From contig NZ_VILB01000013.1 in the NCBI RefSeq assembly GCF_009712035.1, positions 602,426-666,425 of the forward strand: a stretch of 64,000 nucleotides of DNA, written 5' to 3'. The stretch is from Anabaena sp. UHCC 0187. GTDB lineage: Bacteria; Cyanobacteriota; Cyanobacteriia; Cyanobacteriales; Nostocaceae. The position numbers were made by a program, and so were the translations under genes. Positions 1-64,000 of this stretch are shown here, in pieces. The notes under the pieces were generated by a model that made no database searches, was not told where the DNA came from, and worked only from the letters and a program-made list of their open reading frames with translations. Each line of letters begins with the position of its first letter. The stretch's first letter is position 1.

Positions 1-1
1 C

Positions 2-256
2 CCTGATAGATTAGGCATTGGTATTGACGAAGATACTTGTGCTGTGTTTGAACGAGATGGTTGGCTACAAGTCATGGGTAAAGGCAGTGTCACAATTGTT
101 GATCCCACAGAACTTACCCACACCAATGAACCCAACGTTAGTGCTAACGAACCCTTAACCGTACATAATTTACGACTACATATCCTCAGTTACGGAGATC
201 GCTTCCATCTTTACCAACGTACTGTTTTACCTGCTGTGCATCGCATCTCTAGCTGA
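2..256 (+). CDS. cphB: Cyanophycinase, C-terminal fragment (5' end outside window)
   Basis: The reading frame is open from the first bases of the window and ends at TGA 254-256, so only about 84 C-terminal residues are present. The visible start reads LGIGIDEDTCAVFERDG, which matches the conserved C-terminal part of cyanophycinase, the serine-type exopeptidase that cleaves cyanophycin to beta-Asp-Arg dipeptides. The catalytic serine lies upstream and cannot be checked here. Cyanophycin synthetase follows 165 bp downstream on the same strand, the usual cphB-cphA order in cyanobacteria. The identification rests on this motif plus the neighbour. Confidence 0.9.
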   Translation, partial: PDRLGIGIDEDTCAVFERDGWLQVMGKGSVTIVDPTELTHTNEPNVSANEPLTVHNLRLHILSYGDRFHLYQRTVLPAVHRISS

Positions 257-421
257 TGGTATAGAGTATCTCAGATGACAATGATTTGACCGCGCTTTGA
301 TTTCTTCTAGATTTAGATAAATACTATCTAAGAAGAAGAAACTGGTTTAAATACACAGTTTAGCGGTCAATCTCAGTAAGAAACTAGAATTTTGGTTCCG
401 AATCTCCATCTACCTATTCCC

Positions 422-3118
422 ATGAGAATCCTCAAGATCCAAACCTTACGCGGCCCAAACTATTGGAGTATTCGACGGCACAAACTAATTGTTATGCGCC
501 TCGACCTGGAAAACCTTGCTGAAACGCCCTCCAATGAAATACCTGGCTTTTATGAAGGATTAGTAGAGGCACTCCCAAGTTTGGAGGGTCACTATTGCTC
601 CCCTGGCTGTCGTGGTGGGTTTCTAATGCGGGTGCGAGAAGGCACTATGATGGGTCATATAGTGGAACACGTAGCCTTGGAACTCCAGGAATTAGCTGGA
701 ATGCACGTAGGTTTTGGTCGCACCCGTGAAACTGCTACATCTGGAATTTACCAGATAGTGCTTGAGTACCTAAACGAAGAAGCGGGTCGCTACGCAGCCA
801 GAGCAGCAGTCAGGCTATGTCAAAGTATTATTGACCGTAATCGTTATCCCAAAGCCGAACTAGAGCAAGACGTTCAAGACCTCAAAGATTTTTGGCGTGA
901 TGCTTCCCTGGGACCTTCAACAGAAGCGATTATCAAAGAAGCCGAAAAGAAAGGTATTCCTTGGATGCCTTTACCAGCTAGATTCTTAATTCAATTGGGC
1001 TATGGTATCCATCAAAAACGGATTCAGGCCACAATGACCAATAACACAGGCATTCTTGGTGTCGAACTAGCTGGTGACAAAGAAGCAACTAAACGGATTC
1101 TTGATGCCAACGGTGTCCCAGTTCCGAGAGGGACAGTCATCAATTTCTTTGACGACTTGGAAGAAGCCGTTGAATATGTTGGTGGTTATCCTATTGTGAT
1201 TAAACCCTCAGATGGTAATCATGGCCGGGGTATCACCATTGATATCCGCAACTGGGAAGACGCAGAAGCCGCTTATGAAATGGCTAGACAGGTTTCTCGT
1301 TCAGTTATCGTGGAAAGATATTATGCGGGACGAGATCATCGGGTATTGGTAGTTAATGGCAAGGTAGTTGCTGTAGCGGAGAGAATCCCCGCCCATGTCG
1401 TGGGTAATGGCAAATCTACGATTACAGAACTAATTGAAGAAACAAACCAAGATCCCAATCGCGGTGAAGGTCATGATAATATCCTCACGAAGATTGAACT
1501 AGACCGTACCAGCTATCAACTGCTAGATAGACAAGGGTACACCATCAATAGTGTGCCACCCCAGGGAGCAATTTGTTATCTGCGGGCCACAGCCAACTTG
1601 AGTACAGGTGGTAGTGCTGTAGATCGCACAGACGAAATTCACCCGGAAAACATTTGGTTGGCACAACGGGTAGTGAGAATAATTGGGTTAGATATTGCTG
1701 GTATAGATATTGTAACTTCCGATATTAGCCGTCCTCTACGAGAAGTAGATGCGGTAATTGTCGAAGTCAATGCTGCCCCTGGGTTCCGAATGCACGTCGC
1801 CCCCAGCATTGGTATCCCCCGCAATGTGGCTGGTGCGGTCATGGATATGTTGTTCCCCAATGAACAATCTAGCCGAATTCCGCTGCTCTCGATTACAGGT
1901 ACAAACGGCAAAACCACCACTACCCGCTTGTTAGCACATATATATAAACAAACAGGTAAAGTCGTCGGTTATACAACTACAGATGGTACTTATATCGGTG
2001 ATTTCTTAGTAGAATCAGGAGATAATACTGGACCCCAAAGCGCCCATGTCATCCTCCAAGATCCGACTGTAGAAGTAGCGGTATTGGAATCCGCTCGCGG
2101 TGGTATTCTGCGCTCTGGGTTGGGTTTTGAAAATGCTAATGTGGGTGTGGTATTAAATGTATCTGCTGACCATTTAGGCATTGGGGATATAGATACCATT
2201 GAGCAATTAGCCCATCTTAAAAGCGTCGTCGCTGAAGCTGTCTTCCCTGATGGTTATGCCGTTCTCAATGCCGATGATCATCGTGTTGCGGCTATGGCAG
2301 AGAAAACTAAGGCCAATATTGCCTACTTCACCATGAATCCCGATTCGGAACTGGTACGGAAACATATCCAAAAGGGTGGAGTGGCCGCAGTTTATGAACA
2401 TGGTTATCTATCAATTGTCAAAGGTGATTGGACACACCGCATCGAAAGAGCAGAAAATATTCCCTTGACAATGGGTGCAAGAGCGCCATTTATGATTGCT
2501 AATGCTTTAGCAGCTAGTTTGGCAGCATTTGTCCAGGATGTGACCATTGAGCAAATTCGCGCTGGTTTAAGAGGCTTTCGGGCTTCCGTGAGTCAAACCC
2601 CAGGACGCATGAATTTGTTTAACTTGGGTAAATACCATGCTTTGGTAGATTATGCCCACAATGCGGCTAGTTATGAGGCTTTGGGTTCATTTGTTCGCAA
2701 TTGGACAACGGGACAACGCATTGGTGTAGTTGGTGGTCCTGGCGATCGCCGTGATGAAGACTTTGTTAACCTGGGTAAGTTATCAGCAGATATCTTTGAC
2801 TACATTATTGTTAAAGAAGATGATGATACCAGAGGCAGACCGCGAGGTTCGGCTTCAGATTTGATTATTCAAGGTATTACCCAGATTAAGCCTAATTACC
2901 GCTTTGAATCAATTCTGGATGAAAGCACAGCTATTAACAAAGCCTTAGATATGGCTCCTGATGGTAGTTTGGTGGTAATTTTGCCAGAAAGCGTCAATAG
3001 GGCTATTAAGTTAATTAAGGTGCGCGGTGTCCAGGAAGAAATACAGCCACAGCACTCAAATAACAACGATTCCCAAAATGGGATAGCACCTTCTTCTGTC
3101 GCTAATACGCTGATTTAG
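422..3118 (+). CDS. cphA: Cyanophycin synthetase
   Basis: This enzyme makes the multi-L-arginyl-poly-L-aspartate storage polymer from Asp and Arg with ATP, without ribosomes. The N-terminal domain is followed by an ATP-grasp domain (about residues 220-470, with GGYPIVIKPSDGNHGRG) that activates the aspartate backbone. A Mur-ligase-like domain follows, with P-loop GTNGKTTTTR near residue 491. The frame could begin at a TTG (392), but ATG 422 gives the family-typical start MRILKIQTLRGPNYWSIRRH and 898 aa, close to the usual length of about 900. It sits behind cphB, so synthesis and breakdown genes are probably co-transcribed. A terminator hairpin follows the stop. Confidence 0.97.
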   Translation: MRILKIQTLRGPNYWSIRRHKLIVMRLDLENLAETPSNEIPGFYEGLVEALPSLEGHYCSPGCRGGFLMRVREGTMMGHIVEHVALELQELAGMHVGFGRTRETATSGIYQIVLEYLNEEAGRYAARAAVRLCQSIIDRNRYPKAELEQDVQDLKDFWRDASLGPSTEAIIKEAEKKGIPWMPLPARFLIQLGYGIHQKRIQATMTNNTGILGVELAGDKEATKRILDANGVPVPRGTVINFFDDLEEAVEYVGGYPIVIKPSDGNHGRGITIDIRNWEDAEAAYEMARQVSRSVIVERYYAGRDHRVLVVNGKVVAVAERIPAHVVGNGKSTITELIEETNQDPNRGEGHDNILTKIELDRTSYQLLDRQGYTINSVPPQGAICYLRATANLSTGGSAVDRTDEIHPENIWLAQRVVRIIGLDIAGIDIVTSDISRPLREVDAVIVEVNAAPGFRMHVAPSIGIPRNVAGAVMDMLFPNEQSSRIPLLSITGTNGKTTTTRLLAHIYKQTGKVVGYTTTDGTYIGDFLVESGDNTGPQSAHVILQDPTVEVAVLESARGGILRSGLGFENANVGVVLNVSADHLGIGDIDTIEQLAHLKSVVAEAVFPDGYAVLNADDHRVAAMAEKTKANIAYFTMNPDSELVRKHIQKGGVAAVYEHGYLSIVKGDWTHRIERAENIPLTMGARAPFMIANALAASLAAFVQDVTIEQIRAGLRGFRASVSQTPGRMNLFNLGKYHALVDYAHNAASYEALGSFVRNWTTGQRIGVVGGPGDRRDEDFVNLGKLSADIFDYIIVKEDDDTRGRPRGSASDLIIQGITQIKPNYRFESILDESTAINKALDMAPDGSLVVILPESVNRAIKLIKVRGVQEEIQPQHSNNNDSQNGIAPSSVANTLI

Positions 3119-3143
3119 GAGATTATCCCTTGTTTGTAAATTG

Positions 3144-3176
3144 CCCTCAGACTAATTCATAATTTAAGTCTGGGGG
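3144..3176 (+). terminator. Rho-independent terminator after cphA
   Basis: Arms CCCTCAGACT (3144-3153) and AGTCTGGGGG (3167-3176) pair over 10 bp with one G-T pair, and are followed by TTAATTTTAT. The hairpin lies 26 bp after the cphA stop, between two convergent genes. Confidence 0.75.
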
Positions 3177-3256
3177 TTAATTTTATCGTGATTAAGCTGT
3201 TAAGCAGCTAAATTTAATATTTTGTTTGCAGCCTAGAGTCCTTTTAGTAAGGCTTT

Positions 3257-4363
3257 TTAGCCCGCCTCAAACCAAATGTATAATATACCATATATCATAC
3301 CCCCACCAGCAGCCCAAAAAGGCAGAGAAAACAAGGCAAAGAATATATTTATAGGAAAAGGCCCAGAAAGAGCGCCATGAGTCCAAAACAAAACAAATGA
3401 ATTCCAAGCTATGGCAAATGGAATCAGAACTATGATGATTGGGTGGAATCCCAACGCAGGAATAATAATTTTTAAAGATTCTTCATTTTTTGTGAGTTGA
3501 ATTTTACTACCTGCTGGTTTCCCAACAGGTAAAGCTATGATCTCACTGTATTCTGGATTTTCTAAAGCGGTGAGTGCGACAGTTGCACTAGAAAACCGCT
3601 TTTCTAAACTAGGTTCTGTGATTTGCTGCAACCACTTAACAAAACTGGGACTAATATTAGCAAATTGCTGAAATTGAATGCGAAAATCCTTTTGTGGTAA
3701 ATCCGCTGGGTTAGTCCCTGTCACCAAATAAATCAGAGTTGCACCTAAACTATAAAGGTCAGAAGCGGGGACGGTACGCCCTCCAAACTGTTCCTGTGGC
3801 ATATAACCATAAGTGCCAACAACAGTTCTTGTCCCTGCTTCTGCGGCTAAAACGGTTTGGACTGAACCAAAATCTATTAAATAAACTAAACCGACACTAT
3901 TACCAGAGCGCTCTCCTAATAAAATATTGCTAGGCTTAATATCACGGTGGACAACTGGTGGATTTAACTCATGTAAATATATAAGAATTTCTAAAACCGC
4001 TTTGGCAATTTCTTGGACTTCAATTTGTGTAAATTTCCTCCCCGCTTGTAAATATTGTTCTAGAGTTTGGGCTGGAATATAAGTCTGAACAAGGGCAAAA
4101 CCTTTATATGTAGAGGAATTGATCTCAAAATAGTCTAAGTAAGCAGGAATATGGGGATGTGATAAAGATTTTAATGTTTGAGCTTCTCTCTCAAATAATT
4201 TGAGATCATCCCATTCAAAATCACTACTAAAAGCAAGTAACTTGACAATTACCGATTTTCCAGTTACTAAATCAGTAGCTAAGAAAGTCCTTCGGCCGGC
4301 TTTTTTGCCTAGCTGTTGTTGAACTTCATAGCGATTAGCTAATATTTCCCTATTCATCATCAT
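3257..4363 (-). CDS. Membrane-anchored Ser/Thr protein kinase (Hanks type)
   Basis: The 368-aa protein has a eukaryotic-like kinase domain over about residues 10-270. Visible motifs are a degenerate glycine loop (LGKKAGRRTFLA), the catalytic loop VVHRDIKPSNILL, IDFGSV as the DFG motif, and TVVGTYGYMPQEQF in the activation segment. The C-terminal 90 residues carry two hydrophobic segments (IIIVLIPFAIAW and FFALFSLPFW), so the kinase probably sits in the membrane facing the cytoplasm. There is no PASTA or other obvious sensor domain. Three ATG codons are stacked at the start (4363, 4360, 4357), so the exact initiator is uncertain. It is convergent with cphA and its substrates are unknown. Confidence 0.9.
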   Translation of the reverse strand: MMMNREILANRYEVQQQLGKKAGRRTFLATDLVTGKSVIVKLLAFSSDFEWDDLKLFEREAQTLKSLSHPHIPAYLDYFEINSSTYKGFALVQTYIPAQTLEQYLQAGRKFTQIEVQEIAKAVLEILIYLHELNPPVVHRDIKPSNILLGERSGNSVGLVYLIDFGSVQTVLAAEAGTRTVVGTYGYMPQEQFGGRTVPASDLYSLGATLIYLVTGTNPADLPQKDFRIQFQQFANISPSFVKWLQQITEPSLEKRFSSATVALTALENPEYSEIIALPVGKPAGSKIQLTKNEESLKIIIPALGFHPIIIVLIPFAIAWNSFVLFWTHGALSGPFPINIFFALFSLPFWAAGGGMIYGILYIWFEAG

Positions 4364-4459
4364 TGCGGTTTGCTGGTGTCACTTATTATCAGTATAACTA
4401 CCAGAATTATCGTCCCCATTTCCAATTGTTAAATTTTAATTGTTAATTTTTAATTGCTT

Positions 4460-5062
4460 ATGCCTTCCCCACTTTGGCCTTACATTACCCCAGGTATTCC
4501 CGACGAGTTATTTGAGAATTTACCAGGTATTCCCCTAAGTCAGCGAGAATTAAGATTGCTGATGATTTCCCAACTGCGACTAGAAGCCAATTCGGTATTG
4601 TGGGATATTGGCGCGGGAACAGGTACAATTCCTATAGAGGTGAGCTTATTGTGTCCCCAAGGACGAGTGATTGCTATCGAAAGAGATGAGGATGTTGCTA
4701 ACTTAATTAGACGCAACTGTGATCGCTTTGAAGTTAAAAACGTCGAAGTCATTGAAGGTAGCGCCCCAGAATGCTTAGACCAAATCAAGTTACGACCTAA
4801 TCGCATCTGTATTGAAGGTGGAAAAGCCATACAGGAAATTGTCCAAGCTGCGTGGCAATATTTACCAACATCTGGCCGAGTGGTCGCCACTGCTGCTAGT
4901 CTAGAAAGTCTGTATGCTATTTCTCAAAGCTTTTCTGAGTTGAGAGTTAGGAATATTGAAGTTGTCCAGTCAGCGGTTAATCGCTTAGAAACACGGGGCT
5001 ATTCTCAAACCTTTGTAGCAGCCGATCCTATATTCATTCTCAGTGGTGAGAAACTAGATTAA
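4460..5062 (+). CDS. cbiT: Precorrin-6B C15-methyltransferase/decarboxylase, CbiT type
   Basis: A SAM-dependent methyltransferase of 200 aa. The SAM motif LWDIGAGTGTIPIEVSLLCP lies near residue 50, followed by VIAIERDEDVANLIRRN and IEGSAPECL. These are typical of CbiT, the C-terminal half of CobL, which methylates C15 and decarboxylates during corrin ring synthesis. I chose ATG 4460 over a TTG two codons upstream. It is a stand-alone CbiT without the CbiE half. cobD of the same pathway lies far away at 48.2-49.3 kb, so the cobalamin genes are scattered. Confidence 0.85.
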   Translation: MPSPLWPYITPGIPDELFENLPGIPLSQRELRLLMISQLRLEANSVLWDIGAGTGTIPIEVSLLCPQGRVIAIERDEDVANLIRRNCDRFEVKNVEVIEGSAPECLDQIKLRPNRICIEGGKAIQEIVQAAWQYLPTSGRVVATAASLESLYAISQSFSELRVRNIEVVQSAVNRLETRGYSQTFVAADPIFILSGEKLD

Positions 5063-5121
5063 ATTCTTTCGGTTTTGGGTTGCATCCAAAATCCAAAATC
5101 TAAAATCCCAAATACTATCCT

Positions 5122-6012
5122 ATGCCCTGGCCTCGAATTATTAGTGGAATTATTGCGATTATCATGGCGCTATCTGCCACCCTATTAGGGGGTTGGTACT
5201 TTACAATAGCGATCGCTATTGTCGTATTTTTAGGTCAGCAAGAATATTTTAATTTGGTGCGCTCTAGAGGCATCACACCATCGGTAAAAACTACTATGTT
5301 TGTCAGTCAAATTTTACTGGCAATTTGTACCCTCGATGGTAGTTTGGCTGATGCCGTGATGCCAGTAGCCGGTACACTTATCTGTTTTTACCTGCTGTTT
5401 CAACCCAAATTAGCCACCATTGCGGATATTTCTGCTTCTATTATGGGTTTGTTTTATGTAGGTTACTTACCAAGTTACTGGGTGCGGTTACGGGGAATAA
5501 ATCATGCTATGAGCAGTAATTTGCCTTTAGGTGGTTATTGGCCATCTAATTGGCAAGATATTGGACAAGGTAATTTTAATTCTTTGCCAGCAGGTTTAAC
5601 GGCTACTATTCTCACATTCTTGTGTATTTGGGCTGCTGATATTGGGGCTTATATTATTGGTAAATTCTTCGGTAAAACTCGCTTATCGGATATTAGTCCC
5701 AAGAAAACTGTGGAAGGTGCAGTTTTCGGGATTACTGCCAGTGTAGCTGTTGCCATCACAGGAGCTTACTTTCTTCATTTTCCTGACTGGTTAATCACTG
5801 GGAGCACATTGGGTTTGATTATTGGTATTGCTAGTTTATTAGGTGATTTAACAGAATCCTTACTTAAACGTGACGCAGGGGTGAAAGATTCAGGACAATT
5901 AATACCGGGACATGGTGGGATTTTAGATCGCACCGATAGTTATATTTTTACTGCTCCTTTAGTGTATTATTTTTTTACATTGCTTTTACCTCTCTTAGAA
6001 AAAACACCGTAA
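5122..6012 (+). CDS. cdsA: Phosphatidate cytidylyltransferase
   Basis: CdsA makes CDP-diacylglycerol from phosphatidate and CTP, the precursor of phosphatidylglycerol, which cyanobacteria need for their photosystems. The 296-aa protein is strongly hydrophobic with about seven to eight membrane segments. It carries the CdsA signature near the C-terminus: SLLGDLTESLLKRDAGVKDS followed by IPGHGGILDRTDS. Another typical block is IWAADIGAYIIGKFFGKTRL with SPKKTVEG. ATG 5122 gives MPWPRIISGI, a normal start. It lies 59 bp after cbiT on the same strand and may be co-transcribed, without obvious functional linkage. Confidence 0.95.
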   Translation: MPWPRIISGIIAIIMALSATLLGGWYFTIAIAIVVFLGQQEYFNLVRSRGITPSVKTTMFVSQILLAICTLDGSLADAVMPVAGTLICFYLLFQPKLATIADISASIMGLFYVGYLPSYWVRLRGINHAMSSNLPLGGYWPSNWQDIGQGNFNSLPAGLTATILTFLCIWAADIGAYIIGKFFGKTRLSDISPKKTVEGAVFGITASVAVAITGAYFLHFPDWLITGSTLGLIIGIASLLGDLTESLLKRDAGVKDSGQLIPGHGGILDRTDSYIFTAPLVYYFFTLLLPLLEKTP

Positions 6013-6115
6013 AAGAAAATAGGATTAAGATATAATTCCCAGTTGCCAATGTTGATCAAAATAGTCCTATAATTTAAATTAAATTCAAAGAATATTGAGT
6101 TTTGATTTTTTATAG

Positions 6116-6829
6116 TTATGGGTTAACGTTAATACGTCCATAACAACTCAGTTGTTCTGATATCAAAGAAATTTCGGCGATATCAACATCTGTTCCCATA
6201 TTGATAATATAAGGAGAATTCCTTTCTAAAAGCGTCCCTTGATGGTTCTTGATCTGAACTTGTGTTAATTGCAGTTCTTGACCATTGATTAATTCTAAGC
6301 CTAAATAAATATTGAAGAATGCCCCTTCAGGGTCAGAAGTTGGGATACCATGCAGTATCAGTAGCTGATTGTCAAGGGTGATTTTTCGCCAAGTAATGGA
6401 CTTGGAATTTAGGCTGTATTCTGCTAATAGTGTAACGAGTAGATCGTTTACAGCAGTCAATAATAATGGCGATGAAAGGGAGTTATTAAGATCCTGTTCG
6501 GCTATTATCAGTTTGCCGATCACAGGAACTACTTCTAATAATTGCAGCGGTTGTCCTTTCAATATTGAGGCAACATTGAGCTTGATATTTTCTGCCCGGA
6601 GTTCGATTTGCGTAACATGAAGACCTTGATACACTAAGTGACTAGCAGAAATGGATACCCCTGGAATACGACCGGAAAGAAGTTGGCGATCACTTGCTTT
6701 AATCTGTACCTCTAAATGAGATACTTGAGTTAATTGGCTTCTTAACCATAGCTTGATCGCTGATGTTAAAACTTTTGTAATGATCCTGACTTTTCTGTTA
6801 TCTGTATTTGAGGAACTTGGTTCTATCAT
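6116..6829 (-). CDS. DUF2993 (LmeA-like) protein
   Basis: A 237-aa protein of the DUF2993 type, common in cyanobacteria and related to mycobacterial LmeA. Visible features are KLWLRSQLTQVSHLEVQIKA near residues 28-47 and the alternating pattern RQLLSGRIPGVSISASHLVY, typical of a beta-rich lipid-binding fold. No clear signal peptide or catalytic motif is seen, and the biochemical role in cyanobacteria is not established. It is convergent with cdsA, and no operon partner is evident. Confidence 0.7.
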   Translation of the reverse strand: MIEPSSSNTDNRKVRIITKVLTSAIKLWLRSQLTQVSHLEVQIKASDRQLLSGRIPGVSISASHLVYQGLHVTQIELRAENIKLNVASILKGQPLQLLEVVPVIGKLIIAEQDLNNSLSSPLLLTAVNDLLVTLLAEYSLNSKSITWRKITLDNQLLILHGIPTSDPEGAFFNIYLGLELINGQELQLTQVQIKNHQGTLLERNSPYIINMGTDVDIAEISLISEQLSCYGRINVNP

Positions 6830-6971
6830 TTTCCGACGATTCTATCAATGTAAATATGCTCAGTTATTGAGTATCTTAAACAGTTCTTAACTTTAGCACG
6901 GAAGTTTGTTAACAACAAAGTGCCAAGATTAGTTGTATAAAAGTATTCAGCGAAAAATTAACAATTTAGAC

Positions 6972-7745
6972 ATGGAGGCACGGTTACAAAAGATATTAGC
7001 TCAATGGGGTATTGCCTCACGTCGTGAAGCTGAAGAAATGATTAGGCAATCACGGGTGTGTGTTAATGGGATATTGGCACATTTAGGACAAAAAGTCGAT
7101 CCCCACCAGGACAAAATCTCCATTGATGGTAAACCTGTGTTATCAGAACAGCGTCCATCGTTAATGTATTTATTATTGCATAAGCCAGTAGGAGTTGTAT
7201 CCACTTGCCATGATCCCCAAGGAAGACCAACAGTTTTGGATCTGCTACCCTCAGAATTAAGCACAGGATTGGGTATTCACCCTGTAGGCCGTTTAGATGT
7301 AGACTCTACAGGAGCATTAATCTTAACAAATGATGGGGAATTGACTTATGCACTTACCCATCCAAGTCATAGTATTTCTAAGACTTATCGTGTAGTGGTT
7401 GAAGGAAATCCTCCAGCAACAGTTCTCAAAACCTGGAGTCAGGGTATAGTTTTGGAAGGAAAAATCACCAGACCGGCTCAGGTGCGTTTAATTGAAAATT
7501 ACATTGATCGAAGCTGTTTAGAAATCATCTTACAGGAGGGAAGAAATCGGCAAATCCGCCGTGTAGCGCAACAACTAGGATATCCAGTCATCAAGCTACA
7601 TCGTACGGCTATTGGTTCAATTCAATTAAAAACGTCAATAACACCATTTTTGCCAGTCGGCAAATATCGTTATCTCACTAAAGATGAGATGAGTTTTTTA
7701 CATAAACAGATAAGTCCCACACCTATTAAGACAAAGCTGAGTTAA
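6972..7745 (+). CDS. rRNA pseudouridine synthase, RsuA/RluB family
   Basis: The 257-aa protein has an N-terminal S4 RNA-binding domain (RLQKILAQWGIASRREAEEM, residues 3-22) and a catalytic domain with the RsuA-family motif HPVGRLDVDSTGALILTNDG. The aspartate of GRLD is the catalytic nucleophile. The later motif LQEGRNRQIRRVAQQLGYPV is also diagnostic. It isomerises specific uridines in rRNA; whether the target is 23S or 16S cannot be fixed from sequence alone. ATG 6972 is preferred over an upstream TTG at 6933, because family members begin just before the S4 domain. The RodZ-like gene follows 16 bp later. Confidence 0.92.
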   Translation: MEARLQKILAQWGIASRREAEEMIRQSRVCVNGILAHLGQKVDPHQDKISIDGKPVLSEQRPSLMYLLLHKPVGVVSTCHDPQGRPTVLDLLPSELSTGLGIHPVGRLDVDSTGALILTNDGELTYALTHPSHSISKTYRVVVEGNPPATVLKTWSQGIVLEGKITRPAQVRLIENYIDRSCLEIILQEGRNRQIRRVAQQLGYPVIKLHRTAIGSIQLKTSITPFLPVGKYRYLTKDEMSFLHKQISPTPIKTKLS

Positions 7746-7761
7746 GGAGTAAAGGTAAAGC

Positions 7762-8535
7762 ATGAAATGGTTCTCAAAGAAGGAAGAACAGCCAATCCAA
7801 CCTTCTATCCAGGAACACCAAGCCCAAAAGTTGGCACTACTTGGCACTCAACTAGCTTCACTACGGCAGGAAAAGAATTTAACTCTTGACGAGTTAGTTC
7901 AACTAACCAGAATTCCTCGACGACTTTTGCAAGCGATTGAAGAAGGTAACTTAACTGACTTACCAGAACCAATTTATATTCAAGGCTTAATTAGACAGTT
8001 TGCAGACGCTTTAGGAATTCAAGGAGGTGAATTTGCCAGTCACTTTCCCATTGGTCCACAATCAGTAGGTTTTCAATCTCCTGGGAAAGTCCAAAGCATT
8101 CCTCAATTACGTCCGGTTCATCTTTACCTGCTTTACATTTTTCTGGTTTTCTGTTCTGTTAATGGTTTATCGCAGTTATTGAATAATGCTACATTGCAGG
8201 CAAATAACAGCAAATTTCAACCCAGCACGGAAGCGCAGTTATCTAAACAAGAACCAAGTAATAAAGTATTAGTCAGCAGTAAAAAGATTAATTCTGTACA
8301 AGTGGGTGTTACCTTAAAAGCCTCATCTTGGATTAGTGTGGTTGCAGATGGCAAAATAGCCTTTGAGGGAGTTTTGCCAGAAGGTTCTAGTCGCACATGG
8401 AAAGCCACTCAGCAACTAACAGTAAAGACTGATAATGCTGGTGGTGTGTTAATGAGCGTAAATCAGCAGACAGCCAAGGAAATGGGAGAACTTGGGAAAA
8501 CTCAAGAAATCCAGATTGCTGCCAAACTGAATTAA
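7762..8535 (+). CDS. RodZ-like HTH membrane protein
   Basis: The N-terminal half has a Cro/C1-type HTH of the RodZ type (QLASLRQEKNLTLDELVQLT and IPRRLLQAIEEGNLTDLPEP, residues 30-75). One membrane segment follows (LYLLYIFLVFCSVNG, about residues 117-131), then a C-terminal extracytoplasmic beta domain resembling DUF4115 (VTLKASSWISVVADGKIAFE). RodZ links MreB filaments to the elongation machinery; members in cyanobacteria are assumed, not shown here, to act in cell shape. ATG 7762 follows GGAGTAAAGG 16 bp after the pseudouridine synthase stop, so the two genes probably form an operon. Confidence 0.8.
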   Translation: MKWFSKKEEQPIQPSIQEHQAQKLALLGTQLASLRQEKNLTLDELVQLTRIPRRLLQAIEEGNLTDLPEPIYIQGLIRQFADALGIQGGEFASHFPIGPQSVGFQSPGKVQSIPQLRPVHLYLLYIFLVFCSVNGLSQLLNNATLQANNSKFQPSTEAQLSKQEPSNKVLVSSKKINSVQVGVTLKASSWISVVADGKIAFEGVLPEGSSRTWKATQQLTVKTDNAGGVLMSVNQQTAKEMGELGKTQEIQIAAKLN

Positions 8536-8705
8536 ATAAAAAATCATTAGATTTTGGATTTTGGCTTACTGTCATATCCGACTGATTTTGCCAAAAAATG
8601 GAGGTTTAGGTAAACTAAGCCAACCTCGAAATAAATGGACAAAACATCAGGTGTTGAGTGTGGATTAAGCCAAAATTGCCAATCTCAAATCCAGAATTGT
8701 CTGAT

Positions 8706-10214
8706 TTATTCCTGTCTAGGAGCGCGTCCATAACGGAAAGTGAGAGTTTTTAAGCGATCGCTTAATTCTTGCGTTAATACACCTGATTGGTAACGCCATT
8801 CCCAATTTCCTTCCGCTGTACTGGGAAAATTCATGCGGGCATCAGTTCCCAAACCTAATACATCCTGCAAAGGCATAATCGCCTGATTGGCGATAGAACT
8901 TAAAGCTAATCTAATTAAATCCCAGTGTATACCATCAGGACTGATACAACCCAAATACAACAATAAATTTTGCTTTTCGTAATCATTCGCAGCATTAAAC
9001 CAGCCTAGAGTTGTATCATTGTCGTGAGTACCAGTATAAACTACGGCATTACGAGTGTAGTTAAATGGTAAAAATGGATTACCGGGATCAGAACCAAAAG
9101 CAAACTGCAATACCTTCATTCCGGGAAACTCAAACTGATCTCGCAGTGCTTCCACTTCTGGGGTAATGATCCCCAAATCCTCCGCCAAAACAGGTAACTT
9201 ACCTAAATTCTTTCTAATAGTCTCAAACAAGGCTAAACCAGGGGCTTCTACCCATTCGCCATTCATAGCAGTTGTTTCTCCCTGGGGTACAGCCCAATAA
9301 GCCTCAAAACCCCGGAAATGATCAATGCGAATTATATCCACATAATCCAGCATCGCCTCAAAGCGTAATATCCACCATTTAAAGTCTTGTTTTTGTAATT
9401 CTTCCCAGTTATAAACCGGATTTCCCCATAATTGACCAGTGGAGCTAAAGTAATCCGGTGGAACTCCCGCCATTAAAGCCGCTGCTCCCGTTTCCTCATC
9501 TAAAGCAAAAATCTCAGGATTCGCCCACACATCAGCACTATCATGGGCTACATAAATGGGGATATCACCAATAATATCTATACCGTTCTTATTAGCATAT
9601 TTTTTCAGTTCTGACCACTGCCGGAAGAACTCATATTGGACAAACTTGTAATAAAAAATCTCCTCTTTTAACTCTTGTGTAATTTTTGCTAAAGCTGCTG
9701 GTTCACGCTTTGCTAATTCCGGTTGCCAATTATGCCAACCTTTACCATTTTGGGTATCTTTAATCGCCATAAATAGGGCATAATTATTTAACCAATAGCC
9801 TTTATCAGCACAAAACTTAGCAAAAGCTTGTTTTTGAGTCGAATTTGCTTTGGTTTTAAAATCCTCACAAGCTTTAATCAGTAGATTGACCTTAATAGGG
9901 ATAACTTCGTTAAAATCTACTTTATTTACCGAAAAATCTGGTAAATCAGCCAAATCTTCCGGAATTAACAAACCCTCATCTAGCAACTTGTCGGGACTAA
10001 TCAAAAAGTAATTTCCCGCCATTGCGGAGTAGCACATATAGGGGGAATTACCATAACCAGTTGGTCCTAGAGGTAAAACTTGCCAATATTGCTGATGACT
10101 ATTTTTGAGAAAATCAATAAACCGATAAGCTTCCAAACCCAAATCTCCAATACCAAAACGACTGGGGAAGGAACTGGGATGCAGTAAAATACCACTTGAT
10201 CTAGGAAAAGGCAT
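8706..10214 (-). CDS. malQ: 4-alpha-glucanotransferase (amylomaltase)
   Basis: GH77 disproportionating enzyme of 502 aa, normal for the family, which transfers maltosyl or longer glucan units during glycogen metabolism. The sequence opens with RSSGILLHPSSFPSRFGIGD, the standard start. The nucleophile region IIRIDHFRGFEAYWAVP, the acid/base region LPVLAEDLGIITPEV and the third carboxylate region VYTGTHDNDTTLGW are all intact. It is transcribed alone, on the opposite strand to both neighbours. Confidence 0.96.
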   Translation of the reverse strand: MPFPRSSGILLHPSSFPSRFGIGDLGLEAYRFIDFLKNSHQQYWQVLPLGPTGYGNSPYMCYSAMAGNYFLISPDKLLDEGLLIPEDLADLPDFSVNKVDFNEVIPIKVNLLIKACEDFKTKANSTQKQAFAKFCADKGYWLNNYALFMAIKDTQNGKGWHNWQPELAKREPAALAKITQELKEEIFYYKFVQYEFFRQWSELKKYANKNGIDIIGDIPIYVAHDSADVWANPEIFALDEETGAAALMAGVPPDYFSSTGQLWGNPVYNWEELQKQDFKWWILRFEAMLDYVDIIRIDHFRGFEAYWAVPQGETTAMNGEWVEAPGLALFETIRKNLGKLPVLAEDLGIITPEVEALRDQFEFPGMKVLQFAFGSDPGNPFLPFNYTRNAVVYTGTHDNDTTLGWFNAANDYEKQNLLLYLGCISPDGIHWDLIRLALSSIANQAIMPLQDVLGLGTDARMNFPSTAEGNWEWRYQSGVLTQELSDRLKTLTFRYGRAPRQE

Positions 10215-10344
10215 ATTTAACCTGAAATATAGAAAAACGTAATTGCTTATAAGCCACGCATCGAATTTATCATGGCATAGTCAGTCTTCAGTGTTCTGAT
10301 TCGTGAAGAAATGAGAAGATAAATCAAGATAATAATTAACAAAT

Positions 10345-10776
10345 ATGACTTACAGAAACCCTGCACCCACCGTTGATATCATTATTGAATTAATTGATAG
10401 ACCTCATCGCCCTATTATCCTGATTGAAAGACATAATGAACCTTTAGGTTGGGCGTTACCCGGCGGTTTTGTTGATTATGGTGAATCGGTAGAAAAGGCA
10501 GCAATTAGGGAAGCAGAGGAAGAAATAGGTTTAAAAGTAGAGTTAATCGAACAGTTATTAGTTTATTCTGATCCCAATCGTGATCCTCGTAAACATACGA
10601 TTAGTATTGTATTTTTAGCAACAGCTACAGGTGAACCTTTGGCGGGTGATGATGCTAAGAATGTGGGTATTTTCGAGCCTTGGTGTATTCCTGGTAATTT
10701 GTGTTTTGACCATGACCGGATTTTGCGAGATTATTGGCAATATCGGCATTATGGGATTCGTCCGAGGTTGGGATAA
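10345..10776 (+). CDS. Nudix hydrolase (ADP-ribose pyrophosphatase-like)
   Basis: A 143-aa protein with a complete Nudix box [20 protein letters not shown] followed by EIGL (about residues 46-69), fitting the GX5EX7REUXEEXGU pattern. These enzymes hydrolyse nucleoside diphosphates linked to another moiety. The short form and the sequence [12 protein letters not shown] resemble ADP-ribose or NADH pyrophosphatase-type members, but the substrate cannot be assigned. It is monocistronic and divergent from malQ, sharing a 130-bp intergenic region. Confidence 0.88.
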
Positions 10777-10790
10777 GAGAAATGAACCAC

Positions 10791-10815
10791 GTTCGCGCAG
10801 CGTCCCGGAGGGATA
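10791..10815. repeat. Dispersed GC-rich repeat fragment
   Basis: A GTTCGCGCAGCGTCCCGGAG segment followed by GGATA lies between the convergent Nudix and coiled-coil genes, inside purine-rich sequence. Similar GC-rich intergenic repeats are common in Nostoc-type genomes. Only one copy is seen here, so the repeat nature is recalled rather than shown. Confidence 0.3.
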
Positions 10816-10894
10816 TAGAAGCGAAGAACACGAAGGAAGAGAGGAAGAGGGAAGAAATATGTAGGGGTAAAGCACAATGCTAAACCCAAGCTGT

Positions 10895-11473
10895 TCAACT
10901 TCCTGACTGTCTCAACAGATAGTCTAAAACTCGGTCAATTCGTTCCAATGCTGCATTAGTTGTCAGTTGATACTCCTGAAACTGTGATTTCTGCTCTTCA
11001 TAGTTTCGATCAAGTTTTAACATTAATGCTTCTAATCTTTCGGTTCTTGCCTTTGTTTCTTCTATCTCACCACCTGCTTTGTTAAATAGGCGCTGAGTAT
11101 GAAAGATAAATTCATCAACTCGGCTTGATAATTGGTCAACTCGCATTCCTAACTGGTCAAGTTGTGTCTGAGTGCGGTCTTGTTTTGTACCCAACTCATC
11201 CAGCATGATTTGCGTACGGTCTTGTTTTGTACCCAACTCATCCAGCATGATTTGCGTACGGTCTTGTTTTGCACCTAACCCATCCAGCATGATTTGAGTG
11301 CGATCTTGTTTTATACCTAAATCATCCAGCATGATTTGGGTACGGTCTTGTTTTATACCCAAATCATCAATCCGCCGATTCGCTGACTCAGCATAGGTAG
11401 CGGCTGAAATTAGTAGTTGACGAATGGTAGCAAATTCAGTTTCTACTCGGTCAAGTCTTTGTTCTGTAGTCAT
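10895..11473 (-). CDS. Coiled-coil protein with 14-residue tandem repeats
   Basis: The family is not recognised. The 192-aa protein contains about five copies of a 14-residue unit of the form LDxLGxKQDRTQIM (residues 35-107), then a longer coiled-coil tail (MRVDQLSSRVDEFI and TKARTERLEALMLKLDRN). Fourteen residues equal two heptads, so the repeat should extend one uninterrupted coiled coil. At DNA level the repeats are near-identical 42-bp units (about 11160-11360), so copy number may vary between strains. There is no signal peptide or membrane segment. The start codon overlaps the stop of the upstream 78-aa gene (ATGA, 11470-11473), which implies translational coupling. Confidence 0.75.
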   Translation of the reverse strand: MTTEQRLDRVETEFATIRQLLISAATYAESANRRIDDLGIKQDRTQIMLDDLGIKQDRTQIMLDGLGAKQDRTQIMLDELGTKQDRTQIMLDELGTKQDRTQTQLDQLGMRVDQLSSRVDEFIFHTQRLFNKAGGEIEETKARTERLEALMLKLDRNYEEQKSQFQEYQLTTNAALERIDRVLDYLLRQSGS

Positions 11474-11706
11474 GTTAGTTCTTTTTGTTTTTGGTGTTGA
11501 CGCTTCGCTATGGCATCACTGACAAGTATTTTTATCATTTGGCTCATCGAGCGTTTTTCGTTTTTCGCTGCTGTTGATATTTCTGCATAAAGCTTTAAAT
11601 CGTCTTCATCAGTGAAATATATGTTTAGTCTTTTTCCTTCAGGCATAATGGCAATGCTTAGTATTTCTATGCTTTCATTTTCTCTTGATTTTCCTCTTTT
11701 TGTCAT
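11470..11706 (-). CDS. Small RHH-like protein upstream of the coiled-coil gene
   Basis: A 78-aa charged protein. The stretch KRLNIYFTDEDDLKLYAEIS followed by KRSMSQMIKILVSDAIAKR looks like a strand-helix-helix arrangement, as in ribbon-helix-helix DNA-binding proteins. That fold is inferred from the pattern only. It overlaps the coiled-coil gene by 4 bp (ATGA), so the two form a two-gene unit. No toxin is recognisable next to it; the coiled-coil protein is the only partner. Confidence 0.55.
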   Translation of the reverse strand: MTKRGKSRENESIEILSIAIMPEGKRLNIYFTDEDDLKLYAEISTAAKNEKRSMSQMIKILVSDAIAKRQHQKQKELT

Positions 11707-11827
11707 ACAGTGTTAGATAGTGCTATTGTAACACTATAATTAGTCATTAGGGAATATTGCCATCAATACCTGTACTTTAGTGTCAAGCATTGTTTTATAC
11801 TATTACAATAGTATTCAATGGTGCATG

Positions 11828-13087
11828 ATGGACGCTGAAGAACTTTTAGAGAAATACGCCGCTGGGGAACGGAATTTTCATACTTTAAATCTAAGAGGGA
11901 TAGACCTTAAAGGTGCAAATCTGAGTGGAATAGACTTCACAAGTGCAGATTTGTCGGGTGCATATTTGAATGATGCTAACTTGAGTAAAGCAAATCTTAA
12001 AAACGTAAACCTAACAAGGGCATCTTTAACAAACACTAATTTGAGTGAGTTAGTGAATGGTTATAGTTTAAATTTGACTTGGGCTGACTTGAGTGGTGCT
12101 AATTTGGGGAAAGCACACCTAGATAATGCAAATTTTAATAATGCTAATTTGGATAATGCTAACTTGAGAGATGCTACTTTACAGTCTGCTAATTTCACTG
12201 AAGCTTCTTTGATAGATGCAAACTTAGCCAGAACTAATCTCAATTCTGTTAATTTTACTAATGCTAACTTGACTGATTGTAATTTGAGTCAAGCAAAATT
12301 AAATAATGTGATACTCAAAAATACCAATTTCCAACGAGCAAAAATTCGGGGTGTTAATCTATTACAAAAAGATTTATCTGGTATAAATTTTGCTGAAGCT
12401 GATTTGGGTGCAGCAAACCTCAATAGTGTAAATTTCCGAAAAGCCAATTTACAAGGAACAAATTTAGAAAGAGCAGAATTGCAAAAAACCGATTTAATGA
12501 AAGCAAATCTGGACAATGCAAATCTAAAAAGAGCAGATTTAACCGGCGCGAATATTTACGGTGCAACCTTTAAAAATGCTGACCTCACAGGTGCGATAAT
12601 GCCAGATGGAGAAGTTTACCAAACATCTACAGATTTAGAATTCGGTAAACCAGAAACACCATTAGCAAAAGAGCCAAAAGAGATAAATATTATGACTCGT
12701 AAAGTAATCCGTACCGATAAAGCACCTGCACCAGTTGGCCCCTACAATCAAGCAATTCTCGCTTCTGGACAAATGTTGTTTGTAGCTGGACAAATTGCCA
12801 TAGATCCGCGTTTGGGTGATGTTGTCTACACCGAAGATGTAGTTAAACAAACTGAACAGGTGATGAGAAATATTGAAGCTATCTTAACAGAAGCAGGGGC
12901 TACATTTGCCGATGTGGTGAAAACAGGTGTATTTTTAGCTGATATGAATGATTTCGCTGCTGTTAATGCGGTTTATGCAAAATATTTTTCCGAAGATACA
13001 GCCCCAGCGCGTGCTTGTGTTGAGGTTTCCCGTTTACCTAAAAATGTGTTGGTAGAAATTGACTGTATTGCTGTTATTGGTGGTTAA
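11828..13087 (+). CDS. Pentapeptide-repeat protein fused to RidA
   Basis: The first 255 residues or so are pentapeptide repeats of the A(N/D)LXX type (DLKGANLSGIDFTSADLSGA and many more), which fold as a right-handed quadrilateral beta-helix. A linker follows, then a complete RidA/YjgF domain starting TRKVIRTDKAPAPVGPYNQA and ending with the conserved RACVEVSRLPKNVLVEIDCI. RidA deaminates reactive enamine/imine intermediates from PLP enzymes; the arginine in ARACVEV, which binds substrate carboxylate, is present. An internal in-frame ATG at 12692 would yield a free 131-aa RidA, the usual length, so a separate product is possible. I chose ATG 11828 because MDAEELLEKYAAGERNF matches the start of the pentapeptide gene at 17.9 kb; ATG 11825 and GTG 11780 are alternatives. 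Confidence 0.85.
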   Translation: MDAEELLEKYAAGERNFHTLNLRGIDLKGANLSGIDFTSADLSGAYLNDANLSKANLKNVNLTRASLTNTNLSELVNGYSLNLTWADLSGANLGKAHLDNANFNNANLDNANLRDATLQSANFTEASLIDANLARTNLNSVNFTNANLTDCNLSQAKLNNVILKNTNFQRAKIRGVNLLQKDLSGINFAEADLGAANLNSVNFRKANLQGTNLERAELQKTDLMKANLDNANLKRADLTGANIYGATFKNADLTGAIMPDGEVYQTSTDLEFGKPETPLAKEPKEINIMTRKVIRTDKAPAPVGPYNQAILASGQMLFVAGQIAIDPRLGDVVYTEDVVKQTEQVMRNIEAILTEAGATFADVVKTGVFLADMNDFAAVNAVYAKYFSEDTAPARACVEVSRLPKNVLVEIDCIAVIGG

Positions 13088-13093
13088 TTATAC

Positions 13094-13170
13094 GGTGGGT
13101 AATGCCCACCCTTAGAGATATTGCTACATCCCGCAGCTATTACCCAGGCGTGTCCTCCTGAGTCGGACAC
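13094..13170 (+). terminator. Two hairpins between the RidA fusion and a convergent gene
   Basis: GGTGGG-taatg-CCCACC (13094-13110) lies right after the fusion stop. GTGTCC-(9 nt)-GGACAC (13150-13170) lies 40 bp further. Neither has a strong T-run, so termination is plausible but not certain. The first also resembles a common dispersed palindrome. Confidence 0.4.
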
Positions 13171-13221
13171 ACCTTCAAGGGTTTTCGGCATTTTCCTGGT
13201 AAAACTGACTAAAATTGCCGA

Positions 13222-13557
13222 TTAGCCAGCCAAACTCTCAAGACTGAGAGGAACCATGTCACCATTCCTAGTCAGTCCTAATAACATTGACTGTTGCGGT
13301 TCAATTAATTTACCTGTGAGGACACAACGCTCTTCTTGTTGCGCCACAGCAGCAATACTAGCGCGAATATCAGATTTAGAAAAACGGGGTTTCCACTCAC
13401 CTGATTTTTGCTGGACATAATTCCAGAGAATATCTCGAATTAGAGATTGATATCCCTGATTGCCAGCGATATCTTTAAGTTTCTCCTTTAATTCCCGTTC
13501 GAGACGAATACTGGTAACTTCCATATCAGTTGTTGGGGTGCGTGTAATGGTCTGCAT
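13222..13557 (-). CDS. Ribbon-helix-helix domain protein
   Basis: A 111-aa protein. Residues 12-55 (MEVTSIRLERELKEKLKDIA followed by GYQSLIRDILWNYV) fit an RHH/CopG-like DNA-binding domain: a short strand with alternating residues, then two helices. The C-terminal half (CVLTGKLIEPQQSMLLGLTR) contains a single cysteine and has no recognised family. It could be a small regulator. No toxin partner is adjacent. The start lies 22 bp before a poly-pyrimidine stretch in the 400-bp intergenic region. Confidence 0.6.
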   Translation of the reverse strand: MQTITRTPTTDMEVTSIRLERELKEKLKDIAGNQGYQSLIRDILWNYVQQKSGEWKPRFSKSDIRASIAAVAQQEERCVLTGKLIEPQQSMLLGLTRNGDMVPLSLESLAG

Positions 13558-13957
13558 GATTTTTTCTCCTTATAGGTATAGACAGGATAGTAATACAAGT
13601 GTAGTATGTTTAAAGGAATGTTCAATAGGTGAAATTTTCTGTGAAATCCATTTATCCCATCTCTACTTCTTCACAAGCTACCAAATGCCTCGGCAGTTGG
13701 GAATTTGCTGCTGCGGACGTGGAGTATTTATTTATGGGCGAGGATAGCCAACATCAAGGGCAAAAAACAAAAGGCAATTATGATTTTAAATATCCCAGCA
13801 TAAATTTGCCCAATAGAAACCCAAAAATAGAGAACAAACGCGGGAGGTACAAGTAAAAAAATGCTGTACCAAAATAAGACGAAAAACCATCAGGTCAATT
13901 GTTAACCCCCGCCACGTCTAAGACAGAAGCGGGGGTTTTTTTATAAGGAGTCAGGCT
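13558..13957. other. 400-bp leader/intergenic region before the HNH gene
   Basis: There is no convincing gene. A 75-codon frame from GTG 13629 to 13856 starts weakly and matches no family I know. The region ends in a strong terminator (13904-13943) immediately before the HNH gene's ribosome-binding site, so it may carry a small RNA or a regulated leader. Divergent promoters for the RHH gene should also lie here. Confidence 0.4.
13904..13943 (+). terminator. Strong Rho-independent terminator or attenuator before the HNH gene
   Basis: AACCCCCGC (13904-13912) pairs with GCGGGGGTT (13929-13937), followed by a run of seven T (13936-13942). It lies 15-20 bp upstream of the GTG start at 13958 and 2 bp before AAGGAG, so it would stop transcripts just before the HNH gene unless it is antiterminated. 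Confidence 0.85.
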
Positions 13958-14476
13958 GTGACAAGCGCAATCCAAGTATTAGAGCAATCTGTGGTCGTGT
14001 TTTCCCAGAATTACTTGCCACTGTGTCGGGTAAATATCAAGCGGGCGATAGTGTTGCTAGTCAGCAATAAAGCCGAACCATTGGAATTTTCTACAGAAGG
14101 CGGTTGGTTGATTCACTCATCTAGATTTGTCCTATCTGTACCTAAACACATCCGCTTAAAAATTACTGCTACAGAACGGATGTGGAGAGTTCCGCCGGTG
14201 AATCGTCGAGAGGTTTTGCGACGAGATCATAGCAGTTGTCAATATTGCGGCACTAACAAACATCTCACCCTAGATCATGTCATCCCCCGATCTAAAGGCG
14301 GCCGACATACTTGGGATAACGTAGTCATAGCTTGCGAAAAATGTAACTCTCGTAAAGGCGATAAAACACCCGCTGAAGCTGGGATGTCCTTGCGGAAATT
14401 ACCTAAAGCACCTGTTCACCCCACCGTGACATTTGCAGAAAAGTTTTGGATTGATATGCAAGCAAACCTGGAATAA
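13958..14476 (+). CDS. HNH endonuclease
   Basis: A 172-aa protein. The C-terminal HNH domain has paired zinc ligands CQYCG and CEKCN around the catalytic segment HLTLDHVIPRSKGGRHTWDN, followed by VIACEKCNSRKGDKTP, the typical His-Asn-His arrangement. The N-terminal 85 residues (LPLCRVNIKRAIVLLVSNKA) resemble the segment found in many free-standing cyanobacterial HNH proteins. The start is GTG 13958 with an AAGGAG ribosome-binding site 7 nt upstream. Nuclease activity is expected; the biological target is unknown. The next gene starts 16 bp later and is probably co-transcribed. Confidence 0.88.
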   Translation: MTSAIQVLEQSVVVFSQNYLPLCRVNIKRAIVLLVSNKAEPLEFSTEGGWLIHSSRFVLSVPKHIRLKITATERMWRVPPVNRREVLRRDHSSCQYCGTNKHLTLDHVIPRSKGGRHTWDNVVIACEKCNSRKGDKTPAEAGMSLRKLPKAPVHPTVTFAEKFWIDMQANLE

Positions 14477-14492
14477 CAGGAGAGCAAGAGGA

Positions 14493-14882
14493 ATGCTGAA
14501 ATTAACTTACACCGAAAACTGTTTTTATTTAGAGTGTCTCACTCAATCTCTCGAAGAATGGGTAGCGCAAAGAGTGATTTTGGCACTGCGTGTCAGTCAA
14601 ACTTTGCGTGTTGAACCCACCACAGCTTCCTTTTTGCTACCTCTTGATTTGCCGGGAGTAGAAAGACTGAAGACGGAAGTAAATCGCCATGATAGTGAAA
14701 TCATGGGCTTATGTAACTGTGATGCTGAATACTTAGAAGTTACCCTAGATGGTTCTTGGTTATGTGATGGTAATAATGATGCTGTAGGTGTTTTTGTCAC
14801 AACTATGAGCTATAGTGCCGAATTTTTTTTGTATAAACTTTGGCAAGAGGCTCAAGTCTGTGCTTCCGTCGTCAGTGAGTAA
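14493..14882 (+). CDS. Conserved hypothetical protein downstream of HNH
   Basis: A 129-aa protein that I cannot assign to a family. ATG 14493 follows an AGAGG stretch and gives MLKLTYTENCFYLECLTQSL; the frame is also open further upstream, but that overlaps the HNH gene. The sequence is mixed alpha/beta with no signal peptide, membrane segment or obvious catalytic motif. The alternation EWVAQRVILALRVSQTLRVE suggests a compact cytosolic protein. Its 16-bp spacing to the HNH gene suggests one transcript. It converges on the deacetylase gene with a 2-bp gap. Confidence 0.6.
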   Translation: MLKLTYTENCFYLECLTQSLEEWVAQRVILALRVSQTLRVEPTTASFLLPLDLPGVERLKTEVNRHDSEIMGLCNCDAEYLEVTLDGSWLCDGNNDAVGVFVTTMSYSAEFFLYKLWQEAQVCASVVSE

Positions 14883-14884
14883 AA

Positions 14885-15733
14885 TCATGGCATTTCTAGG
14901 AGTTCAGGAACTGTAACAAATCGGTAGCCTTGCTGTTTGAGTCCGTTGATGATTTCTGGCAAGGCTTTTACCGTTCTGTAGCGATTCCCACCACCATCGT
15001 GCATTAACACAATTGCCCCTGGTTTAGCATCTCTGAGAACATTCTTCACAAATACTTGATATTTTGCACGAGGATCGGTGTCTGCTGAAGTCACTGACCA
15101 CATGACAACGGAGTTTTTTTGGCTTTTAGCATAAGCGGCTAATCCATTGTTTAAATAGCCTCCTGGGGGACGGAAAAAAGATGTTTTTACACCTGTAGTT
15201 TTATAAATCAGGTCATTTGTGCGCTCAATTTCACTTTTAGCCGTGGCTTCATCCATCTTTCGATACCAATGATGCCAAGTATGATTACCAATAGCGTGGC
15301 CTTCGGCTACAACTCGTTTAGCAATTTCGGGATTTTCTTGTAAGGAACTTCCTACCCAAAAGAATGTGGCTTTTACATCATTTTGTTTGAGGATATCTAA
15401 CATTTCTAAAGTTGTTTTTGGCCAAGGACCATCATCAATAGTTAAAGCAATTACTTTCTCTGTTTTGCTGGGTTCGGCTTTATAAATGGTTTTTGCCTGA
15501 TATTTAGCAGGAACGGTAAAAGTGAGGTTTTCAACCTTAGCAGATTCCTGGGATTTTTGCTGAATTTGATTGTTAGGAGTAGCAACTTTTAAAGCTTGGC
15601 TATTCGTTTTTAATTGGGGGTTAATTTCGCTGGTGTTACAAGCAGTCAGAGAGAATAGTATTGTGGCAATACTAATTATTTTGATTGTTTTATTGGGGTA
15701 GTTAGTAGAAATAGAACTGTAATTTTGGGGCAT
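14885..15733 (-). CDS. Polysaccharide deacetylase lipoprotein (NodB/CE4 family)
   Basis: A 282-aa protein. A basic and hydrophobic N-terminus ends in the lipobox LTAC, so it should be a lipoprotein on the outer face of the cytoplasmic membrane. The CE4 domain (about residues 85-280) shows the motif-1 catalytic Asp pair in ALTIDDGPWP, the zinc-binding HxxxH (GNHTWHH), the FRPPGG motif and the C-terminal histidine motif IVLMHDGGG. It probably removes acetyl groups from N-acetylglucosamine in peptidoglycan or an exopolysaccharide; which one is unknown. Confidence 0.93.
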   Translation of the reverse strand: MPQNYSSISTNYPNKTIKIISIATILFSLTACNTSEINPQLKTNSQALKVATPNNQIQQKSQESAKVENLTFTVPAKYQAKTIYKAEPSKTEKVIALTIDDGPWPKTTLEMLDILKQNDVKATFFWVGSSLQENPEIAKRVVAEGHAIGNHTWHHWYRKMDEATAKSEIERTNDLIYKTTGVKTSFFRPPGGYLNNGLAAYAKSQKNSVVMWSVTSADTDPRAKYQVFVKNVLRDAKPGAIVLMHDGGGNRYRTVKALPEIINGLKQQGYRFVTVPELLEMP

Positions 15734-15957
15734 AAGTTTTATCTATGATAGATATATGTTCTAATTTTATTTTACTCTCTCTGGAAGTCATGGAACAGGG
15801 TTAGGTTTATTCATAAAATAATAACCGTTGTCGCAAATTCCCCAAACACATCTGCTAATTCTAATTTATCTCCCTCAATGGGAGTGATCATAGGTTCAAT
15901 TTCTGCTATCTTAGCTTCATAACTTTTCCCATTTGAAGGATTGGAATTAGATCAATT

Positions 15958-16989
15958 ATGAATTCAAACAATAATACAAGAATTGGCGGTATATATGAAG
16001 TGTGCATTGGTGTCACAAATGCTATTTCCGCAATTCAATATTGGCAGCAATTTGGCTATCGGATTGGAGAAATAGGAGAATTAACCGCAACAACAGCTTA
16101 TCAATTATATCGGGTAAATTCATCTTTACAGACTATTCGACTTGATCATCAAAATGCAGATCATGGATTAATTAGGTTAATGATTTGGCAAAATCCCACA
16201 TCTCAGGGTTTAGGTATTAGTTCTATGAAAGTAAAAGGTAATCGTTGGGCTACTACCTTAACTGCTGATATATTAGGTATTTTAAATCATGCAGAAGCAG
16301 CAAAATCAATTGGTGAAATTATTCATTATACTCAACCTAACTGGGAAATAATTTACAACAAAGATCAAAAAACTCGTCCTTTTGTAGAACCTTTAGTAGG
16401 AGTGCGAGAAATGCTATTACTCCAACCATTAACTCGGCAAGTTTTATTTCAACGCTTTGGTTATCATGTTCCTGATTATGGACATATTAATCATCATGCA
16501 CCTTTCCAAACCAGTCAGTTTACCCATATGGGTATAGTTGTTCAAGATGACAGTAAAGAAATTCTCAAATTCTATGAAGAAACTTTAGGTTTATTGCGTG
16601 TGCGTGATGATGTCGAAACTACTTATGAATCATCTTTAGCAGCAAGAGAAATTTTTGAACTTAACCCAGGAGAAAATTTTATACTTACTGCTTTTGATCA
16701 TCCTCGTTCTTCTCCAACTGACTTTATGGCAGCGCAAAGTGGTAGACTTTATATTATTCGGTTTCCAGAAAATATTACCTTAAAATCGCGCTTTGCAGAT
16801 GCCCAACCGGGAAGTTTAGGAATGTGCCTTTATACTTACCGAGTGCAGGGAATAGAGACTTATTGGCAACGAGTGAGGGAAAGTGCAGCAACAGGAATTA
16901 CAGAAATTGTTAATAATGAGTTTGCGGAAATGAGTTTTTCTTTTGTTGCACCAGATGGTTATTTTTGGAATATAGTGGAAAGTAAGTAA
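15958..16989 (+). CDS. VOC (glyoxalase/bleomycin-resistance) superfamily protein, two-domain
   Basis: A 343-aa protein with two VOC-like halves. The N-terminal half starts YEVCIGVTNAISAIQYWQQF and the C-terminal half FTHMGIVVQDDSKEILKFYE, each with the beta-alpha-beta-beta-beta pattern. Candidate metal ligands are the His of FTHMG and the late Glu of FWNIVESK. Family members act as metal-dependent isomerases, dioxygenases or binding proteins. The reaction cannot be predicted here. The DUF1838 gene follows 44 bp downstream behind an AAGGAGAT ribosome-binding site, so the two probably form one operon and one pathway. Confidence 0.8.
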   Translation: MNSNNNTRIGGIYEVCIGVTNAISAIQYWQQFGYRIGEIGELTATTAYQLYRVNSSLQTIRLDHQNADHGLIRLMIWQNPTSQGLGISSMKVKGNRWATTLTADILGILNHAEAAKSIGEIIHYTQPNWEIIYNKDQKTRPFVEPLVGVREMLLLQPLTRQVLFQRFGYHVPDYGHINHHAPFQTSQFTHMGIVVQDDSKEILKFYEETLGLLRVRDDVETTYESSLAAREIFELNPGENFILTAFDHPRSSPTDFMAAQSGRLYIIRFPENITLKSRFADAQPGSLGMCLYTYRVQGIETYWQRVRESAATGITEIVNNEFAEMSFSFVAPDGYFWNIVESK

Positions 16990-17033
16990 ATAATTACAAA
17001 GTTCAAGATTTTTAGTATTTAAGGAGATATAGC

Positions 17034-17849
17034 ATGATAGCCCAAACCAAATTAGTAGATGTTCAACAATGGATTAAAACTCGTGCTTCTCTAGATGCCA
17101 ACGAGTCTAATTTTCTGAGTTGGACAGGTAATATTTATAGTTTTATTCCTGGAGAAAAACGACAATTATTATTTAAAATTGTGGGTATGAGTGTGAGTCG
17201 GTGTATTTCCACCGGTGAAGATAGTTGGGATTTTACTTCTAGAGAATTAACTTATTACCTCAACCCAGAAACCAATGAGATTGTCCATAAATGGGAGAAC
17301 CCTTGGACACAGGAAATAGTCACCGTTATGCACGTTGCTAATAGTCCCGTTCAAGGTCAATTCAAAGGCAAATTACCTGTACAAATAGAAGGAGAAAAAA
17401 CTAATTTTATCTTTGATATTTTTCCTAATTATCCTAATCCTTTAGCTGAAAATCCTGAATTTACTGATTATTGCCCAAGGGGAATTTACCAAGCAGCAGA
17501 ATTATTTAAAATCTCTGTTTCCACGGCAGATTTAGAGAATTCAGAATTAAATTCAGTTACACAATTAAGCCTATCCTGGGATAGAATTGGTCAATGGTTG
17601 CCCTGGATGAAAATGGGTGAGCATCCTGGTTATTTAATCTACAGTGCTACAGGTAAAAAAGTTAGCAGTTTAGCAAAATTGCACCCAATTTTACAACAGG
17701 AAATAAATACCCGCGTTCCCTTATATAAAGTAGCACCAAAAAGTTATGTTGAGGGGGAAGATATGACATCTTGGCTTTATTTTCAAAAGCATTTTTCCGC
17801 ATATTTAGCTGGAGAAATATTCCCCATACCAGCGCCAGAAGAAGTTTGA
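17034..17849 (+). CDS. DUF1838 family protein
   Basis: A 271-aa protein with features of DUF1838, seen in cyanobacteria and proteobacteria. It opens with VQQWIKTRASLDANES, followed by FLSWTGNIYSFIPGEKRQLL and the aromatic-rich stretch SWDFTSRELTYYLNPETNEI. No catalytic residues are established for the family. A consensus ribosome-binding site (AAGGAGATATAGC) precedes ATG 17034. Pairing with a two-domain VOC protein suggests that it binds or converts the same small molecule. Confidence 0.8.
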   Translation: MIAQTKLVDVQQWIKTRASLDANESNFLSWTGNIYSFIPGEKRQLLFKIVGMSVSRCISTGEDSWDFTSRELTYYLNPETNEIVHKWENPWTQEIVTVMHVANSPVQGQFKGKLPVQIEGEKTNFIFDIFPNYPNPLAENPEFTDYCPRGIYQAAELFKISVSTADLENSELNSVTQLSLSWDRIGQWLPWMKMGEHPGYLIYSATGKKVSSLAKLHPILQQEINTRVPLYKVAPKSYVEGEDMTSWLYFQKHFSAYLAGEIFPIPAPEEV

Positions 17850-17853
17850 ATAG

Positions 17854-18222
17854 TTACAACTTTTGCATATTGTGACTAAGAGGATCAAAATTTCTAGGAA
17901 ATTTGGTACTTTCATCATAATATGCACCATGTAAATTCGCTCCATATAACTTAGTATAATGCAGCGTAGCACCTCGAAGATTTGCTTCAGTGAGATTAAC
18001 ACCAGATAAATTTGCTCTAGTGAAATTTGCCCTGGCTAAATTCGCTCTACTCAAATCTGCTCCCCAGAGTTTAGCTTTAGCACAGTTAGCTTGACTTAAA
18101 TCTGCTCCCCATAAATTAATTCCTGGTAAGTAGGCATTAATTAATTTAGCCTTGATTAATTTAGCAGAAACAAAATACCTTTCACCTGCAAGATAACGCC
18201 GTTTTAGTTCCTCAGTTTCCAT
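17854..18222 (-). CDS. Small pentapeptide-repeat protein
   Basis: A 122-aa protein made almost entirely of pentapeptide repeats (INLWGADLSQANCAKAKLWG and onwards, residues 35-105). The N-terminal cap is METEELKRRYLAGERYF. The cap closely resembles the start of the RidA-fusion protein at 11.8 kb, which suggests a shared cyanobacterial subfamily. It should form a short beta-helix; no enzymatic function is expected. It is convergent with the DUF1838 gene, with a gap of 4 bp. Confidence 0.85.
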   Translation of the reverse strand: METEELKRRYLAGERYFVSAKLIKAKLINAYLPGINLWGADLSQANCAKAKLWGADLSRANLARANFTRANLSGVNLTEANLRGATLHYTKLYGANLHGAYYDESTKFPRNFDPLSHNMQKL

Positions 18223-18770
18223 ATCTTATTAACCTGTTTGAGCAACAAAACCTCTATCTTCAGAATACTTCTTAAGTTGTTTGTTGGCGTTTTGTCACCG
18301 CAAAAATTTTTGTTTGTTAGCGTATTTAGTATTATTAAATACAAATATATTAATACTGCTTATGCAGGTATAACTATTTTACACATGAAAAACGCCTGAG
18401 TTTCTTTAACCCAAGCGTTTCCCCGTATAACTTTCTACCAATTCACTATTTCTGTGACATTTGAAACCCGCAACTCAAATAACAAAAAGTATAAGCAGTG
18501 CGAGGAAATTTGTAACAAATATACAGTGAAGTGGTATCACTCCTTGCATTTACCAAGGATATCTCTTTTAAAATCAAATGGCTAGTGTAGAGAGTGACAC
18601 TTTCTTAACTGACACTACTTAAAAATAACTCATGACATATAGTAGCTAAAAAAACAGTGATAAATAAGTAAATAGCGCAGTTTTTTAGTATCAAAACGTT
18701 AGAGTTTGTTATGATACTGTCAATACTAAAGTAAAATTTTACTCATGTTTCCCTGGGCAAAAAAAAGCGG
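18223..18770. other. 548-bp gene-free region with small inverted repeats
   Basis: No coding frame is supported. The region is A/T-rich and contains an AAACGC...GCGTTT imperfect hairpin (18389-18420), a CCTTG-catttac-CAAGG hairpin (about 18541-18557), and AGTGT/ACACT inverted repeats around 18584-18630. These could be a small RNA or promoter elements of the divergently placed pentapeptide gene, but I see no decisive signal. Confidence 0.35.
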
Positions 18771-19781
18771 TTAAATGACAGCAGCTTCTAACATCCTGAT
18801 TCGGCCATAATTAGCATCTATTTCTACTGATACACCTACAGGTATGGTAAATTTGTCTGAAATATGACCAATCATTGAACCATACCAAGCGGGAATTCCT
18901 AATGGTTTGATATGCTGTTGTAATACTTCTATTAATGTAAATGCAGGTTGATCATCAACTTTGCAATTTGTACATTGTCCAAAAATAAAACCCGAAATTT
19001 GATGAAGAATTCCTGCGTTTTTCAACTGGGTTAACATTCTGTCAATTCGATAAATATCTTCACCAATATCTTCGACAAATAAAATATTTTTGCGCCATGA
19101 TGGTAGGTAGGATGAACCTATCATTGATGATAAAACTGATAAATTACCACCAATTAATTTTCCTTTTGCTGTTCCAGGAGTAATTACTTCTATTTTCCCT
19201 ATGGGTGTGGCGTTATTTGCCATTGTGACTAATTCCCCATCAAAAAGGATAGTTTTGAGGTAATCTACTGTAAATTGATTCCAGGTTGATGTTGCTACTG
19301 CTCCATGAAAAGTAATTAATTGACTACGAGCATTAATAGCTAATAATAAGGAAGTGATATCACTGTAACCCATGATAATTTTGGGATTTTTACTAATTAG
19401 AGGATAATTAAGTAAAGGTAAAATTCGATTACAACCCCAACCTCCACGCATGGCAATAATAGCTTTTACCGATTGATCAGCAAACATGATATTAATATCT
19501 TGGGCGCGGTCGGCATCTTTTCCAGCTAAATAACCATAACGATCTAAAATATGTCTACCAGTCTTGATTTGTAAACCTAATTTTTGTAAAGCCTGTTTGG
19601 CATCTTCTATATCTTGGGTTTCAATGATACTAGCCGGGGAAATTAAGCCCACAGTATCGCCTATTTTTAGCCGTGATGGTTTGAGGTTACTTACTGAATT
19701 TTTGGCAATTACTGGGGGGATTTGGGTAGCTATAGTGGTTAGTCCCAATGTGGTGAGAAATTGACGACGGTTGATGTGCAT
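18771..19781 (-). CDS. LD-carboxypeptidase (peptidase S66), Tat-exported
   Basis: A 336-aa protein. The N-terminus has a twin-arginine signal, NRRQFLTTLGLTTIATQIPP, so it is probably exported folded. The S66 domain follows: GDTVGLISPASI, then the nucleophile region IIAMRGGWGCNRILPLL and IMGYSDITSLLLAI, with later LIGGNLSVLSSMIG and the C-terminal His region SMIGHISDKFTIPVGV. These enzymes remove the terminal D-Ala from tetrapeptides during murein recycling. Most bacterial members are cytosolic, so the Tat signal suggests periplasmic wall editing here. Confidence 0.92.
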   Translation of the reverse strand: MHINRRQFLTTLGLTTIATQIPPVIAKNSVSNLKPSRLKIGDTVGLISPASIIETQDIEDAKQALQKLGLQIKTGRHILDRYGYLAGKDADRAQDINIMFADQSVKAIIAMRGGWGCNRILPLLNYPLISKNPKIIMGYSDITSLLLAINARSQLITFHGAVATSTWNQFTVDYLKTILFDGELVTMANNATPIGKIEVITPGTAKGKLIGGNLSVLSSMIGSSYLPSWRKNILFVEDIGEDIYRIDRMLTQLKNAGILHQISGFIFGQCTNCKVDDQPAFTLIEVLQQHIKPLGIPAWYGSMIGHISDKFTIPVGVSVEIDANYGRIRMLEAAVI

Positions 19782-19860
19782 AGGAAATGTATAATTAATA
19801 GTGTTTTATATGCCCTATAAAACGATAAATTAAAAAGTATAAAACTTACAAAAAACACTG

Positions 19861-20226
19861 ATGCCACTAAAACGCTTTATTATTGAAATGGGAATGGGTG
19901 TAGACCAGCACGGACAAGAACCCACCGTAGCAGCAGCCAGAGCAGTGAGGAATGCGATCGCTCACAATGCCCTACTTGGTATTATGGAAGTAGCGGGGTT
20001 AAAAGATCCCAATGAGATGATTGTCGAGGTAAAAGTTGCAGTTCCTTACCCCGAACAAGTACGGGAAGCAGAAGTATTAGCTGTCCTTCCGTTTGGTCAA
20101 AAAACCCTCATATTAGAACCAGGAGGAATGGTAGTTGATGGTTTAGCAATTGCTTCTCTCAACGATAAAAATGATGAAATGTTGATAGCTGTAGCCGCAG
20201 TTACAGTTTTAGTGGAAACTGCATAA
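19861..20226 (+). CDS. Lin0512 family protein
   Basis: A 121-aa protein matching the Lin0512 family by its start KRFIIEMGMGVDQHGQEPTV and the segment AAARAVRNAIAHNALLGIME. The family has no assigned biochemical function. The small single-domain protein has a glycine-rich loop (LEPGGMVVDG). It is monocistronic by spacing: the next gene starts 111 bp later with its own leader. Confidence 0.8.
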   Translation: MPLKRFIIEMGMGVDQHGQEPTVAAARAVRNAIAHNALLGIMEVAGLKDPNEMIVEVKVAVPYPEQVREAEVLAVLPFGQKTLILEPGGMVVDGLAIASLNDKNDEMLIAVAAVTVLVETA

Positions 20227-20337
20227 TTAACCTGAAAATATTGATTTTCTCTGGATTTTCTGAGCTAGACTAGAGGTGGTGGGATCATCTCTGGTAGTAA
20301 GTTCTCTAAATTACACATCTACATAACTCCAGCGAAA

Positions 20338-20676
20338 ATGTCTCAAGATCCTCACAAATCATCTCAAATCCAAGAAATAATTGGACTAAAAGCACAACAC
20401 TTTGCTGACTTAATTAGAGCCGCACAATTAGTTTTTGATCCGACTGCGGGAGTGACCGGCAGAAATGTAAAAATTGATTGGGAAGATTTTGGTATTCCTC
20501 GGAATATAGAGGACAATCTCAGAATTATTGGTGAAGAGTTTCAATATGCTTCTCCCCATATTCCTGTTGATGTTATTTGGGGTAAGTTAACTACAGAAAC
20601 TCGCATTTGGTTTCTAAAAAATAAAGATCAATTGTGGCAATTTGAAGAAATTTTACCTGCACTTGACGAAGATTAA
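20338..20676 (+). CDS. Conserved hypothetical protein
   Basis: A 112-aa acidic cytosolic protein, family not recognised. It is helical and polar with the central segment NVKIDWEDFGIPRNIEDNLR and the tail TRIWFLKNKDQLWQFEEILP. It has no signal peptide or transmembrane segment. A perfect hairpin terminator follows 24 bp after the stop, which supports a real transcription unit. Confidence 0.6.
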   Translation: MSQDPHKSSQIQEIIGLKAQHFADLIRAAQLVFDPTAGVTGRNVKIDWEDFGIPRNIEDNLRIIGEEFQYASPHIPVDVIWGKLTTETRIWFLKNKDQLWQFEEILPALDED

Positions 20677-20700
20677 CGATTGCCAAAAATACTTTTTGAA

Positions 20701-20729
20701 AGTAGGATATATACATTTTATATCCTACT
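20701..20729 (+). terminator. Terminator hairpin after the 20338 gene
   Basis: AGTAGGATATA (20701-20711) and TATATCCTACT (20719-20729) form an 11-bp perfect stem with a 7-nt loop, followed by TATTTGTT. It lies 24 bp after the stop codon. Confidence 0.7.
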
Positions 20730-20784
20730 TATTTGTTAATATTTATTCGTTAGCTAATGGTTTACGGCACGCTAGGCGTTATCT

Positions 20785-20920
20785 CAATACTTATCGGTTA
20801 AGGAAATGTAGGTTGGGTTGAGCGACAGCGAAACCCAACAAAATCCTTGATAATGTTGGGTTTCGTTCCTCAACCCAACCTACCATACAATAAATTTTTA
20901 GGCTTAACCGAGCAGTATTG
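20785..20920. mobile_element. 136-bp MITE with terminal inverted repeats and 10-bp flanking duplication
   Basis: The left end CAATACTTATCGGTTAAG and the right end CTTAACCGAGCAGTATTG are inverted copies, 16 of 18 matching. The element is flanked by identical 10-mers GGCGTTATCT at 20775-20784 and 20921-20930, as expected for a target-site duplication. Inside is a second, longer inverted repeat (GGTTGGGTTGAGCGACAGCG against its complement, about 20808-20883). It has no coding capacity, so a transposase in trans is required. Confidence 0.75.
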
Positions 20921-21023
20921 GGCGTTATCTAAGGCTGAAATACAGGTAATTAAAACATCTTCTTCTTTGCTATTTCTGCTGATAAGCTGAATACTTACAA
21001 TTATTCATGAGAACATAAAGTTG

Positions 21024-21551
21024 ATGAAAATTTTAGATTCCCAGGTTTTATTAGGTTTTTTATCTTTGATATTGGGGGTGACAACTCCGATTGTAACTAA
21101 CTCTAGTATCGCTTTCGGAGAAAGTACACCAAAATATGCTCAGTCAATTAGTAATCAACAACCGATTGTTAATAAAACTGAATTTGGAGTCAGGATAATT
21201 AACTCAGAAGGTAAGGTCAATTTTTTCCCAACCACTACAGTTCCCTTAAAACAGGGTGATGCTTATGGTTGGAAAATTAAACTTGATAACTATCAAGGTA
21301 AAGTCAAATGGCGTGAAGTTTTAACTTTACCACAAGCTCCCGAAACTTGGACAACACAAGATAATAAGAATTTTTCTATATCAGCAGATGGAAAAACAGC
21401 AATTTCCAAGCGGATAGAAACACCTGTTAATGGTGTGATTGAAAATTTTTGGACTGTTTCTCCTGGAGATCCTTTGGGTAAACATCAAGTAAAAGTTTAT
21501 ATTGATGAACGTCTGATTGCTACTTTTGACTTTGAAATAGTACCGTTTTAA
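21024..21551 (+). CDS. Exported protein of unknown function
   Basis: A 175-aa protein with an N-terminal signal-like segment (LLGFLSLILGVTTPIVTNSS), probably cleaved near IAFGES, so it is periplasmic or secreted. The remainder is beta-rich (TEFGVRIINSEGKVNFFPTT and FWTVSPGDPLGKHQVKVYID), resembling an Ig-like or DUF3859-type domain; that match is from memory and tentative. ATG 21024 is preferred over a TTG one codon upstream. It is convergent with psbA and shares a bidirectional terminator. Confidence 0.6.
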   Translation: MKILDSQVLLGFLSLILGVTTPIVTNSSIAFGESTPKYAQSISNQQPIVNKTEFGVRIINSEGKVNFFPTTTVPLKQGDAYGWKIKLDNYQGKVKWREVLTLPQAPETWTTQDNKNFSISADGKTAISKRIETPVNGVIENFWTVSPGDPLGKHQVKVYIDERLIATFDFEIVPF

Positions 21552-21587
21552 ACAGAAGATTATTGGTTGGAATTTTTATGCAAAAAA

Positions 21588-21611
21588 ACACCCCCCATTT
21601 CTGGAGGGCGT
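21588..21611. terminator. Bidirectional terminator between psbA and the exported-protein gene
   Basis: ACACCCCCCA (21588-21597) pairs with TGGAGGGCGT (21602-21611). A-rich sequence lies on the left and T7 on the right, so it can terminate transcripts from both convergent genes. Confidence 0.8.
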
Positions 21612-21645
21612 TTTTTTAATTAAGCTATTAACAAAGCTTTAATTA

Positions 21646-22728
21646 TTAACCGTTGATTGCAGGAGCGCTCATTGCTACGGGAGCAACTTCACCAGCAGCC
21701 AAGTCTAGAGGGAAGTTGTGAGCGTTGCGCTCGTGCATTACTTCCATACCTAGGTTAGCGCGGTTGATTACATCAGCCCAAGTAGCAATTACGCGACCTT
21801 GAGAATCAATAATGGATTGGTTGAAGTTGAAACCGTTCAAGTTGAACGCCATTGTGCTTACGCCCAAAGCTGTAAACCAAATACCAATTACTGGCCATGC
21901 AGCGAGTAAGAAGTGTAGTTGACGGCTGTTGTTGAAAGAAGCGTATTGGAAAATCAAGCGACCGAAGTAGCCGTGGGCTGCAACGATGTTGTAGGTTTCT
22001 TCTTCTTGACCGAACTTGTAACCGTAGTTTTGAGATTCGGTTTCAGTTGTTTCCTTAACCAAGGAAGAAGTTACCAAAGAACCGTGCATTGCAGAGAACA
22101 AAGAACCACCGAATACACCAGCTACACCCAACATATGGAAGGGGTGCATCAAGATGTTGTGTTCAGCTTGGAACACGATCATGAAGTTGAATGTTCCGGA
22201 GATACCCAAAGGCATACCGTCAGAGAATGAACCTTGACCAATTGGGTAGATCAAGAATACTGCGGTTGCTGCTGCTAAAGGTGCAGAGAATGCTACGCAA
22301 ATCCAAGGACGCATACCCAAGCGGTAAGACAATTCCCACTCACGGCCTAAGTAGCAAGCTACACCGATTAAGAAGTGGAAAACTACCAATTGGTAAGGGC
22401 CACCGTTGTACAACCACTCATCTAAGGAAGCTGCTTCCCAGATTGGGTAGAAGTGCAAACCGATAGCGTTGGAAGAAGGAACAACTGCACCAGAGATGAT
22501 GTTGTTTCCGTAAATCAAAGAACCTGCAACTGGCTCACGGATACCGTCAATGTCAACGGGAGGCGCAGCAATGAAAGCGATGATGAAGCAGGTGGTAGCA
22601 GCTAACAGGGTAGGAATCATCAAAACACCGAACCAACCGATATAAATACGGTTGTCAGTGCTGGTGATCCACTCGCAAAAGCGATCCCATACGTTAGCGT
22701 TTGAACGCTGTTGTAAGGTTGTGGTCAT
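21646..22728 (-). CDS. psbA: Photosystem II D1 protein, Glu130 form
   Basis: D1 carries the tyrosine, pheophytin, plastoquinone and Mn-cluster ligands of photosystem II in the thylakoid membrane. The 360-aa length is standard. The catalytic residues for water oxidation are intact: Asp170 (GSFSDGMP), Glu189/His190 (FQAEHNIL), His332/Glu333 ([10 protein letters not shown]), Asp342 and Ala344, so it is not a rogue D1. Residue 130 is Glu (YLGREWELS), the form associated with high-light D1 copies. The C-terminal 16-residue extension after Ala344 is cleaved by CtpA. A long AT-rich leader precedes the gene (22729-22910). Confidence 0.99.
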
Positions 22729-22910
22729 TTTATGAGTGCTTTATTTTCTTATGATTTTGATAGGTTTTTTTGCCTACCTGCAAACCATGTTAGAGGATAA
22801 GTTTAAATTTGTAAAGATAATTAAAATTAGTATTGTTTATATCAGTTATATTTTTTTCTAATGTAATGATATTTACAAAGTTGTCTTTGCCGATTTAGGT
22901 TGGCTATCAC

Positions 22911-24410
22911 CTAAAAATCAAAGTAGATATAGGGTAAGCTACCTTCAGGAGCTAGTAACCAAACTGCATAAAAGCATAAGGGGACAAAAACGACTTTAAT
23001 TGGCCAGCTAAATTCTAATTTCAGCCCTCGTTTAAAAGTATACGAAATGCTCATGAGCAAAGCTATTCCTAGCAACAAATAAGAGAGTTGGTATTGACTT
23101 ATATTTAAGGCTTCTACATAGACTTTTTCCGCAAATTGTTGATCACCCGCATGACCCCAAAGGTTTTGAATCACTAAAGTAGAGTCTTGGAAGTTGGGGA
23201 GACGAAACCAAATCCAAGAGGTAAAAACCATGATTTGTGTCAAAAGCCAAGCACAAATTATTCCTAGAGGATTTTGCCAAAATAGATTAAGAACTTGAAA
23301 GCGAGCGCTTAATACACCTGTAAGGCGATGAACTGCTAAAGCGATGCCATGCAATACACCCCAAATAATAAAACCCCAGGCTGAACCGTGCCAGATACCA
23401 GCTATTAACATTACTATTAATAAATTTACGCAGGTACGCATTAATCCGCGACGAGAACCACCTAAAGGAAAGTACAGATAATTACGCAACCAATCACCCA
23501 ATGTTATATGCCAGCGTCGCCAAAAATCGGCAATACTGGTACTAAAGTACGGAAAATCAAAATTTTCAGGCAGAACTAAACCAAACAGTAAAGCACTACC
23601 ACGAGCAATATCTACATAACCATTAAAATCTAAATATAACTGTAGTCCGTAGGCAAAGATAGCTAACCACAAATCTGTACTACCTGCCCTTTGCAAGTTA
23701 CCAAAACATAAATCCACAAATATGCCCAAATTATCAGCAAGAATACCTTTTTTAACAGCACCTCTCGCAATTAACCACAGTCCTTCAGCCACTCTATCTA
23801 TGCCGGGGAATTGTAGTGTATTGAATTGAACTGCCAGATGATGGTAACGAGTAATTGGCCCAGAAATGAGTTTGGCAAAAAATAATTTGTATGTAGCAAA
23901 TTGAATAAATTTAGCAGCAGCAGGAGCACCACGATAAACATCTATTAAATAGGCAATACATTCAAATGTAAAGAAAGAAATTCCCAAAGGAGCAACTAAC
24001 TTAATTAATGATTCTGGTGAATTTGTCGGCTGATTAAAAGCTAAATTTAGGAAATGATTGATGTATTTAAAACCTAAAAGAATAAAAACATTAAAACCTA
24101 TACCAATCCACAATAGTTTTAGACGGCGTTGATTCCAGTCAGCTTGAGCAAATTGCCATTCTTCATTAGATAAACTCCAGTTTTGAGAATGCTTTCCCGG
24201 TGAGGTATTGTTGCCAATTTCTAATCCTAAACGGAAATTGATAAAAGTTAGTGTTAAAAGTAGTGGTAAATATTGAATGTGTAAAGATGAGTAGAAAATA
24301 AGACTAGCTATTAGCAGTATCCATAATCTTATATTGGTTAAATTAACAGTCCAATATATGCCTAAAACACTCAACAGAAAAAAAGCATAAAAAATTGATA
24401 TGAATTTCAT
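22911..24410 (-). CDS. MBOAT acyltransferase (AlgI-like)
   Basis: A 499-aa polytopic membrane protein of the membrane-bound O-acyltransferase family. Diagnostic stretches are PLGISFFTFECIAYLIDVYR, the cytoplasmic motif FWRRWHITLGDWLRNYLYFP and the catalytic histidine region IAGIWHGSAWGFIIWGVLHG. Such proteins pass acyl, usually acetyl, groups across the membrane for polysaccharide O-acylation. I chose ATG 24410 (MKFISIFYAF); a GTG at 24488 would add 26 polar residues. It lies directly downstream of the SGNH/DUF1574 gene, which is the expected partner. Confidence 0.93.
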   Translation of the reverse strand: MKFISIFYAFFLLSVLGIYWTVNLTNIRLWILLIASLIFYSSLHIQYLPLLLTLTFINFRLGLEIGNNTSPGKHSQNWSLSNEEWQFAQADWNQRRLKLLWIGIGFNVFILLGFKYINHFLNLAFNQPTNSPESLIKLVAPLGISFFTFECIAYLIDVYRGAPAAAKFIQFATYKLFFAKLISGPITRYHHLAVQFNTLQFPGIDRVAEGLWLIARGAVKKGILADNLGIFVDLCFGNLQRAGSTDLWLAIFAYGLQLYLDFNGYVDIARGSALLFGLVLPENFDFPYFSTSIADFWRRWHITLGDWLRNYLYFPLGGSRRGLMRTCVNLLIVMLIAGIWHGSAWGFIIWGVLHGIALAVHRLTGVLSARFQVLNLFWQNPLGIICAWLLTQIMVFTSWIWFRLPNFQDSTLVIQNLWGHAGDQQFAEKVYVEALNISQYQLSYLLLGIALLMSISYTFKRGLKLEFSWPIKVVFVPLCFYAVWLLAPEGSLPYIYFDF

Positions 24411-24492
24411 TTTTCGGTCATTATTTATTGATAATTTTGAATTATTGATAAGGAATAAAGAACCTAATTTTTTGGCTCTTTTCCCCACTTAA

Positions 24493-27400
24493 TTACTTTG
24501 TTTTCCAAGTAATAACTGGATCTACCGCCAGTTTTTTTGATACTTCATAAGCACCATAGCGGTTGAGGTGACTGGGATCAGAAAAATAATCATTTGCTTT
24601 TGGCCATAGCTGACTTAAATCGCGGTAAATAAAGTGAGGATTACCAGTAAAGCTTAATAAATACTGTTGAAACTGTTGTTCATATTTTGTACGGACAGGA
24701 TCTAAATAATCCGAGGTAAGAGGCATATTCACAAATACTAGAGAGATATTATTATTTTTGGTAAATTCTAACACTGATTGAAATGCTTGATCTTGTTTAC
24801 CTGCTAGTTGGAAAGATTTATAATCATTGTCGTAATCTCCAGAAACTTTGGGATGTTTTTGATAATATGTTGTGGGATTAAAACGAATAGATAAAGGCAG
24901 AAATCCATCAAAATCAACTGCTTGTAGGGAATTATCTATTTCCGAATCGTTTGTAATATTAATTTTTGATTTTACCTGGGGATATTTATCACTAAAAGGT
25001 AGATGTTGAAGTTGTTTTTGCAGAAGAGTTTTAATTTGATCACGGTTTTTGTAACTTGAAGATAAATTAGCTACAGACTGATTTAACAAATCGTTAGCTG
25101 CTTCATAGATGTTGATATTTTCTTTTTTGGAGTCACTATTTATTGTTTTTGAGGAGTCTTCTTTATTTTTATTTACTGCTTCAGCTTCTACCGTTGTTCT
25201 GACTTTCTGTAATATGTGTTTGTATCCTTCTGAGGCTTCAATTGTATTGAAAGTAATATCTTCCCGTCCATTATTAAATGCGCGAGAACCATCTGCCCAC
25301 AGAATCATTTTTGGCAACTCTCCAGGTTCTAAAACTTGATGAAGAATGACATCAACAACTTGGGCTGTTGCTCCATTAATGCCAAAGTTAAATATATCAA
25401 TATTTTGATGTCCTTGGGTGACTAAAGCTTTAGAAAGAGCTACGGGATCAATTCCTCTGAGTGCGCGGGAAGAACCAATAATTAACACATCTGGTGGGCG
25501 TTTTTTTACGGATAAACGCTGTTTATATAGGGCTAGTTGCTCATCTAATTGCCTAGCATTAAAACTGGGCATTTGTGATCGCGCTGCTAGGAGAATAGCC
25601 GTGGCAGTAGCTTTTTCTTTTAATGGTGGGGCTGACAAATTTTCTGCCTGGGAATCATTACTATTAATGAATCCAGAAGCATTAAAAGCAGACTGATTAT
25701 AATTAGGTAATTCTGTTGTTTCTGATTGATTTAAAAATGATTTTTTTTGATTATTCTGTACTGGTAAAGATGCCTGAGATTGTGAGGATAAGGGCGAAAC
25801 TATATTATTAGTAACTTTGGGTGAACTCTTAGCAATATGTGCGACAACATAACCTAACATTAAATCACTTTGAAAGGCAAGAAGTAATCCTAATGTTAGC
25901 CAAATCATGCCACTACCAATTCCTAGATTATCAGGACTTTGATCAGATTCCTGATGAGATGTTGCAAATAATTGGCTGTTTAAAAGTAAGTTTCTAATTT
26001 GTTTATTGGTATTTGCCACCCAATTTTTTGCTACTTCCTTGACAAAATTTTGTACTTCTTCATTTGTTAAATCAGGACGTAAAATTGGCTCATTAGTTTC
26101 ACTGTTAATTAGGGAATTTACATATTCAGATGTAGCAGCAAATTCCGGTGTTGCTTCGGGAACTAATCGGGAACGTTCTCCTAGATCAATACCATGATGC
26201 CACACAGGTTCTTTATCACCAGCACGACGACCGTAAACACGGACACCAGTAATACCAGAAATTTTCAGTTGGCGGATAAATTGAGTCACTTTACTAGAAA
26301 CTTGATGGCGTGTGGGACAAACGGGAGCATCACACATAATATGTAATAAATCTTCTTTGCGAACTAGCAGCACCCGGATACCACCTGTTTTCAATCGCCA
26401 ATCTAGGTCAGGATTGAGTAACCGTTCTAGTAAAAAGATAATTGCACAGTTGTCACCTCCATGGGCAAGATCCAAGGCGGATGTAACTAAAGCAGGATGC
26501 TGGTATGCTGGCAAAGACACCCAATCTATCCAGGTTGGTTGTTTATCCGTTGTTTTTTGTCCATAGATAGCGGCTGAGAGAATGGCTTGAGGGGCGATGG
26601 TTTCTAGCAGGGGAACAATAGCCTGTAAAGTAATTGCCTTATCTGGTGCGGGGGCGGTTTCTAAGGGATCAAAAGCTGGAGTGCAGAATATGTGTAAGGT
26701 GGATTCTTTCAGAGAAGTTTGCACTGCGATTTTGAAACCTAACAATTTCTCAGTTAATATTCTAGCGATCGCTTGCACATCTCCCCAACGCGCCCATTCT
26801 TTTAACATCACCTCGGTCGGTGTCAAATCTATACGCAGTCGCCAATCTGGCTCTATTTCCCCTCGAACTTGAGAAACAATGATGGCATCTTGATAACCAA
26901 CAAGCTGTAAATATCTCAGCTTTTGGGCTACTGTTTCTGCCAATAATGACGGATCAGGGCTATAGCTTGACTGACAAAATACCCAGAGACGATTAACGAT
27001 AATCTGAGAGTTATCTTTCGATGGATAGGGATTAATTTTTACCTGTATTGCTACACCTAAATGACTGAGGTGTTCACTCAGATACCGAGCAATGGCATCC
27101 ACATTTCCTTGGCGTGCCAAACTCTCATTAGAGATAATTAGCGAGCCACTTGAGCTTATGGGTGTTTCTGTTTGTGCTAATAGTAACTCTTCTACCTGTT
27201 CCAAGTGTCTATCTAGTTGATTTAAGTAGACCCGATGACACCACTGGGGACGATGTTCCCCTTTTTTTCGACCATAAATTAATACTTGGTATATTGAGGG
27301 TTGTTCGTCATTGGTGAGGGTATCTACATCGGTTTGCTGTAGTGCTTGTAGCAACTCTGACAAAGTTTGCCAACGTTGTGGACACTCGACACTTTCACAC

Positions 27401-27516
27401 AAAATATGCAGATCATTACCTAGCAACCGAACTTTCACCCCGAAAGTATTTATACCTGTTGCTTGACTTACCCATTGCACTAAGGGTTGTTGACTATTGA
27501 GTAATACTGTTTTCAT
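24493..27516 (-). CDS. DUF1574/SGNH-type protein with four N-terminal domain repeats
   Basis: A 1007-aa protein. Residues 10-450 contain four diverged copies of a domain of about 90 aa, with the recurring pattern LHIxC...P and a closing xVxxYGRxxGxxxPxW (seen near 36-96, 165-230, 268-335, 390-445). One membrane segment follows (GMIWLTLGLLLAFQSDLMLG, near 540). The C-terminal part (670-1000) has SGNH-like blocks: LIIGSSRALRGIDP, NFGINGATAQVVD and DPSHLNRYGAYEV. The last holds the Asp-His pair. DUF1574/AlgX-like proteins transfer the acetyl group supplied by MBOAT partners, and the MBOAT gene is directly downstream. The N-terminal domains are cytoplasmic by topology and of unknown role. Confidence 0.82.
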   Translation of the reverse strand: MKTVLLNSQQPLVQWVSQATGINTFGVKVRLLGNDLHILCESVECPQRWQTLSELLQALQQTDVDTLTNDEQPSIYQVLIYGRKKGEHRPQWCHRVYLNQLDRHLEQVEELLLAQTETPISSSGSLIISNESLARQGNVDAIARYLSEHLSHLGVAIQVKINPYPSKDNSQIIVNRLWVFCQSSYSPDPSLLAETVAQKLRYLQLVGYQDAIIVSQVRGEIEPDWRLRIDLTPTEVMLKEWARWGDVQAIARILTEKLLGFKIAVQTSLKESTLHIFCTPAFDPLETAPAPDKAITLQAIVPLLETIAPQAILSAAIYGQKTTDKQPTWIDWVSLPAYQHPALVTSALDLAHGGDNCAIIFLLERLLNPDLDWRLKTGGIRVLLVRKEDLLHIMCDAPVCPTRHQVSSKVTQFIRQLKISGITGVRVYGRRAGDKEPVWHHGIDLGERSRLVPEATPEFAATSEYVNSLINSETNEPILRPDLTNEEVQNFVKEVAKNWVANTNKQIRNLLLNSQLFATSHQESDQSPDNLGIGSGMIWLTLGLLLAFQSDLMLGYVVAHIAKSSPKVTNNIVSPLSSQSQASLPVQNNQKKSFLNQSETTELPNYNQSAFNASGFINSNDSQAENLSAPPLKEKATATAILLAARSQMPSFNARQLDEQLALYKQRLSVKKRPPDVLIIGSSRALRGIDPVALSKALVTQGHQNIDIFNFGINGATAQVVDVILHQVLEPGELPKMILWADGSRAFNNGREDITFNTIEASEGYKHILQKVRTTVEAEAVNKNKEDSSKTINSDSKKENINIYEAANDLLNQSVANLSSSYKNRDQIKTLLQKQLQHLPFSDKYPQVKSKINITNDSEIDNSLQAVDFDGFLPLSIRFNPTTYYQKHPKVSGDYDNDYKSFQLAGKQDQAFQSVLEFTKNNNISLVFVNMPLTSDYLDPVRTKYEQQFQQYLLSFTGNPHFIYRDLSQLWPKANDYFSDPSHLNRYGAYEVSKKLAVDPVITWKTK

Positions 27517-27976
27517 GGGCAGTGAAATTTAACAGGAAGGGAGTATTGGGGGATTTTGCCTGTGCTTGTAAACTAGAATCATAGAATTATCACATTTTGC
27601 CGTTTTTTTTTAACAATTTTGTTACCTTAGCAGCTTGCAAAATTGACAAAGATAGTCTTATGGAAGAATTCACCAAGTCAAGAGTCAGGAGGAAGAAAGA
27701 ATAAAGGAAGATTGGAAGTATAAAAACACTAATTTTGTCATCAGTATTTCCTGCCATGGATACATCAAACATAACTAATGCTACGCTATGCTATTCAGAG
27801 ATCAAAATCCCTTTAACCTTTTTCCATGTTCCTTGGTATATCTTTCTCCTGTTAACATTGATGTACTATACCGTAGGCATAGATATGACGTTGTGAGACT
27901 TCGATAAATTTTGTCTCCTGAATGGAAGATTGACTTTTTGTCTATTGTACTCATCTACTAATTATTAAGAATTACA
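27517..27976. other. 460-bp intergenic region between divergent genes
   Basis: AT-rich region holding the promoters of the SGNH gene (minus strand) and the 27977 gene (plus strand). A 60-codon minus frame at 27590-27772 has no codon or family support. No hairpin or repeat of note was found. Confidence 0.4.
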
Positions 27977-28201
27977 ATGCCACCTGTAAACCAACAGTTC
28001 TTTTCTCCAACCGGATTAAATTTGATTGCATTCACTATTGCCCCATCTTGTCTTTTACAGGTAGGGACAGTATCTATACTGATGTTACTCATTGCTCAAA
28101 AAGCTACAAGTGAAGCATTAGTCAGCCTGGGTGAAGCAAGTGAAGAATTATTTCGAGGTGATCGCTTACCTATGCTCAATTTTCCAGATCATCAGGAATA
28201 A
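27977..28201 (+). CDS. Small hypothetical protein upstream of the cysteine hydrolase
   Basis: A 74-aa protein starting MPPVNQQFFSPTGLNLIAFT. It has one hydrophobic stretch (LQVGTVSILMLLIAQ, residues 26-40) and an acidic tail (ALVSLGEASEELFRGDRLPM), so it may be a small membrane-associated protein. I do not recognise the family. The stop lies 17 bp before the ATG of the isochorismatase-like gene, which suggests co-transcription. Confidence 0.5.
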   Translation: MPPVNQQFFSPTGLNLIAFTIAPSCLLQVGTVSILMLLIAQKATSEALVSLGEASEELFRGDRLPMLNFPDHQE

Positions 28202-28218
28202 AATCGCAGCATCTTTCC

Positions 28219-29256
28219 ATGAATACCCAAAATATAACCCAATTACCGATTCCCTCCCACTTTAACCCGGCAAAAGTCGGTGAAGTCTGGCGCGTACCTT
28301 ATCAACAACTTGCCGCTGAAGCTGAAACTTATGGAAAACAACAAAACATCCAACCGGCAGCTTTAGATAAAAACCGCATTTGTCTATTATTAATAGATGT
28401 ACAAAATACCTTTTGTATTCCTGATTTTGAATTATTTGTAGGTGGACAAACTGGAACAGGTGCAGTTGCAGATAATCAAAGGTTGTGTGCATTTATTTAT
28501 CGCCATTTGGGAATAATTACCAAAATTATTCCTACCCTAGATACGCACACAGCAATGCAAATCTTTCATCCCATATTTTGGGTAAATGCTAACGGTGAAC
28601 ATCCGACACCAGCCGCAACCAACATTACACCCACAGATATTGAACAAGGTATTTGGCAAGTTAACCCAGCCGTTGCTAATAGTATAAGTAATGGTGATTA
28701 TGAATTATTAGTAAAACAGGCGTTTCATTACGTTCAACAACTTAGCCAAAACGGTAAATACCCGTTAACAGTTTGGCCTTATCATTCCATGTTAGGCGGA
28801 ATTGGTCATGCTTTGGTTTCATCAGTAGAAGAAGCAATATTTTTTCATAGTATCGCCCGTCAAAGTCAAACCCAATTTGAATTAAAAGGGGAAAATCCTT
28901 TAACAGAAAATTATTCTATTTTACGCCCCGAAGTTTTAATAGGATTTGATAAACAGCCAATTGGACAAAAAAATACAAATTTAATCAAACAACTTTTAGA
29001 ATATGATGCGGTGATTATTGCTGGACAAGCTAAAAGTCATTGCGTTGCTTGGACAATTGATGATTTATTAACAGAAATTCAACAGGTAGATAGTACCCTA
29101 ACAAAGAAAATTTATCTTTTAGAAGATTGCACTTCTCCTGTTGTCGTTCCTGGTGTAGTTGACTATACGGAACAGGCTAATAACACATTTGCTAGATTTG
29201 CAGAAGCTGGAATGCACATTATTCAATCAACTGAAGAATTGGTAATTGGTAATTAG
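28219..29256 (+). CDS. Isochorismatase-family cysteine hydrolase
   Basis: A 345-aa protein, longer than a typical nicotinamidase of about 200 aa. The catalytic triad of the family is visible: Asp in CLLLIDVQNTFCIP, a Lys in NGDYELLVKQAFHYV, and the nucleophile Cys in IAGQAKSHCVAWTIDDLL. The cis-peptide loop is replaced by AGQAKSH. The extra length is in N-terminal and central inserts. It could hydrolyse nicotinamide or another amide; the substrate is not clear. Confidence 0.85.
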   Translation: MNTQNITQLPIPSHFNPAKVGEVWRVPYQQLAAEAETYGKQQNIQPAALDKNRICLLLIDVQNTFCIPDFELFVGGQTGTGAVADNQRLCAFIYRHLGIITKIIPTLDTHTAMQIFHPIFWVNANGEHPTPAATNITPTDIEQGIWQVNPAVANSISNGDYELLVKQAFHYVQQLSQNGKYPLTVWPYHSMLGGIGHALVSSVEEAIFFHSIARQSQTQFELKGENPLTENYSILRPEVLIGFDKQPIGQKNTNLIKQLLEYDAVIIAGQAKSHCVAWTIDDLLTEIQQVDSTLTKKIYLLEDCTSPVVVPGVVDYTEQANNTFARFAEAGMHIIQSTEELVIGN

Positions 29257-29322
29257 TAATTGGCAAATTCTTTCTCCCCTGCTCCCTGCTCCCTGCCTCT
29301 TTCCCCCTGCCTCCTGGACTCC

Positions 29323-30198
29323 TTACCTTAAAAACCCCTTGGGATCTTTTGCTTCCCAACCGAGGGAACCGTTAGAACGCATTTCAAAATGAAGATGGGG
29401 TTGAGTGGAGGTTGGTTGTCCGGTAGTTCCCACTGTTCCCAAAATATCGCCTTTATTGATTTTTTGACCTAGAGTAACTTTAATGCTGTCAAGTTGGGCG
29501 TAACGGCTTTGTAAGCCATCTGCATGGTTAATAATGACTAATTTGCCATAACTACCCTGTTCTTTAGCAAACACAACGATTCCAGGAGCGATCGCTGCCA
29601 CAGGAGTATTTACTGGTGCTAACAAATCTACGCCACTATGAAAGAAAACGTCTCCTGTAATGGGGTGAATTTGCCAACCATAAGCTAATCCAACATCTGT
29701 ACTGCTTGGTAAGGGATAACCAGTAATGTTTCCAGTGGGGTTACTAGGTGCGGTAGCAATCATCCTAGGAGCAGTAGCTATCCCTGGAAGTATTGGTAAA
29801 AAGACAAATTTAGGGTTTTTCTGACAACCATTAATTTCAAATACCGTATCTGGACGGACTTTATACTTAGATGCTATTTGTTTCCAGCTTTGATTAGGAG
29901 GGACTTCAACAACAATTCCATTGAAAGGGAGAATTTGCAGTTCTGTTCCCGGTCTTACCACTCCATTCTTAACAGATGGATTGATACCAGTAATTGTTTC
30001 TGGTGCTAGATTATATTGATTAGCTATAGATGCTAAAGTTTCACCAGAATTCACTTGATGACGTTGAATGCGAGCTAAAGCGGGAATTGGACAACTCCCT
30101 GTACCAGCGCTTGCACTTTGTGGCTGTGCCATTGTAGATAATAAACCCAACGTGCTAAATAAGCTTAAAAAAGATAGTGAACGATAGAAAAATTTCAT
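29323..30198 (-). CDS. LysM-M23 peptidoglycan endopeptidase
   Basis: A 291-aa protein. A signal peptide (MKFFYRSLSFLSLFSTLGLL, cleaved near ASAG) is followed by two LysM-like modules (HQVNSGETLASIANQYNLAP and PPNQSWKQIASKYKVRPDTV) and a C-terminal M23 domain. Zinc ligands are in HPITGDVFFHSGVDLLAP and PHLHFEMR. It should cut or bind peptidoglycan cross-links in the periplasm. It is transcribed alone, with a 257-bp divergent spacer to the HtrA gene. Confidence 0.93.
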   Translation of the reverse strand: MKFFYRSLSFLSLFSTLGLLSTMAQPQSASAGTGSCPIPALARIQRHQVNSGETLASIANQYNLAPETITGINPSVKNGVVRPGTELQILPFNGIVVEVPPNQSWKQIASKYKVRPDTVFEINGCQKNPKFVFLPILPGIATAPRMIATAPSNPTGNITGYPLPSSTDVGLAYGWQIHPITGDVFFHSGVDLLAPVNTPVAAIAPGIVVFAKEQGSYGKLVIINHADGLQSRYAQLDSIKVTLGQKINKGDILGTVGTTGQPTSTQPHLHFEMRSNGSLGWEAKDPKGFLR

Positions 30199-30455
30199 GT
30201 AAACAAGTCCAGAAATCGCTAATTTTTAGATTTTAGTTGGGGATTCTTAAAGATAGGATAAAGTTTTCCCTCCATACTTTCTACTACCTATTTTGAGTAA
30301 ATTCATGATCAAATCTGATCACTAGATGTGATCCCCGAATATGCTGACAAATTTCTGCTATTTATATCTAAAATGATCTGTTCAGAGAACGTTTGTTTGA
30401 CTACACTAAAGACATTAGGAGAAGCTGTCCTTGAGCGCAATTATTCTTAATTATT

Positions 30456-31658
30456 ATGAAAGTATCTTTGAAGCAACTTGCTGTTTATCTGGGTTTGGTG
30501 GTAATTGGTGGGTGTGTAGGTGTATTTACTAGTCGTTATTTTTGGACACACAATCTTTCGTTTCAAGAGTTAAAAAATGTGGCAGTAGCTTTGCCTGCTG
30601 AACCTATTGTTCCTCAACCTATCAACGGAACTTTTAACTCTCCTGCAAATGATAATGTCAATTTTATCGCTACCGCTGTAGGCAGGGTGGGACCTGCGGT
30701 TGTGCGAATTAATGCAATTCGGAAAGTATCAAATCCGATGACTGAAGCTTTAAAAAATCCTTTATTTCGTCATTTTCTCAAAAAAGATGAACAACCAATG
30801 CCCCCAGAAAAAATTGAGCGGGGGACAGGTTCAGGATTTATCCTCAGCGAAGATGGCAAGTTATTGACTAATGCTCATGTAGTCGCAGATACAGATACAG
30901 TCCAAGTTACCCTCAAAGATGGACGAACTTTTGAGGGAAAGGTGGTAGGAGTTGATACTGTGACAGATATAGCCGCAGTCAAAATTTCAGCCCATAAATT
31001 GCCAATAGTCAAGTTAGGTAATTCACAAAATTTAATTCCTGGGCAATGGGCGATCGCTATTGGCAATCCTTTAGGCTTAGATAATACTGTCACTATTGGC
31101 ATTATCAGCGCCACGGACAGAACTAGCGCCCAAGTGGGTGTTCCTAATAAGCGTGTAAGTTTTATCCAAACAGATGCAGCCATTAACCCTGGCAATTCTG
31201 GCGGACCTCTCTTAAATGCTCAAGGGCAAGTTATTGGCGTGAATACCGCTATCCGTGCCGATGCTCAAGGACTCGGTTTTGCTATCCCCATTGAAACCGC
31301 TTTTCGCGTAGCTAATGAACTATTTACCAAAGGAGAAGTTGCTCACCCCTTCTTAGGAATTGAGATGATAGACATTTCCGCAACCACAAAACAGCGACTT
31401 CAAGAAGAAGATCAACTAAATATTCAGCCAGATGTGGGAATTGTCATTAGAAAAGTTATGGAAAAATCACCAGCACAGATAGGAGGATTACTTCCTGGTG
31501 ATGTGATTCAAAAAATTAATGGTAAACAAATTAAAATTGCGGCTCAAGTTCAGAAGATAGTTGAATCTAGTACCGTTGGGGACATTCTCGTCATAGAAGT
31601 CAACCGCAATGGTAAAACTCAAGTCTTTAAAGTCCGTTCTGGAAATTATCCTAAATAG
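30456..31658 (+). CDS. HtrA/Deg-family serine protease (HhoA/HhoB type)
   Basis: A 400-aa protein. The N-terminus is a membrane anchor or signal (LAVYLGLVVIGGCVGVFTSR). The trypsin-like domain has His about 140 (TNAHVVADTDTV), Asp about 170 (DTVTDIAAVKI) and Ser about 246 (INPGNSGGPLLN). A single PDZ domain follows (VMEKSPAQIGGLLPGDVIQK). This is the layout of cyanobacterial HhoA/HhoB/HtrA, periplasmic quality-control proteases. The three paralogues cannot be told apart with confidence from this sequence. Confidence 0.93.
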   Translation: MKVSLKQLAVYLGLVVIGGCVGVFTSRYFWTHNLSFQELKNVAVALPAEPIVPQPINGTFNSPANDNVNFIATAVGRVGPAVVRINAIRKVSNPMTEALKNPLFRHFLKKDEQPMPPEKIERGTGSGFILSEDGKLLTNAHVVADTDTVQVTLKDGRTFEGKVVGVDTVTDIAAVKISAHKLPIVKLGNSQNLIPGQWAIAIGNPLGLDNTVTIGIISATDRTSAQVGVPNKRVSFIQTDAAINPGNSGGPLLNAQGQVIGVNTAIRADAQGLGFAIPIETAFRVANELFTKGEVAHPFLGIEMIDISATTKQRLQEEDQLNIQPDVGIVIRKVMEKSPAQIGGLLPGDVIQKINGKQIKIAAQVQKIVESSTVGDILVIEVNRNGKTQVFKVRSGNYPK

Positions 31659-31767
31659 CAGGTGCTACGCCACGGTGACAGGTGACAGAGGGAAGCAGGG
31701 AAAGAATTTTTCTTTTTGTTCTTTGTTCTTTGTTCTTTATTCTTTCTAATCTTCTGACTCCTGACTC

Positions 31768-32112
31768 CTATTGATTAGATAAATGTTCCAATTGCATTCT
31801 CTGTTCCATTTGGCGGAGAAAATAACCCGTCATCATTGCCGATGCTAATAATCCCGCTAGATTATCCCGGTCTGTTGTAATTTGGACGTTAAAATGTTCT
31901 GTCGGTATCACTCCCACTAGTCCTTGGACATTTTGGGAAATGATTTGCTTAATTTCGGGGCTGACAGCTTGGGCGACACGGGCTAAAACTTCAGGAGATT
32001 GATGCTGTAAATATTTAAGTAATTGATTTGGGTTTTCCCCAAAATGATCATTCAGAAGTTGATTAGGGTGTTGCGGGGAGTCGTCATGTAAAAAGTCAGG
32101 ATCAAACACCAT
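31768..32112 (-). CDS. DUF760 family protein
   Basis: A 114-aa protein with the DUF760 signature: VSPEIKQIISQNVQGLVGVI, then FNVQITTDRDNLAGLLASAM and MTGYFLRQMEQRM. The family occurs in cyanobacteria and plant chloroplasts and has no assigned enzymatic function. It is soluble and alpha-helical. It lies upstream in a minus-strand run with scpB and ispD but is separated from scpB by 112 bp. Confidence 0.85.
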   Translation of the reverse strand: MVFDPDFLHDDSPQHPNQLLNDHFGENPNQLLKYLQHQSPEVLARVAQAVSPEIKQIISQNVQGLVGVIPTEHFNVQITTDRDNLAGLLASAMMTGYFLRQMEQRMQLEHLSNQ

Positions 32113-32224
32113 TGGCGATTTATATTGGCTTAATTGCTGATTCTACTCTAAACCATATTCATATTTATAGAGTAGCGTATTTTCTATAGGGAATGGGGGA
32201 AGAGACAGGGGGCAGCAGTTATCT

Positions 32225-32782
32225 TTAATTTTTAATTGTTTCCTCTTCTACTTCTAGTCCCTCTAACTCCAGTTCTAGTTGTTGTTCTTTTTCTGGAATC
32301 GTCAAAATTTGGGGAAGTTGTTCGATTTGAAAATACTGATGAAATTTTGGGGTTATTTGCAGAGCAAAGGAGCGAGAATCATTGTCTCGACGTTTACGGA
32401 CAAAACCAGATTCTACTAATTCTTGAACGTGCTGATAAGCACCAGAACCCCGTAAATTAATTAATTCGCTTTGCAATATGGGATTATGGAGAGCGATCGC
32501 TGCTAATGTCCGTAAAGCACCTACACCAAATTCTACAGGGATGAGGGCTTGGACTAAATCATGAAAATCTGAACGCAGTTGTAAACTATAACCATTTTCA
32601 GTTTCTATAACTTCTAACGCGGTATCTCGACGGGCATAATTCTCCATGAGTTCGATAATGCCTTCTTCTGCTGTGAAGCGATCACATTTCGCATATTCAG
32701 CAATTTCCCCCAGAGATAAGGGTTTACCCTTTAAATAAAGAATCGCTTCTATTTTCGCGGCTATGGGTATATTTTTGGGCAT
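32225..32782 (-). CDS. scpB: Segregation and condensation protein B
   Basis: A 185-aa protein built from two winged-helix domains. The start is AAKIEAILYLKGKPLSLGEI and the conserved centre is VEFGVGALRTLAAIALHNPI followed by LRGSGAYQHVQELVESGFV. ScpB binds ScpA and SMC to form the bacterial condensin, which compacts DNA. No scpA or smc is in the window. The C-terminus ends in an acidic glutamate-rich tail (EKEQQLELELEGLEVEEE), longer than in many orthologues. Confidence 0.92.
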   Translation of the reverse strand: MPKNIPIAAKIEAILYLKGKPLSLGEIAEYAKCDRFTAEEGIIELMENYARRDTALEVIETENGYSLQLRSDFHDLVQALIPVEFGVGALRTLAAIALHNPILQSELINLRGSGAYQHVQELVESGFVRKRRDNDSRSFALQITPKFHQYFQIEQLPQILTIPEKEQQLELELEGLEVEEETIKN

Positions 32783-32848
32783 TCAGGATTTTAGATTTTG
32801 GACTTGAGATTTGTAACTAGAAAAAAATTCTTACCCCCTACTCTCTAG

Positions 32849-33529
32849 CTATTCCCGATAACTAAGTATAAATTCGGCGATCGCTAAATCTTGAGGAGTG
32901 GTAATTTTCAAATTAGTCTCCTCCCCCGGAACTATTCTTACTTCAATACCGCATTTTTCAAACAAAGCCGCATCATCAGTTACTTCCCAACCTTGACGGA
33001 CACCTTCAGCATGGCACTGTTTTAATAATTTGACATCGAACCCTTGGGGAGTTTGAGCAGCCCAAAGTTGCTTACGCTCTGGTGTGCTTTTAATAATGCC
33101 ATTGTCATCAACAACTTTAATCGTATCTTTAACAGGGACAGCCGCAATTAAACCAGGATAATGCCGAATTGCTTCCGAACAAGCATTAAATAAATTTGGT
33201 GTTGCCAAACAACGAGCGCCATCATGAATTAAAACTTGTGCTGCATTAGTTGGCAATGCCTGTAAACCATTGTAAACTGACTCCTGACGGGTAGAACCAC
33301 CAGGAATTAATTCTATTGTTTTTTTCAGGTTTAAGTCAGCGATAATGGCCTTGAAGTCATCCCAATCTGGAGGTTGAGAAACAATTCCGATCCAACTAAT
33401 AGAACTTGCAGCTTCTGCTGCTAACAAAGTCCAAGCAATCAAAGGTTTTGAACGTACCTGTAATAAAAGTTTATTACGATCAGCACCCATTCTTTTGCCA
33501 CTTCCGGCAGCGGGAATTAGTAAATGCAC
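32849..33529 (-). CDS. ispD: 2-C-methyl-D-erythritol 4-phosphate cytidylyltransferase
   Basis: IspD transfers CMP from CTP to methylerythritol phosphate in the MEP isoprenoid pathway, which supplies carotenoids and the chlorophyll phytyl tail. The 226-aa length is standard. The CTP-binding start LLIPAAGSGKRMGADRNKLL, the HDGARCLATPN segment and KQLWAAQTPQGFDVKLLKQ are all conserved. It precedes scpB by 66 bp on the same strand; the pairing is probably not functional. Confidence 0.97.
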   Translation of the reverse strand: MHLLIPAAGSGKRMGADRNKLLLQVRSKPLIAWTLLAAEAASSISWIGIVSQPPDWDDFKAIIADLNLKKTIELIPGGSTRQESVYNGLQALPTNAAQVLIHDGARCLATPNLFNACSEAIRHYPGLIAAVPVKDTIKVVDDNGIIKSTPERKQLWAAQTPQGFDVKLLKQCHAEGVRQGWEVTDDAALFEKCGIEVRIVPGEETNLKITTPQDLAIAEFILSYRE

Positions 33530-33642
33530 AACTTTTCCTTAATCTTCAATTAAATAAATTCCAAAACTTCTAACTCGGTGACTTCTAATTCTCAATACCT
33601 ATATTCTCCTAAAATATAAAACGATTAGCGTTAATAAATATT

Positions 33643-34584
33643 ATGCGTGTAGTAGCCCTTGTCCCTGGTTCAATTGATAACCAAATTCTTTTTTTTGCCA
33701 CTCTTGATGATCTTAAGCGTTACTATCCCCACGCGCAGATAGATGTCATTGTAGAACCCCAGTCAAAGGCTGCTTACCGGGTAAGCAAGTCAGTTCATGA
33801 TGTATTAACCTTTGATTACAAAGATCGGAATAGTCTAGCTGATTGGGGTAACTTAGTCGGCATGATCCGAGATCGTGAGTATGATGTGGCTATTATTGTC
33901 GGACAAAGTTGGTTAGTCGGCTTACTAATGTGGTTAACAGGAATCCCCACACGCATTGGTTACCAAGGCCAAGGTGCGGTTTTTCTCACTAACCCCATCA
34001 CGCCTAAACTATCCCAGTATGTAGCTAAGATGTACCATAACTTACTCAAGCCCCTAAAGATTGATACTGATTGTCCAGCATTATCTGTAAATGTGCCTAA
34101 AGTAGATATAGAATGGGCGCAAAATGAGCAAAAACGTTTAGGGGTAAGTGAAACAGGTTTTATCCTCATCAATGGAGGTGGGAATAATTTAGATACAAGC
34201 TATCCTGTGGAAAGTTGGCAAGAAATTATTACAGCTTGTCAACAAAAACAGCCTGATTTACCCGTTGTTGTCATTAAAGAAGCCAATAATGAGCCTTTAG
34301 TCAGATCGCTGCTAGAACATTGTCACAATCTTCAAGTTACTTCCCCCGATGATATTGGCAAATTAACAGCCATGATTGGTGGTGCTAGTTTAATGTTATC
34401 AGTGGAAAATAGCCTTCTCCAACTGAGTGTAGCAGTAGAAACATATACAATTGTCCTGTTAAGTTCTACGGACTCAGAAAAATTATTACCTGCAAGCGAA
34501 AAAGTCTTAACTATTACCTCACCAACTAGAAAAGTAGCAGATATCTCACCCCAAATAGTGTTAGAAAAAATCTGGGGAAGTTGA
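33643..34584 (+). CDS. Glycosyltransferase family 9 (heptosyltransferase-like)
   Basis: A 313-aa GT-B protein. The start MRVVALVPGSIDNQILFFAT and the region GIPTRIGYQGQGAVFLTNPI are typical of GT9 proteins in cyanobacteria. The acceptor and donor sugars are unknown; cyanobacterial LPS lacks classic heptose, so an ADP-heptose donor should not be assumed. It is monocistronic and divergent from ispD. Confidence 0.82.
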   Translation: MRVVALVPGSIDNQILFFATLDDLKRYYPHAQIDVIVEPQSKAAYRVSKSVHDVLTFDYKDRNSLADWGNLVGMIRDREYDVAIIVGQSWLVGLLMWLTGIPTRIGYQGQGAVFLTNPITPKLSQYVAKMYHNLLKPLKIDTDCPALSVNVPKVDIEWAQNEQKRLGVSETGFILINGGGNNLDTSYPVESWQEIITACQQKQPDLPVVVIKEANNEPLVRSLLEHCHNLQVTSPDDIGKLTAMIGGASLMLSVENSLLQLSVAVETYTIVLLSSTDSEKLLPASEKVLTITSPTRKVADISPQIVLEKIWGS

Positions 34585-34683
34585 CTATTATCAATTTTAG
34601 ATTTTGGATTTTAGATTTTAGATTCAAAATCCAAAATCATTAAAGAACTTTTAGCAGTATTGTCTTTCTGTTCCCTGTTGCCG

Positions 34684-35172
34684 TTACGAATTAGTTTTTT
34701 GAATCATTTCAAAGAAAGCATCATCTAATTCATAACCCAGGATTTGCGCTAAAGATTTAAGTCGAGATGGACTAGGAATATTTTTTTGGTGCAACCAATC
34801 ACTTAAAATAAAGATTTTGTGCATCAAAAATATTTCTAAAGCTTCGGGATTATACTGGATACCTTCTTTAGAACTAAACTGATGAGGTACTAACATAGCT
34901 GCATATCGAGCTAATTCTCCTGCTTTCCAGTCTAGTAAAAATGGCAACCAAGGATACTTAGTATCAAGACGCACGAACCACAGTCTTACCTCTGGAATTT
35001 CTGATAATTCCCGTGGATCATTTGCAACGCGTTCATAATTAATTTCTAAACGTAGTTGCTGTTCATAGGAGGAAACGTTTCCCTCTTGCAGCAGTGGTTC
35101 AATCACCGCTAAAGCAGGTGATATATCTAAACTATAAATGGAGTCGTTGTTGAGGGTGATTGTGATTGTCAT
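34684..35172 (-). CDS. CRR6-family NdhI maturation factor
   Basis: A 162-aa protein that resembles CRR6/Slr1097, a factor for assembly of the NDH-1 subunit NdhI. Supporting segments are RLEINYERVANDPRELSEIP, VRLWFVRLDTKYPWLPFLLD and LEIFLMHKIFILSDWL. The pattern is recalled and not aligned. It is cytosolic with no membrane segment. Transcribed alone on the minus strand, between the GT9 and Fur genes. Confidence 0.75.
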   Translation of the reverse strand: MTITITLNNDSIYSLDISPALAVIEPLLQEGNVSSYEQQLRLEINYERVANDPRELSEIPEVRLWFVRLDTKYPWLPFLLDWKAGELARYAAMLVPHQFSSKEGIQYNPEALEIFLMHKIFILSDWLHQKNIPSPSRLKSLAQILGYELDDAFFEMIQKTNS

Positions 35173-35350
35173 TGATAGCTACTTTTTTACTTGCTCAACA
35201 GTGTTGAGAATCCACAGTAGCAGCTTTTTAACCTCTTTAGGTAGACATTTAGACGAATTTTAAGTTAAAGTTGTAATGAGTTTGTTTTAAATTAAGAATT
35301 AATCAATTACATTAGCAGTTACTACTTCCTAATAGTTTATAAACTGAAAT

Positions 35351-35797
35351 ATGTACAAGCAAGCGAGTTCTCCTAAATCTATTCGTTCCTTAGAAGATGC
35401 TCTAGATCGGTGTCAAATCTTGGGTATGCGTGTCAGTCGGCAGCGACGCTTTGTTTTGGAGCTATTGTGGGAAGCGAAGGAACACCTTTCAGCTAGGGAG
35501 ATTTATGATCGTCTTAACCAAAAAGGTAAGGAAATAGGACATACTTCAGTATATCAAAATCTAGAAGCTTTATCTAGCCAAGGTATTATAGAGTGTATTG
35601 AACATTGCGGTGGACGATTATACGGAAATATTAGTGATTCCCATAGTCATGTTAATTGTATAGATACAAATCAAATTTTAGATGTGCATATAGAATTGCC
35701 AGAGGACTTGTTACGTCAAGTAGAAGCGCAAACAGGAATGAAGATTTCTGAATATAGGATTAATTTTTATGGTTATCGTCAGCAACCAATTGATTAG
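35351..35797 (+). CDS. furC: Fur-family regulator, FurC/PerR type
   Basis: A 148-aa protein. The winged helix includes GMRVSRQRRFVLELLWEAKE and HLSAREIYDRLN, followed by GHTSVYQNLEALSSQGI. Metal-site residues are in SDSHSHVNCID, but the CXXC zinc pairs of canonical Fur/Zur are absent, as in the Anabaena FurC (PerR) paralogue. Length and start (SIRSLEDALDRCQILGMRVS) also fit FurC, which I recall as about 149 aa. FurC controls peroxide response and heterocyst-related genes in Anabaena. The symbol is tentative; the family call is firm. Confidence 0.85.
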   Translation: MYKQASSPKSIRSLEDALDRCQILGMRVSRQRRFVLELLWEAKEHLSAREIYDRLNQKGKEIGHTSVYQNLEALSSQGIIECIEHCGGRLYGNISDSHSHVNCIDTNQILDVHIELPEDLLRQVEAQTGMKISEYRINFYGYRQQPID

Positions 35798-35829
35798 TAA
35801 GTTGTTGTAATTATAGTTTGTACATTGAA

Positions 35830-35903
35830 GCAGCAGGGAGCAGGGAGCAGGGGGTAGGGGGTAGGGAGCAGGGAGCAGGGGGCAGGGAGCAGGGAGCAGG
35901 GAG
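35830..35903. repeat. G-rich simple repeat (GCAGGGA units)
   Basis: About ten imperfect copies of a GCAGGGA/GGGAGCA heptamer in tandem, lying between the furC stop and the AATTACC array. Complementary forms occur elsewhere in the window (29279-29300), which suggests a dispersed short tandem repeat family. Confidence 0.7.
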
Positions 35904-35915
35904 AAAGAATTTGCC

Positions 35916-35999
35916 AATTACTAATTACCAATTACCAATTACCAATTACCAATTACCAATTACCAATTACCAATTACCAATTACCAATTACCAATTACA
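35916..35999. repeat. Heptameric tandem repeat, 12 copies of AATTACC
   Basis: 84 bp made of twelve 7-bp units AATTACC; the first unit is AATTACT and the last AATTACA. This matches the short tandemly repeated heptamers known from heterocystous cyanobacteria. The last unit contains the stop codon (complement TAA at 35995-35997) of the NACHT-pentapeptide gene. Confidence 0.95.
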
Positions 36000-38900
36000 G
36001 AGAATGATAAACATCTTCATCTAAGTCCGTTGATAAGATAGGAATACCTTCTGCCATTTGAATTGATGGATCAATTGATGTATGAGATACCCAAATTCCT
36101 GTGTCGCTATGACTGTTAATAGCATCAGGATTGGGAGATAACTCATTTAACTGTAAATCAATGATTGAGGGAAAGTCATTTGCAGATAATAAAGCACCAT
36201 TAAGGATGGCAAATTCCTTATCAGCATCATTTAGAATAGCACCAAATAAGCAAGTATTAGTGAGATTGACGGAGTTGAGATTTACTCCTGTTAAATTGGC
36301 GTTAGAGAGGTTAGCATTAGAGAGATTGGTATTAGTAAGGCTGACTCGTTGAAGATTTGCACCACTGAGGTTTGCGTCACTAAGATTGGCTCGTTGTAAA
36401 TTAGCCTGTTGTAAGTTGGTATTAACTAAATTTGCACCGATTAACTCGGCATCAGATAAATTAACACCTTGAAGATTTGCACCATTCCACATGGCATTTG
36501 CTAATGATGCACCGGAAAGATTGATACCAATTAGAGATTGGGAAAGAATTCGAGATGAAAAAGCGTGTTTGTGTAAAATTCCTATCCGATTCATTAACTC
36601 AATAAGTGCATTAGGATAGAATTCTCTTAAATTTGAGGGATTGCCACAAGGCCAAAAAGTTCTTTTCACTGCGGTAGCAAGATTACAAAGTAGTAAAAAT
36701 ACATTTAATCCGACAACGGCATTTATTTGCTCAACATTAATAGGATTATGGAGAGTTTGTAAATAATTCCAAGCTTGATGGACTATACCTTCATTTAACC
36801 AACGACATTGACAGTAATCACGCCAAAAATCTTCTAGACGTTGATATAAAATTGCCAGGGAAAATGTTTGGTTTTGCCCTTGTTGTAATCCTTCTAATAG
36901 GAGTATTTCCATATCCTCCGAGAGAATACCATAACCAAATAGTTGATAAATCTGCTGGGCAAAACTTACGGAAGAATCAACAATAAAGGTAATTTTCCCA
37001 TAAGTATCCTCTTGCTGTTGGGTAAGTGCTTGTAGTTGACTAACTATAGCTTGGACACAAAGATATTCTCCTAGTTTGGGGTGAGAGAATTCAACTGTGA
37101 TTTGTGGTTCTTTGTCTGTATTAGTGAGACGAGAACGAAAATAAAAAATTGGTAAATTTTGGTTAGTTAATTCTAAAAGTAAGTTAACTTGATAGCGATC
37201 GCTATGGAGAATTTTTAAAGCAATTTCTTGCATTTGATTGAGTAAATCTTGGGGATGACAACCCATAAGCAAATTAGCAATTGCTTCCGGTGTCCGATGA
37301 ATGTGGTTAGTTCCTGCCTGTAATAACATGGTTTTGATGCCATCTGCATGGGGATATCCCAACAACCAACGACTTAAACGATGATATTTTTCCCACAGTA
37401 AAGCCCCATAATTACCTTGTTCATTATGAACTCCTAATTCCAGTAATTCATCATCTAGTAAACCTTCACGGTGTAGAATTCCCAAGATATATAACATCAA
37501 AGGTTGACGCACCAGAGTAGATAATCCTGGTAAATTGGATGGCTTGGCAAATAACCCAGATTTTTTTAAGAAAGTAAAGAAGTTTTGGGCAATAGATAAA
37601 GATTGTACTACTGACCAATGCTGAAACCATTGTCTGAGTTCATCTACATCAAAGGGCTGAATTTTAATTCTTCGTGATATTGGTAATAATTCGGGAGCAA
37701 TTTCCGCGAAAGTTTTGCACCGACTGGTTAATAAAATTTTGTGTTTAGCCTGAGATTGAAATTTAAGCAACTGGTTAATAAAAATGGTTTTTGCCCGATT
37801 ATTTTGCCCAATTGGAGATAATTCATCCAAGCCATCTAGGATTAATAAACACCGAGGATAATCTTGTTGTAGCCAATTTTCTAGATTAATATTTTGATCT
37901 GCAAAAAAAGCAGAATCAAGAGTTTCTATCAAGGTTTTGCCATAATTGATATCTCGTAAACGAATCAATACTGGTATCCAACTAGGATAATATTGCTGTG
38001 CTATTTGTGCTGCCCAAGTTTGACAAAAAGTGGTTTTACCATAACCAGGTTCTGATTCAATCACAGCTATAGTTGTTAAATCATCTAATTGTTGCTGACA
38101 CCAAGCCATTATATCTAAAGGTTTAACATCTTTTTTCTCCGCATCAGTACCACTTTCCTCCCCTAGCAAACCAGTGAGAGGAACATATATATCCTGCAAA
38201 GCAAAGGATTCCATAAATAAAGGTATACTGCGATTTTGCAGGAAGCTGGCTCGGTAATATTCCCGGTATAAATCAATTTTGTCAGCAACTGTCGAGAAAT
38301 TAACTATACCTGATAATTCAATTTGTGAGTTAATAGTATCAGGGGATAATGAATTACCCAAACGGACAAATTTTTGCAGTTGAGCTAAGGGGGCAGCATT
38401 ATTAGCAATAACTATGATTAAGTGACCTGGAAGCGAGTGTAGCAGCCGCTTGATTAATAATTTGGCTTCTGCTTCTTCTGCACCATTAATCACTAACCAG
38501 CCTATTGTGGCATTATTCATCTGTTGAACTAGCAAGGAGTCGGCCACTAAAGTCAATGCTTGTTCAGCTTGTTTATCCGTTAACTTACCTGGACTAAGAT
38601 TTTTGAGCAGTTCTTCTAATTTGCTATCCAAGAGGGTCAGTTCTTCTATTTCTTCATGAATAGGAGCAATAGGAATGATAGCTCTATTCAACCATTGTCT
38701 GTTGAGACTGGCTTCTTGGAGGAGAACTTGTTGTAAAGCTTGGAGATAGGTAATTTGAAACGCTAACCATGTTCCTTCGTTACGTCTTAAAGCCTTTTTT
38801 TTGCTGAGACTACCTAAGACAGTTGCCGTTAATTGGCAGAGCAGGGGCATTTCCTGCCACACTGTATTTAGTGGTAATATTAATACCTCAGCTAAAGTAC

Positions 38901-39045
38901 AAATGTCAAATGGTGTCAGGGTTTGAGCTTCTATCTCTTGGACGATACGATAGGCAATAGCACCGATTTGCCCAGTTGACAACTCTTGATTTTGATTAAG
39001 AGGAAGATGACGCTCTTTTAACCAGCGTCTAATACTAAAGTTCAT
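35995..39045 (-). CDS. NACHT-type NTPase with C-terminal pentapeptide repeats
   Basis: A 1016-aa protein. The N-terminal 300 residues are helical and of unknown type. The NACHT-like NTPase domain has a P-loop (SEPGYGKTTFCQTW, near residue 332) and a Walker B with following acidic residue (CLLILDGLDELSP, near 405). A helical region with no known motif follows. The C-terminus has pentapeptide repeats (GANLQGVNLSDAELIGANLV onward, about 835-938), a beta-helix that may bind nucleic acid or a protein. NACHT-repeat proteins act as sensors in signalling or defence, but the ligand is unknown. The stop codon lies inside the heptamer array. Confidence 0.85.
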   Translation of the reverse strand: MNFSIRRWLKERHLPLNQNQELSTGQIGAIAYRIVQEIEAQTLTPFDICTLAEVLILPLNTVWQEMPLLCQLTATVLGSLSKKKALRRNEGTWLAFQITYLQALQQVLLQEASLNRQWLNRAIIPIAPIHEEIEELTLLDSKLEELLKNLSPGKLTDKQAEQALTLVADSLLVQQMNNATIGWLVINGAEEAEAKLLIKRLLHSLPGHLIIVIANNAAPLAQLQKFVRLGNSLSPDTINSQIELSGIVNFSTVADKIDLYREYYRASFLQNRSIPLFMESFALQDIYVPLTGLLGEESGTDAEKKDVKPLDIMAWCQQQLDDLTTIAVIESEPGYGKTTFCQTWAAQIAQQYYPSWIPVLIRLRDINYGKTLIETLDSAFFADQNINLENWLQQDYPRCLLILDGLDELSPIGQNNRAKTIFINQLLKFQSQAKHKILLTSRCKTFAEIAPELLPISRRIKIQPFDVDELRQWFQHWSVVQSLSIAQNFFTFLKKSGLFAKPSNLPGLSTLVRQPLMLYILGILHREGLLDDELLELGVHNEQGNYGALLWEKYHRLSRWLLGYPHADGIKTMLLQAGTNHIHRTPEAIANLLMGCHPQDLLNQMQEIALKILHSDRYQVNLLLELTNQNLPIFYFRSRLTNTDKEPQITVEFSHPKLGEYLCVQAIVSQLQALTQQQEDTYGKITFIVDSSVSFAQQIYQLFGYGILSEDMEILLLEGLQQGQNQTFSLAILYQRLEDFWRDYCQCRWLNEGIVHQAWNYLQTLHNPINVEQINAVVGLNVFLLLCNLATAVKRTFWPCGNPSNLREFYPNALIELMNRIGILHKHAFSSRILSQSLIGINLSGASLANAMWNGANLQGVNLSDAELIGANLVNTNLQQANLQRANLSDANLSGANLQRVSLTNTNLSNANLSNANLTGVNLNSVNLTNTCLFGAILNDADKEFAILNGALLSANDFPSIIDLQLNELSPNPDAINSHSDTGIWVSHTSIDPSIQMAEGIPILSTDLDEDVYHSL

Positions 39046-39149
39046 TTAATTACACAGTAAATGGCTGGATATTGAAATTATCATACAATTTATGACACAC
39101 TGATTAATAAACAAAAATAGATAACTGTTGGAACTATTTGAGTATACTA

Positions 39150-40862
39150 ATGAACGATTGTCTTTTACAATTATTATTAATTGATCCAGATCCAATTTTC
39201 CGTTTAGGACTAAAGGTAACGCTGGAAGCTACTCCGAATTTACAAGTAATAGCAGATGTTCCCACAGATACTGCTGCTTTACAGATTTTAGCGGAAATAC
39301 TGACTGAAAATCCTCGGAAAATTAAATTAATCATTTTAGCATTAGATCATGATCAGCTAGGTTGGCAATTTTGTCGGCAACTAAAAACTTTATACCCTCA
39401 CATACCTATATTAATCCTGGGTTCCATCTCTCAACCAGAACTACTCATAGCTGCAAAAGCGACAGGGATAAATGGTTATTGTCCTAAAGGTATATCAATT
39501 TCTCAATTAACCCCCATTATTCAAAAAGTAGCTAATGGTGGTTATTATTGGGTAACAGATCCAGAAGTTGCTAATTTTCCCTCTTCTTCTCTACCATTCG
39601 GGAAGTTGCGAAATAATTTACAAACTTCAGGAACTCACTACATTGATCAGACTCTGGATAAAGTTATAGAACAATTAAAACTACCGGGAATAACCCTATT
39701 AGATCAAGCAATTTTAGCAGGACAACGGCGCGAACTTTTAGCGGCTCGCTGGATTGTTAATCACTTATTGATAGTACCCAAGGAAAGACAAAAACCATTA
39801 CCAGAACAACCATTGCCATCCTTAGATATTTCTCCTAGTCAGGCTATTATCAAATCAGATATAGGAACATTAATAAATGTACCATCTGTAGTTAGTTCGC
39901 AACAATTACATTCTGAATTATTGACATTATGTTTAAGTAAACTCCAATTTCCTTTGGAAAATATCAGTAATACTCCTTTGGAAATTGATATGCTCCGAGA
40001 AGATAAAAAACGGGAGTTGCTTTATATTATTTTCCATAAATTTTCTAAGCAGTTGGATGAAATAAGTTCTTTTAATTTTGATAGCAATCAACTATTCAAT
40101 TTAAAAGATCAGATTGTATTAGAGTTATGGCAATTTACTATCACAGAGTTTTTTGGTAATTACTCCCGTATTTATTTAGATAAACAAGAAATTAATTTGG
40201 TTAAATTCTTATTAGATAAAACCACAAGTTCACAAACAGAAATAATCAAGAAAGTTCCCTTGCTTTTTGAACTATTATCTTATTTATTATTATTTACAGA
40301 TTTATATGTTGATAATATTTCTTATCCAGCAGGTAGCAAAGAAGCTCAATCTCAAGCCTTAGTAATTTTAGAAAATTTATTAATTCACATCGCTAATACT
40401 GTAATTCAACCATTGTTAAATTATTTAGCAGATGTCGAAACCATCAAGCAAAACTTTTATCATCGGCAAATGATTTCCACCAGAGAAATTGAGAAATTTA
40501 GAAATAATTTATCTTGGAAATACCAATTAAATCAATATATAAATGAAGCGCAAACAATTTTTGAAAGTCGTTATGAATTATTTATTTTTGCCCCTCGTGG
40601 TATTGCTAAAATATCAATTTATGCTGCTCGTAACCAAGAACTAGCCGAACTTTCTGGTATTCCTCTAGGGGTAACATTGATCTTAGAATTTCGGGATGCT
40701 ATTTCTCCACGCATACAATCATTAGTAGGTTTTTTAGGAAATGGAATTGTGTTTGTCCTGACTCAAGTAATTGGCAAAGGTTTAGGTTTAATTGGTCGGG
40801 GTATTTTACAAGGAATTGGTAGCGTTTCTTTCATAGAAAAGAGACAACGTAAGAATAGGTAA
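39150..40862 (+). CDS. Response-regulator-like protein with DUF3685
   Basis: A 570-aa protein. Residues 1-125 resemble a receiver domain: acidic pair in LLIDPDPIFRLGLKVTLEA, strand LIILALDHDQLG at the phosphoacceptor position, and a Lys in GINGYCPKGISISQL. The rest (about 150-570) is the cyanobacterial DUF3685 domain, ending with IGKGLGLIGRGILQGIGSVS, a possible membrane-associating helix. The output mode is unknown. It is divergent from the NACHT gene with 104 bp between starts. ATG 39150 is preferred over the TTG-like start at 39138 because it gives the normal receiver start. Confidence 0.78.
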   Translation: MNDCLLQLLLIDPDPIFRLGLKVTLEATPNLQVIADVPTDTAALQILAEILTENPRKIKLIILALDHDQLGWQFCRQLKTLYPHIPILILGSISQPELLIAAKATGINGYCPKGISISQLTPIIQKVANGGYYWVTDPEVANFPSSSLPFGKLRNNLQTSGTHYIDQTLDKVIEQLKLPGITLLDQAILAGQRRELLAARWIVNHLLIVPKERQKPLPEQPLPSLDISPSQAIIKSDIGTLINVPSVVSSQQLHSELLTLCLSKLQFPLENISNTPLEIDMLREDKKRELLYIIFHKFSKQLDEISSFNFDSNQLFNLKDQIVLELWQFTITEFFGNYSRIYLDKQEINLVKFLLDKTTSSQTEIIKKVPLLFELLSYLLLFTDLYVDNISYPAGSKEAQSQALVILENLLIHIANTVIQPLLNYLADVETIKQNFYHRQMISTREIEKFRNNLSWKYQLNQYINEAQTIFESRYELFIFAPRGIAKISIYAARNQELAELSGIPLGVTLILEFRDAISPRIQSLVGFLGNGIVFVLTQVIGKGLGLIGRGILQGIGSVSFIEKRQRKNR

Positions 40863-40875
40863 TTTGCTCTTCTAC

Positions 40876-43800
40876 CTATTCCCTATTTTCTAAAATTTGT
40901 TTGAGCATTTCTGCAAGCTGTTTTAGTTTTACAGGTTTACTTAAATACTCATTAGCACCTGCTTTTAGACATTTTTCCTGATCACCAGACATAGCTAAGG
41001 CTGTGAGAGCAATAATGGGAATGGAGGCTAATTGGGGATTGGCACGAATTTGGCGGATTGCTTCTAATCCGTCCATTTCTGGCATTTGGATATCCATGAG
41101 AATCACATTAGGACTGCGAAGGGTAGCCAGGTTGATTGCCTCCTGGCCATTGGTAGCTAAGATGAGATCATAGCCGCGAGCTTCCAGATAATCCCAAATG
41201 GTATCCACGTTTGTTTGATTATCTTCTGCCACTAAGATTAATGGCCGATAAGTGACCGATTTGGGTGCAATAATGTCAGCTTCGTCTACAGTAGAAGTGC
41301 CAGTAGGTGGTAAAGTAGAAGCAAGTGGCTGTTTGCGGATGTAGGGTAAGCTCACGGTAAAGCAACTACCTTGGTCTATTTCACTGGTGATAGTGATGGA
41401 AGCACCATGTAATTCGACAATTTGTTTAACTAAAGTCAGTCCTAAACCTGTACCTGCATACTTACGATTTAGGTTGCTGTCAATCTGAATAAAGGGTTGA
41501 AAGAGTTTATCTTGATCAGTGGCAGCGATGCCAATACCTGTGTCAATGATGGAAAAGCAGAGAGAATAGAGAAATTCTGACTCACTTGGACAATTATGTT
41601 CATTGAGTGGACAGACTTCTAGATATTCTAGATGAACGCGTAGGGTTACTTGCCCACCATTGGGAGTAAATTTGACAGCATTATTGAGTAAATTAATTAA
41701 TACCTGCCGCATTCTTCGTTCATCAACAATGATTTCTCCCAAGTCTTCTTGAAAGTCACTTTTGAGTTGAATGCTTTTGTGAATTGCCTGTTGTTTCACA
41801 AAGGCTAGACTAGAGTTGCACAGTTGGATGACCGCAACGGGGGTCATTTCCAGTTCTAGCTTGCCGGCTTCAATTTTAGAGACATCGAGGATGTCGTTAA
41901 TTAATTCCAGTAGATGTCTACCACTGCGTTCAATTGTGGCGATTAGTTTTTGCTGACGTTCATTAAGTCCGCCAAAAACTTCTTCCTGTAAAGCTTCGGA
42001 CATACCCAAAATAGCATTCAGGGGAGTACGGAGTTCATGACTCATGTTAGCGAGGAATTCATCTTTGAGGCGGGTAGCGCGGATAAGTTCGGCATTGGAA
42101 CGTTCTAGTTTTTGCTCGTATTCCTTACGAACTCGCATATCACGGAGAATGGTTGAGAAAAATTCTACCTCTCCTTGGAGAGATTTATGGGCGATAATCA
42201 GTTGGGATACAGGAATTTCTTCTCCCTGAGCATTTAACAATGCTGTTTCTCCTACCCACGTACCGTTAGCGATCGCAGTTGGTAATCCCTGCTGCATAAC
42301 CAGTTCTATTGCCCATTGGGGATGATAATCGCCAATGTGACGTTGTTTAATGAGTTGATGATCATCCACACCCCAAAGCCGTTTAAACTCAGTATTACTC
42401 CAGAGGATATTACCTGTTGCGTCTGACATCCCAATGTAATCGGTTGAACCTTCGAGGATGGCAATTAGTCGCTGTTGTTCTTGTTCTAGGCGTTTGCGTT
42501 CATTAATATCAGTAACTGTACCAACGTAACCAATAACTGTGCCGTTTATGTCTTTTTCTTCTACAGACTGTCCAAATACCCAGTATGTTTTACCGTCAGG
42601 TCGTTGAAAACGATATTCTAAACTGAACATTTCGCCAGATTGAGTGCAATCATACCATTTCGCAGCGATCGCTGGACGATCTTCAGGGTGTAGGGCATTC
42701 TCCCATCCGTAGCCTAAAGCGGAATCATAACTTATTCCCGCTAATTCGCACCAGCGCTCATTGACATATAGACAACGTCCCTGGGCATCGGTGCGGAATA
42801 TACCCACAGGGGCGGCGGCTGCCAAGGTTAAGTAGCGTTGTTCACTAGCTTTTAAGGCTTCCTCTGCTAGTTTGCGAGCGGTAATATCCTGAGCAGTGCC
42901 AATAGTTTGCTTAACTTTGCCGTTTTTATCTCGCATAAATACGGAATCTCGACTATAAAGCCAACGCCACTGGCCATTAGCGTGCTGCATCCGATATTCA
43001 AATTCTACAATTTCCTCATTCTGGGCAGCATAAAATTGCTCATAGTGGGCTGGGACTCGCAGCAGATCATCGGGATGAATGACATTGTGGAAGAAGTCAG
43101 ATTTCATGTCCTTAACCTCTTCGGGCGTATAGCCTAAGATAGTCGCAATCTCCCGGTTGACGTAAACATTGCGCTTCTCTTCTATGTCATAGAGATAGAG
43201 TATGTTAGGGGAGGCATTGGCAATCTGCTCAATAAATTGCTGACTTTCTTGGAAAGCAATTTCTGCTTGTTTGCGGGCTGTAATGTCTGTCGTTGAGCCG
43301 CTGATCCGAATAACCTCACCGGATTCATCCCGTAATGCTTGCCCTCGATCCAGTACCCACATATAGGAACAGTCTTTGCATTGCACCCGATATTCCATTT
43401 CAAAAAACTCGGTTTTGCCGACAAGGTGATCCTCAAGGGCGATGATGAACTGATCATAATCATCGGGATGAATACGGGTTAAACATTCTTCTATACTGTC
43501 GCCAATTTCATCTTCACTGAACCCACGCATGGTTTTCCAGCGGCTGGAGAAGAAGACTTTATTGGTTTTAAAATTCCGATCCCAGATACCATCATTAGTT
43601 CCCTTAAGAGCGAACTGCCAGCGTTCTTCACTGTCTCGCAGTGCCGCGGTTCGTTCTTCCACCTTAATTTCTAGTTCCTGGTTTAACTGCTCCAATACTT
43701 TTTCTGTCTGCACGCGCAAAGTCAGGGCTTTTTGATGTCCGATTGCTTGCTGAATAGCTATCGCTAATTGCACGGCTATCTCATCTAGTAAGGTCAAGTC

Positions 43801-45231
43801 GTCAGCGTCCCAAGTATAATAGTTTGCACAGTGATGCCCAATTAATAATCCCCACAAGTTTCCCGAAACCAAAATTGGGACAACTAGATTGGCTTTTACC
43901 TGATATGTCCCTAATAGTTGCAGGTAACATTCTGGATACCCAGCTTCGTGGATGTTATTAATGGCAATGATCTGCCCTGTTCCATATAGTTCCACGGCTT
44001 GCTGTTGAAAACATGAATCTTCAATACGATCATTGATAGATATAGCCCAACCTTCACCTACAGACTCGGCAACAACGATACCGCTAAAATCTAACTCAAA
44101 CCGATACACAAGAAGGCGATCGCATTTTAAAAGTCTCCGCACTTCTGTTACGGTTGTATTGAGAATTTCCTGTACATTTAGGGAAGACCGCAGTTGAATA
44201 GAAATTCTGGCCAATAATTTTTCCCGTTGTACCTGCATCTCTAAAGCGGCAGTGCGCTCTTGTACTTGAGCTTCTAGTTCAGCATTGCGAGCTTCTAATA
44301 ACTCTAGTTTCTCAGACTCCAAGCGGGATACTTTTTCTTCTAGGGTTTCTACCATGCGGTAGATTTCCGTAGGATTGAGTACATTTAACAGACTGGTTTG
44401 GGTAACAATTCCCAATAACCTATTCTCTGCGTCAGTCACTACCACCCGATTAATTTGTCGTTCTTGCATCAATATCCGTACTGACCAAAGGGAGATATCT
44501 CCCCGCATAGAAAACACAGGGGTACTCATGACTACCTGTGCCTGTATTGATGCAAAATCTAGCTCTAACGCTAAAAACTGGACGATATCCCGCTCGGTGA
44601 CAATTCCTAGGGGAAATAAATCCTGCTCTAGTGTCTCCACAATTACCACTGAACTAACCTGATATTCCGTCATCAGTTGGGTTAGTTCCAAGATGGTAGC
44701 AGTAGGTTGAGCGTGAATCACTTGTGTAGTCATCACTTCGGACGCTACCCGCAAATGTAATAAATCAATGGGGCGCAATAGTTGCCGTAAGCTATCATGG
44801 GTAAGTAATCCTACTACTGCTCCATGTTTATCTAATAAAGGTAAATGGCGAATATGATGGCGTTGAAAAATTTCCAGCGCCACAAAGATGTTTGTAAATT
44901 CTGTAATTTCCAGGCTCAGAACTGGAGAAATCATCACTTCCGCAATGAGCAAATCTGCTAAATTATTTTCTGTAGCACTCAGTCTCACTAAATCACGTTC
45001 GGTAACAACCCCCACTAACTGATTGTCTTCTACTACTAACACACAACTACTCTGAGCATGAGCCAGCATCAGTTGGGCTTCGCTGTCAACCTCACAGCTA
45101 AAGGAGCAAGTTTTGCCACCCGCACTCATTAAAGCGATTGCTTCTACTACATGAGCAGTTGGCGCTATTATCAAAGGATGGCGAGCAATAGCAGTTTCTA
45201 AGTTGATGTCTGTAAGAGTAATGGGAGACAT
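40876..45231 (-). CDS. Hybrid sensor histidine kinase: CBS x4, GAF, PAS x4, HisKA, HATPase, REC
   Basis: A 1451-aa protein (start ATG 45231; an upstream GTG at 45246 is also open). Four CBS repeats occupy about 15-300, then a coiled coil, a GAF domain (350-500) and four PAS domains (540-1045). The HisKA box is FLANMSHELRTPLNAILGMS. The HATPase has LLNNAVKFTPNGGQVTLRV and GTGLGLTLVKQIVELHGA. The C-terminal receiver carries the phosphoacceptor in ILMDIQMPEMDGLEAIRQIR. It is soluble with no transmembrane segments. CBS domains usually bind adenyl nucleotides. The GAF has a Cys (residue 435) at the position of the bilin-binding Cys in cyanobacteriochromes, in the context PECYLQLL, where most have CH; bilin binding is therefore possible but uncertain. 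Confidence 0.93.
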   Translation of the reverse strand: MSPITLTDINLETAIARHPLIIAPTAHVVEAIALMSAGGKTCSFSCEVDSEAQLMLAHAQSSCVLVVEDNQLVGVVTERDLVRLSATENNLADLLIAEVMISPVLSLEITEFTNIFVALEIFQRHHIRHLPLLDKHGAVVGLLTHDSLRQLLRPIDLLHLRVASEVMTTQVIHAQPTATILELTQLMTEYQVSSVVIVETLEQDLFPLGIVTERDIVQFLALELDFASIQAQVVMSTPVFSMRGDISLWSVRILMQERQINRVVVTDAENRLLGIVTQTSLLNVLNPTEIYRMVETLEEKVSRLESEKLELLEARNAELEAQVQERTAALEMQVQREKLLARISIQLRSSLNVQEILNTTVTEVRRLLKCDRLLVYRFELDFSGIVVAESVGEGWAISINDRIEDSCFQQQAVELYGTGQIIAINNIHEAGYPECYLQLLGTYQVKANLVVPILVSGNLWGLLIGHHCANYYTWDADDLTLLDEIAVQLAIAIQQAIGHQKALTLRVQTEKVLEQLNQELEIKVEERTAALRDSEERWQFALKGTNDGIWDRNFKTNKVFFSSRWKTMRGFSEDEIGDSIEECLTRIHPDDYDQFIIALEDHLVGKTEFFEMEYRVQCKDCSYMWVLDRGQALRDESGEVIRISGSTTDITARKQAEIAFQESQQFIEQIANASPNILYLYDIEEKRNVYVNREIATILGYTPEEVKDMKSDFFHNVIHPDDLLRVPAHYEQFYAAQNEEIVEFEYRMQHANGQWRWLYSRDSVFMRDKNGKVKQTIGTAQDITARKLAEEALKASEQRYLTLAAAAPVGIFRTDAQGRCLYVNERWCELAGISYDSALGYGWENALHPEDRPAIAAKWYDCTQSGEMFSLEYRFQRPDGKTYWVFGQSVEEKDINGTVIGYVGTVTDINERKRLEQEQQRLIAILEGSTDYIGMSDATGNILWSNTEFKRLWGVDDHQLIKQRHIGDYHPQWAIELVMQQGLPTAIANGTWVGETALLNAQGEEIPVSQLIIAHKSLQGEVEFFSTILRDMRVRKEYEQKLERSNAELIRATRLKDEFLANMSHELRTPLNAILGMSEALQEEVFGGLNERQQKLIATIERSGRHLLELINDILDVSKIEAGKLELEMTPVAVIQLCNSSLAFVKQQAIHKSIQLKSDFQEDLGEIIVDERRMRQVLINLLNNAVKFTPNGGQVTLRVHLEYLEVCPLNEHNCPSESEFLYSLCFSIIDTGIGIAATDQDKLFQPFIQIDSNLNRKYAGTGLGLTLVKQIVELHGASITITSEIDQGSCFTVSLPYIRKQPLASTLPPTGTSTVDEADIIAPKSVTYRPLILVAEDNQTNVDTIWDYLEARGYDLILATNGQEAINLATLRSPNVILMDIQMPEMDGLEAIRQIRANPQLASIPIIALTALAMSGDQEKCLKAGANEYLSKPVKLKQLAEMLKQILENRE

Positions 45232-45279
45232 TTTGTTAGTTAACACAGAATTTGTGCCTGGGCTGAGTGCTTAATAACA

Positions 45280-45480
45280 GATTTTTATTAGTATATTTGA
45301 ATATAATGCACTTTGACACTCTCAGGGCTAAAGCCGCTGAGATTCTTTGATCAAAGACATGACTTGCTCAGACAGGATTACTCCAACCTGAGTAGAGGAC
45401 TCATCTCCTAAAGCGTTACTCATGTCTAGCATGAAGGTTTCGGTATGCCCTACCGTACCCAATCCCCGACGAAGGATATT
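45280..45480 (-). ncRNA. Candidate omega-RNA overlapping the tnpB 3' end
   Basis: Inferred from the known layout of TnpB elements: the guide scaffold overlaps the tnpB 3' end and the right-end hairpin (45321-45341), with the guide reading the flank just beyond it (below about 45321). The ends are estimates and no RNA data exist here. Confidence 0.35.
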
Positions 45481-46659
45481 TCTAGCTGCATTTTCATCTC
45501 TATCCATGACACAACCACACCGACAAACGTGGGTGCGAATAGATAGAGTTTTCTTCACAATTTCACCACAGCTAGAACATTCCTGGCTAGTATATTGCGG
45601 ATTAACCGCAACTGTGAGCTTCTTGAACACCTGACCAAAGTATTCCAGCCAGACACGAAACTGATACCAAGATGCGTCGTTAATAGACTTAGCTAAACAA
45701 TGATTTTTCACCAAATTTTTAATTCTCAAATCTTCATAAGCTATCAAGTCGTTAGACTGAACTACGCACCGTGCTAACTTCACAGCATGGTCTTTACGTT
45801 GCCTACTTATTTTGAGATGGCGTTTTCCTAAAATCTGTCTAGCTTTGCCCCTATTTTTTGAACCTTTTACCTTTCTGGAAACACGACGTTGCGAACGTTT
45901 AAGAACCTTTTCTCCAATACGGAGAAATTTGGGATTCTCAATCATTACGCCCTCAGAATCGGTGTAGTATTCTTTCAAACCTACATCCAACCCAATTGTA
46001 TTTCCTGATAGTGCTATATCTTCTTGACGGTTTACATTAATACAAAATTGAACATAAATACCGTCCGCACGTTTTACCAATCTTACCCGTTTAATTTGGT
46101 TAATTTGGTAAAAATGCAGATCACGAGTTCCTTTAAGTTTTAATCGCCCAATCCCTTTTTTATCGGTGAAGGTGATAAACTTACGGTCATCGGTTAGTTT
46201 CCAGCCAGAAGTTTTGTATTCGATAGAACGACAATCTTTCTGGAATTGAGGAAAGCCCTTTTTACCGGAAGCCCCTTTTTTGCAATTATCATAAAACCGA
46301 GAGATAGAAAACCATGCTCGTTCTGCACTGGCTTGTCTTGCCATTGAATTGAGTTCATTTGCAAAGGGGAATTTAGCAGCAAGTACGGCACAATATTTGT
46401 TTAAATCATTTTTGCCTGTGTTTTTCACATCTATCCATAGCCGAATACAGCTATTGCGAATAAACTGTGCAGTCCGAATTGCATCACCTACTGCTTTTAT
46501 TTGCGCTGACTTCCCGTAAGCTTTAAACTCAAAAACAAGCATCTTTTTCCCTCCCATTTTGATGCTACTCTGTCTAAAATAAAATAGCAAGCCCAGTAGA
46601 AAGATGACTGCGACTAAAGTCGCAGGAGTCGCTTATATCTCAGCCCTAAAGGGACTGAG
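45321..46659 (-). mobile_element. IS605/IS1341-type element carrying only tnpB
   Basis: The left end (upstream of tnpB) has two hairpins: CTGCGACTAAAGTCGCAG (46608-46625) and CTCAGCCC-taaa-GGGACTGAG (46639-46659). The right end has CTCAGGGC-taaa-GCCGCTGAG (45321-45341). The two outer hairpins are near mirror images with the same TAAA loop. There is no tnpA within the region, so it depends on a transposase in trans. Exact ends beyond the hairpins cannot be fixed. Confidence 0.75.
45328..46542 (-). CDS. tnpB: TnpB RNA-guided nuclease of IS200/IS605 family
   Basis: A 404-aa protein, normal for TnpB. The RuvC-like nuclease residues appear intact: Asp in NTIGLDVGLKEYYT, Glu in LIAYEDLRIKNLV, and Asp in MDRDENAARNIL. 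The zinc ribbon is CSSCGEIVKKTLSIRTHVCR followed by CGC. The ATG at 46542 (MLVFEFKAYGK) is preferred over two upstream starts because TnpB proteins begin close to this strand. The TAG stop lies in the loop of the right-end hairpin, where omega-RNA scaffolds begin. TnpB uses such an RNA to cut DNA next to a target-adjacent motif. Confidence 0.93.
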   Translation of the reverse strand: MLVFEFKAYGKSAQIKAVGDAIRTAQFIRNSCIRLWIDVKNTGKNDLNKYCAVLAAKFPFANELNSMARQASAERAWFSISRFYDNCKKGASGKKGFPQFQKDCRSIEYKTSGWKLTDDRKFITFTDKKGIGRLKLKGTRDLHFYQINQIKRVRLVKRADGIYVQFCINVNRQEDIALSGNTIGLDVGLKEYYTDSEGVMIENPKFLRIGEKVLKRSQRRVSRKVKGSKNRGKARQILGKRHLKISRQRKDHAVKLARCVVQSNDLIAYEDLRIKNLVKNHCLAKSINDASWYQFRVWLEYFGQVFKKLTVAVNPQYTSQECSSCGEIVKKTLSIRTHVCRCGCVMDRDENAARNILRRGLGTVGHTETFMLDMSNALGDESSTQVGVILSEQVMSLIKESQRL

Positions 46660-46680
46660 TTTTACGCTTACCCAGTTATT

Positions 46681-48129
46681 TTATAAATTCCAATCACGAC
46701 GATAGTTAAAGAAACTTAGTAACAATTCTGAGAAAGTATGGTTTTTATTAATTCTCTGTCTATGCCATTCTCGCGCTGTTTCGATGATAATTTCGGAAAA
46801 ACTAGGATAAATAGGCGATAATTTTGCTAAATGCTGAACTTTAATATTTTGTGATATTGCCAAACTAATTAAATTAATTAATTCTCCTGCTGCTATTCCT
46901 AAAATAGAACATCCTAAGATTTTGCCATTGTCGAGAACTATTAATTTACAAATACCTGTAATTTCTCCTTGTATTTGTGCGGCTGTAGCTGTTTTAAAAT
47001 ATTGGTTAAAAACTAAAACTTGATTTTGAGAATATCGGTTTTTAGCTTGAATTTCTGTTAAACCGACTTGTGCCACCTGTGGCTGGGAATATATTCCCCA
47101 AGGCACAGATTCATAATTAACTTTTAGTCTAGGAAAAAATAGGGCATTTTTTATGGCAATATTAGCTTCATAATTACCAATATTCTGAATATCATAACCA
47201 CCTAGCACATCACCACAAGCGTAAATACGATGATTTGTAGTTTGTAATTTTTCATTGACAACCAGGCGATGTTGATGCCATTTTACTCCTACTGCTGGTA
47301 AATTCAGATATTCTAAATTTGGCTGTTGTCCAGTGGCAATAAAAATTTCATCAGTTTCCATGGCTTGATTTCCAGCTTGCACCCATTTTTTATTGTCTAT
47401 GTGTCGGACTTGGGTAACTTGGGTTTGTGTGAGAACACGCACACCATCAACTTCTAATTGTGCTATTAATAATTGGGCAATTTCTGCATCAAGATGAGGC
47501 AGAATATGAGAATGTTTCACTATTAATGTGACTTGACAACCGAATCTGGCTAAAATTTGGGCAATTTCTATACTTTGAGGAACGCCACCCAAAATTACCC
47601 AATTTTTAGGTAATGTGGTTGTTTCTAATGATTGCCAAATATTAGCTAGAGTCAGATATTCAATAGTATCTAATCCTGGTATATCAGGAACTAATGGACG
47701 AGAACCATTAGCGAGTAAATAAGTGCGACTATATAACCGTCGTTTATTCACTGTAAAACTTAATTTCGGAGAAGATTGGAATTGACCATTACCAATAATA
47801 ATATCAACTCCTTGGGCGGCTAAATTAGAAAGGGAATTGATTTGATCAAGATTTTTGGTAACAGCATGAGCATAAGATAATCCTTTTGTCCAATCAAGAG
47901 ATTCTCTGTTTAGGTGAATATTTGTTGCGTAAATTCCTAGCTTTTCTAAATTACGAGATTGCTGAGTAATTTCACTAAGTACATATTGATAATTTGAATT
48001 ATAGTTATGAGAAAAATCCGCGCTGACAATTAAGGCAACTTTAGCGTGTAACCGAGTAGCGGTTAAAGCGGCTTGGTATCCAGTAATACTGCCACCAATA
48101 ATAAGAATATCATAATCAATATTGGTCAT
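46681..48129 (-). CDS. FAD-dependent pyridine nucleotide-disulfide oxidoreductase-like protein lacking the redox disulfide
   Basis: A 482-aa protein of the pyridine nucleotide-disulfide oxidoreductase superfamily. FAD-binding start: DILIIGGSITGYQAALTATR. The NAD(P) Rossmann motif is NWVILGGVPQSIEIAQILAR and the second FAD motif is RIYACGDVLGGYDI. The C-terminal dimerisation domain is present. The redox pair CxxxxC normally near residue 40-50 is absent, and the usual His of the HPTxSE motif is replaced by Tyr-Pro-Ser-Phe-Ser-Glu. It therefore cannot act as a classic disulfide reductase. It lies 22 bp from the TnpB element's left hairpin. Confidence 0.85.
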   Translation of the reverse strand: MTNIDYDILIIGGSITGYQAALTATRLHAKVALIVSADFSHNYNSNYQYVLSEITQQSRNLEKLGIYATNIHLNRESLDWTKGLSYAHAVTKNLDQINSLSNLAAQGVDIIIGNGQFQSSPKLSFTVNKRRLYSRTYLLANGSRPLVPDIPGLDTIEYLTLANIWQSLETTTLPKNWVILGGVPQSIEIAQILARFGCQVTLIVKHSHILPHLDAEIAQLLIAQLEVDGVRVLTQTQVTQVRHIDNKKWVQAGNQAMETDEIFIATGQQPNLEYLNLPAVGVKWHQHRLVVNEKLQTTNHRIYACGDVLGGYDIQNIGNYEANIAIKNALFFPRLKVNYESVPWGIYSQPQVAQVGLTEIQAKNRYSQNQVLVFNQYFKTATAAQIQGEITGICKLIVLDNGKILGCSILGIAAGELINLISLAISQNIKVQHLAKLSPIYPSFSEIIIETAREWHRQRINKNHTFSELLLSFFNYRRDWNL

Positions 48130-48198
48130 TGGTCAGTTGTTCGTTGTCAGTTGTCAGTTGTTTACATACATTTTTTTCTATTCCCTGTTCCCTAGCTC

Positions 48199-49275
48199 TT
48201 AATTTTTAATTGTTTTAAGTGCAGTTAATAGGCGTTGGTTGTCGGATTCAGTTCGGACTGCGACGCGGAAATAATGATCGCCTAATTCTTTGAAGCTTAA
48301 ACAATCACGAATTAAAATCTGGTGTTGCTGAAGTAAGTTTTGTTGTAACTGGGAGGTAGACTGTTGGGATTCTACTAATAGGTAGTTGACAGTTCCTTCT
48401 AGGGGGTTTAAACCGGGAATTGAGGCTAGACCTTGAAATAGTTGATTCCTTGCGGCTGGCAGCCATTTCCAGGTGTGGTTTTGGAATTCCGTATCTTGGA
48501 GGGCGGCGATCGCTGCGGCTGCGGCTAAAGTATTGACAGGCCAGGGATCTCGCCATAATTTCCATTTTGCCAACCGCTGGGGGTGAGCGATGGCATATCC
48601 CAATCTTAGCCCTGGTAGACTGTAAAATTTGGTGAGCGATCGTAATATTACTAAATTCTCATATTCCTGCACTAACCCAATGAGGCTTTGTTCCTGATCA
48701 GGGGGCAAAAAATCCATAAACGCTTCATCTACCACCACCAAGGCAAACTGTTGTAAATACGGTAAAACAGATTCCCGTGAAAATAACTTTCCCGTGGGGT
48801 TATGAGGATTATTCAGCAGTAACCCCCATTTTGGAGATGGTGGGTAGAGAGACTCAGGGGAGCAGAGGCAGTTTTCCCAGTTCCCTCTGCCCAAATCCAC
48901 GGGAAACTCCAGCACTCTAGCGTTATAAGCCGCAAGGGTGCGGTAATAATCGCCAAAGGCTGGAGTTAGTAAAACTGTTGCTGGTAATTGTGCTAATTCT
49001 CTACCCACCAGAGTTAATAATTCTGCTGAACCATTACCAGGCAAAATCCACTCAGAAGGCAATTGATGAAACTGACTTAGAGCCAGTCTCAGTTCACTAT
49101 ACTCTGGGTCAGGGTAATTTCTCAGATTACCCAGTTGGGACACAATCGCCGCAATGACGCTGTTTGGTGGTCCCAAAGGGCTGATACTGGCAGAAAAATC
49201 CACAATAGCATCCGGGGAACAGCCAGCCAGTGCTGCTGCCCAAGCTAAGTTTCCCCCGTGTGCTTGTTGTGGCAT
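48199..49275 (-). CDS. cobD: L-threonine-O-3-phosphate decarboxylase
   Basis: PLP-dependent enzyme of 358 aa, the size of CobD, which makes aminopropanol phosphate for the nucleotide loop of cobalamin. The opening MPQQAHGGNLAWAAALAGCS followed by VDFSASISPLGPP is the CobD start. Next come ILPGNGSAELLTLVGRE and the PLP-Lys motif ILRSLTKFYSLPGLRLGYAI. I chose ATG 49275; one codon upstream is a TTG. Histidinol-phosphate aminotransferase is the close alternative, but the N-terminal HGGNLA motif favours CobD. Confidence 0.9.
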   Translation of the reverse strand: MPQQAHGGNLAWAAALAGCSPDAIVDFSASISPLGPPNSVIAAIVSQLGNLRNYPDPEYSELRLALSQFHQLPSEWILPGNGSAELLTLVGRELAQLPATVLLTPAFGDYYRTLAAYNARVLEFPVDLGRGNWENCLCSPESLYPPSPKWGLLLNNPHNPTGKLFSRESVLPYLQQFALVVVDEAFMDFLPPDQEQSLIGLVQEYENLVILRSLTKFYSLPGLRLGYAIAHPQRLAKWKLWRDPWPVNTLAAAAAIAALQDTEFQNHTWKWLPAARNQLFQGLASIPGLNPLEGTVNYLLVESQQSTSQLQQNLLQQHQILIRDCLSFKELGDHYFRVAVRTESDNQRLLTALKTIKN

Positions 49276-49301
49276 CAAAAATATCTTTCCGCTAACTGAA
49301 C

Positions 49302-49595
49302 TTATTCTTTTGGCTCTTTTGGGGGTGCTACTCTTTCTCTAAACTGTTTCCCAGCGGAGAACGCGGGAACTCTGGTAGCAGGAATTTCCATTTTTTCGTT
49401 GGTTTTGGGGTTACGTCCTTCACGGGCTTTGCGTTCCCGTGATTCAAAAGAACCAAATCCCACCAATGTTACCTTATCGCCGGAAGAAACCGCCTCGATA
49501 ATGGTTTCTATGGCAGCACTCAAAACTTGGTCAACTTGTTTCTTGGTCACGTTAGCCTTTTCAGCCACTGCATCAACTAATTCACCCTTGTTCAT
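49302..49595 (-). CDS. hup: DNA-binding protein HU
   Basis: A 97-aa histone-like protein. MNKGELVDAVAEKANVTKKQ, then VTLVGFGSFESRERKAREGR and NPKTNEKMEIPA are the HU signatures, including the DNA-binding arm. It forms dimers that bend and wrap DNA. The Anabaena HU of about 94 aa is nearly the same. It lies 26 bp upstream of cobD and may share a transcript, although HU genes usually have their own strong promoter. The upstream region (49596-49972) is AT-rich. Confidence 0.97.
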   Translation of the reverse strand: MNKGELVDAVAEKANVTKKQVDQVLSAAIETIIEAVSSGDKVTLVGFGSFESRERKAREGRNPKTNEKMEIPATRVPAFSAGKQFRERVAPPKEPKE

Positions 49596-49972
49596 ATCAA
49601 ACTCCTAAAGTTTTACTAGAGATTCTTTAAAGATGCACTATGAGAACATCTTTACGTAAATGTCTGTTTGTACAAATACAAAAATCGTTTCTTGAGAGTA
49701 TTTACACTCAAAATCGCCGGAAATCCCATTGACTCGACTTTTCAATGAATCATTCTAAGACGTTGTCGCCCGAAGTGGATAGATGAAACTATTAATTTAT
49801 ATAGATTTCAGGATTTTTTGTGTTTTTTACCTCTTTTTTGTATCAAAAATATCCTATTTTTAGGAATATATACTTATGGGGGCTAAAGATGATGTTGATA
49901 TAGTGGGTGATTGGGAACTGGGAAGAAAAAGAAAAATATTCTCTCCTGCTTCCCTGTTCTAATATTTAGCTA
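49596..49972. other. 377-bp promoter region of hup
   Basis: No coding frame is supported. It contains AT-rich sequence with runs of A and T, as expected for a promoter region, and no clear hairpin. The end of the IS630 HTH gene borders it. Confidence 0.4.
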
Positions 49973-50425
49973 TCAAACTTCATTATTCCTGGATTTTTGA
50001 CGGGTGTTGATGACTTTCCCCCTTTCTTTCAGAACTCTTCGGAGTCTGTCAGCACTCAAGTAAACTTGTCGCTCAGATCCTAGCTTCTCGGCTAGTTGTT
50101 TAGAGCTATAAGTGTGAGGTTCTTGAAATAGGCAGTTTTCTAGATATTCTAAATCATCTTCTGAGTACCGGGGTTTTCCTCCTCGACCTGGAGCATCCCA
50201 TAATCCTGCTAAACCCATTTTTTCCCAACGATGTAGGGTCTGACGGACTGTAGAAATTGCCCAGTTTAAACCTTGAGCAATTTCCTCGTTTTTTAAGCCC
50301 CGCGCGTTCAATAGTAGAACTTGAGCGCGGTCTTTAGTTCGTTGAGGAACGTCCTTGGCTTTTCTCAATTCTTCTAAAGTTAGCTTTTCCTCGTCAGTTA
50401 AAAAAATTCTTAGTCGGCATCCCAT
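49973..50425 (-). CDS. IS630-type HTH transposase half (orphan)
   Basis: A 150-aa protein with the helix-turn-helix part of IS630-family transposases: LTDEEKLTLEELRKAKDVPQ, then EEIAQGLNWAISTVRQTLHR and GLAGLWDAPGRGGKPRYSED. In cyanobacterial IS630 elements this is orfA, normally followed by a DDE orfB via a frameshift. Downstream (49.86-49.97 kb) no DDE domain is present, so the element is truncated or the HTH has been retained as a solitary gene. No clear terminal inverted repeats were found. Cannot transpose by itself. Confidence 0.8.
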   Translation of the reverse strand: MGCRLRIFLTDEEKLTLEELRKAKDVPQRTKDRAQVLLLNARGLKNEEIAQGLNWAISTVRQTLHRWEKMGLAGLWDAPGRGGKPRYSEDDLEYLENCLFQEPHTYSSKQLAEKLGSERQVYLSADRLRRVLKERGKVINTRQKSRNNEV

Positions 50426-50742
50426 AGGCGTTTTACTTTGCTTTGATTAATCTATTTGGTATACTAATCTGTATTATCGCTCCTATACTCAAAATCAAAG
50501 TATATAGTAGCACTCTACATTTAGATAAACCACAGGAATTTTAGTGGCTTTAGTGTAGCCGTAAACATTCTATGAAATATTTTTTAATCTTGTTAAGTAT
50601 ACCATCATACAATAATAACCCAAGTTGCTAGTTATCTAAATTGAGGTTAATTATGGGAATTACTGCCTGTTCTCTCTTTTCTTCACTAGCAACTTACGTT
50701 AGTAGTTATAATATTTTTTATGTATTACTTGAAGACTTGAAG

Positions 50743-50855
50743 CAAAAAAAAGGTTTGGTTATAGTACCAAACCTCAATAATTGCTGTGCTTAACAACGTA
50801 CTCAATTAATTTAGTGCTACTTGCCTGACAGATCATCTTCCTATAGGATGTGTCC
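50743..50855 (-). ncRNA. Candidate small RNA unit 1 of tandem family
   Basis: On the minus strand a conserved head (complement of CATCTTCCTATAGGATGTGT, 50834-50853) is followed about 60 nt later by a terminator hairpin. The arms AGGTTTGGT/ACCAAACCT (50751-50774) are followed by a U-run (A-run 50743-50750 on plus). The length of about 112 nt equals the other two units. Promoter and ends are inferred. Confidence 0.5.
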
Positions 50856-51004
50856 AATTTTCCCTAAAGATGATAAAGCAGAATATACAGTAGCTTTCAG
50901 TGGTCAGCGGTCAGCACCACATCTTTGTTGGTGCGGCACTCTGTAATCAAAATATTGACACTACACATAGTAATTTGTATAAATACTTCCTGCACTCCCT
51001 CAAC

Positions 51005-51115
51005 ACAAAAAAGGCTTGGGTGTTAGCCAAGCCTTTATATATACCAGGTGTTTACCATATATAGCTACTTTAAACCCTATTTTATTCCTATTCATCTTCC
51101 TATGAGGTGTGTACA
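51005..51115 (-). ncRNA. Candidate small RNA unit 2 of tandem family
   Basis: Head: complement of CATCTTCCTATGAGGTGTGT (51093-51112). Terminator stem: AAGGCTTGG/CCAAGCCTT (51011-51035) with a U-run from the A-run at 51006-51012. The stem sequence differs from unit 1 yet pairs perfectly, which is compensatory change and supports RNA function. The body between head and hairpin is not conserved. Confidence 0.5.
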
Positions 51116-51251
51116 AATTTCAGAAAGTCTGATATGGACGATAGGTATGGAAATTTTAACTTGGGTGGTAAATAGGAGAAAGGGTCAGGGTTAAAGGCTT
51201 TCTCTAGGCGTTTTCTTTTTTGCTGTTCTGGAAAGAACCCCAAAAATCATC

Positions 51252-51282
51252 AAAAAAAAGACCCTGAAATTATTTTCAGGGT
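51252..51282 (-). terminator. Additional minus-strand terminator in the small-RNA array
   Basis: ACCCTGAAA (51261-51269) pairs with TTTCAGGGT (51274-51282), and an A8 run (51252-51259) gives a U-run on the minus transcript. No conserved head lies upstream on the minus strand, so this could end a degraded fourth unit. Confidence 0.7.
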
Positions 51283-51406
51283 ACATACACGTTTTTCAGG
51301 CATTAATAAAATTAAGACTACTCAATCTTAAAAAATATTTCTACTACCTAAAGTAGAATTAATTGAGATATTTATGCTTTGGATGAATCACAAGGTACAT
51401 TGATAT

Positions 51407-51518
51407 AAAAAAGGTCTAGCCTCATAGCTAAACCCTCATAGAAAGCAGTTATTCGACACACCAGAATTAATGTAAATCTACTTTTATTTCTCTGCATCTT
51501 CCTATGGAGTGTGTTTAC
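51407..51518 (-). ncRNA. Candidate small RNA unit 3 of tandem family
   Basis: Head: complement of CATCTTCCTATGGAGTGTGT (51495-51514). Terminator stem GGTCTAGC/GCTAAACC (51413-51434, one mismatch) with an A-run at 51407-51412 giving a U-run. The length matches units 1 and 2. Confidence 0.5.
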
Positions 51519-51986
51519 TTATCCATGAACATGATATGAACTCAACTATTTAAAATTAATTAAAGCTGTATTTTTTTCTTCTCGCTTTATTGCTGGTTAT
51601 TTAATTATCTAATTATAATATGAATTATTACTTATTGATATAAGTAAGTAGTTACACTTAAGTAGCTAAGAAGAGTCATTGTTTAGACATTTAGTTAATA
51701 TGTTTATTTTTAGTAAAGTTCTTGCAGTGTAAGCTTTTTAGGTTTTTCAAGCTATAAATATAAATGTATTTTAGGTTATTTAAAGTCTTCTTTATATTTG
51801 GATGAAGAAAATACAAAAACTTTATCTAAGTAGATGAAAATTTTCGTATACTGGGATTGTAGCTTAAACAACTAAATGTAATACTAGTAATCGTAGTGTT
51901 CCCAGACTACTAGATGACTAAATAAAAAAAGTTCAGTTCTACCGACAGTCCTAATACATCACTCAAAAACTAACAGGGGTAAAAAC
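51519..51986. other. 468-bp leader region upstream of the PEP-CTERM gene
   Basis: AT-rich, no coding frame. It probably holds the promoter of the PEP-CTERM gene, and an AGGGG ribosome-binding site precedes its GTG. No further copy of the small-RNA head was found. Confidence 0.4.
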
Positions 51987-52934
51987 GTGAGTAAGAATCT
52001 TGGTAAATTATTAATCGGTGCTTCAATGGTTATTGGCATGGGTGCTTTAGCAGCTAACCCAGTACAAGCGGGAACTCTTACTGGTGCGACTATCGGTGGA
52101 ACAGCAGCAAATGATTATTACGTCTATGATGTTGTTGGTAGCCAGACCACACCTGTAACCAGCAATTTGACTAATGTAAAGAAAGTTCTAGATGGTGATG
52201 CTGAAAGCCCTACTGGTAACGTTGAATTGAGAGCCAGCACTGAACAAGTTGGTTTTAATGCTACTGAATTCGCTAAAAACACCACTTTAGAAGGAAAAAT
52301 TGGTGGTAAAAATATTACTCTGAGTAGCTTAACCTCTGCTGATTGGTTTGGACCTAGCTTAAATATGGCCTACGGACAAACTAACCTCGCTAATACTTGG
52401 TTTAACCAATTTTATGTTGCTGCTGGTTTAGATACTAAAGAAACTCAACTCAAAACAGCATTGGGTTTACCATTACCAAATAACACTCCTAATCTTAGCA
52501 CCATAATTCGTACTAGTGTATTTAACGTTTTTACAAGTATTGGAGGTTTTCAACGCGCTAGTGACCCTAACATTGCTTATGTTAACCAAGATGACAACAC
52601 GGGCTTAATTAAGATTGGGTTAGCAGGTCACTTGGACATGAAAAGCTATTATGCTCCTATTTTTGGATCTTTGACCAACTTGATTAATAATAATTTCCAA
52701 GCTAGTGAAGTAGTTAAGTATACCTACAATGGCGTAACTGACTATCTCTACAGTTTCACCGCGACAAATTCTGGTTTAACATCAACTCAGGCCAATGGTG
52801 ATCACAGTGGTAATTATGAAGTTACCATAGTAGGTGTACCTAGAAAAGCACCTGAACCTTCAGCAATGTTAGGTATTTTGGGTGTTGCGGGTGTTTTTGC
52901 TGCACAACGTAAGTTGAAAAAAGCTTCTGCTTAA
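51987..52934 (+). CDS. PEP-CTERM sorted exported protein
   Basis: A 315-aa protein. The signal peptide (LGKLLIGASMVIGMGALAAN, cleaved near VQAG) precedes a central region rich in Asn/Thr/Ser that has no known fold. The C-terminus is a PEP-CTERM signal: PEPSAMLGILGVAGVFAAQR followed by KLKKAS, i.e. motif, hydrophobic helix, basic end. Such proteins are thought to be processed by exosortase and displayed or secreted with exopolysaccharide. No exosortase is in the window. Start GTG 51987 with AGGGG upstream. Confidence 0.88.
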   Translation: MSKNLGKLLIGASMVIGMGALAANPVQAGTLTGATIGGTAANDYYVYDVVGSQTTPVTSNLTNVKKVLDGDAESPTGNVELRASTEQVGFNATEFAKNTTLEGKIGGKNITLSSLTSADWFGPSLNMAYGQTNLANTWFNQFYVAAGLDTKETQLKTALGLPLPNNTPNLSTIIRTSVFNVFTSIGGFQRASDPNIAYVNQDDNTGLIKIGLAGHLDMKSYYAPIFGSLTNLINNNFQASEVVKYTYNGVTDYLYSFTATNSGLTSTQANGDHSGNYEVTIVGVPRKAPEPSAMLGILGVAGVFAAQRKLKKASA

Positions 52935-53068
52935 GACTGAAATTTCCACATTATTAATTTAGAAAGTAGGGGTAAAGCGCAATGCTTTACCCCTAAAAAT
53001 TTTGTTTTCTCAGAAATGTTTCTTAAAATAGAGTTGGGGTATGTTTGTAAAATTACCTAACTTTAGCC

Positions 53069-54946
53069 GTGAATCTATCTTCGTCAACACTACCACTAGT
53101 TAAAAATCCCGAAAGACTGGAAAACCGTCTGGGAGAAATTCCCGCACAACCGGGGGTTTATTTGCTGCGGGATGGCAGCGATCGCTTAATATATATAGGT
53201 AAATCTCGTAAATTGCGTTCTCGTGTCCGTTCCTATTTCCGCGACTCCACCAACAAGACGGAACGCATTAATATGATGGTTAAGTTAGTGACAGAAATTG
53301 AATTTATTGTTACTGATACCGAAGCTGAAGCATTAGCACTGGAAGCCAATTTAATTAAACAGCATCAGCCCTATTTTAACGTTTTACTCAAAGATGATAA
53401 AAAATATCCTTATCTCTGCATTACTTGGTCAGATGAATATCCGCGAATTTTCATTACCCGCAAACGTCAATTAGGAAAAGCCAAAGATAAATATTACGGT
53501 CCCTATACAGATTCTGGGTTATTGCGGGAAATCGTCCATTTATGTAAAAAGATTTTTCCTTTACGACAAAGACCACAACCCCTATTTAAAGATCGTCCTT
53601 GCTTAAATTATGATATTGGTCGTTGTCCCGGAGTTTGTCAAAAATTAGTTTCCACAGTTGAATATGCAAAAATTGTCCAAAAAGTAGCAATGGTTTTTCA
53701 AGGTAGAACTCAAGAACTAATTGATATTTTAACAGCACAAATGGAAACGGCTGCCGAAGAATTAAATTTTGAAAATGCAGCAAAAATTCGTGATCAAATT
53801 TTATCTTTAAAGTCTCTCAATGCAGCCCAAAAGGTATCCTTACCTGATGATACTGTATCACGAGATGCCATTGCTTTAGCTGCTGATGACCAACACGCCT
53901 ATATTCAATTATTCCAAATTCGTGCGGGTCAATTAGTTGGACGTTTGGCTTTTGTTGCTAACTCTCACCCTGAACCGGGAGCAATTTTACAACGAGTTTT
54001 AGAGGAACATTACCAAACAGCCGAAAGTGTGGAAATTCCTAGCGAGATTTTGGTACAACATGATTTACCTGATAGTGATATTTTGGCAGATATTTTGACG
54101 GAACGCAAAGGCAGAAAAGTAAATATTATTGCCCCTTTGCGACAAAGTAAAGCTGAATTAATAGAAATGGTCGAAAAAAATGCCCAATATGAATTACAGA
54201 GAATGCAAAAATTGGGAGATAGTAATTTACAAGCAACCCAAGATTTAGCGGCTATTCTCGACTTACCAGATTTACCAAAACGCATTGAAGGTTATGATAT
54301 TTCTCATATTCAAGGGACTAATGCGGTAGCTTCCCAAGTTGTATTTATTGATGGTTTACCAGCAAAACAACATTACCGACATTACAAAATTAAAAATCCT
54401 GATATTAAAATTGGCCATTCAGATGATTTTGCGAGTTTAGCAGAAGTTATTAATAGACGATTTCGGAAATATATAGAAGATCCTAAATTAGCAAGATTGG
54501 GTAATTCTGACTGGCCTGATTTAATTATGATTGATGGTGGTAAAGGTCAATTATCTGCCGTTGTGGGTATTTTACAAGAAATGAATTTATTAGCAGATTT
54601 GCGAGTTGTCAGTTTAGCAAAAAAGCGGGAAGAAATATTTTTACCTGGGGAATCTAAAGCTTTAGGAACTCACGCAGAACAACCAGGAGTACAGTTATTA
54701 AGAAGATTGCGAGATGAAGCACACAGATTTGCTGTGAGTTTTCACCGTCAGCAAAGAAGTGATAAACTAAAGCGATCTCGTTTAGATGAAATTCCCGGTT
54801 TAGGACAAAATCGGCAAAAGTTACTATTATCTCATTTTCGCTCAGTTGATTATATTCGTCAAGCCACTCCTACACAATTAACTGAAGTTCCCGGAATTGG
54901 TTCACAATTAGCGCAAGATATTTATGATTATTTCCATCCTGTTTAA
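53069..54946 (+). CDS. uvrC: Excinuclease ABC subunit C
   Basis: UvrC makes both incisions in nucleotide excision repair after UvrAB. 625 aa is usual. Domains in order: GIY-YIG nuclease ([20 protein letters not shown], residues 20-100), cysteine-rich segment ([14 protein letters not shown]), UVR motif ([19 protein letters not shown], near 230-250), RNase H-like endonuclease domain with [20 protein letters not shown] and [13 protein letters not shown], and C-terminal helix-hairpin-helix ([20 protein letters not shown]). Start is GTG 53069; no better ATG lies nearby. Confidence 0.97.
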
Positions 54947-54969
54947 ATATATTTTTTTCAGAAATACGA

Positions 54970-54998
54970 ACCACAGAGGACACAGAGGACACAGAGGG
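54970..54998. repeat. CACAGAGGA short tandem repeat
   Basis: Three imperfect copies of a 9-bp CACAGAGGA unit between uvrC and the GT2 gene. Similar repeats are found in many cyanobacterial intergenic regions. No function is suggested. Confidence 0.5.
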
Positions 54999-55082
54999 AA
55001 AACAATTTCTTACTTGAATTGTATTGGTTTTTGACTTCTGCTGTATTATTAACCAAATTTGTAAATACCATAGTTTTACCAG

Positions 55083-56366
55083 ATGAAAATTAGCCTGTGC
55101 ATGATTGTGAAAAATGAAGAAACTACCTTGCCAAAGTGCTTAGGAAGTGTTAAAAATTTTGTTGATGAAATTGTAGTTCTCGATACGGGTTCAACTGATA
55201 AAACGCCTCAAATTGCTGCACAATTTGGGGCTAAGGTGCATTATTTTGCCTGGAATAATAACTTTAGTGCGGCTCGAAATGAGGCTTTAAAATATGTTAC
55301 AGGTGATTGGATTTTAGTTTTAGATGCTGATGAAACTTTGACACCAGAAATTATTCCCTTACTCAAATCAGTTATTCACAAAGAAGAATATCTTGTGATT
55401 AATCTCGTGCGTCAAGAAGTCGGTTCTACACAATCACCTTATTCTCTCGTTTCTCGACTATTTCGTAATCATCCAGATATCTATTTTGATCGCCCTTATC
55501 ATGCTTTAATTGATGATAGTGTGATGGCGATTTTAACTCAAGAACCAAATTGGCAAATTGGTTATTTACCAGGGGTAGCAATTCTGCATACTGGTTATCA
55601 AAAAGCTGTAATTAATGAACAGAATAAATCTGCTAAAGCCGCAGCCGCAATGGAAGAGTTTTTTGCCAATCATCCCTATGATACTTATGTTTGTAGTAAG
55701 TTGGGGGCTTTGTATATGCAAATGGGCAAAATTGATGCGGGTATGGAGTTATTAAATCGGGGATTAAATCAAATCATTGGTAATCAAGTTAATCAAGATA
55801 AAAAACCTTTGAGTAACTTAAAATGTTTGCAATCACAGAAAATTGAAGTTTCTGTTGATGAAGATATAAATTATGATATTTTATATGAATTGCATTATCA
55901 TTTGGGTATTGGTTATGCAAATTTACAAGATTTACCTCTAGCTATTGCTCATTATCAAGCTGCGGTAAAATTGCCTATTTATCCTTTATTGAAATTAGGA
56001 GGATATAATAATTTAGGAAATTTACTCAAAAATATGGGAGATTTTCCGGGAGCAAAAACTGCTTATGAAACGGCTATAAAAATTGATCCTAATTTCGTGA
56101 CTGGACATTATAATTTAGGGATGGTATGTAAAGTAATGGGGTTATTTGCTGAGGCTATTGATGCCTATAATAACGCCATTAATTTAAATCCTGATTATGC
56201 AGAAGCTTATCAAAATTTAGGGGTTGTACTGTTGAAAATTGGTGATGTTCCCGGTAGTTTAGAAGCTTTTGAATATGCCATTTCTCTCCATGAACTAAAC
56301 AACCCTGAAGAAGCACAAAGACTTCATCAGGGTTTAAAGGAGATGGGTTTGTTGAATAGGGAATAG
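55083..56366 (+). CDS. Glycosyltransferase family 2 with TPR repeats
   Basis: A 427-aa protein. N-terminal GT2 domain: MKISLCMIVKNEETTLPKCL, then FVDEIVVLDTGSTDKTPQIA and the metal-binding DAD in WILVLDADETLTPE. C-terminal half (about 245-425) has TPR repeats, e.g. YNNLGNLLKNMGDFPGAKTA and YQNLGVVLLKIGDVPGSLEA. Such GT2-TPR proteins are common in cyanobacteria and probably decorate surface polysaccharides or proteins; substrate unknown. Cytosolic, no transmembrane segments. Confidence 0.92.
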   Translation: MKISLCMIVKNEETTLPKCLGSVKNFVDEIVVLDTGSTDKTPQIAAQFGAKVHYFAWNNNFSAARNEALKYVTGDWILVLDADETLTPEIIPLLKSVIHKEEYLVINLVRQEVGSTQSPYSLVSRLFRNHPDIYFDRPYHALIDDSVMAILTQEPNWQIGYLPGVAILHTGYQKAVINEQNKSAKAAAAMEEFFANHPYDTYVCSKLGALYMQMGKIDAGMELLNRGLNQIIGNQVNQDKKPLSNLKCLQSQKIEVSVDEDINYDILYELHYHLGIGYANLQDLPLAIAHYQAAVKLPIYPLLKLGGYNNLGNLLKNMGDFPGAKTAYETAIKIDPNFVTGHYNLGMVCKVMGLFAEAIDAYNNAINLNPDYAEAYQNLGVVLLKIGDVPGSLEAFEYAISLHELNNPEEAQRLHQGLKEMGLLNRE

Positions 56367-56401
56367 ACAAGTAAATAATATTACCAATCACCTATTACCA
56401 A

Positions 56402-57568
56402 TTAAATTCGAGAACGGACAAATTTCTCTAATCTATCCATTCCCTTTTCAATTGTCGCCATATCCGTAGCATAGGAAAGACGAATGTTTTTATCAGCACC
56501 GAAAGCGACACCGGGAATAAGTGCAACTTGATGTTCTGCTAATAAAGCATCACAAAATTCCAGAGATTTCAAGCCGGTTTTGCTGATATCAGGAAATAGG
56601 TAAAAAGCACCGTCTGGTTTAGCGGTACTCAAACCCGGAATAGCTTTGAGTCTTTCAAACATTACCTGACGACGTTTAGCGAAAGCTTGACGCATTTCCT
56701 CTACACAGTCTTGGGAACTTTCTAAAGCTGCGATCGCTCCATATTGAGCAAAAGTACACACATTTGATGTACTATGTCCTTGGATGGTGCTGGCTGCTTT
56801 GATAATTTCCAGGGGTCCAGCTAAATAACCCAAGCGCCAACCGGTCATGGAATAACCTTTAGCGAAACCGTTACTAATTAAGGTGCGAGCAAAGATTTCC
56901 TCACCTAAAGAACCTATGCTGATATGTTCTGCACCATCATAGAGAATTTTTTCATAAATCTCATCAGAGACAACATAGATACCTGCATCAACTATTACCT
57001 GCGCCAGAGCCTTAATTTCCCCTGGCGTGTATACCATCCCTGTGGGGTTAGAAGGGGAGTTAAGGACAAATAACTTAGTTTTTGGGGTAATAGCTTTTTT
57101 TAGCTGTTCTGGGGTGATTTTGTATCCAGTGGAAGCATCTGTTTCCACAATCACTGACTTACCACCAACTAAAGTTACCATTTCGGGATAACTTAACCAA
57201 TATGGTGAGGGAATAATTACCTCATCACCTGGGTCAATCAATGCCACAATTAAATTGTAGAGAGAATGCTTACCGCCATTGGTGACAAGGACATTCTCTG
57301 CCTTATAATTAAGACCATTATCATTTTTTAGCTTGTGTGCGATCGCTTCCCGTAATTTTGGTTCTCCAGCGGCGGGGCCATACTTGGTTTTGCCTTCATC
57401 CAAAGCCTTTGCGGCTGCGGCTTTGATATGCGCTGGGGTGTCAAAATCCGGTTCACCCGCGCTAAAACTACAAACATCTATACCCTCGGCTTTCATAGCC
57501 TTAGCTTTAGCTGCGATGGCTAAGGTGATGGAGGGTGTTACCTGACTTACTCTTGCTGCCAGCTTCAT
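56402..57568 (-). CDS. aspC: Aspartate aminotransferase (class I PLP)
   Basis: A 388-aa fold-type I aminotransferase. The start [20 protein letters not shown] followed by [20 protein letters not shown] is the Ib aspartate aminotransferase pattern. The PLP-binding Lys is in [20 protein letters not shown], and [14 protein letters not shown] is conserved. In cyanobacteria this enzyme may also use prephenate or another keto acid; the assignment to aspartate is by family. Monocistronic, convergent with the GT2 gene. Confidence 0.93.
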
Positions 57569-57763
57569 TCTACTTTAATTTCGCCAATATCCTTTCTATC
57601 TAAGGATATCCCAGAATCATATCCGATATTTGCCCTTTCTAAATTCTTTTCTCACCCAGGTGAGGACAATTTAATTTACTTCAAGACTTGACAAGGCGAA
57701 AATTTTGGTTTACACTTATGTTAGGAGTGGAAATCTGTCCGTGCATATATATAGGGTTGTGGA

Positions 57764-58084
57764 TTGTCTGAATCAGGATTTACAGGATGGTAATTTTTAG
57801 ATGGTTTATTGGTGATGAAAGTTGTATTTGTCAGAATCAGGATTTACAGGATTAAAGGATTAATCAGGATGGTAATTTTTAGATAGTTTAAATTATTCAA
57901 AAATAATCATTCAAAAACATCCTGAAAAATCCCCAACTCCCCACCAAAAATCATCCAATAACATCCTGTAAATCCTCAAATCCTGTAAATCCTGATTCAG
58001 ACAAAAAAAATCCCCAACCTCCACCAAAAATCATCCAACAACATCCTGTACATCCTAAAATCCTGTAAATCCTGATTTAGACAA
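57764..58084. repeat. Complex inverted and tandem repeat cluster (ATCCTGTAAATCCTGATTC family)
   Basis: Two forward copies of GTCTGAATCAGGATTTACAG type (57767-57786; 57830-57849) face two inverted copies ending TCCTGATTCAGACAA (57961-58005) and TCCTGATTTAGACAA (58041-58084). The right part is a tandem duplication of about 80 bp that includes CCACCAAAAATCATCCAA. The cluster lies just after the 3' end of the DUF2887 gene. Confidence 0.85.
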
Positions 58085-58094
58085 TTAAATAAAC

Positions 58095-58943
58095 CTACTT
58101 GTCTATCTCAGATTCTAACCATGTGTCCAAATCATTAATATCTGTAAAGTCTAATAATGCTTCTCCTAGCTTTTCCAGTTGTTCTATATTCAAACTGTTG
58201 ATATTTTCGATGTAAATATCTTTCAATTTTCCAAATCTTTTTGACAACTGACGTATCAACAAAATCATTTCACCATTCTGCCTACCTTCTTCTCTCCCTT
58301 CCTGCTTTGCTTCTTGATATACTCTTGTTTGCTTAATATCACTCACTAAAAACATTGCTTCTATCTCCTGACGGCTTAATTGTGAAAACTTGGACAATAA
58401 AACAGTCTCCAACAATTCTATAATACCTTGTTTTTCCCTGTCATTCTCCACTTCTGTTTTAGTTCTTGCCATGAGGGTTTTAACTAATTCCGGCGCTTGT
58501 GCTTCCTTACTGACAATCAACTCAATTAACCCCATACCAATTGAACCTGGTGGTAATTCATCTAAATAAATTCGTTTAATTCTCCCACTATTAATCAATT
58601 CCTGTTGATAAGCAGTCAATTCTCCTACATCTAAACTCCGTTTCGCAAATAACGCTACCCCCTGCCAATCTTGTACAGGTTTAAATTGATTGAGATAGAT
58701 ATTGATTTCAGCGATTAATTCCCAGTAAAAGTCCGGTTTTGGTTGAAATTGCACTTCTACAAAATAGATGGGTTTTTCTAGACTATCTGCCATAAAAATT
58801 CCATCAAATCGAAATGCCTTTTCTTTCACTTCCACAGATGTAAATTGATAATCTCTGGCATCTTCTATAGGTTCTCCCAGAATTTCAAATAATAGGGTAT
58901 GGAAAGTGAGGAAGATTTGGTAGAATATCGTGTCTGTGTGCAT
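58095..58943 (-). CDS. DUF2887 (Rpn/PD-(D/E)XK-like) protein
   Basis: A 282-aa protein of the DUF2887 type, often annotated as Rpn recombination-promoting nuclease or putative transposase. The nuclease core is visible: FRFDGIFMADSLEKPIYFVE followed by VQFQPKPDFYWELIAEIN, where D, the E of FVEVQ and Q could form the PD-(D/E)XK-like site. The C-terminus is a helical region with an Arg/Glu-rich stretch (VYQEAKQEGREEGRQNGEMI). It is flanked by a repeat cluster. DNA-cleaving activity in this subfamily is assumed from relatives. Confidence 0.8.
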   Translation of the reverse strand: MHTDTIFYQIFLTFHTLLFEILGEPIEDARDYQFTSVEVKEKAFRFDGIFMADSLEKPIYFVEVQFQPKPDFYWELIAEINIYLNQFKPVQDWQGVALFAKRSLDVGELTAYQQELINSGRIKRIYLDELPPGSIGMGLIELIVSKEAQAPELVKTLMARTKTEVENDREKQGIIELLETVLLSKFSQLSRQEIEAMFLVSDIKQTRVYQEAKQEGREEGRQNGEMILLIRQLSKRFGKLKDIYIENINSLNIEQLEKLGEALLDFTDINDLDTWLESEIDK

Positions 58944-59251
58944 TATTCCTGATATTGAAATTACTTATTCATCTGGTGATTTTAACCATGTTTCCCAGTT
59001 CTACATCTACTGTAATTGCATCTTCATTCTGAGATACAAGATAACATCTTGGTATTTTGGTTATGAGGACAAATTTTATTTTCTTATTTCCCTGCTTCTG
59101 GGATTTATTTTGGAAATTATGATGTTGATAAATAAAAACTCTATATATATGGGCGCACACTTTTCCACTCATATCATAAGCATAGCGAAAACTCGAAACA
59201 CTGTCAACCCCCCTAGCTGAAATTACCAAAACTCGTTACATTATTGATAAA

Positions 59252-59290
59252 ATTCTCAATAATAATGAGAATAAACCCTCAATAATTGAG
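59252..59290. promoter_or_regulatory. Candidate Fur-type palindromes
   Basis: ATTCTCA-ataataa-TGAGAAT (59252-59272) and CTCAAT-a-ATTGAG (59278-59290) are two adjacent AT-rich palindromes resembling the iron boxes bound by cyanobacterial FurA. No gene lies immediately downstream on either strand, so they may be relics. Confidence 0.3.
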
Positions 59291-59341
59291 AATGTCCTTT
59301 TTTCCCAAAATCCCATATAAATAACTTATGCCCTAATAACA

Positions 59342-59405
59342 AGATCCTCGACTTCTTTGATTAATCTTGTAATTTATGAATATTTAATTTAGAAGTCGGG
59401 GATCT
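59342..59405. repeat. Inverted repeat, AGATCCTCGACTTCT type
   Basis: AGATCCTCGACTTCT (59342-59356) faces AGAAGTCGGGGATCT (59391-59405), one mismatch in 15. The intervening 34 bp are AT-rich. The sequence resembles a common dispersed palindrome of cyanobacteria. Confidence 0.6.
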
Positions 59406-59440
59406 AAATCCGTTGAGAAAAAAGCACAACCCCACTATAA

Positions 59441-59575
59441 TATTTATGGAAAAATAATATTTTTATTACCAATGTCAACGGTGAAATGGTTGTAAAAATA
59501 GGCGATTATGGTATATCAAAAGCTTTTGATTTAGATGGTTTGAGTGGGCTTAATAACATGATGGTTAAAATATAA
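59441..59575 (+). pseudogene. Fragment of a Ser/Thr protein kinase (catalytic DFG-like segment)
   Basis: The plus frame from 59441 to the stop at 59573-59575 reads FITNVNGEMVVKIGDYGISK followed by AFDLDGLSGLNN. That is the segment after the catalytic loop of a Hanks kinase, with DYG in the DFG position. A stop lies directly upstream, and the rest of the kinase is missing on both sides, so it is a relic. Confidence 0.6.
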
Positions 59576-59765
59576 AAAAGAATATAATTAAAATCCTATT
59601 ATCTGTGATTTTTCTGATTACTGTACTTAAACTGCTACATAACAACTACTAGACATTACTCAAAAGATAATATTTTATCAGAAAAAAGTCAACGATCGCT
59701 CACAGTTGTGCAAGACTAGAGAACAGTAATATGTTGAAAAAACTGATTTAATTTAATAATTAATT

Positions 59766-60572
59766 ATGCTGGGTGCGATCGCTGGTGATATCATTGGCTC
59801 TATCTACAAATTTAACAATATCAAAACCAAGGATTTTCCTTTGTTTGATGAAGAATGCACTTTCACAGACGACACAGTGCTGACCATAGCCGTCGCAGAA
59901 GTCATTCTCAATGCTGATACATTTCCTGATAACACTAAGTATATTGACCAACTGCAATATACTGAAAACTTTAAATTGTACTACTCTGAATATCCCGAAG
60001 CTGGTTATGGTGATAAATTTCGAGAATGGGCAAAATCCAACAGCACCGAACCATACAACAGTTGGGGGAACGGTTCAGCCATGCGAGTTAGTCCCATAGG
60101 ATCTGCCTTTGATGACCTGAATACTGTATTACAAGAAGCTCAAAGCAGTGCCGAAGTTACCCACAACCATCCGGAAGGCATTAAAGGCGCACAAGCAACC
60201 GCAGCCGCCATATTTTTGGCAAGGACAGGGCATGATAAATCCAGTATTAGACATTATGTCCAGAACTCCTTTGGTTATAACTTAAAGCCCAGCCTGAACG
60301 AAATTAGACCAACCTACGAATTCAGCAAATCTTGTCCAGATTCCGTTCCCCAAGCCATTATTGCTTTTTTAGAATCTACAGACTTTGAAGACGCAATTCG
60401 TAATGCTATATCTATTGGTGGTGATAGTGACACCATAGCTTGTATTACAGGTAGTATCGCCGAAGCTTTTTATGGTGGTGTACCTCAAGAAATTGCCGAA
60501 TGGGCATTATCAAAATTAGATGAGCCACTTTGGCTTGTTATTGATAAGTTTATGTCACAGTATTATTCGTGA
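59766..60572 (+). CDS. ADP-ribosylglycohydrolase family protein
   Basis: A 268-aa protein of the DraG/ARH family, which removes ADP-ribose from proteins or other acceptors. The metal-binding motifs are MLGAIAGDIIGSIYKFNN, FTDDTVLTIAVAEVIL, and the C-terminal ISIGGDSDTIACITGSIAEA. The catalytic acidic residues of both (TDDT and GGDSDT) are intact. No transferase (DraT-like) is adjacent, so its target is unknown. ATG 59766 starts right at the family motif, as expected. Confidence 0.93.
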   Translation: MLGAIAGDIIGSIYKFNNIKTKDFPLFDEECTFTDDTVLTIAVAEVILNADTFPDNTKYIDQLQYTENFKLYYSEYPEAGYGDKFREWAKSNSTEPYNSWGNGSAMRVSPIGSAFDDLNTVLQEAQSSAEVTHNHPEGIKGAQATAAAIFLARTGHDKSSIRHYVQNSFGYNLKPSLNEIRPTYEFSKSCPDSVPQAIIAFLESTDFEDAIRNAISIGGDSDTIACITGSIAEAFYGGVPQEIAEWALSKLDEPLWLVIDKFMSQYYS

Positions 60573-60573
60573 A

Positions 60574-60630
60574 CTACCCTGCCGGAAGACAGACAGGGCT
60601 TGCCAATTCATCGGGAATAGCCTCCAGAAC
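60574..60630 (-). mobile_element. Possible right-end remnant of an IS605-type element
   Basis: A minus-strand frame reads EVLEAIPDELASPVCLPAG before a TAG at 60574-60576, and CCCTG...CAGGG (60577-60598) forms a hairpin next to the stop, as at the intact TnpB. Both signs are weak and the upstream sequence is not coding. A relic is a possibility only. Confidence 0.25.
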
Positions 60631-60830
60631 TTCCTAGTTCTAGGGTTACAAGGCCAAAGGCAAAAGGTATAAGTTTCATTGGCTTTTTTTGCGTAGGGGA
60701 CGGAGAGAATTCCTACTTGCTGAGTGAGCTTATCGAAGTGTCATTTCCCTCTCGGTCTAAAGACACGCTCGTTTTCCACTGAGCGCGAGGTTTTATGAGT
60801 GCGAATTAACTCCGCTTCTATGGTAAATCT

Positions 60831-61211
60831 ATGGTAAAAATAAATATGCAATATAATAGTGTAATCCTCACCATAGCCACATTCAATTTTGACAATATAG
60901 TTAGTTTCTATACTCAATTACTAGAACAAGAACCAAAAAAACTCATTCCTGATGTTTATGCTGAGTTTCAAATTACTAGTTTGAAATTAGGTATTTTTCA
61001 ACCCAAACAAGCAAACAAACCGGAATTTGACGCTAATGCTCAAAGTCCACTCAGTTTGTGTTTAGAAGTGAATCATTTAGAAACCGCTATATTTTACTTG
61101 ACATCTTTAGGTTATCCCCCACCCGGAGTAATTTCCACAGCTTCCCACGGTCAAGAAATTTACGCCTACGATCCTGACGGAAATCGTTTAATTTTACATC
61201 AATCTCATTAA
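60831..61211 (+). CDS. VOC family protein
   Basis: A 126-aa single-domain VOC/glyoxalase-like protein. It starts SVILTIATFNFDNIVSFYTQ and ends DPDGNRLILHQSH, where the terminal strand is typical of the superfamily. The usual metal-ligand set is incomplete: the first His/Glu position is taken by hydrophobic residues, so it may bind a ligand without metal catalysis. ATG 60831 and an in-frame ATG at 60846 are both possible. It lies 69 bp before the YlqF gene. Confidence 0.8.
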   Translation: MVKINMQYNSVILTIATFNFDNIVSFYTQLLEQEPKKLIPDVYAEFQITSLKLGIFQPKQANKPEFDANAQSPLSLCLEVNHLETAIFYLTSLGYPPPGVISTASHGQEIYAYDPDGNRLILHQSH

Positions 61212-61279
61212 GAGGGAACAGGGAACAGGGAACAAGCAAATATTATTACCACTGACAACTAACAACTAACAAACAATAA

Positions 61280-62161
61280 ATGTCAATAACTAAAAACTAC
61301 AAATTAAATCTGATTCAATGGTATCCCGGCCACATCGCCAAAGCTGAAAAAAATCTGAAAGAACAGCTAAAACGGGTAGATGTGGTTTTAGAAGTAAGAG
61401 ACGCTCGCATTCCCTTAGCGACAAATCACCCACAAATGAATGAATGGGTGGGGACGAAAACACGGATATTGGTACTCAACCGAGTAGATATGATTTTGCC
61501 ACAAGTGCGATCGCGCTGGATAGAGTGGTTTAAAAACCGAGGCGAAGTTCCATATTTTACCAACGCTCAACATGGTCAAGGTGTTACCGCCATTGCCAAA
61601 GCTGCCCAAGCAGCGGGCATAGAACTTAACCAACGCCGCACAGACAGGGGAATGTTACCCCGTCCTGTGCGGGCTGTCGTCATTGGTTTTCCCAATGTCG
61701 GTAAATCAGCTTTAATTAACCGTCTGATAGGCAAGCGAGTCGTAGAAAGCGCAGCCCGTCCCGGTGTTACCCGTCAACTGCGGTGGGTAAGAATTTCTGA
61801 TCAGCTACAATTATTAGATGCTCCTGGTGTTATCCCTGCTAGACTAGACAGCCAAGCCGCAGCCATCAAATTAGCTATTTGCGATGATATCGGTGAAGCA
61901 GCTTATGATAATCAACTCATAGCCGCAGCATTCGTAGATATACTGAATGAACTCCAAGAAACCCATTCTCATTCATTACCACCACACCCATTACTTACAC
62001 GGTATGATCTTGACTCCATCGTCCATACAGGAGAAGAATATTTACAAGCTTTAGCAGAACATCGTTATAAAGGAGATGTAGAACGGGCAGCCAGACAAAT
62101 GATTACTGATTTTCGCAAAGGATTTTTAGGGAATATCTCCTTAGAATTACCAAAAATTTAA
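61280..62161 (+). CDS. ylqF: Ribosome biogenesis GTPase YlqF/RbgA
   Basis: A circularly permuted GTPase of 293 aa. The start WYPGHIAKAEKNLKEQLKRV and the DARIPLATNHPQMN segment are family markers. G4 (VLNRVDM) precedes G1 (GFPNVGKSALINRLIG, near residue 135) and G3 (LLDAPGVIPA). It assists late assembly of the large ribosomal subunit. The C-terminal region is helical (YDLDSIVHTGEEYLQALAEH). The ATG at 61280 matches the family start. Confidence 0.95.
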   Translation: MSITKNYKLNLIQWYPGHIAKAEKNLKEQLKRVDVVLEVRDARIPLATNHPQMNEWVGTKTRILVLNRVDMILPQVRSRWIEWFKNRGEVPYFTNAQHGQGVTAIAKAAQAAGIELNQRRTDRGMLPRPVRAVVIGFPNVGKSALINRLIGKRVVESAARPGVTRQLRWVRISDQLQLLDAPGVIPARLDSQAAAIKLAICDDIGEAAYDNQLIAAAFVDILNELQETHSHSLPPHPLLTRYDLDSIVHTGEEYLQALAEHRYKGDVERAARQMITDFRKGFLGNISLELPKI

Positions 62162-62368
62162 CCGTTAATTTGTATCCGCATTTATCCGCGCTGTGCAGAT
62201 TTTCAATATTACCATTGTTATTCCCCAGGAAAAGCGAAATTGCAAATGTCTCTTGTCTCCTTTTATATTCGCCAGGGATACGGATAATCTAGGATTTGGC
62301 ATAACATAGCCTTTTTATCTATTTTGTAGCTTTGCGCCCCTAGCTTCCAGTCTGAATGTATAACACTC

Positions 62369-64000
62369 ATGAATCAACTCACGCTTATCCTCCAACAAGA
62401 AGGAACTACCGAAACATTAGTTCCAGTAGATAAAGACATATTTACTATCGGACGGTTGCCAGAATGTAATTTATTATTACCTTTTGGAGGAATTTCCCGC
62501 AACCATGCGCGAATCGTCAAAATTGCTGAGAGTGTGTGGACTATTGAGGATCTAGGCAGTAAAAATGGTACACAAGTTAATCAATATATTATTACTAACA
62601 CCCAAGAATTAGCTAATAACGATGTGATTTGTTTGGGTAATATCAAATTAGTAGTCAAATTTGTAAAATCTGAAGAAGATGAATATCAAGATGGATTTTC
62701 AACCCAAGGACATGATTATCCACAAAGAACAATTTTTCGTAATGTTGAGCAACTACAAAAGCAATGGATAGATGCTAGTGGTATTAATGGTAAAAGCAAT
62801 GATAAGGACAAAACTATTGCTCGTCTGAAAGACTTAGTAGATATAGCTAAAAATCTTTGTGCTGCCACATCTATTGAGGAAATTTTCTCTCAAGTACAAC
62901 AAGTTGTTTTTCGTTATCTTGATAGTATTGATAGGTTAGCACTATTAGTTCAAATTCATGATTCTGGTAATTTAGAGTTAATAAATTCAGCCACGAGAGA
63001 TGTTTCTGATCAGGAAACTTTAGCCACAGATGGTAGTTGGATTAGTCGGAGTATTTGTCAGAAAGTATTTGCCGAAAAAGTTGCTGTTCAAAGTGCTGAT
63101 ACTCAATCTGATGAACGATTTTCTAGTGAGCAAAGTATTTTATTTAAAGGTATTCGTAGTGCCATGGCAGTGCCATTATGGGATGAACATAATGTCATTG
63201 GCGTTCTCTATGCTGATGCTAGTCTTTCTTCATATCATTGGGAAAGTGAAGGTGAAGAAGAACTGAGCTTTTTTTCGGCTTTAGCAAATCTTGTGGCTTC
63301 TAGTGTGCAACGGTGGTTATTATTAGAAAAGCTGAAAACAGAAGAAGTAATTCGTCATCGCTTAGAACGATATCACTCTCCCGCAGTTGTCCAACAATTA
63401 ATATCTGTGGGTAGTTCACCCGATGGGCGTTTAGCTCCTGCGGAAAATGAAATTAGTATTTTGTTTGCAGATTTAGTAGGTTTTACGGCAATTTCGGAAC
63501 GACTGACTCCTACGGAAATTGCTCAATTATTAAATAATTTATTTGAAGAAATGTTGCAAGAAGTGTTTTTATATAGTGGCACTTTAGATAAATATATTGG
63601 TGACTGTATTATGGCTTTTTTTGGCGCTCCTGAACCAGATCCAGGTCATGCAGATCGGGCAGTTGCATCGGCCAAGGGAATGCTAACTCGGTTACAACAT
63701 TTAAATGCCAATAATTTTTGGCAAGAACCTTTACAACTACGCATTGCTATTAACAGCGGTAAAGCTGTTGTTGGTGATGTTGGTAGTTCTCAACGAGTAG
63801 ATTATACTGCTTTGGGAGCAACAATTAATTTAGCAGCCAGAATGGAAGGAATTTGTTCTCCTGGTGAATGTGTAATTAGTGAAGTTACTTACAATATGTT
63901 GTCACAAAAATCAGATTTTTATGATATAGGCGACTATCGTTTTAAAGGAATTGATCGTTCTGTTAAGCTGTATCAAACCAAAATGTATGAACCATCAGGA
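62369..64000 (+). CDS. Adenylate/guanylate cyclase with FHA and GAF domains (3' end beyond window)
   Basis: The frame from ATG 62369 stays open to the window edge, 544 codons. The N-terminal FHA domain shows FTIGRLPECNLLLPFGGISR, then NHARIV and DLGSKNGTQVN, so it probably reads phosphothreonine. A GAF-like domain spans about 165-320. A class III cyclase domain begins near 360: ISILFADLVGFTAISERLTP with the metal-binding Asp, and GDCIMAFFGAPEPDPGHAD with the second. The tail GEAVISE-like region (GECVISEVTYNMLSQKS) follows. The end of the cyclase domain is probably close to the window edge. Confidence 0.93.
   Translation, partial: MNQLTLILQQEGTTETLVPVDKDIFTIGRLPECNLLLPFGGISRNHARIVKIAESVWTIEDLGSKNGTQVNQYIITNTQELANNDVICLGNIKLVVKFVKSEEDEYQDGFSTQGHDYPQRTIFRNVEQLQKQWIDASGINGKSNDKDKTIARLKDLVDIAKNLCAATSIEEIFSQVQQVVFRYLDSIDRLALLVQIHDSGNLELINSATRDVSDQETLATDGSWISRSICQKVFAEKVAVQSADTQSDERFSSEQSILFKGIRSAMAVPLWDEHNVIGVLYADASLSSYHWESEGEEELSFFSALANLVASSVQRWLLLEKLKTEEVIRHRLERYHSPAVVQQLISVGSSPDGRLAPAENEISILFADLVGFTAISERLTPTEIAQLLNNLFEEMLQEVFLYSGTLDKYIGDCIMAFFGAPEPDPGHADRAVASAKGMLTRLQHLNANNFWQEPLQLRIAINSGKAVVGDVGSSQRVDYTALGATINLAARMEGICSPGECVISEVTYNMLSQKSDFYDIGDYRFKGIDRSVKLYQTKMYEPSG

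Follow-up and report, generated by a model that had tools for sequence, protein, structure and literature searches.

NsiR1 (RF02399) is a tandemly repeated, HetR-dependent small RNA encoded upstream of hetF and transcribed specifically in heterocysts. As described in PMC9045159, it is about 60 nt long and present in 12 tandem copies, which have individual promoters with DIF1 and whose versions have partly different targets. For Nostoc sp. PCC 7120, Table 1 of Brenes-Alvarez 2016 (PMC4734099) gives another small RNA, of 51 nt, with its start at 4547237r; according to the same paper this transcript is detected when nitrogen starvation is prolonged and when growth is advanced, its start rests on 8 reads together with primer extension and a Northern blot, and the HetR-dependent NsiR8, of 171 nt, starts at 4547556r. 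By our inference, the 51-nt RNA belongs to the Rfam family RF02596 (cyano_het_sRNA), which we call type A throughout.

The locus analysed here lies in the window, by which we mean the whole stretch of 64,000 nt from Anabaena sp. UHCC 0187. At curated thresholds Rfam gives no match in the window; at permissive thresholds RF02596 matches two of the units described below, B (32.2 bits) and C (26.6 bits), both under its gathering score of 35.7, and does not match D or X. The RF02596 body GTTGTTATGCACTGG is not found in the window with up to 2 mismatches. Type A is present in the same genome at a separate locus (G000:C11:70562-70617), where it passes the RF02596 cut-off with 75.2 bits. It has the same promoter boxes as the window units, with a spacing that agrees within 1 nt, the same size and the same type of terminator, and its body is related to that of B (GTTGTTATGCAC in A, GTTGTTAAGCAC in B), whereas the window units, unlike type A, stay below the cut-off and have bodies that differ in sequence. 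Elsewhere, a type B orthologue (locus L145, 2959-3011) does pass the cut-off, with 37.6 bits, and Rfam annotation can therefore mix two sibling types.

Sibling units in the window

An earlier note on this DNA had described three minus-strand units that share a head and end in terminators, and we find all three where it had placed them. The exact pattern of the 20-nt head (the complement of CATCTTCCTATRRRGTGTGT) has three matches in the 5.1-Mb genome, all at this locus, and allowing one mismatch adds two sites, one of which is the promoter of the type A copy. In a repeat search the shared heads came out as families of 43-47 nt with three copies each, and head and terminators are visible in the alignment. 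Within 50600-51700 there are four terminator-like sites, all on the minus strand, as against 0.5 +/- 0.6 in shuffles.

All units are read on the minus strand. In unit D, the promoter boxes (51495-51536) consist of a TATCAT box followed after 16 nt by the head ACACACTCCATAGGAAGATG (51495-51514), a putative -10, TACATT (51469-51474), lies 20 nt after the head, a spacing kept in 20/20 D units, and the predicted sRNA D (51404-51463) comprises the body CTGGTGTGTCGAATAACTGCTTTCTAT and a terminator (stem 51410-51437). Unit C has a TATCAG box, again 16 nt from its head ACACACCTCATAGGAAGATG (boxes 51093-51134, head 51093-51112), a putative -10, TAAAGT, assigned by the spacing rule (51067-51072), and sRNA C (51004-51061) with the body ATATATGGTAAACACCTGGTATATATA and a terminator (stem 51010-51036). 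Unit B shows a TATCAT box and, after 16 nt, the head ACACATCCTATAGGAAGATG (boxes 50834-50875, head 50834-50853), a putative -10, TAAATT, by the same rule (50808-50813), and sRNA B (50743-50803) with the body GAGTACGTTGTTAAGCACAGCAATTAT and a terminator (stem 50750-50775). B, C and D are, in trimmed form, the first, second and third units of the earlier note. Their promoter boxes score 59.0 (B), 53.2 (C) and 35.0 (D) with a matrix of 42 positions whose 46 seeds include the window's own units; a single mononucleotide-shuffled version of the window reaches -16.4 at best. The RNAs would start at about 51463 (D), 51061 (C) and 50802-50803 (B) and, less surely, at 51307 (X). All the units look non-coding, in agreement with the note.

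The fourth terminator, taken in the note as the possible mark of a decayed unit, is present (51253-51282), but decay does not describe what precedes it, since the body TTAATGCCTGAAAAACGTGTATG is common to 23 distinct sequences and occupies the same array position in them. The predicted sRNA X (51253-51307; stem 51261-51282) consists of this body and the terminator, its start being uncertain by several nt; the unit includes a stretch resembling a -10, and the RNA would measure about 50-55 nt. Its head TTCTACTTTAGGTAGTAGAAATA (51336-51359, identified by alignment and found at a single place in the genome) resembles the heads of the other units only loosely, and we read it, from position only, as a diverged form of the common head. 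X itself is read as a conserved, divergent sibling on the basis of its position, size and layout only.

Orthologous types and their distribution

Thirty loci of other genomes were fetched by the head alone (L004-L033, the best-ranked 30 of a longer list of head matches), and 26 of them have the same layout and one of a few recurring bodies. The other four (L004, L016, L020 and L021) carry no recurring body and are apparently chance matches to the head. The body types found are A (GGGATGTTGTTATGCACTGGATTTATA), B (the window's GAGTACGTTGTTAAGCACAGCAATTAT), C (in the window ATATGGTAAACACCTGGTATATATA), C2 (the type C body but with CTTGG), D (the window's CTGGTGTGTCGAATAACTGCTTTCTAT), E (TTGGTGTAGTAAATGCTTGGTATATATA) and X, together with a looser type F (about ATGTCTG..TTAAGCACTA).

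We collected 184 distinct units (A 81, B 24, C 17, D 20, C2 19, E 14 and F 9), each chosen for having a T-run, a -10-like box and a body that matches its type with few mismatches, so that identities and spacings measured on them are inflated. Across B, C and D units compared without gaps, mean column identity is 0.98-0.99 in the body (0.98 in the 20 D units), a value partly due to construction since units were picked by body, the head-picked 30 loci being the unbiased support. The other parts have lower values (-10, 0.82-0.96; head, 0.75-0.87; spacer, 0.65-0.76; flanks, 0.43-0.54). The bodies, which the earlier note had taken to diverge, are distinct orthologous types, each nearly invariant across genera (F more loosely so), and are the most conserved part among orthologues.

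A covariance search was run with a model, R1, that spans promoter and RNA and was built from 67 units of other genomes, with no unit of the window among them. In the window, R1 scores 118.2 bits for C (E 5.2e-22), 106.6 bits for B and 93.5 bits for D (E 1.2e-16); the whole genome has four strong matches, namely B, C, D and the type A copy on contig C11, and the next best has an E-value of 0.005. In the window's family, 131 of the 208 genomes match R1 and 77 have no match, under stricter filters by which weak matches are lost. An order-wide sample of 291 genomes gave 26 with a match, all 26 in the window's own family. Searches by other means also found homologues of the units among relatives: with one mismatch allowed, the head occurs in 132/217 family genomes (a reversed control pattern in 8/217), and RF02596 in 127/208. 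The exact type A core is present in 61 named stretches, including Nostoc, Anabaena, Nodularia, Cylindrospermum, Sphaerospermopsis and Komarekiella, and among 16 genomes of the window's genus the 16-mers of sRNA B and sRNA C each have exactly one copy in every genome. This is a real, conserved family of predicted sibling sRNA genes of Nostocaceae.

Terminators and folding

The earlier note held that the terminator stems differ in sequence but still pair, as expected of a selected structure, and 60 units (24 of B, 17 of C and 19 of D) bear this out: pairing is kept and compensatory changes are seen. In the 9-pair terminator helix, 96.5% of cells are paired, compared with 90.1 in shuffles, and 52 cells are changed on both sides, compared with 17.2. 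Four helix pairs show compensatory change, a number reached by 50/500 shuffles. For the X stem, 92.9% of cells are paired and 11 cells are double-changed (3.5 in shuffles); its three double-changed pairs are reached by 58/500 shuffles, and its number of pair types by 250/500. The consensus fold has pairs within the terminator only, and folds of single sequences add weak pairs inside the bodies. Folding z-scores are -3.8 (B), -1.9 (C) and -2.3 (D) for the trimmed RNAs and -1.0, -1.3 and -2.3, respectively, for the 112-nt versions.

Probable promoter boxes and the start of the RNA

For the RNAs, which the earlier note took to be about 112 nt long, a size of about 55 nt is likelier, since the head lies upstream of the start published for sibling A. 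The identity of that sibling can be approached through NsiR8, whose start at 4547556r and length of 171 nt (PMC4734099) put its end 149 nt before the start 4547237r. Rfam places NsiR8 (RF02593) and RF02596 next to each other in locus L054, and an NsiR8-like end lies upstream of type A on the same strand in 51 of 90 distinct contexts, as in L034, L036, L041 and others, the search having extended 3 kb upstream and less in short loci. From this end to GGGATG there are 148-149 nt in five of the 51 contexts, all from genus g53 (Anabaena-like and, by matching sequence, including Anabaena azotica and A. subtropica). In 44 further contexts this distance varies between 104 and 590 nt, the remaining two being unmeasured. 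In the window's own genome (L127, on C11), the NsiR8-like end is 105 nt upstream of type A. From the first G to the stem end, type A measures 52 nt in five cases and 53 nt in one, among six, which fits the published 51 nt. Taking spacing, adjacency and size together, sRNA 4547237r is very probably type A (RF02596), starting at the first or second G of GGGATG, with the spacing match found only in the presumed closest kin of PCC 7120. Given their frequent adjacency, type A and NsiR8 may also be linked in regulation.

With the start at GGGATG, the head would occupy about -52 to -33 relative to a mapped start. Lying upstream of that start, it is probably promoter DNA rather than RNA, and each RNA would probably be about 55 nt long, formed by a body of 22-28 nt and the terminator. 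The distance from TATCAG to TAGGAAGATG is 26 nt in 165 of the 184 units, and a -10, found in 177 units, follows the head after 20-21 nt in 175 of them, a constancy favoured both by choosing the box nearest 20 nt and by having selected units for a -10-like box. The consensus of the -10 is TANATT, and we read ATGANC, which closes the head, as a sequence able to act as a -35.

Order of the array and its surroundings

The order D-C2-X-C-B-E-F is unbroken in 21 loci, i.e. the window and 20 fetched regions that were chosen from head and RF02596 matches. This count leaves out hits that lack a T-run or lie on the minority strand; in it, each of the 21 loci misses at least one member, and L135, showing one unit, is uninformative. 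One locus (L131) has all seven members if a C unit without a clean T-run is included, another (L137) has a C2-like body in the place of C, and looser matching yields a few extra, scattered candidate hits.

The window's own array reads D-X-C-B and appears to be a reduced copy of the conserved array. In another genome of the genus, G058, C2 lies between D and X, where insertions split it between body and terminator, and the text that follows the terminator of D in the window resembles the text that follows the terminator of C2 in G058. This resemblance suggests that C2 is missing from the window through a deletion between the terminators of D and C2. The insertions in G058 (L147, about 2880-3270) are two inserts, similar to each other, with GGTGGGCAATGCCCACC palindromes, and they resemble small non-autonomous repeat elements. 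The array can also split, as certain members of the genus (e.g. G045) carry D and C2 a long way from C and B.

Two other arrangements were observed. One locus (L134, G010) has a D-X-C-E array twice, at 2743-3707 and 8009-8973, about 5.3 kb apart, as if duplicated, and in two small genomes (G176 and G177, 3.8-4.1 Mb) the units are scattered on the chromosome, partly in divergent orientation, and form no array. Two ORFs that recall mobile elements are found near the array in the window. An ORF on the minus strand that adjoins it (49973-50425) has the helix-turn-helix domains HTH_32 and HTH_23, which we take to be of the kind found in IS630-like transposases, and is probably part of an insertion sequence; further away, another minus-strand ORF (45328-46590) encodes an IS605 OrfB/TnpB-like protein with a Cas12f1-like TNB domain.

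Possible targets

Co-regulated, trans-acting sRNAs with separate targets are the likeliest function; layout and conservation fit base-pairing sRNAs under one activator. We searched 16 genomes of the genus for antisense sites of one 15-16-mer each of A, B and C, allowing one mismatch. No target was established in this search, most hits being the sRNA genes themselves; for B, the gene itself is the only site. Nine one-mismatch sites of A, in six of the 16 genomes, were rejected as targets, all of them being inside ORFs of the opposite strand. For C, besides the C2 genes, there are one intergenic-looking site in G053, a C2-like 16-mer in the window's own genome (C16:2976), which has neither head nor terminator and occurs by chance, and, in G044 and G054 (L223 and L230), a site with one mismatch that lies within an Hsp20 gene (Pfam PF00011) in the sense orientation. 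The Hsp20 site, seen in two of the 16 genomes, is only a lead for C. A shared neighbouring gene was also considered as a clue to function and discarded, the largest protein clusters covering just 6 of the 21 array loci, whose flanks are short.

Proposed explanation and its competitors

The explanation that we favour, with reasonable though not full confidence, is an array of sibling sRNA genes that have their own promoters (TATCAG, head and -10), give RNAs of about 55 nt, answer to one activator and act on separate mRNA targets. In the promoter of each gene, a TATCAG box would be followed by the head, which spans about -52 to -33 and reaches into the -35 region, and then by a -10 of the form TANATT; the resulting RNA of about 55 nt would carry a type-specific body of 22-28 nt at its 5' end and stop at an intrinsic terminator. 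A single putative activator that binds TATCAG and the head would switch on all the sibling promoters together, and the bodies would go on to base-pair with separate sets of mRNAs, one set per body, in the manner of trans-acting sRNAs. The anatomy, orthologous types, order, distribution, terminator covariation and promoter spacing were obtained in this analysis, and a published transcript, of 51 nt with its start at 4547237r (PMC4734099), exists for sibling A only, with which it is very probably identical. For B, C, D and X the starts are predicted, and the activator and the base-pairing are likewise deduced. On a wider reading, which we entertain but lean slightly against, the genes would form a Nostocaceae sRNA regulon of eight siblings, seven in the ordered array and one apart, with a bespoke common promoter that is found almost only on the siblings in the genome examined, so that one signal would release a fixed panel of different target-recognising RNAs, possibly including internal antagonists (D against B).

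One may also consider that the RNAs are about 112-130 nt long and start just upstream of the head, with TATCAG/TATCAT as their -10, in which case the head would be an RNA domain, perhaps for protein binding or as a seed, and the 51-nt RNA of type A a processing product. TATCAT does resemble a -10 and always stands 16 nt from the head, the conservation of the head is unusually strong for a -35 region alone, and the published start of type A could result from processing of a longer RNA whose own start is close to the TATCAG box. Nevertheless, we consider this unlikely, given both the start and the 51-nt Northern size published for type A (PMC4734099), and given that a second -10-like box follows the head at near-constant spacing, with the invariant body beginning right after it, whereas by eye no clearly conserved -35 is present upstream of TATCAG. 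Folding is a weak argument here: B and C stand out more against shuffles when trimmed than at 112 nt, but D has a z-score of -2.3 either way. The siblings might instead act partly on each other, with D as a sponge or antagonist that pairs with B, and less with A and F, in a self-buffering array. The duplex of the B and D bodies is the strongest of 36 pairs (-18.0 kcal/mol), D is also the best partner of A and F, and the duplex has -14.5 to -18.4 kcal/mol in 18/18 loci for which both bodies were collected; these loci are no independent test, however, since the bodies hardly vary, and dinucleotide shuffles reach the B-D value in 55 and 58 of 5000 (about 1.1%), which is not significant after 36 comparisons. 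We regard such mutual action as improbable.

Less probable still is that the units are tiny-peptide genes or leaders and not regulatory RNAs. The sequence of X allows the reading ATG CCT GAA AAA CGT ..., and cyanobacterial sRNAs that encode peptides do exist (ncl0160, PMC4734099), but by our reading the types have no common reading frame, synonymous changes are nearly missing in the conserved stretches, and no ribosome-binding site would fit before the ATG of X if its RNA starts a few nt upstream. As to a remnant of a mobile element or phage, the transposase-like helix-turn-helix ORF beside the array (49973-50425) and the insertions that split C2 in G058 are what could suggest it. Yet the window units are single in the genome, an exact scan of viral contigs with the head and X patterns gave 0 matches, and order and bodies are kept across genera; we found no sign that the heads derive from a transposon, a source that the earlier note had kept in mind, and we give this origin hardly any credence.

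Comparison with known small RNAs

Homologous, putative short RNA genes with their own terminators, and with promoters deduced from spacing, occur in one genome (the four strong R1 matches), as is characteristic of sibling sRNAs. In the literature covered, with supplementary tables and subscription papers outside its scope, nothing was found on the array, on types B-F and X or on the shared promoter, and Table S3 of PMC4734099 could hold some of the siblings as single entries. As far as these searches show, the family is largely undescribed, one sibling (type A) having been known previously. The SigJ J-Box promoter of hormogonia (extended -10 GGGaAtacT, as given in PMC6495340) was compared by eye and dismissed, having no resemblance to the head or the -10. 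NsiR8 (RF02593) has a different sequence from the window units and, as reported in PMC4734099, a length of 171 nt and HetR dependence. Yfr1 shares with them the short RNA and an invariant, presumably unpaired stretch, but its sequence is another one and it occurs in all 89 cyanobacterial genomes of PMC4734099.

The closest likeness, drawn already in the earlier note, is to NsiR1, and it holds for layout without extending to membership. The NsiR1 cut-off (RF02399, 39 bits) is not reached in the window, where the best score is 21.8 bits, on X. TCCGGA, the form of DIF1 that the note had looked for, is absent from 50601-51700, as it had said, and a scan of the plus strand of this interval found one TCCCTA, a DIF1 variant, at 50861; no hetF is present among the seven flanking ORFs scanned. 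Elsewhere in the window's genome NsiR1 has seven matches, six of them over the cut-off (G000 C8:17528-17910, C9:56-397 and, on the minus strand, C5:319983-320037), and one copy lies on another contig, far from the rest. The window family is not NsiR1.

The analysis turns one little-studied Rfam family into about eight apparently co-regulated siblings, whose order is conserved across many filamentous cyanobacterial genera and whose putative activator seems to control small RNAs rather than proteins. Bodies that are near letter-identical across genera imply strong partners, and start sites, bodies and promoter boxes are now given as testable predictions. Like NsiR1, the window units would be RNAs of about 60 nt in tandem copies with one promoter each. 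The NsiR1 siblings have partly different targets (PMC9045159), as is proposed for the window units; whereas the copies of NsiR1 are mostly identical or slightly divergent, the units of the present array are distinct types, with promoter boxes of another kind.
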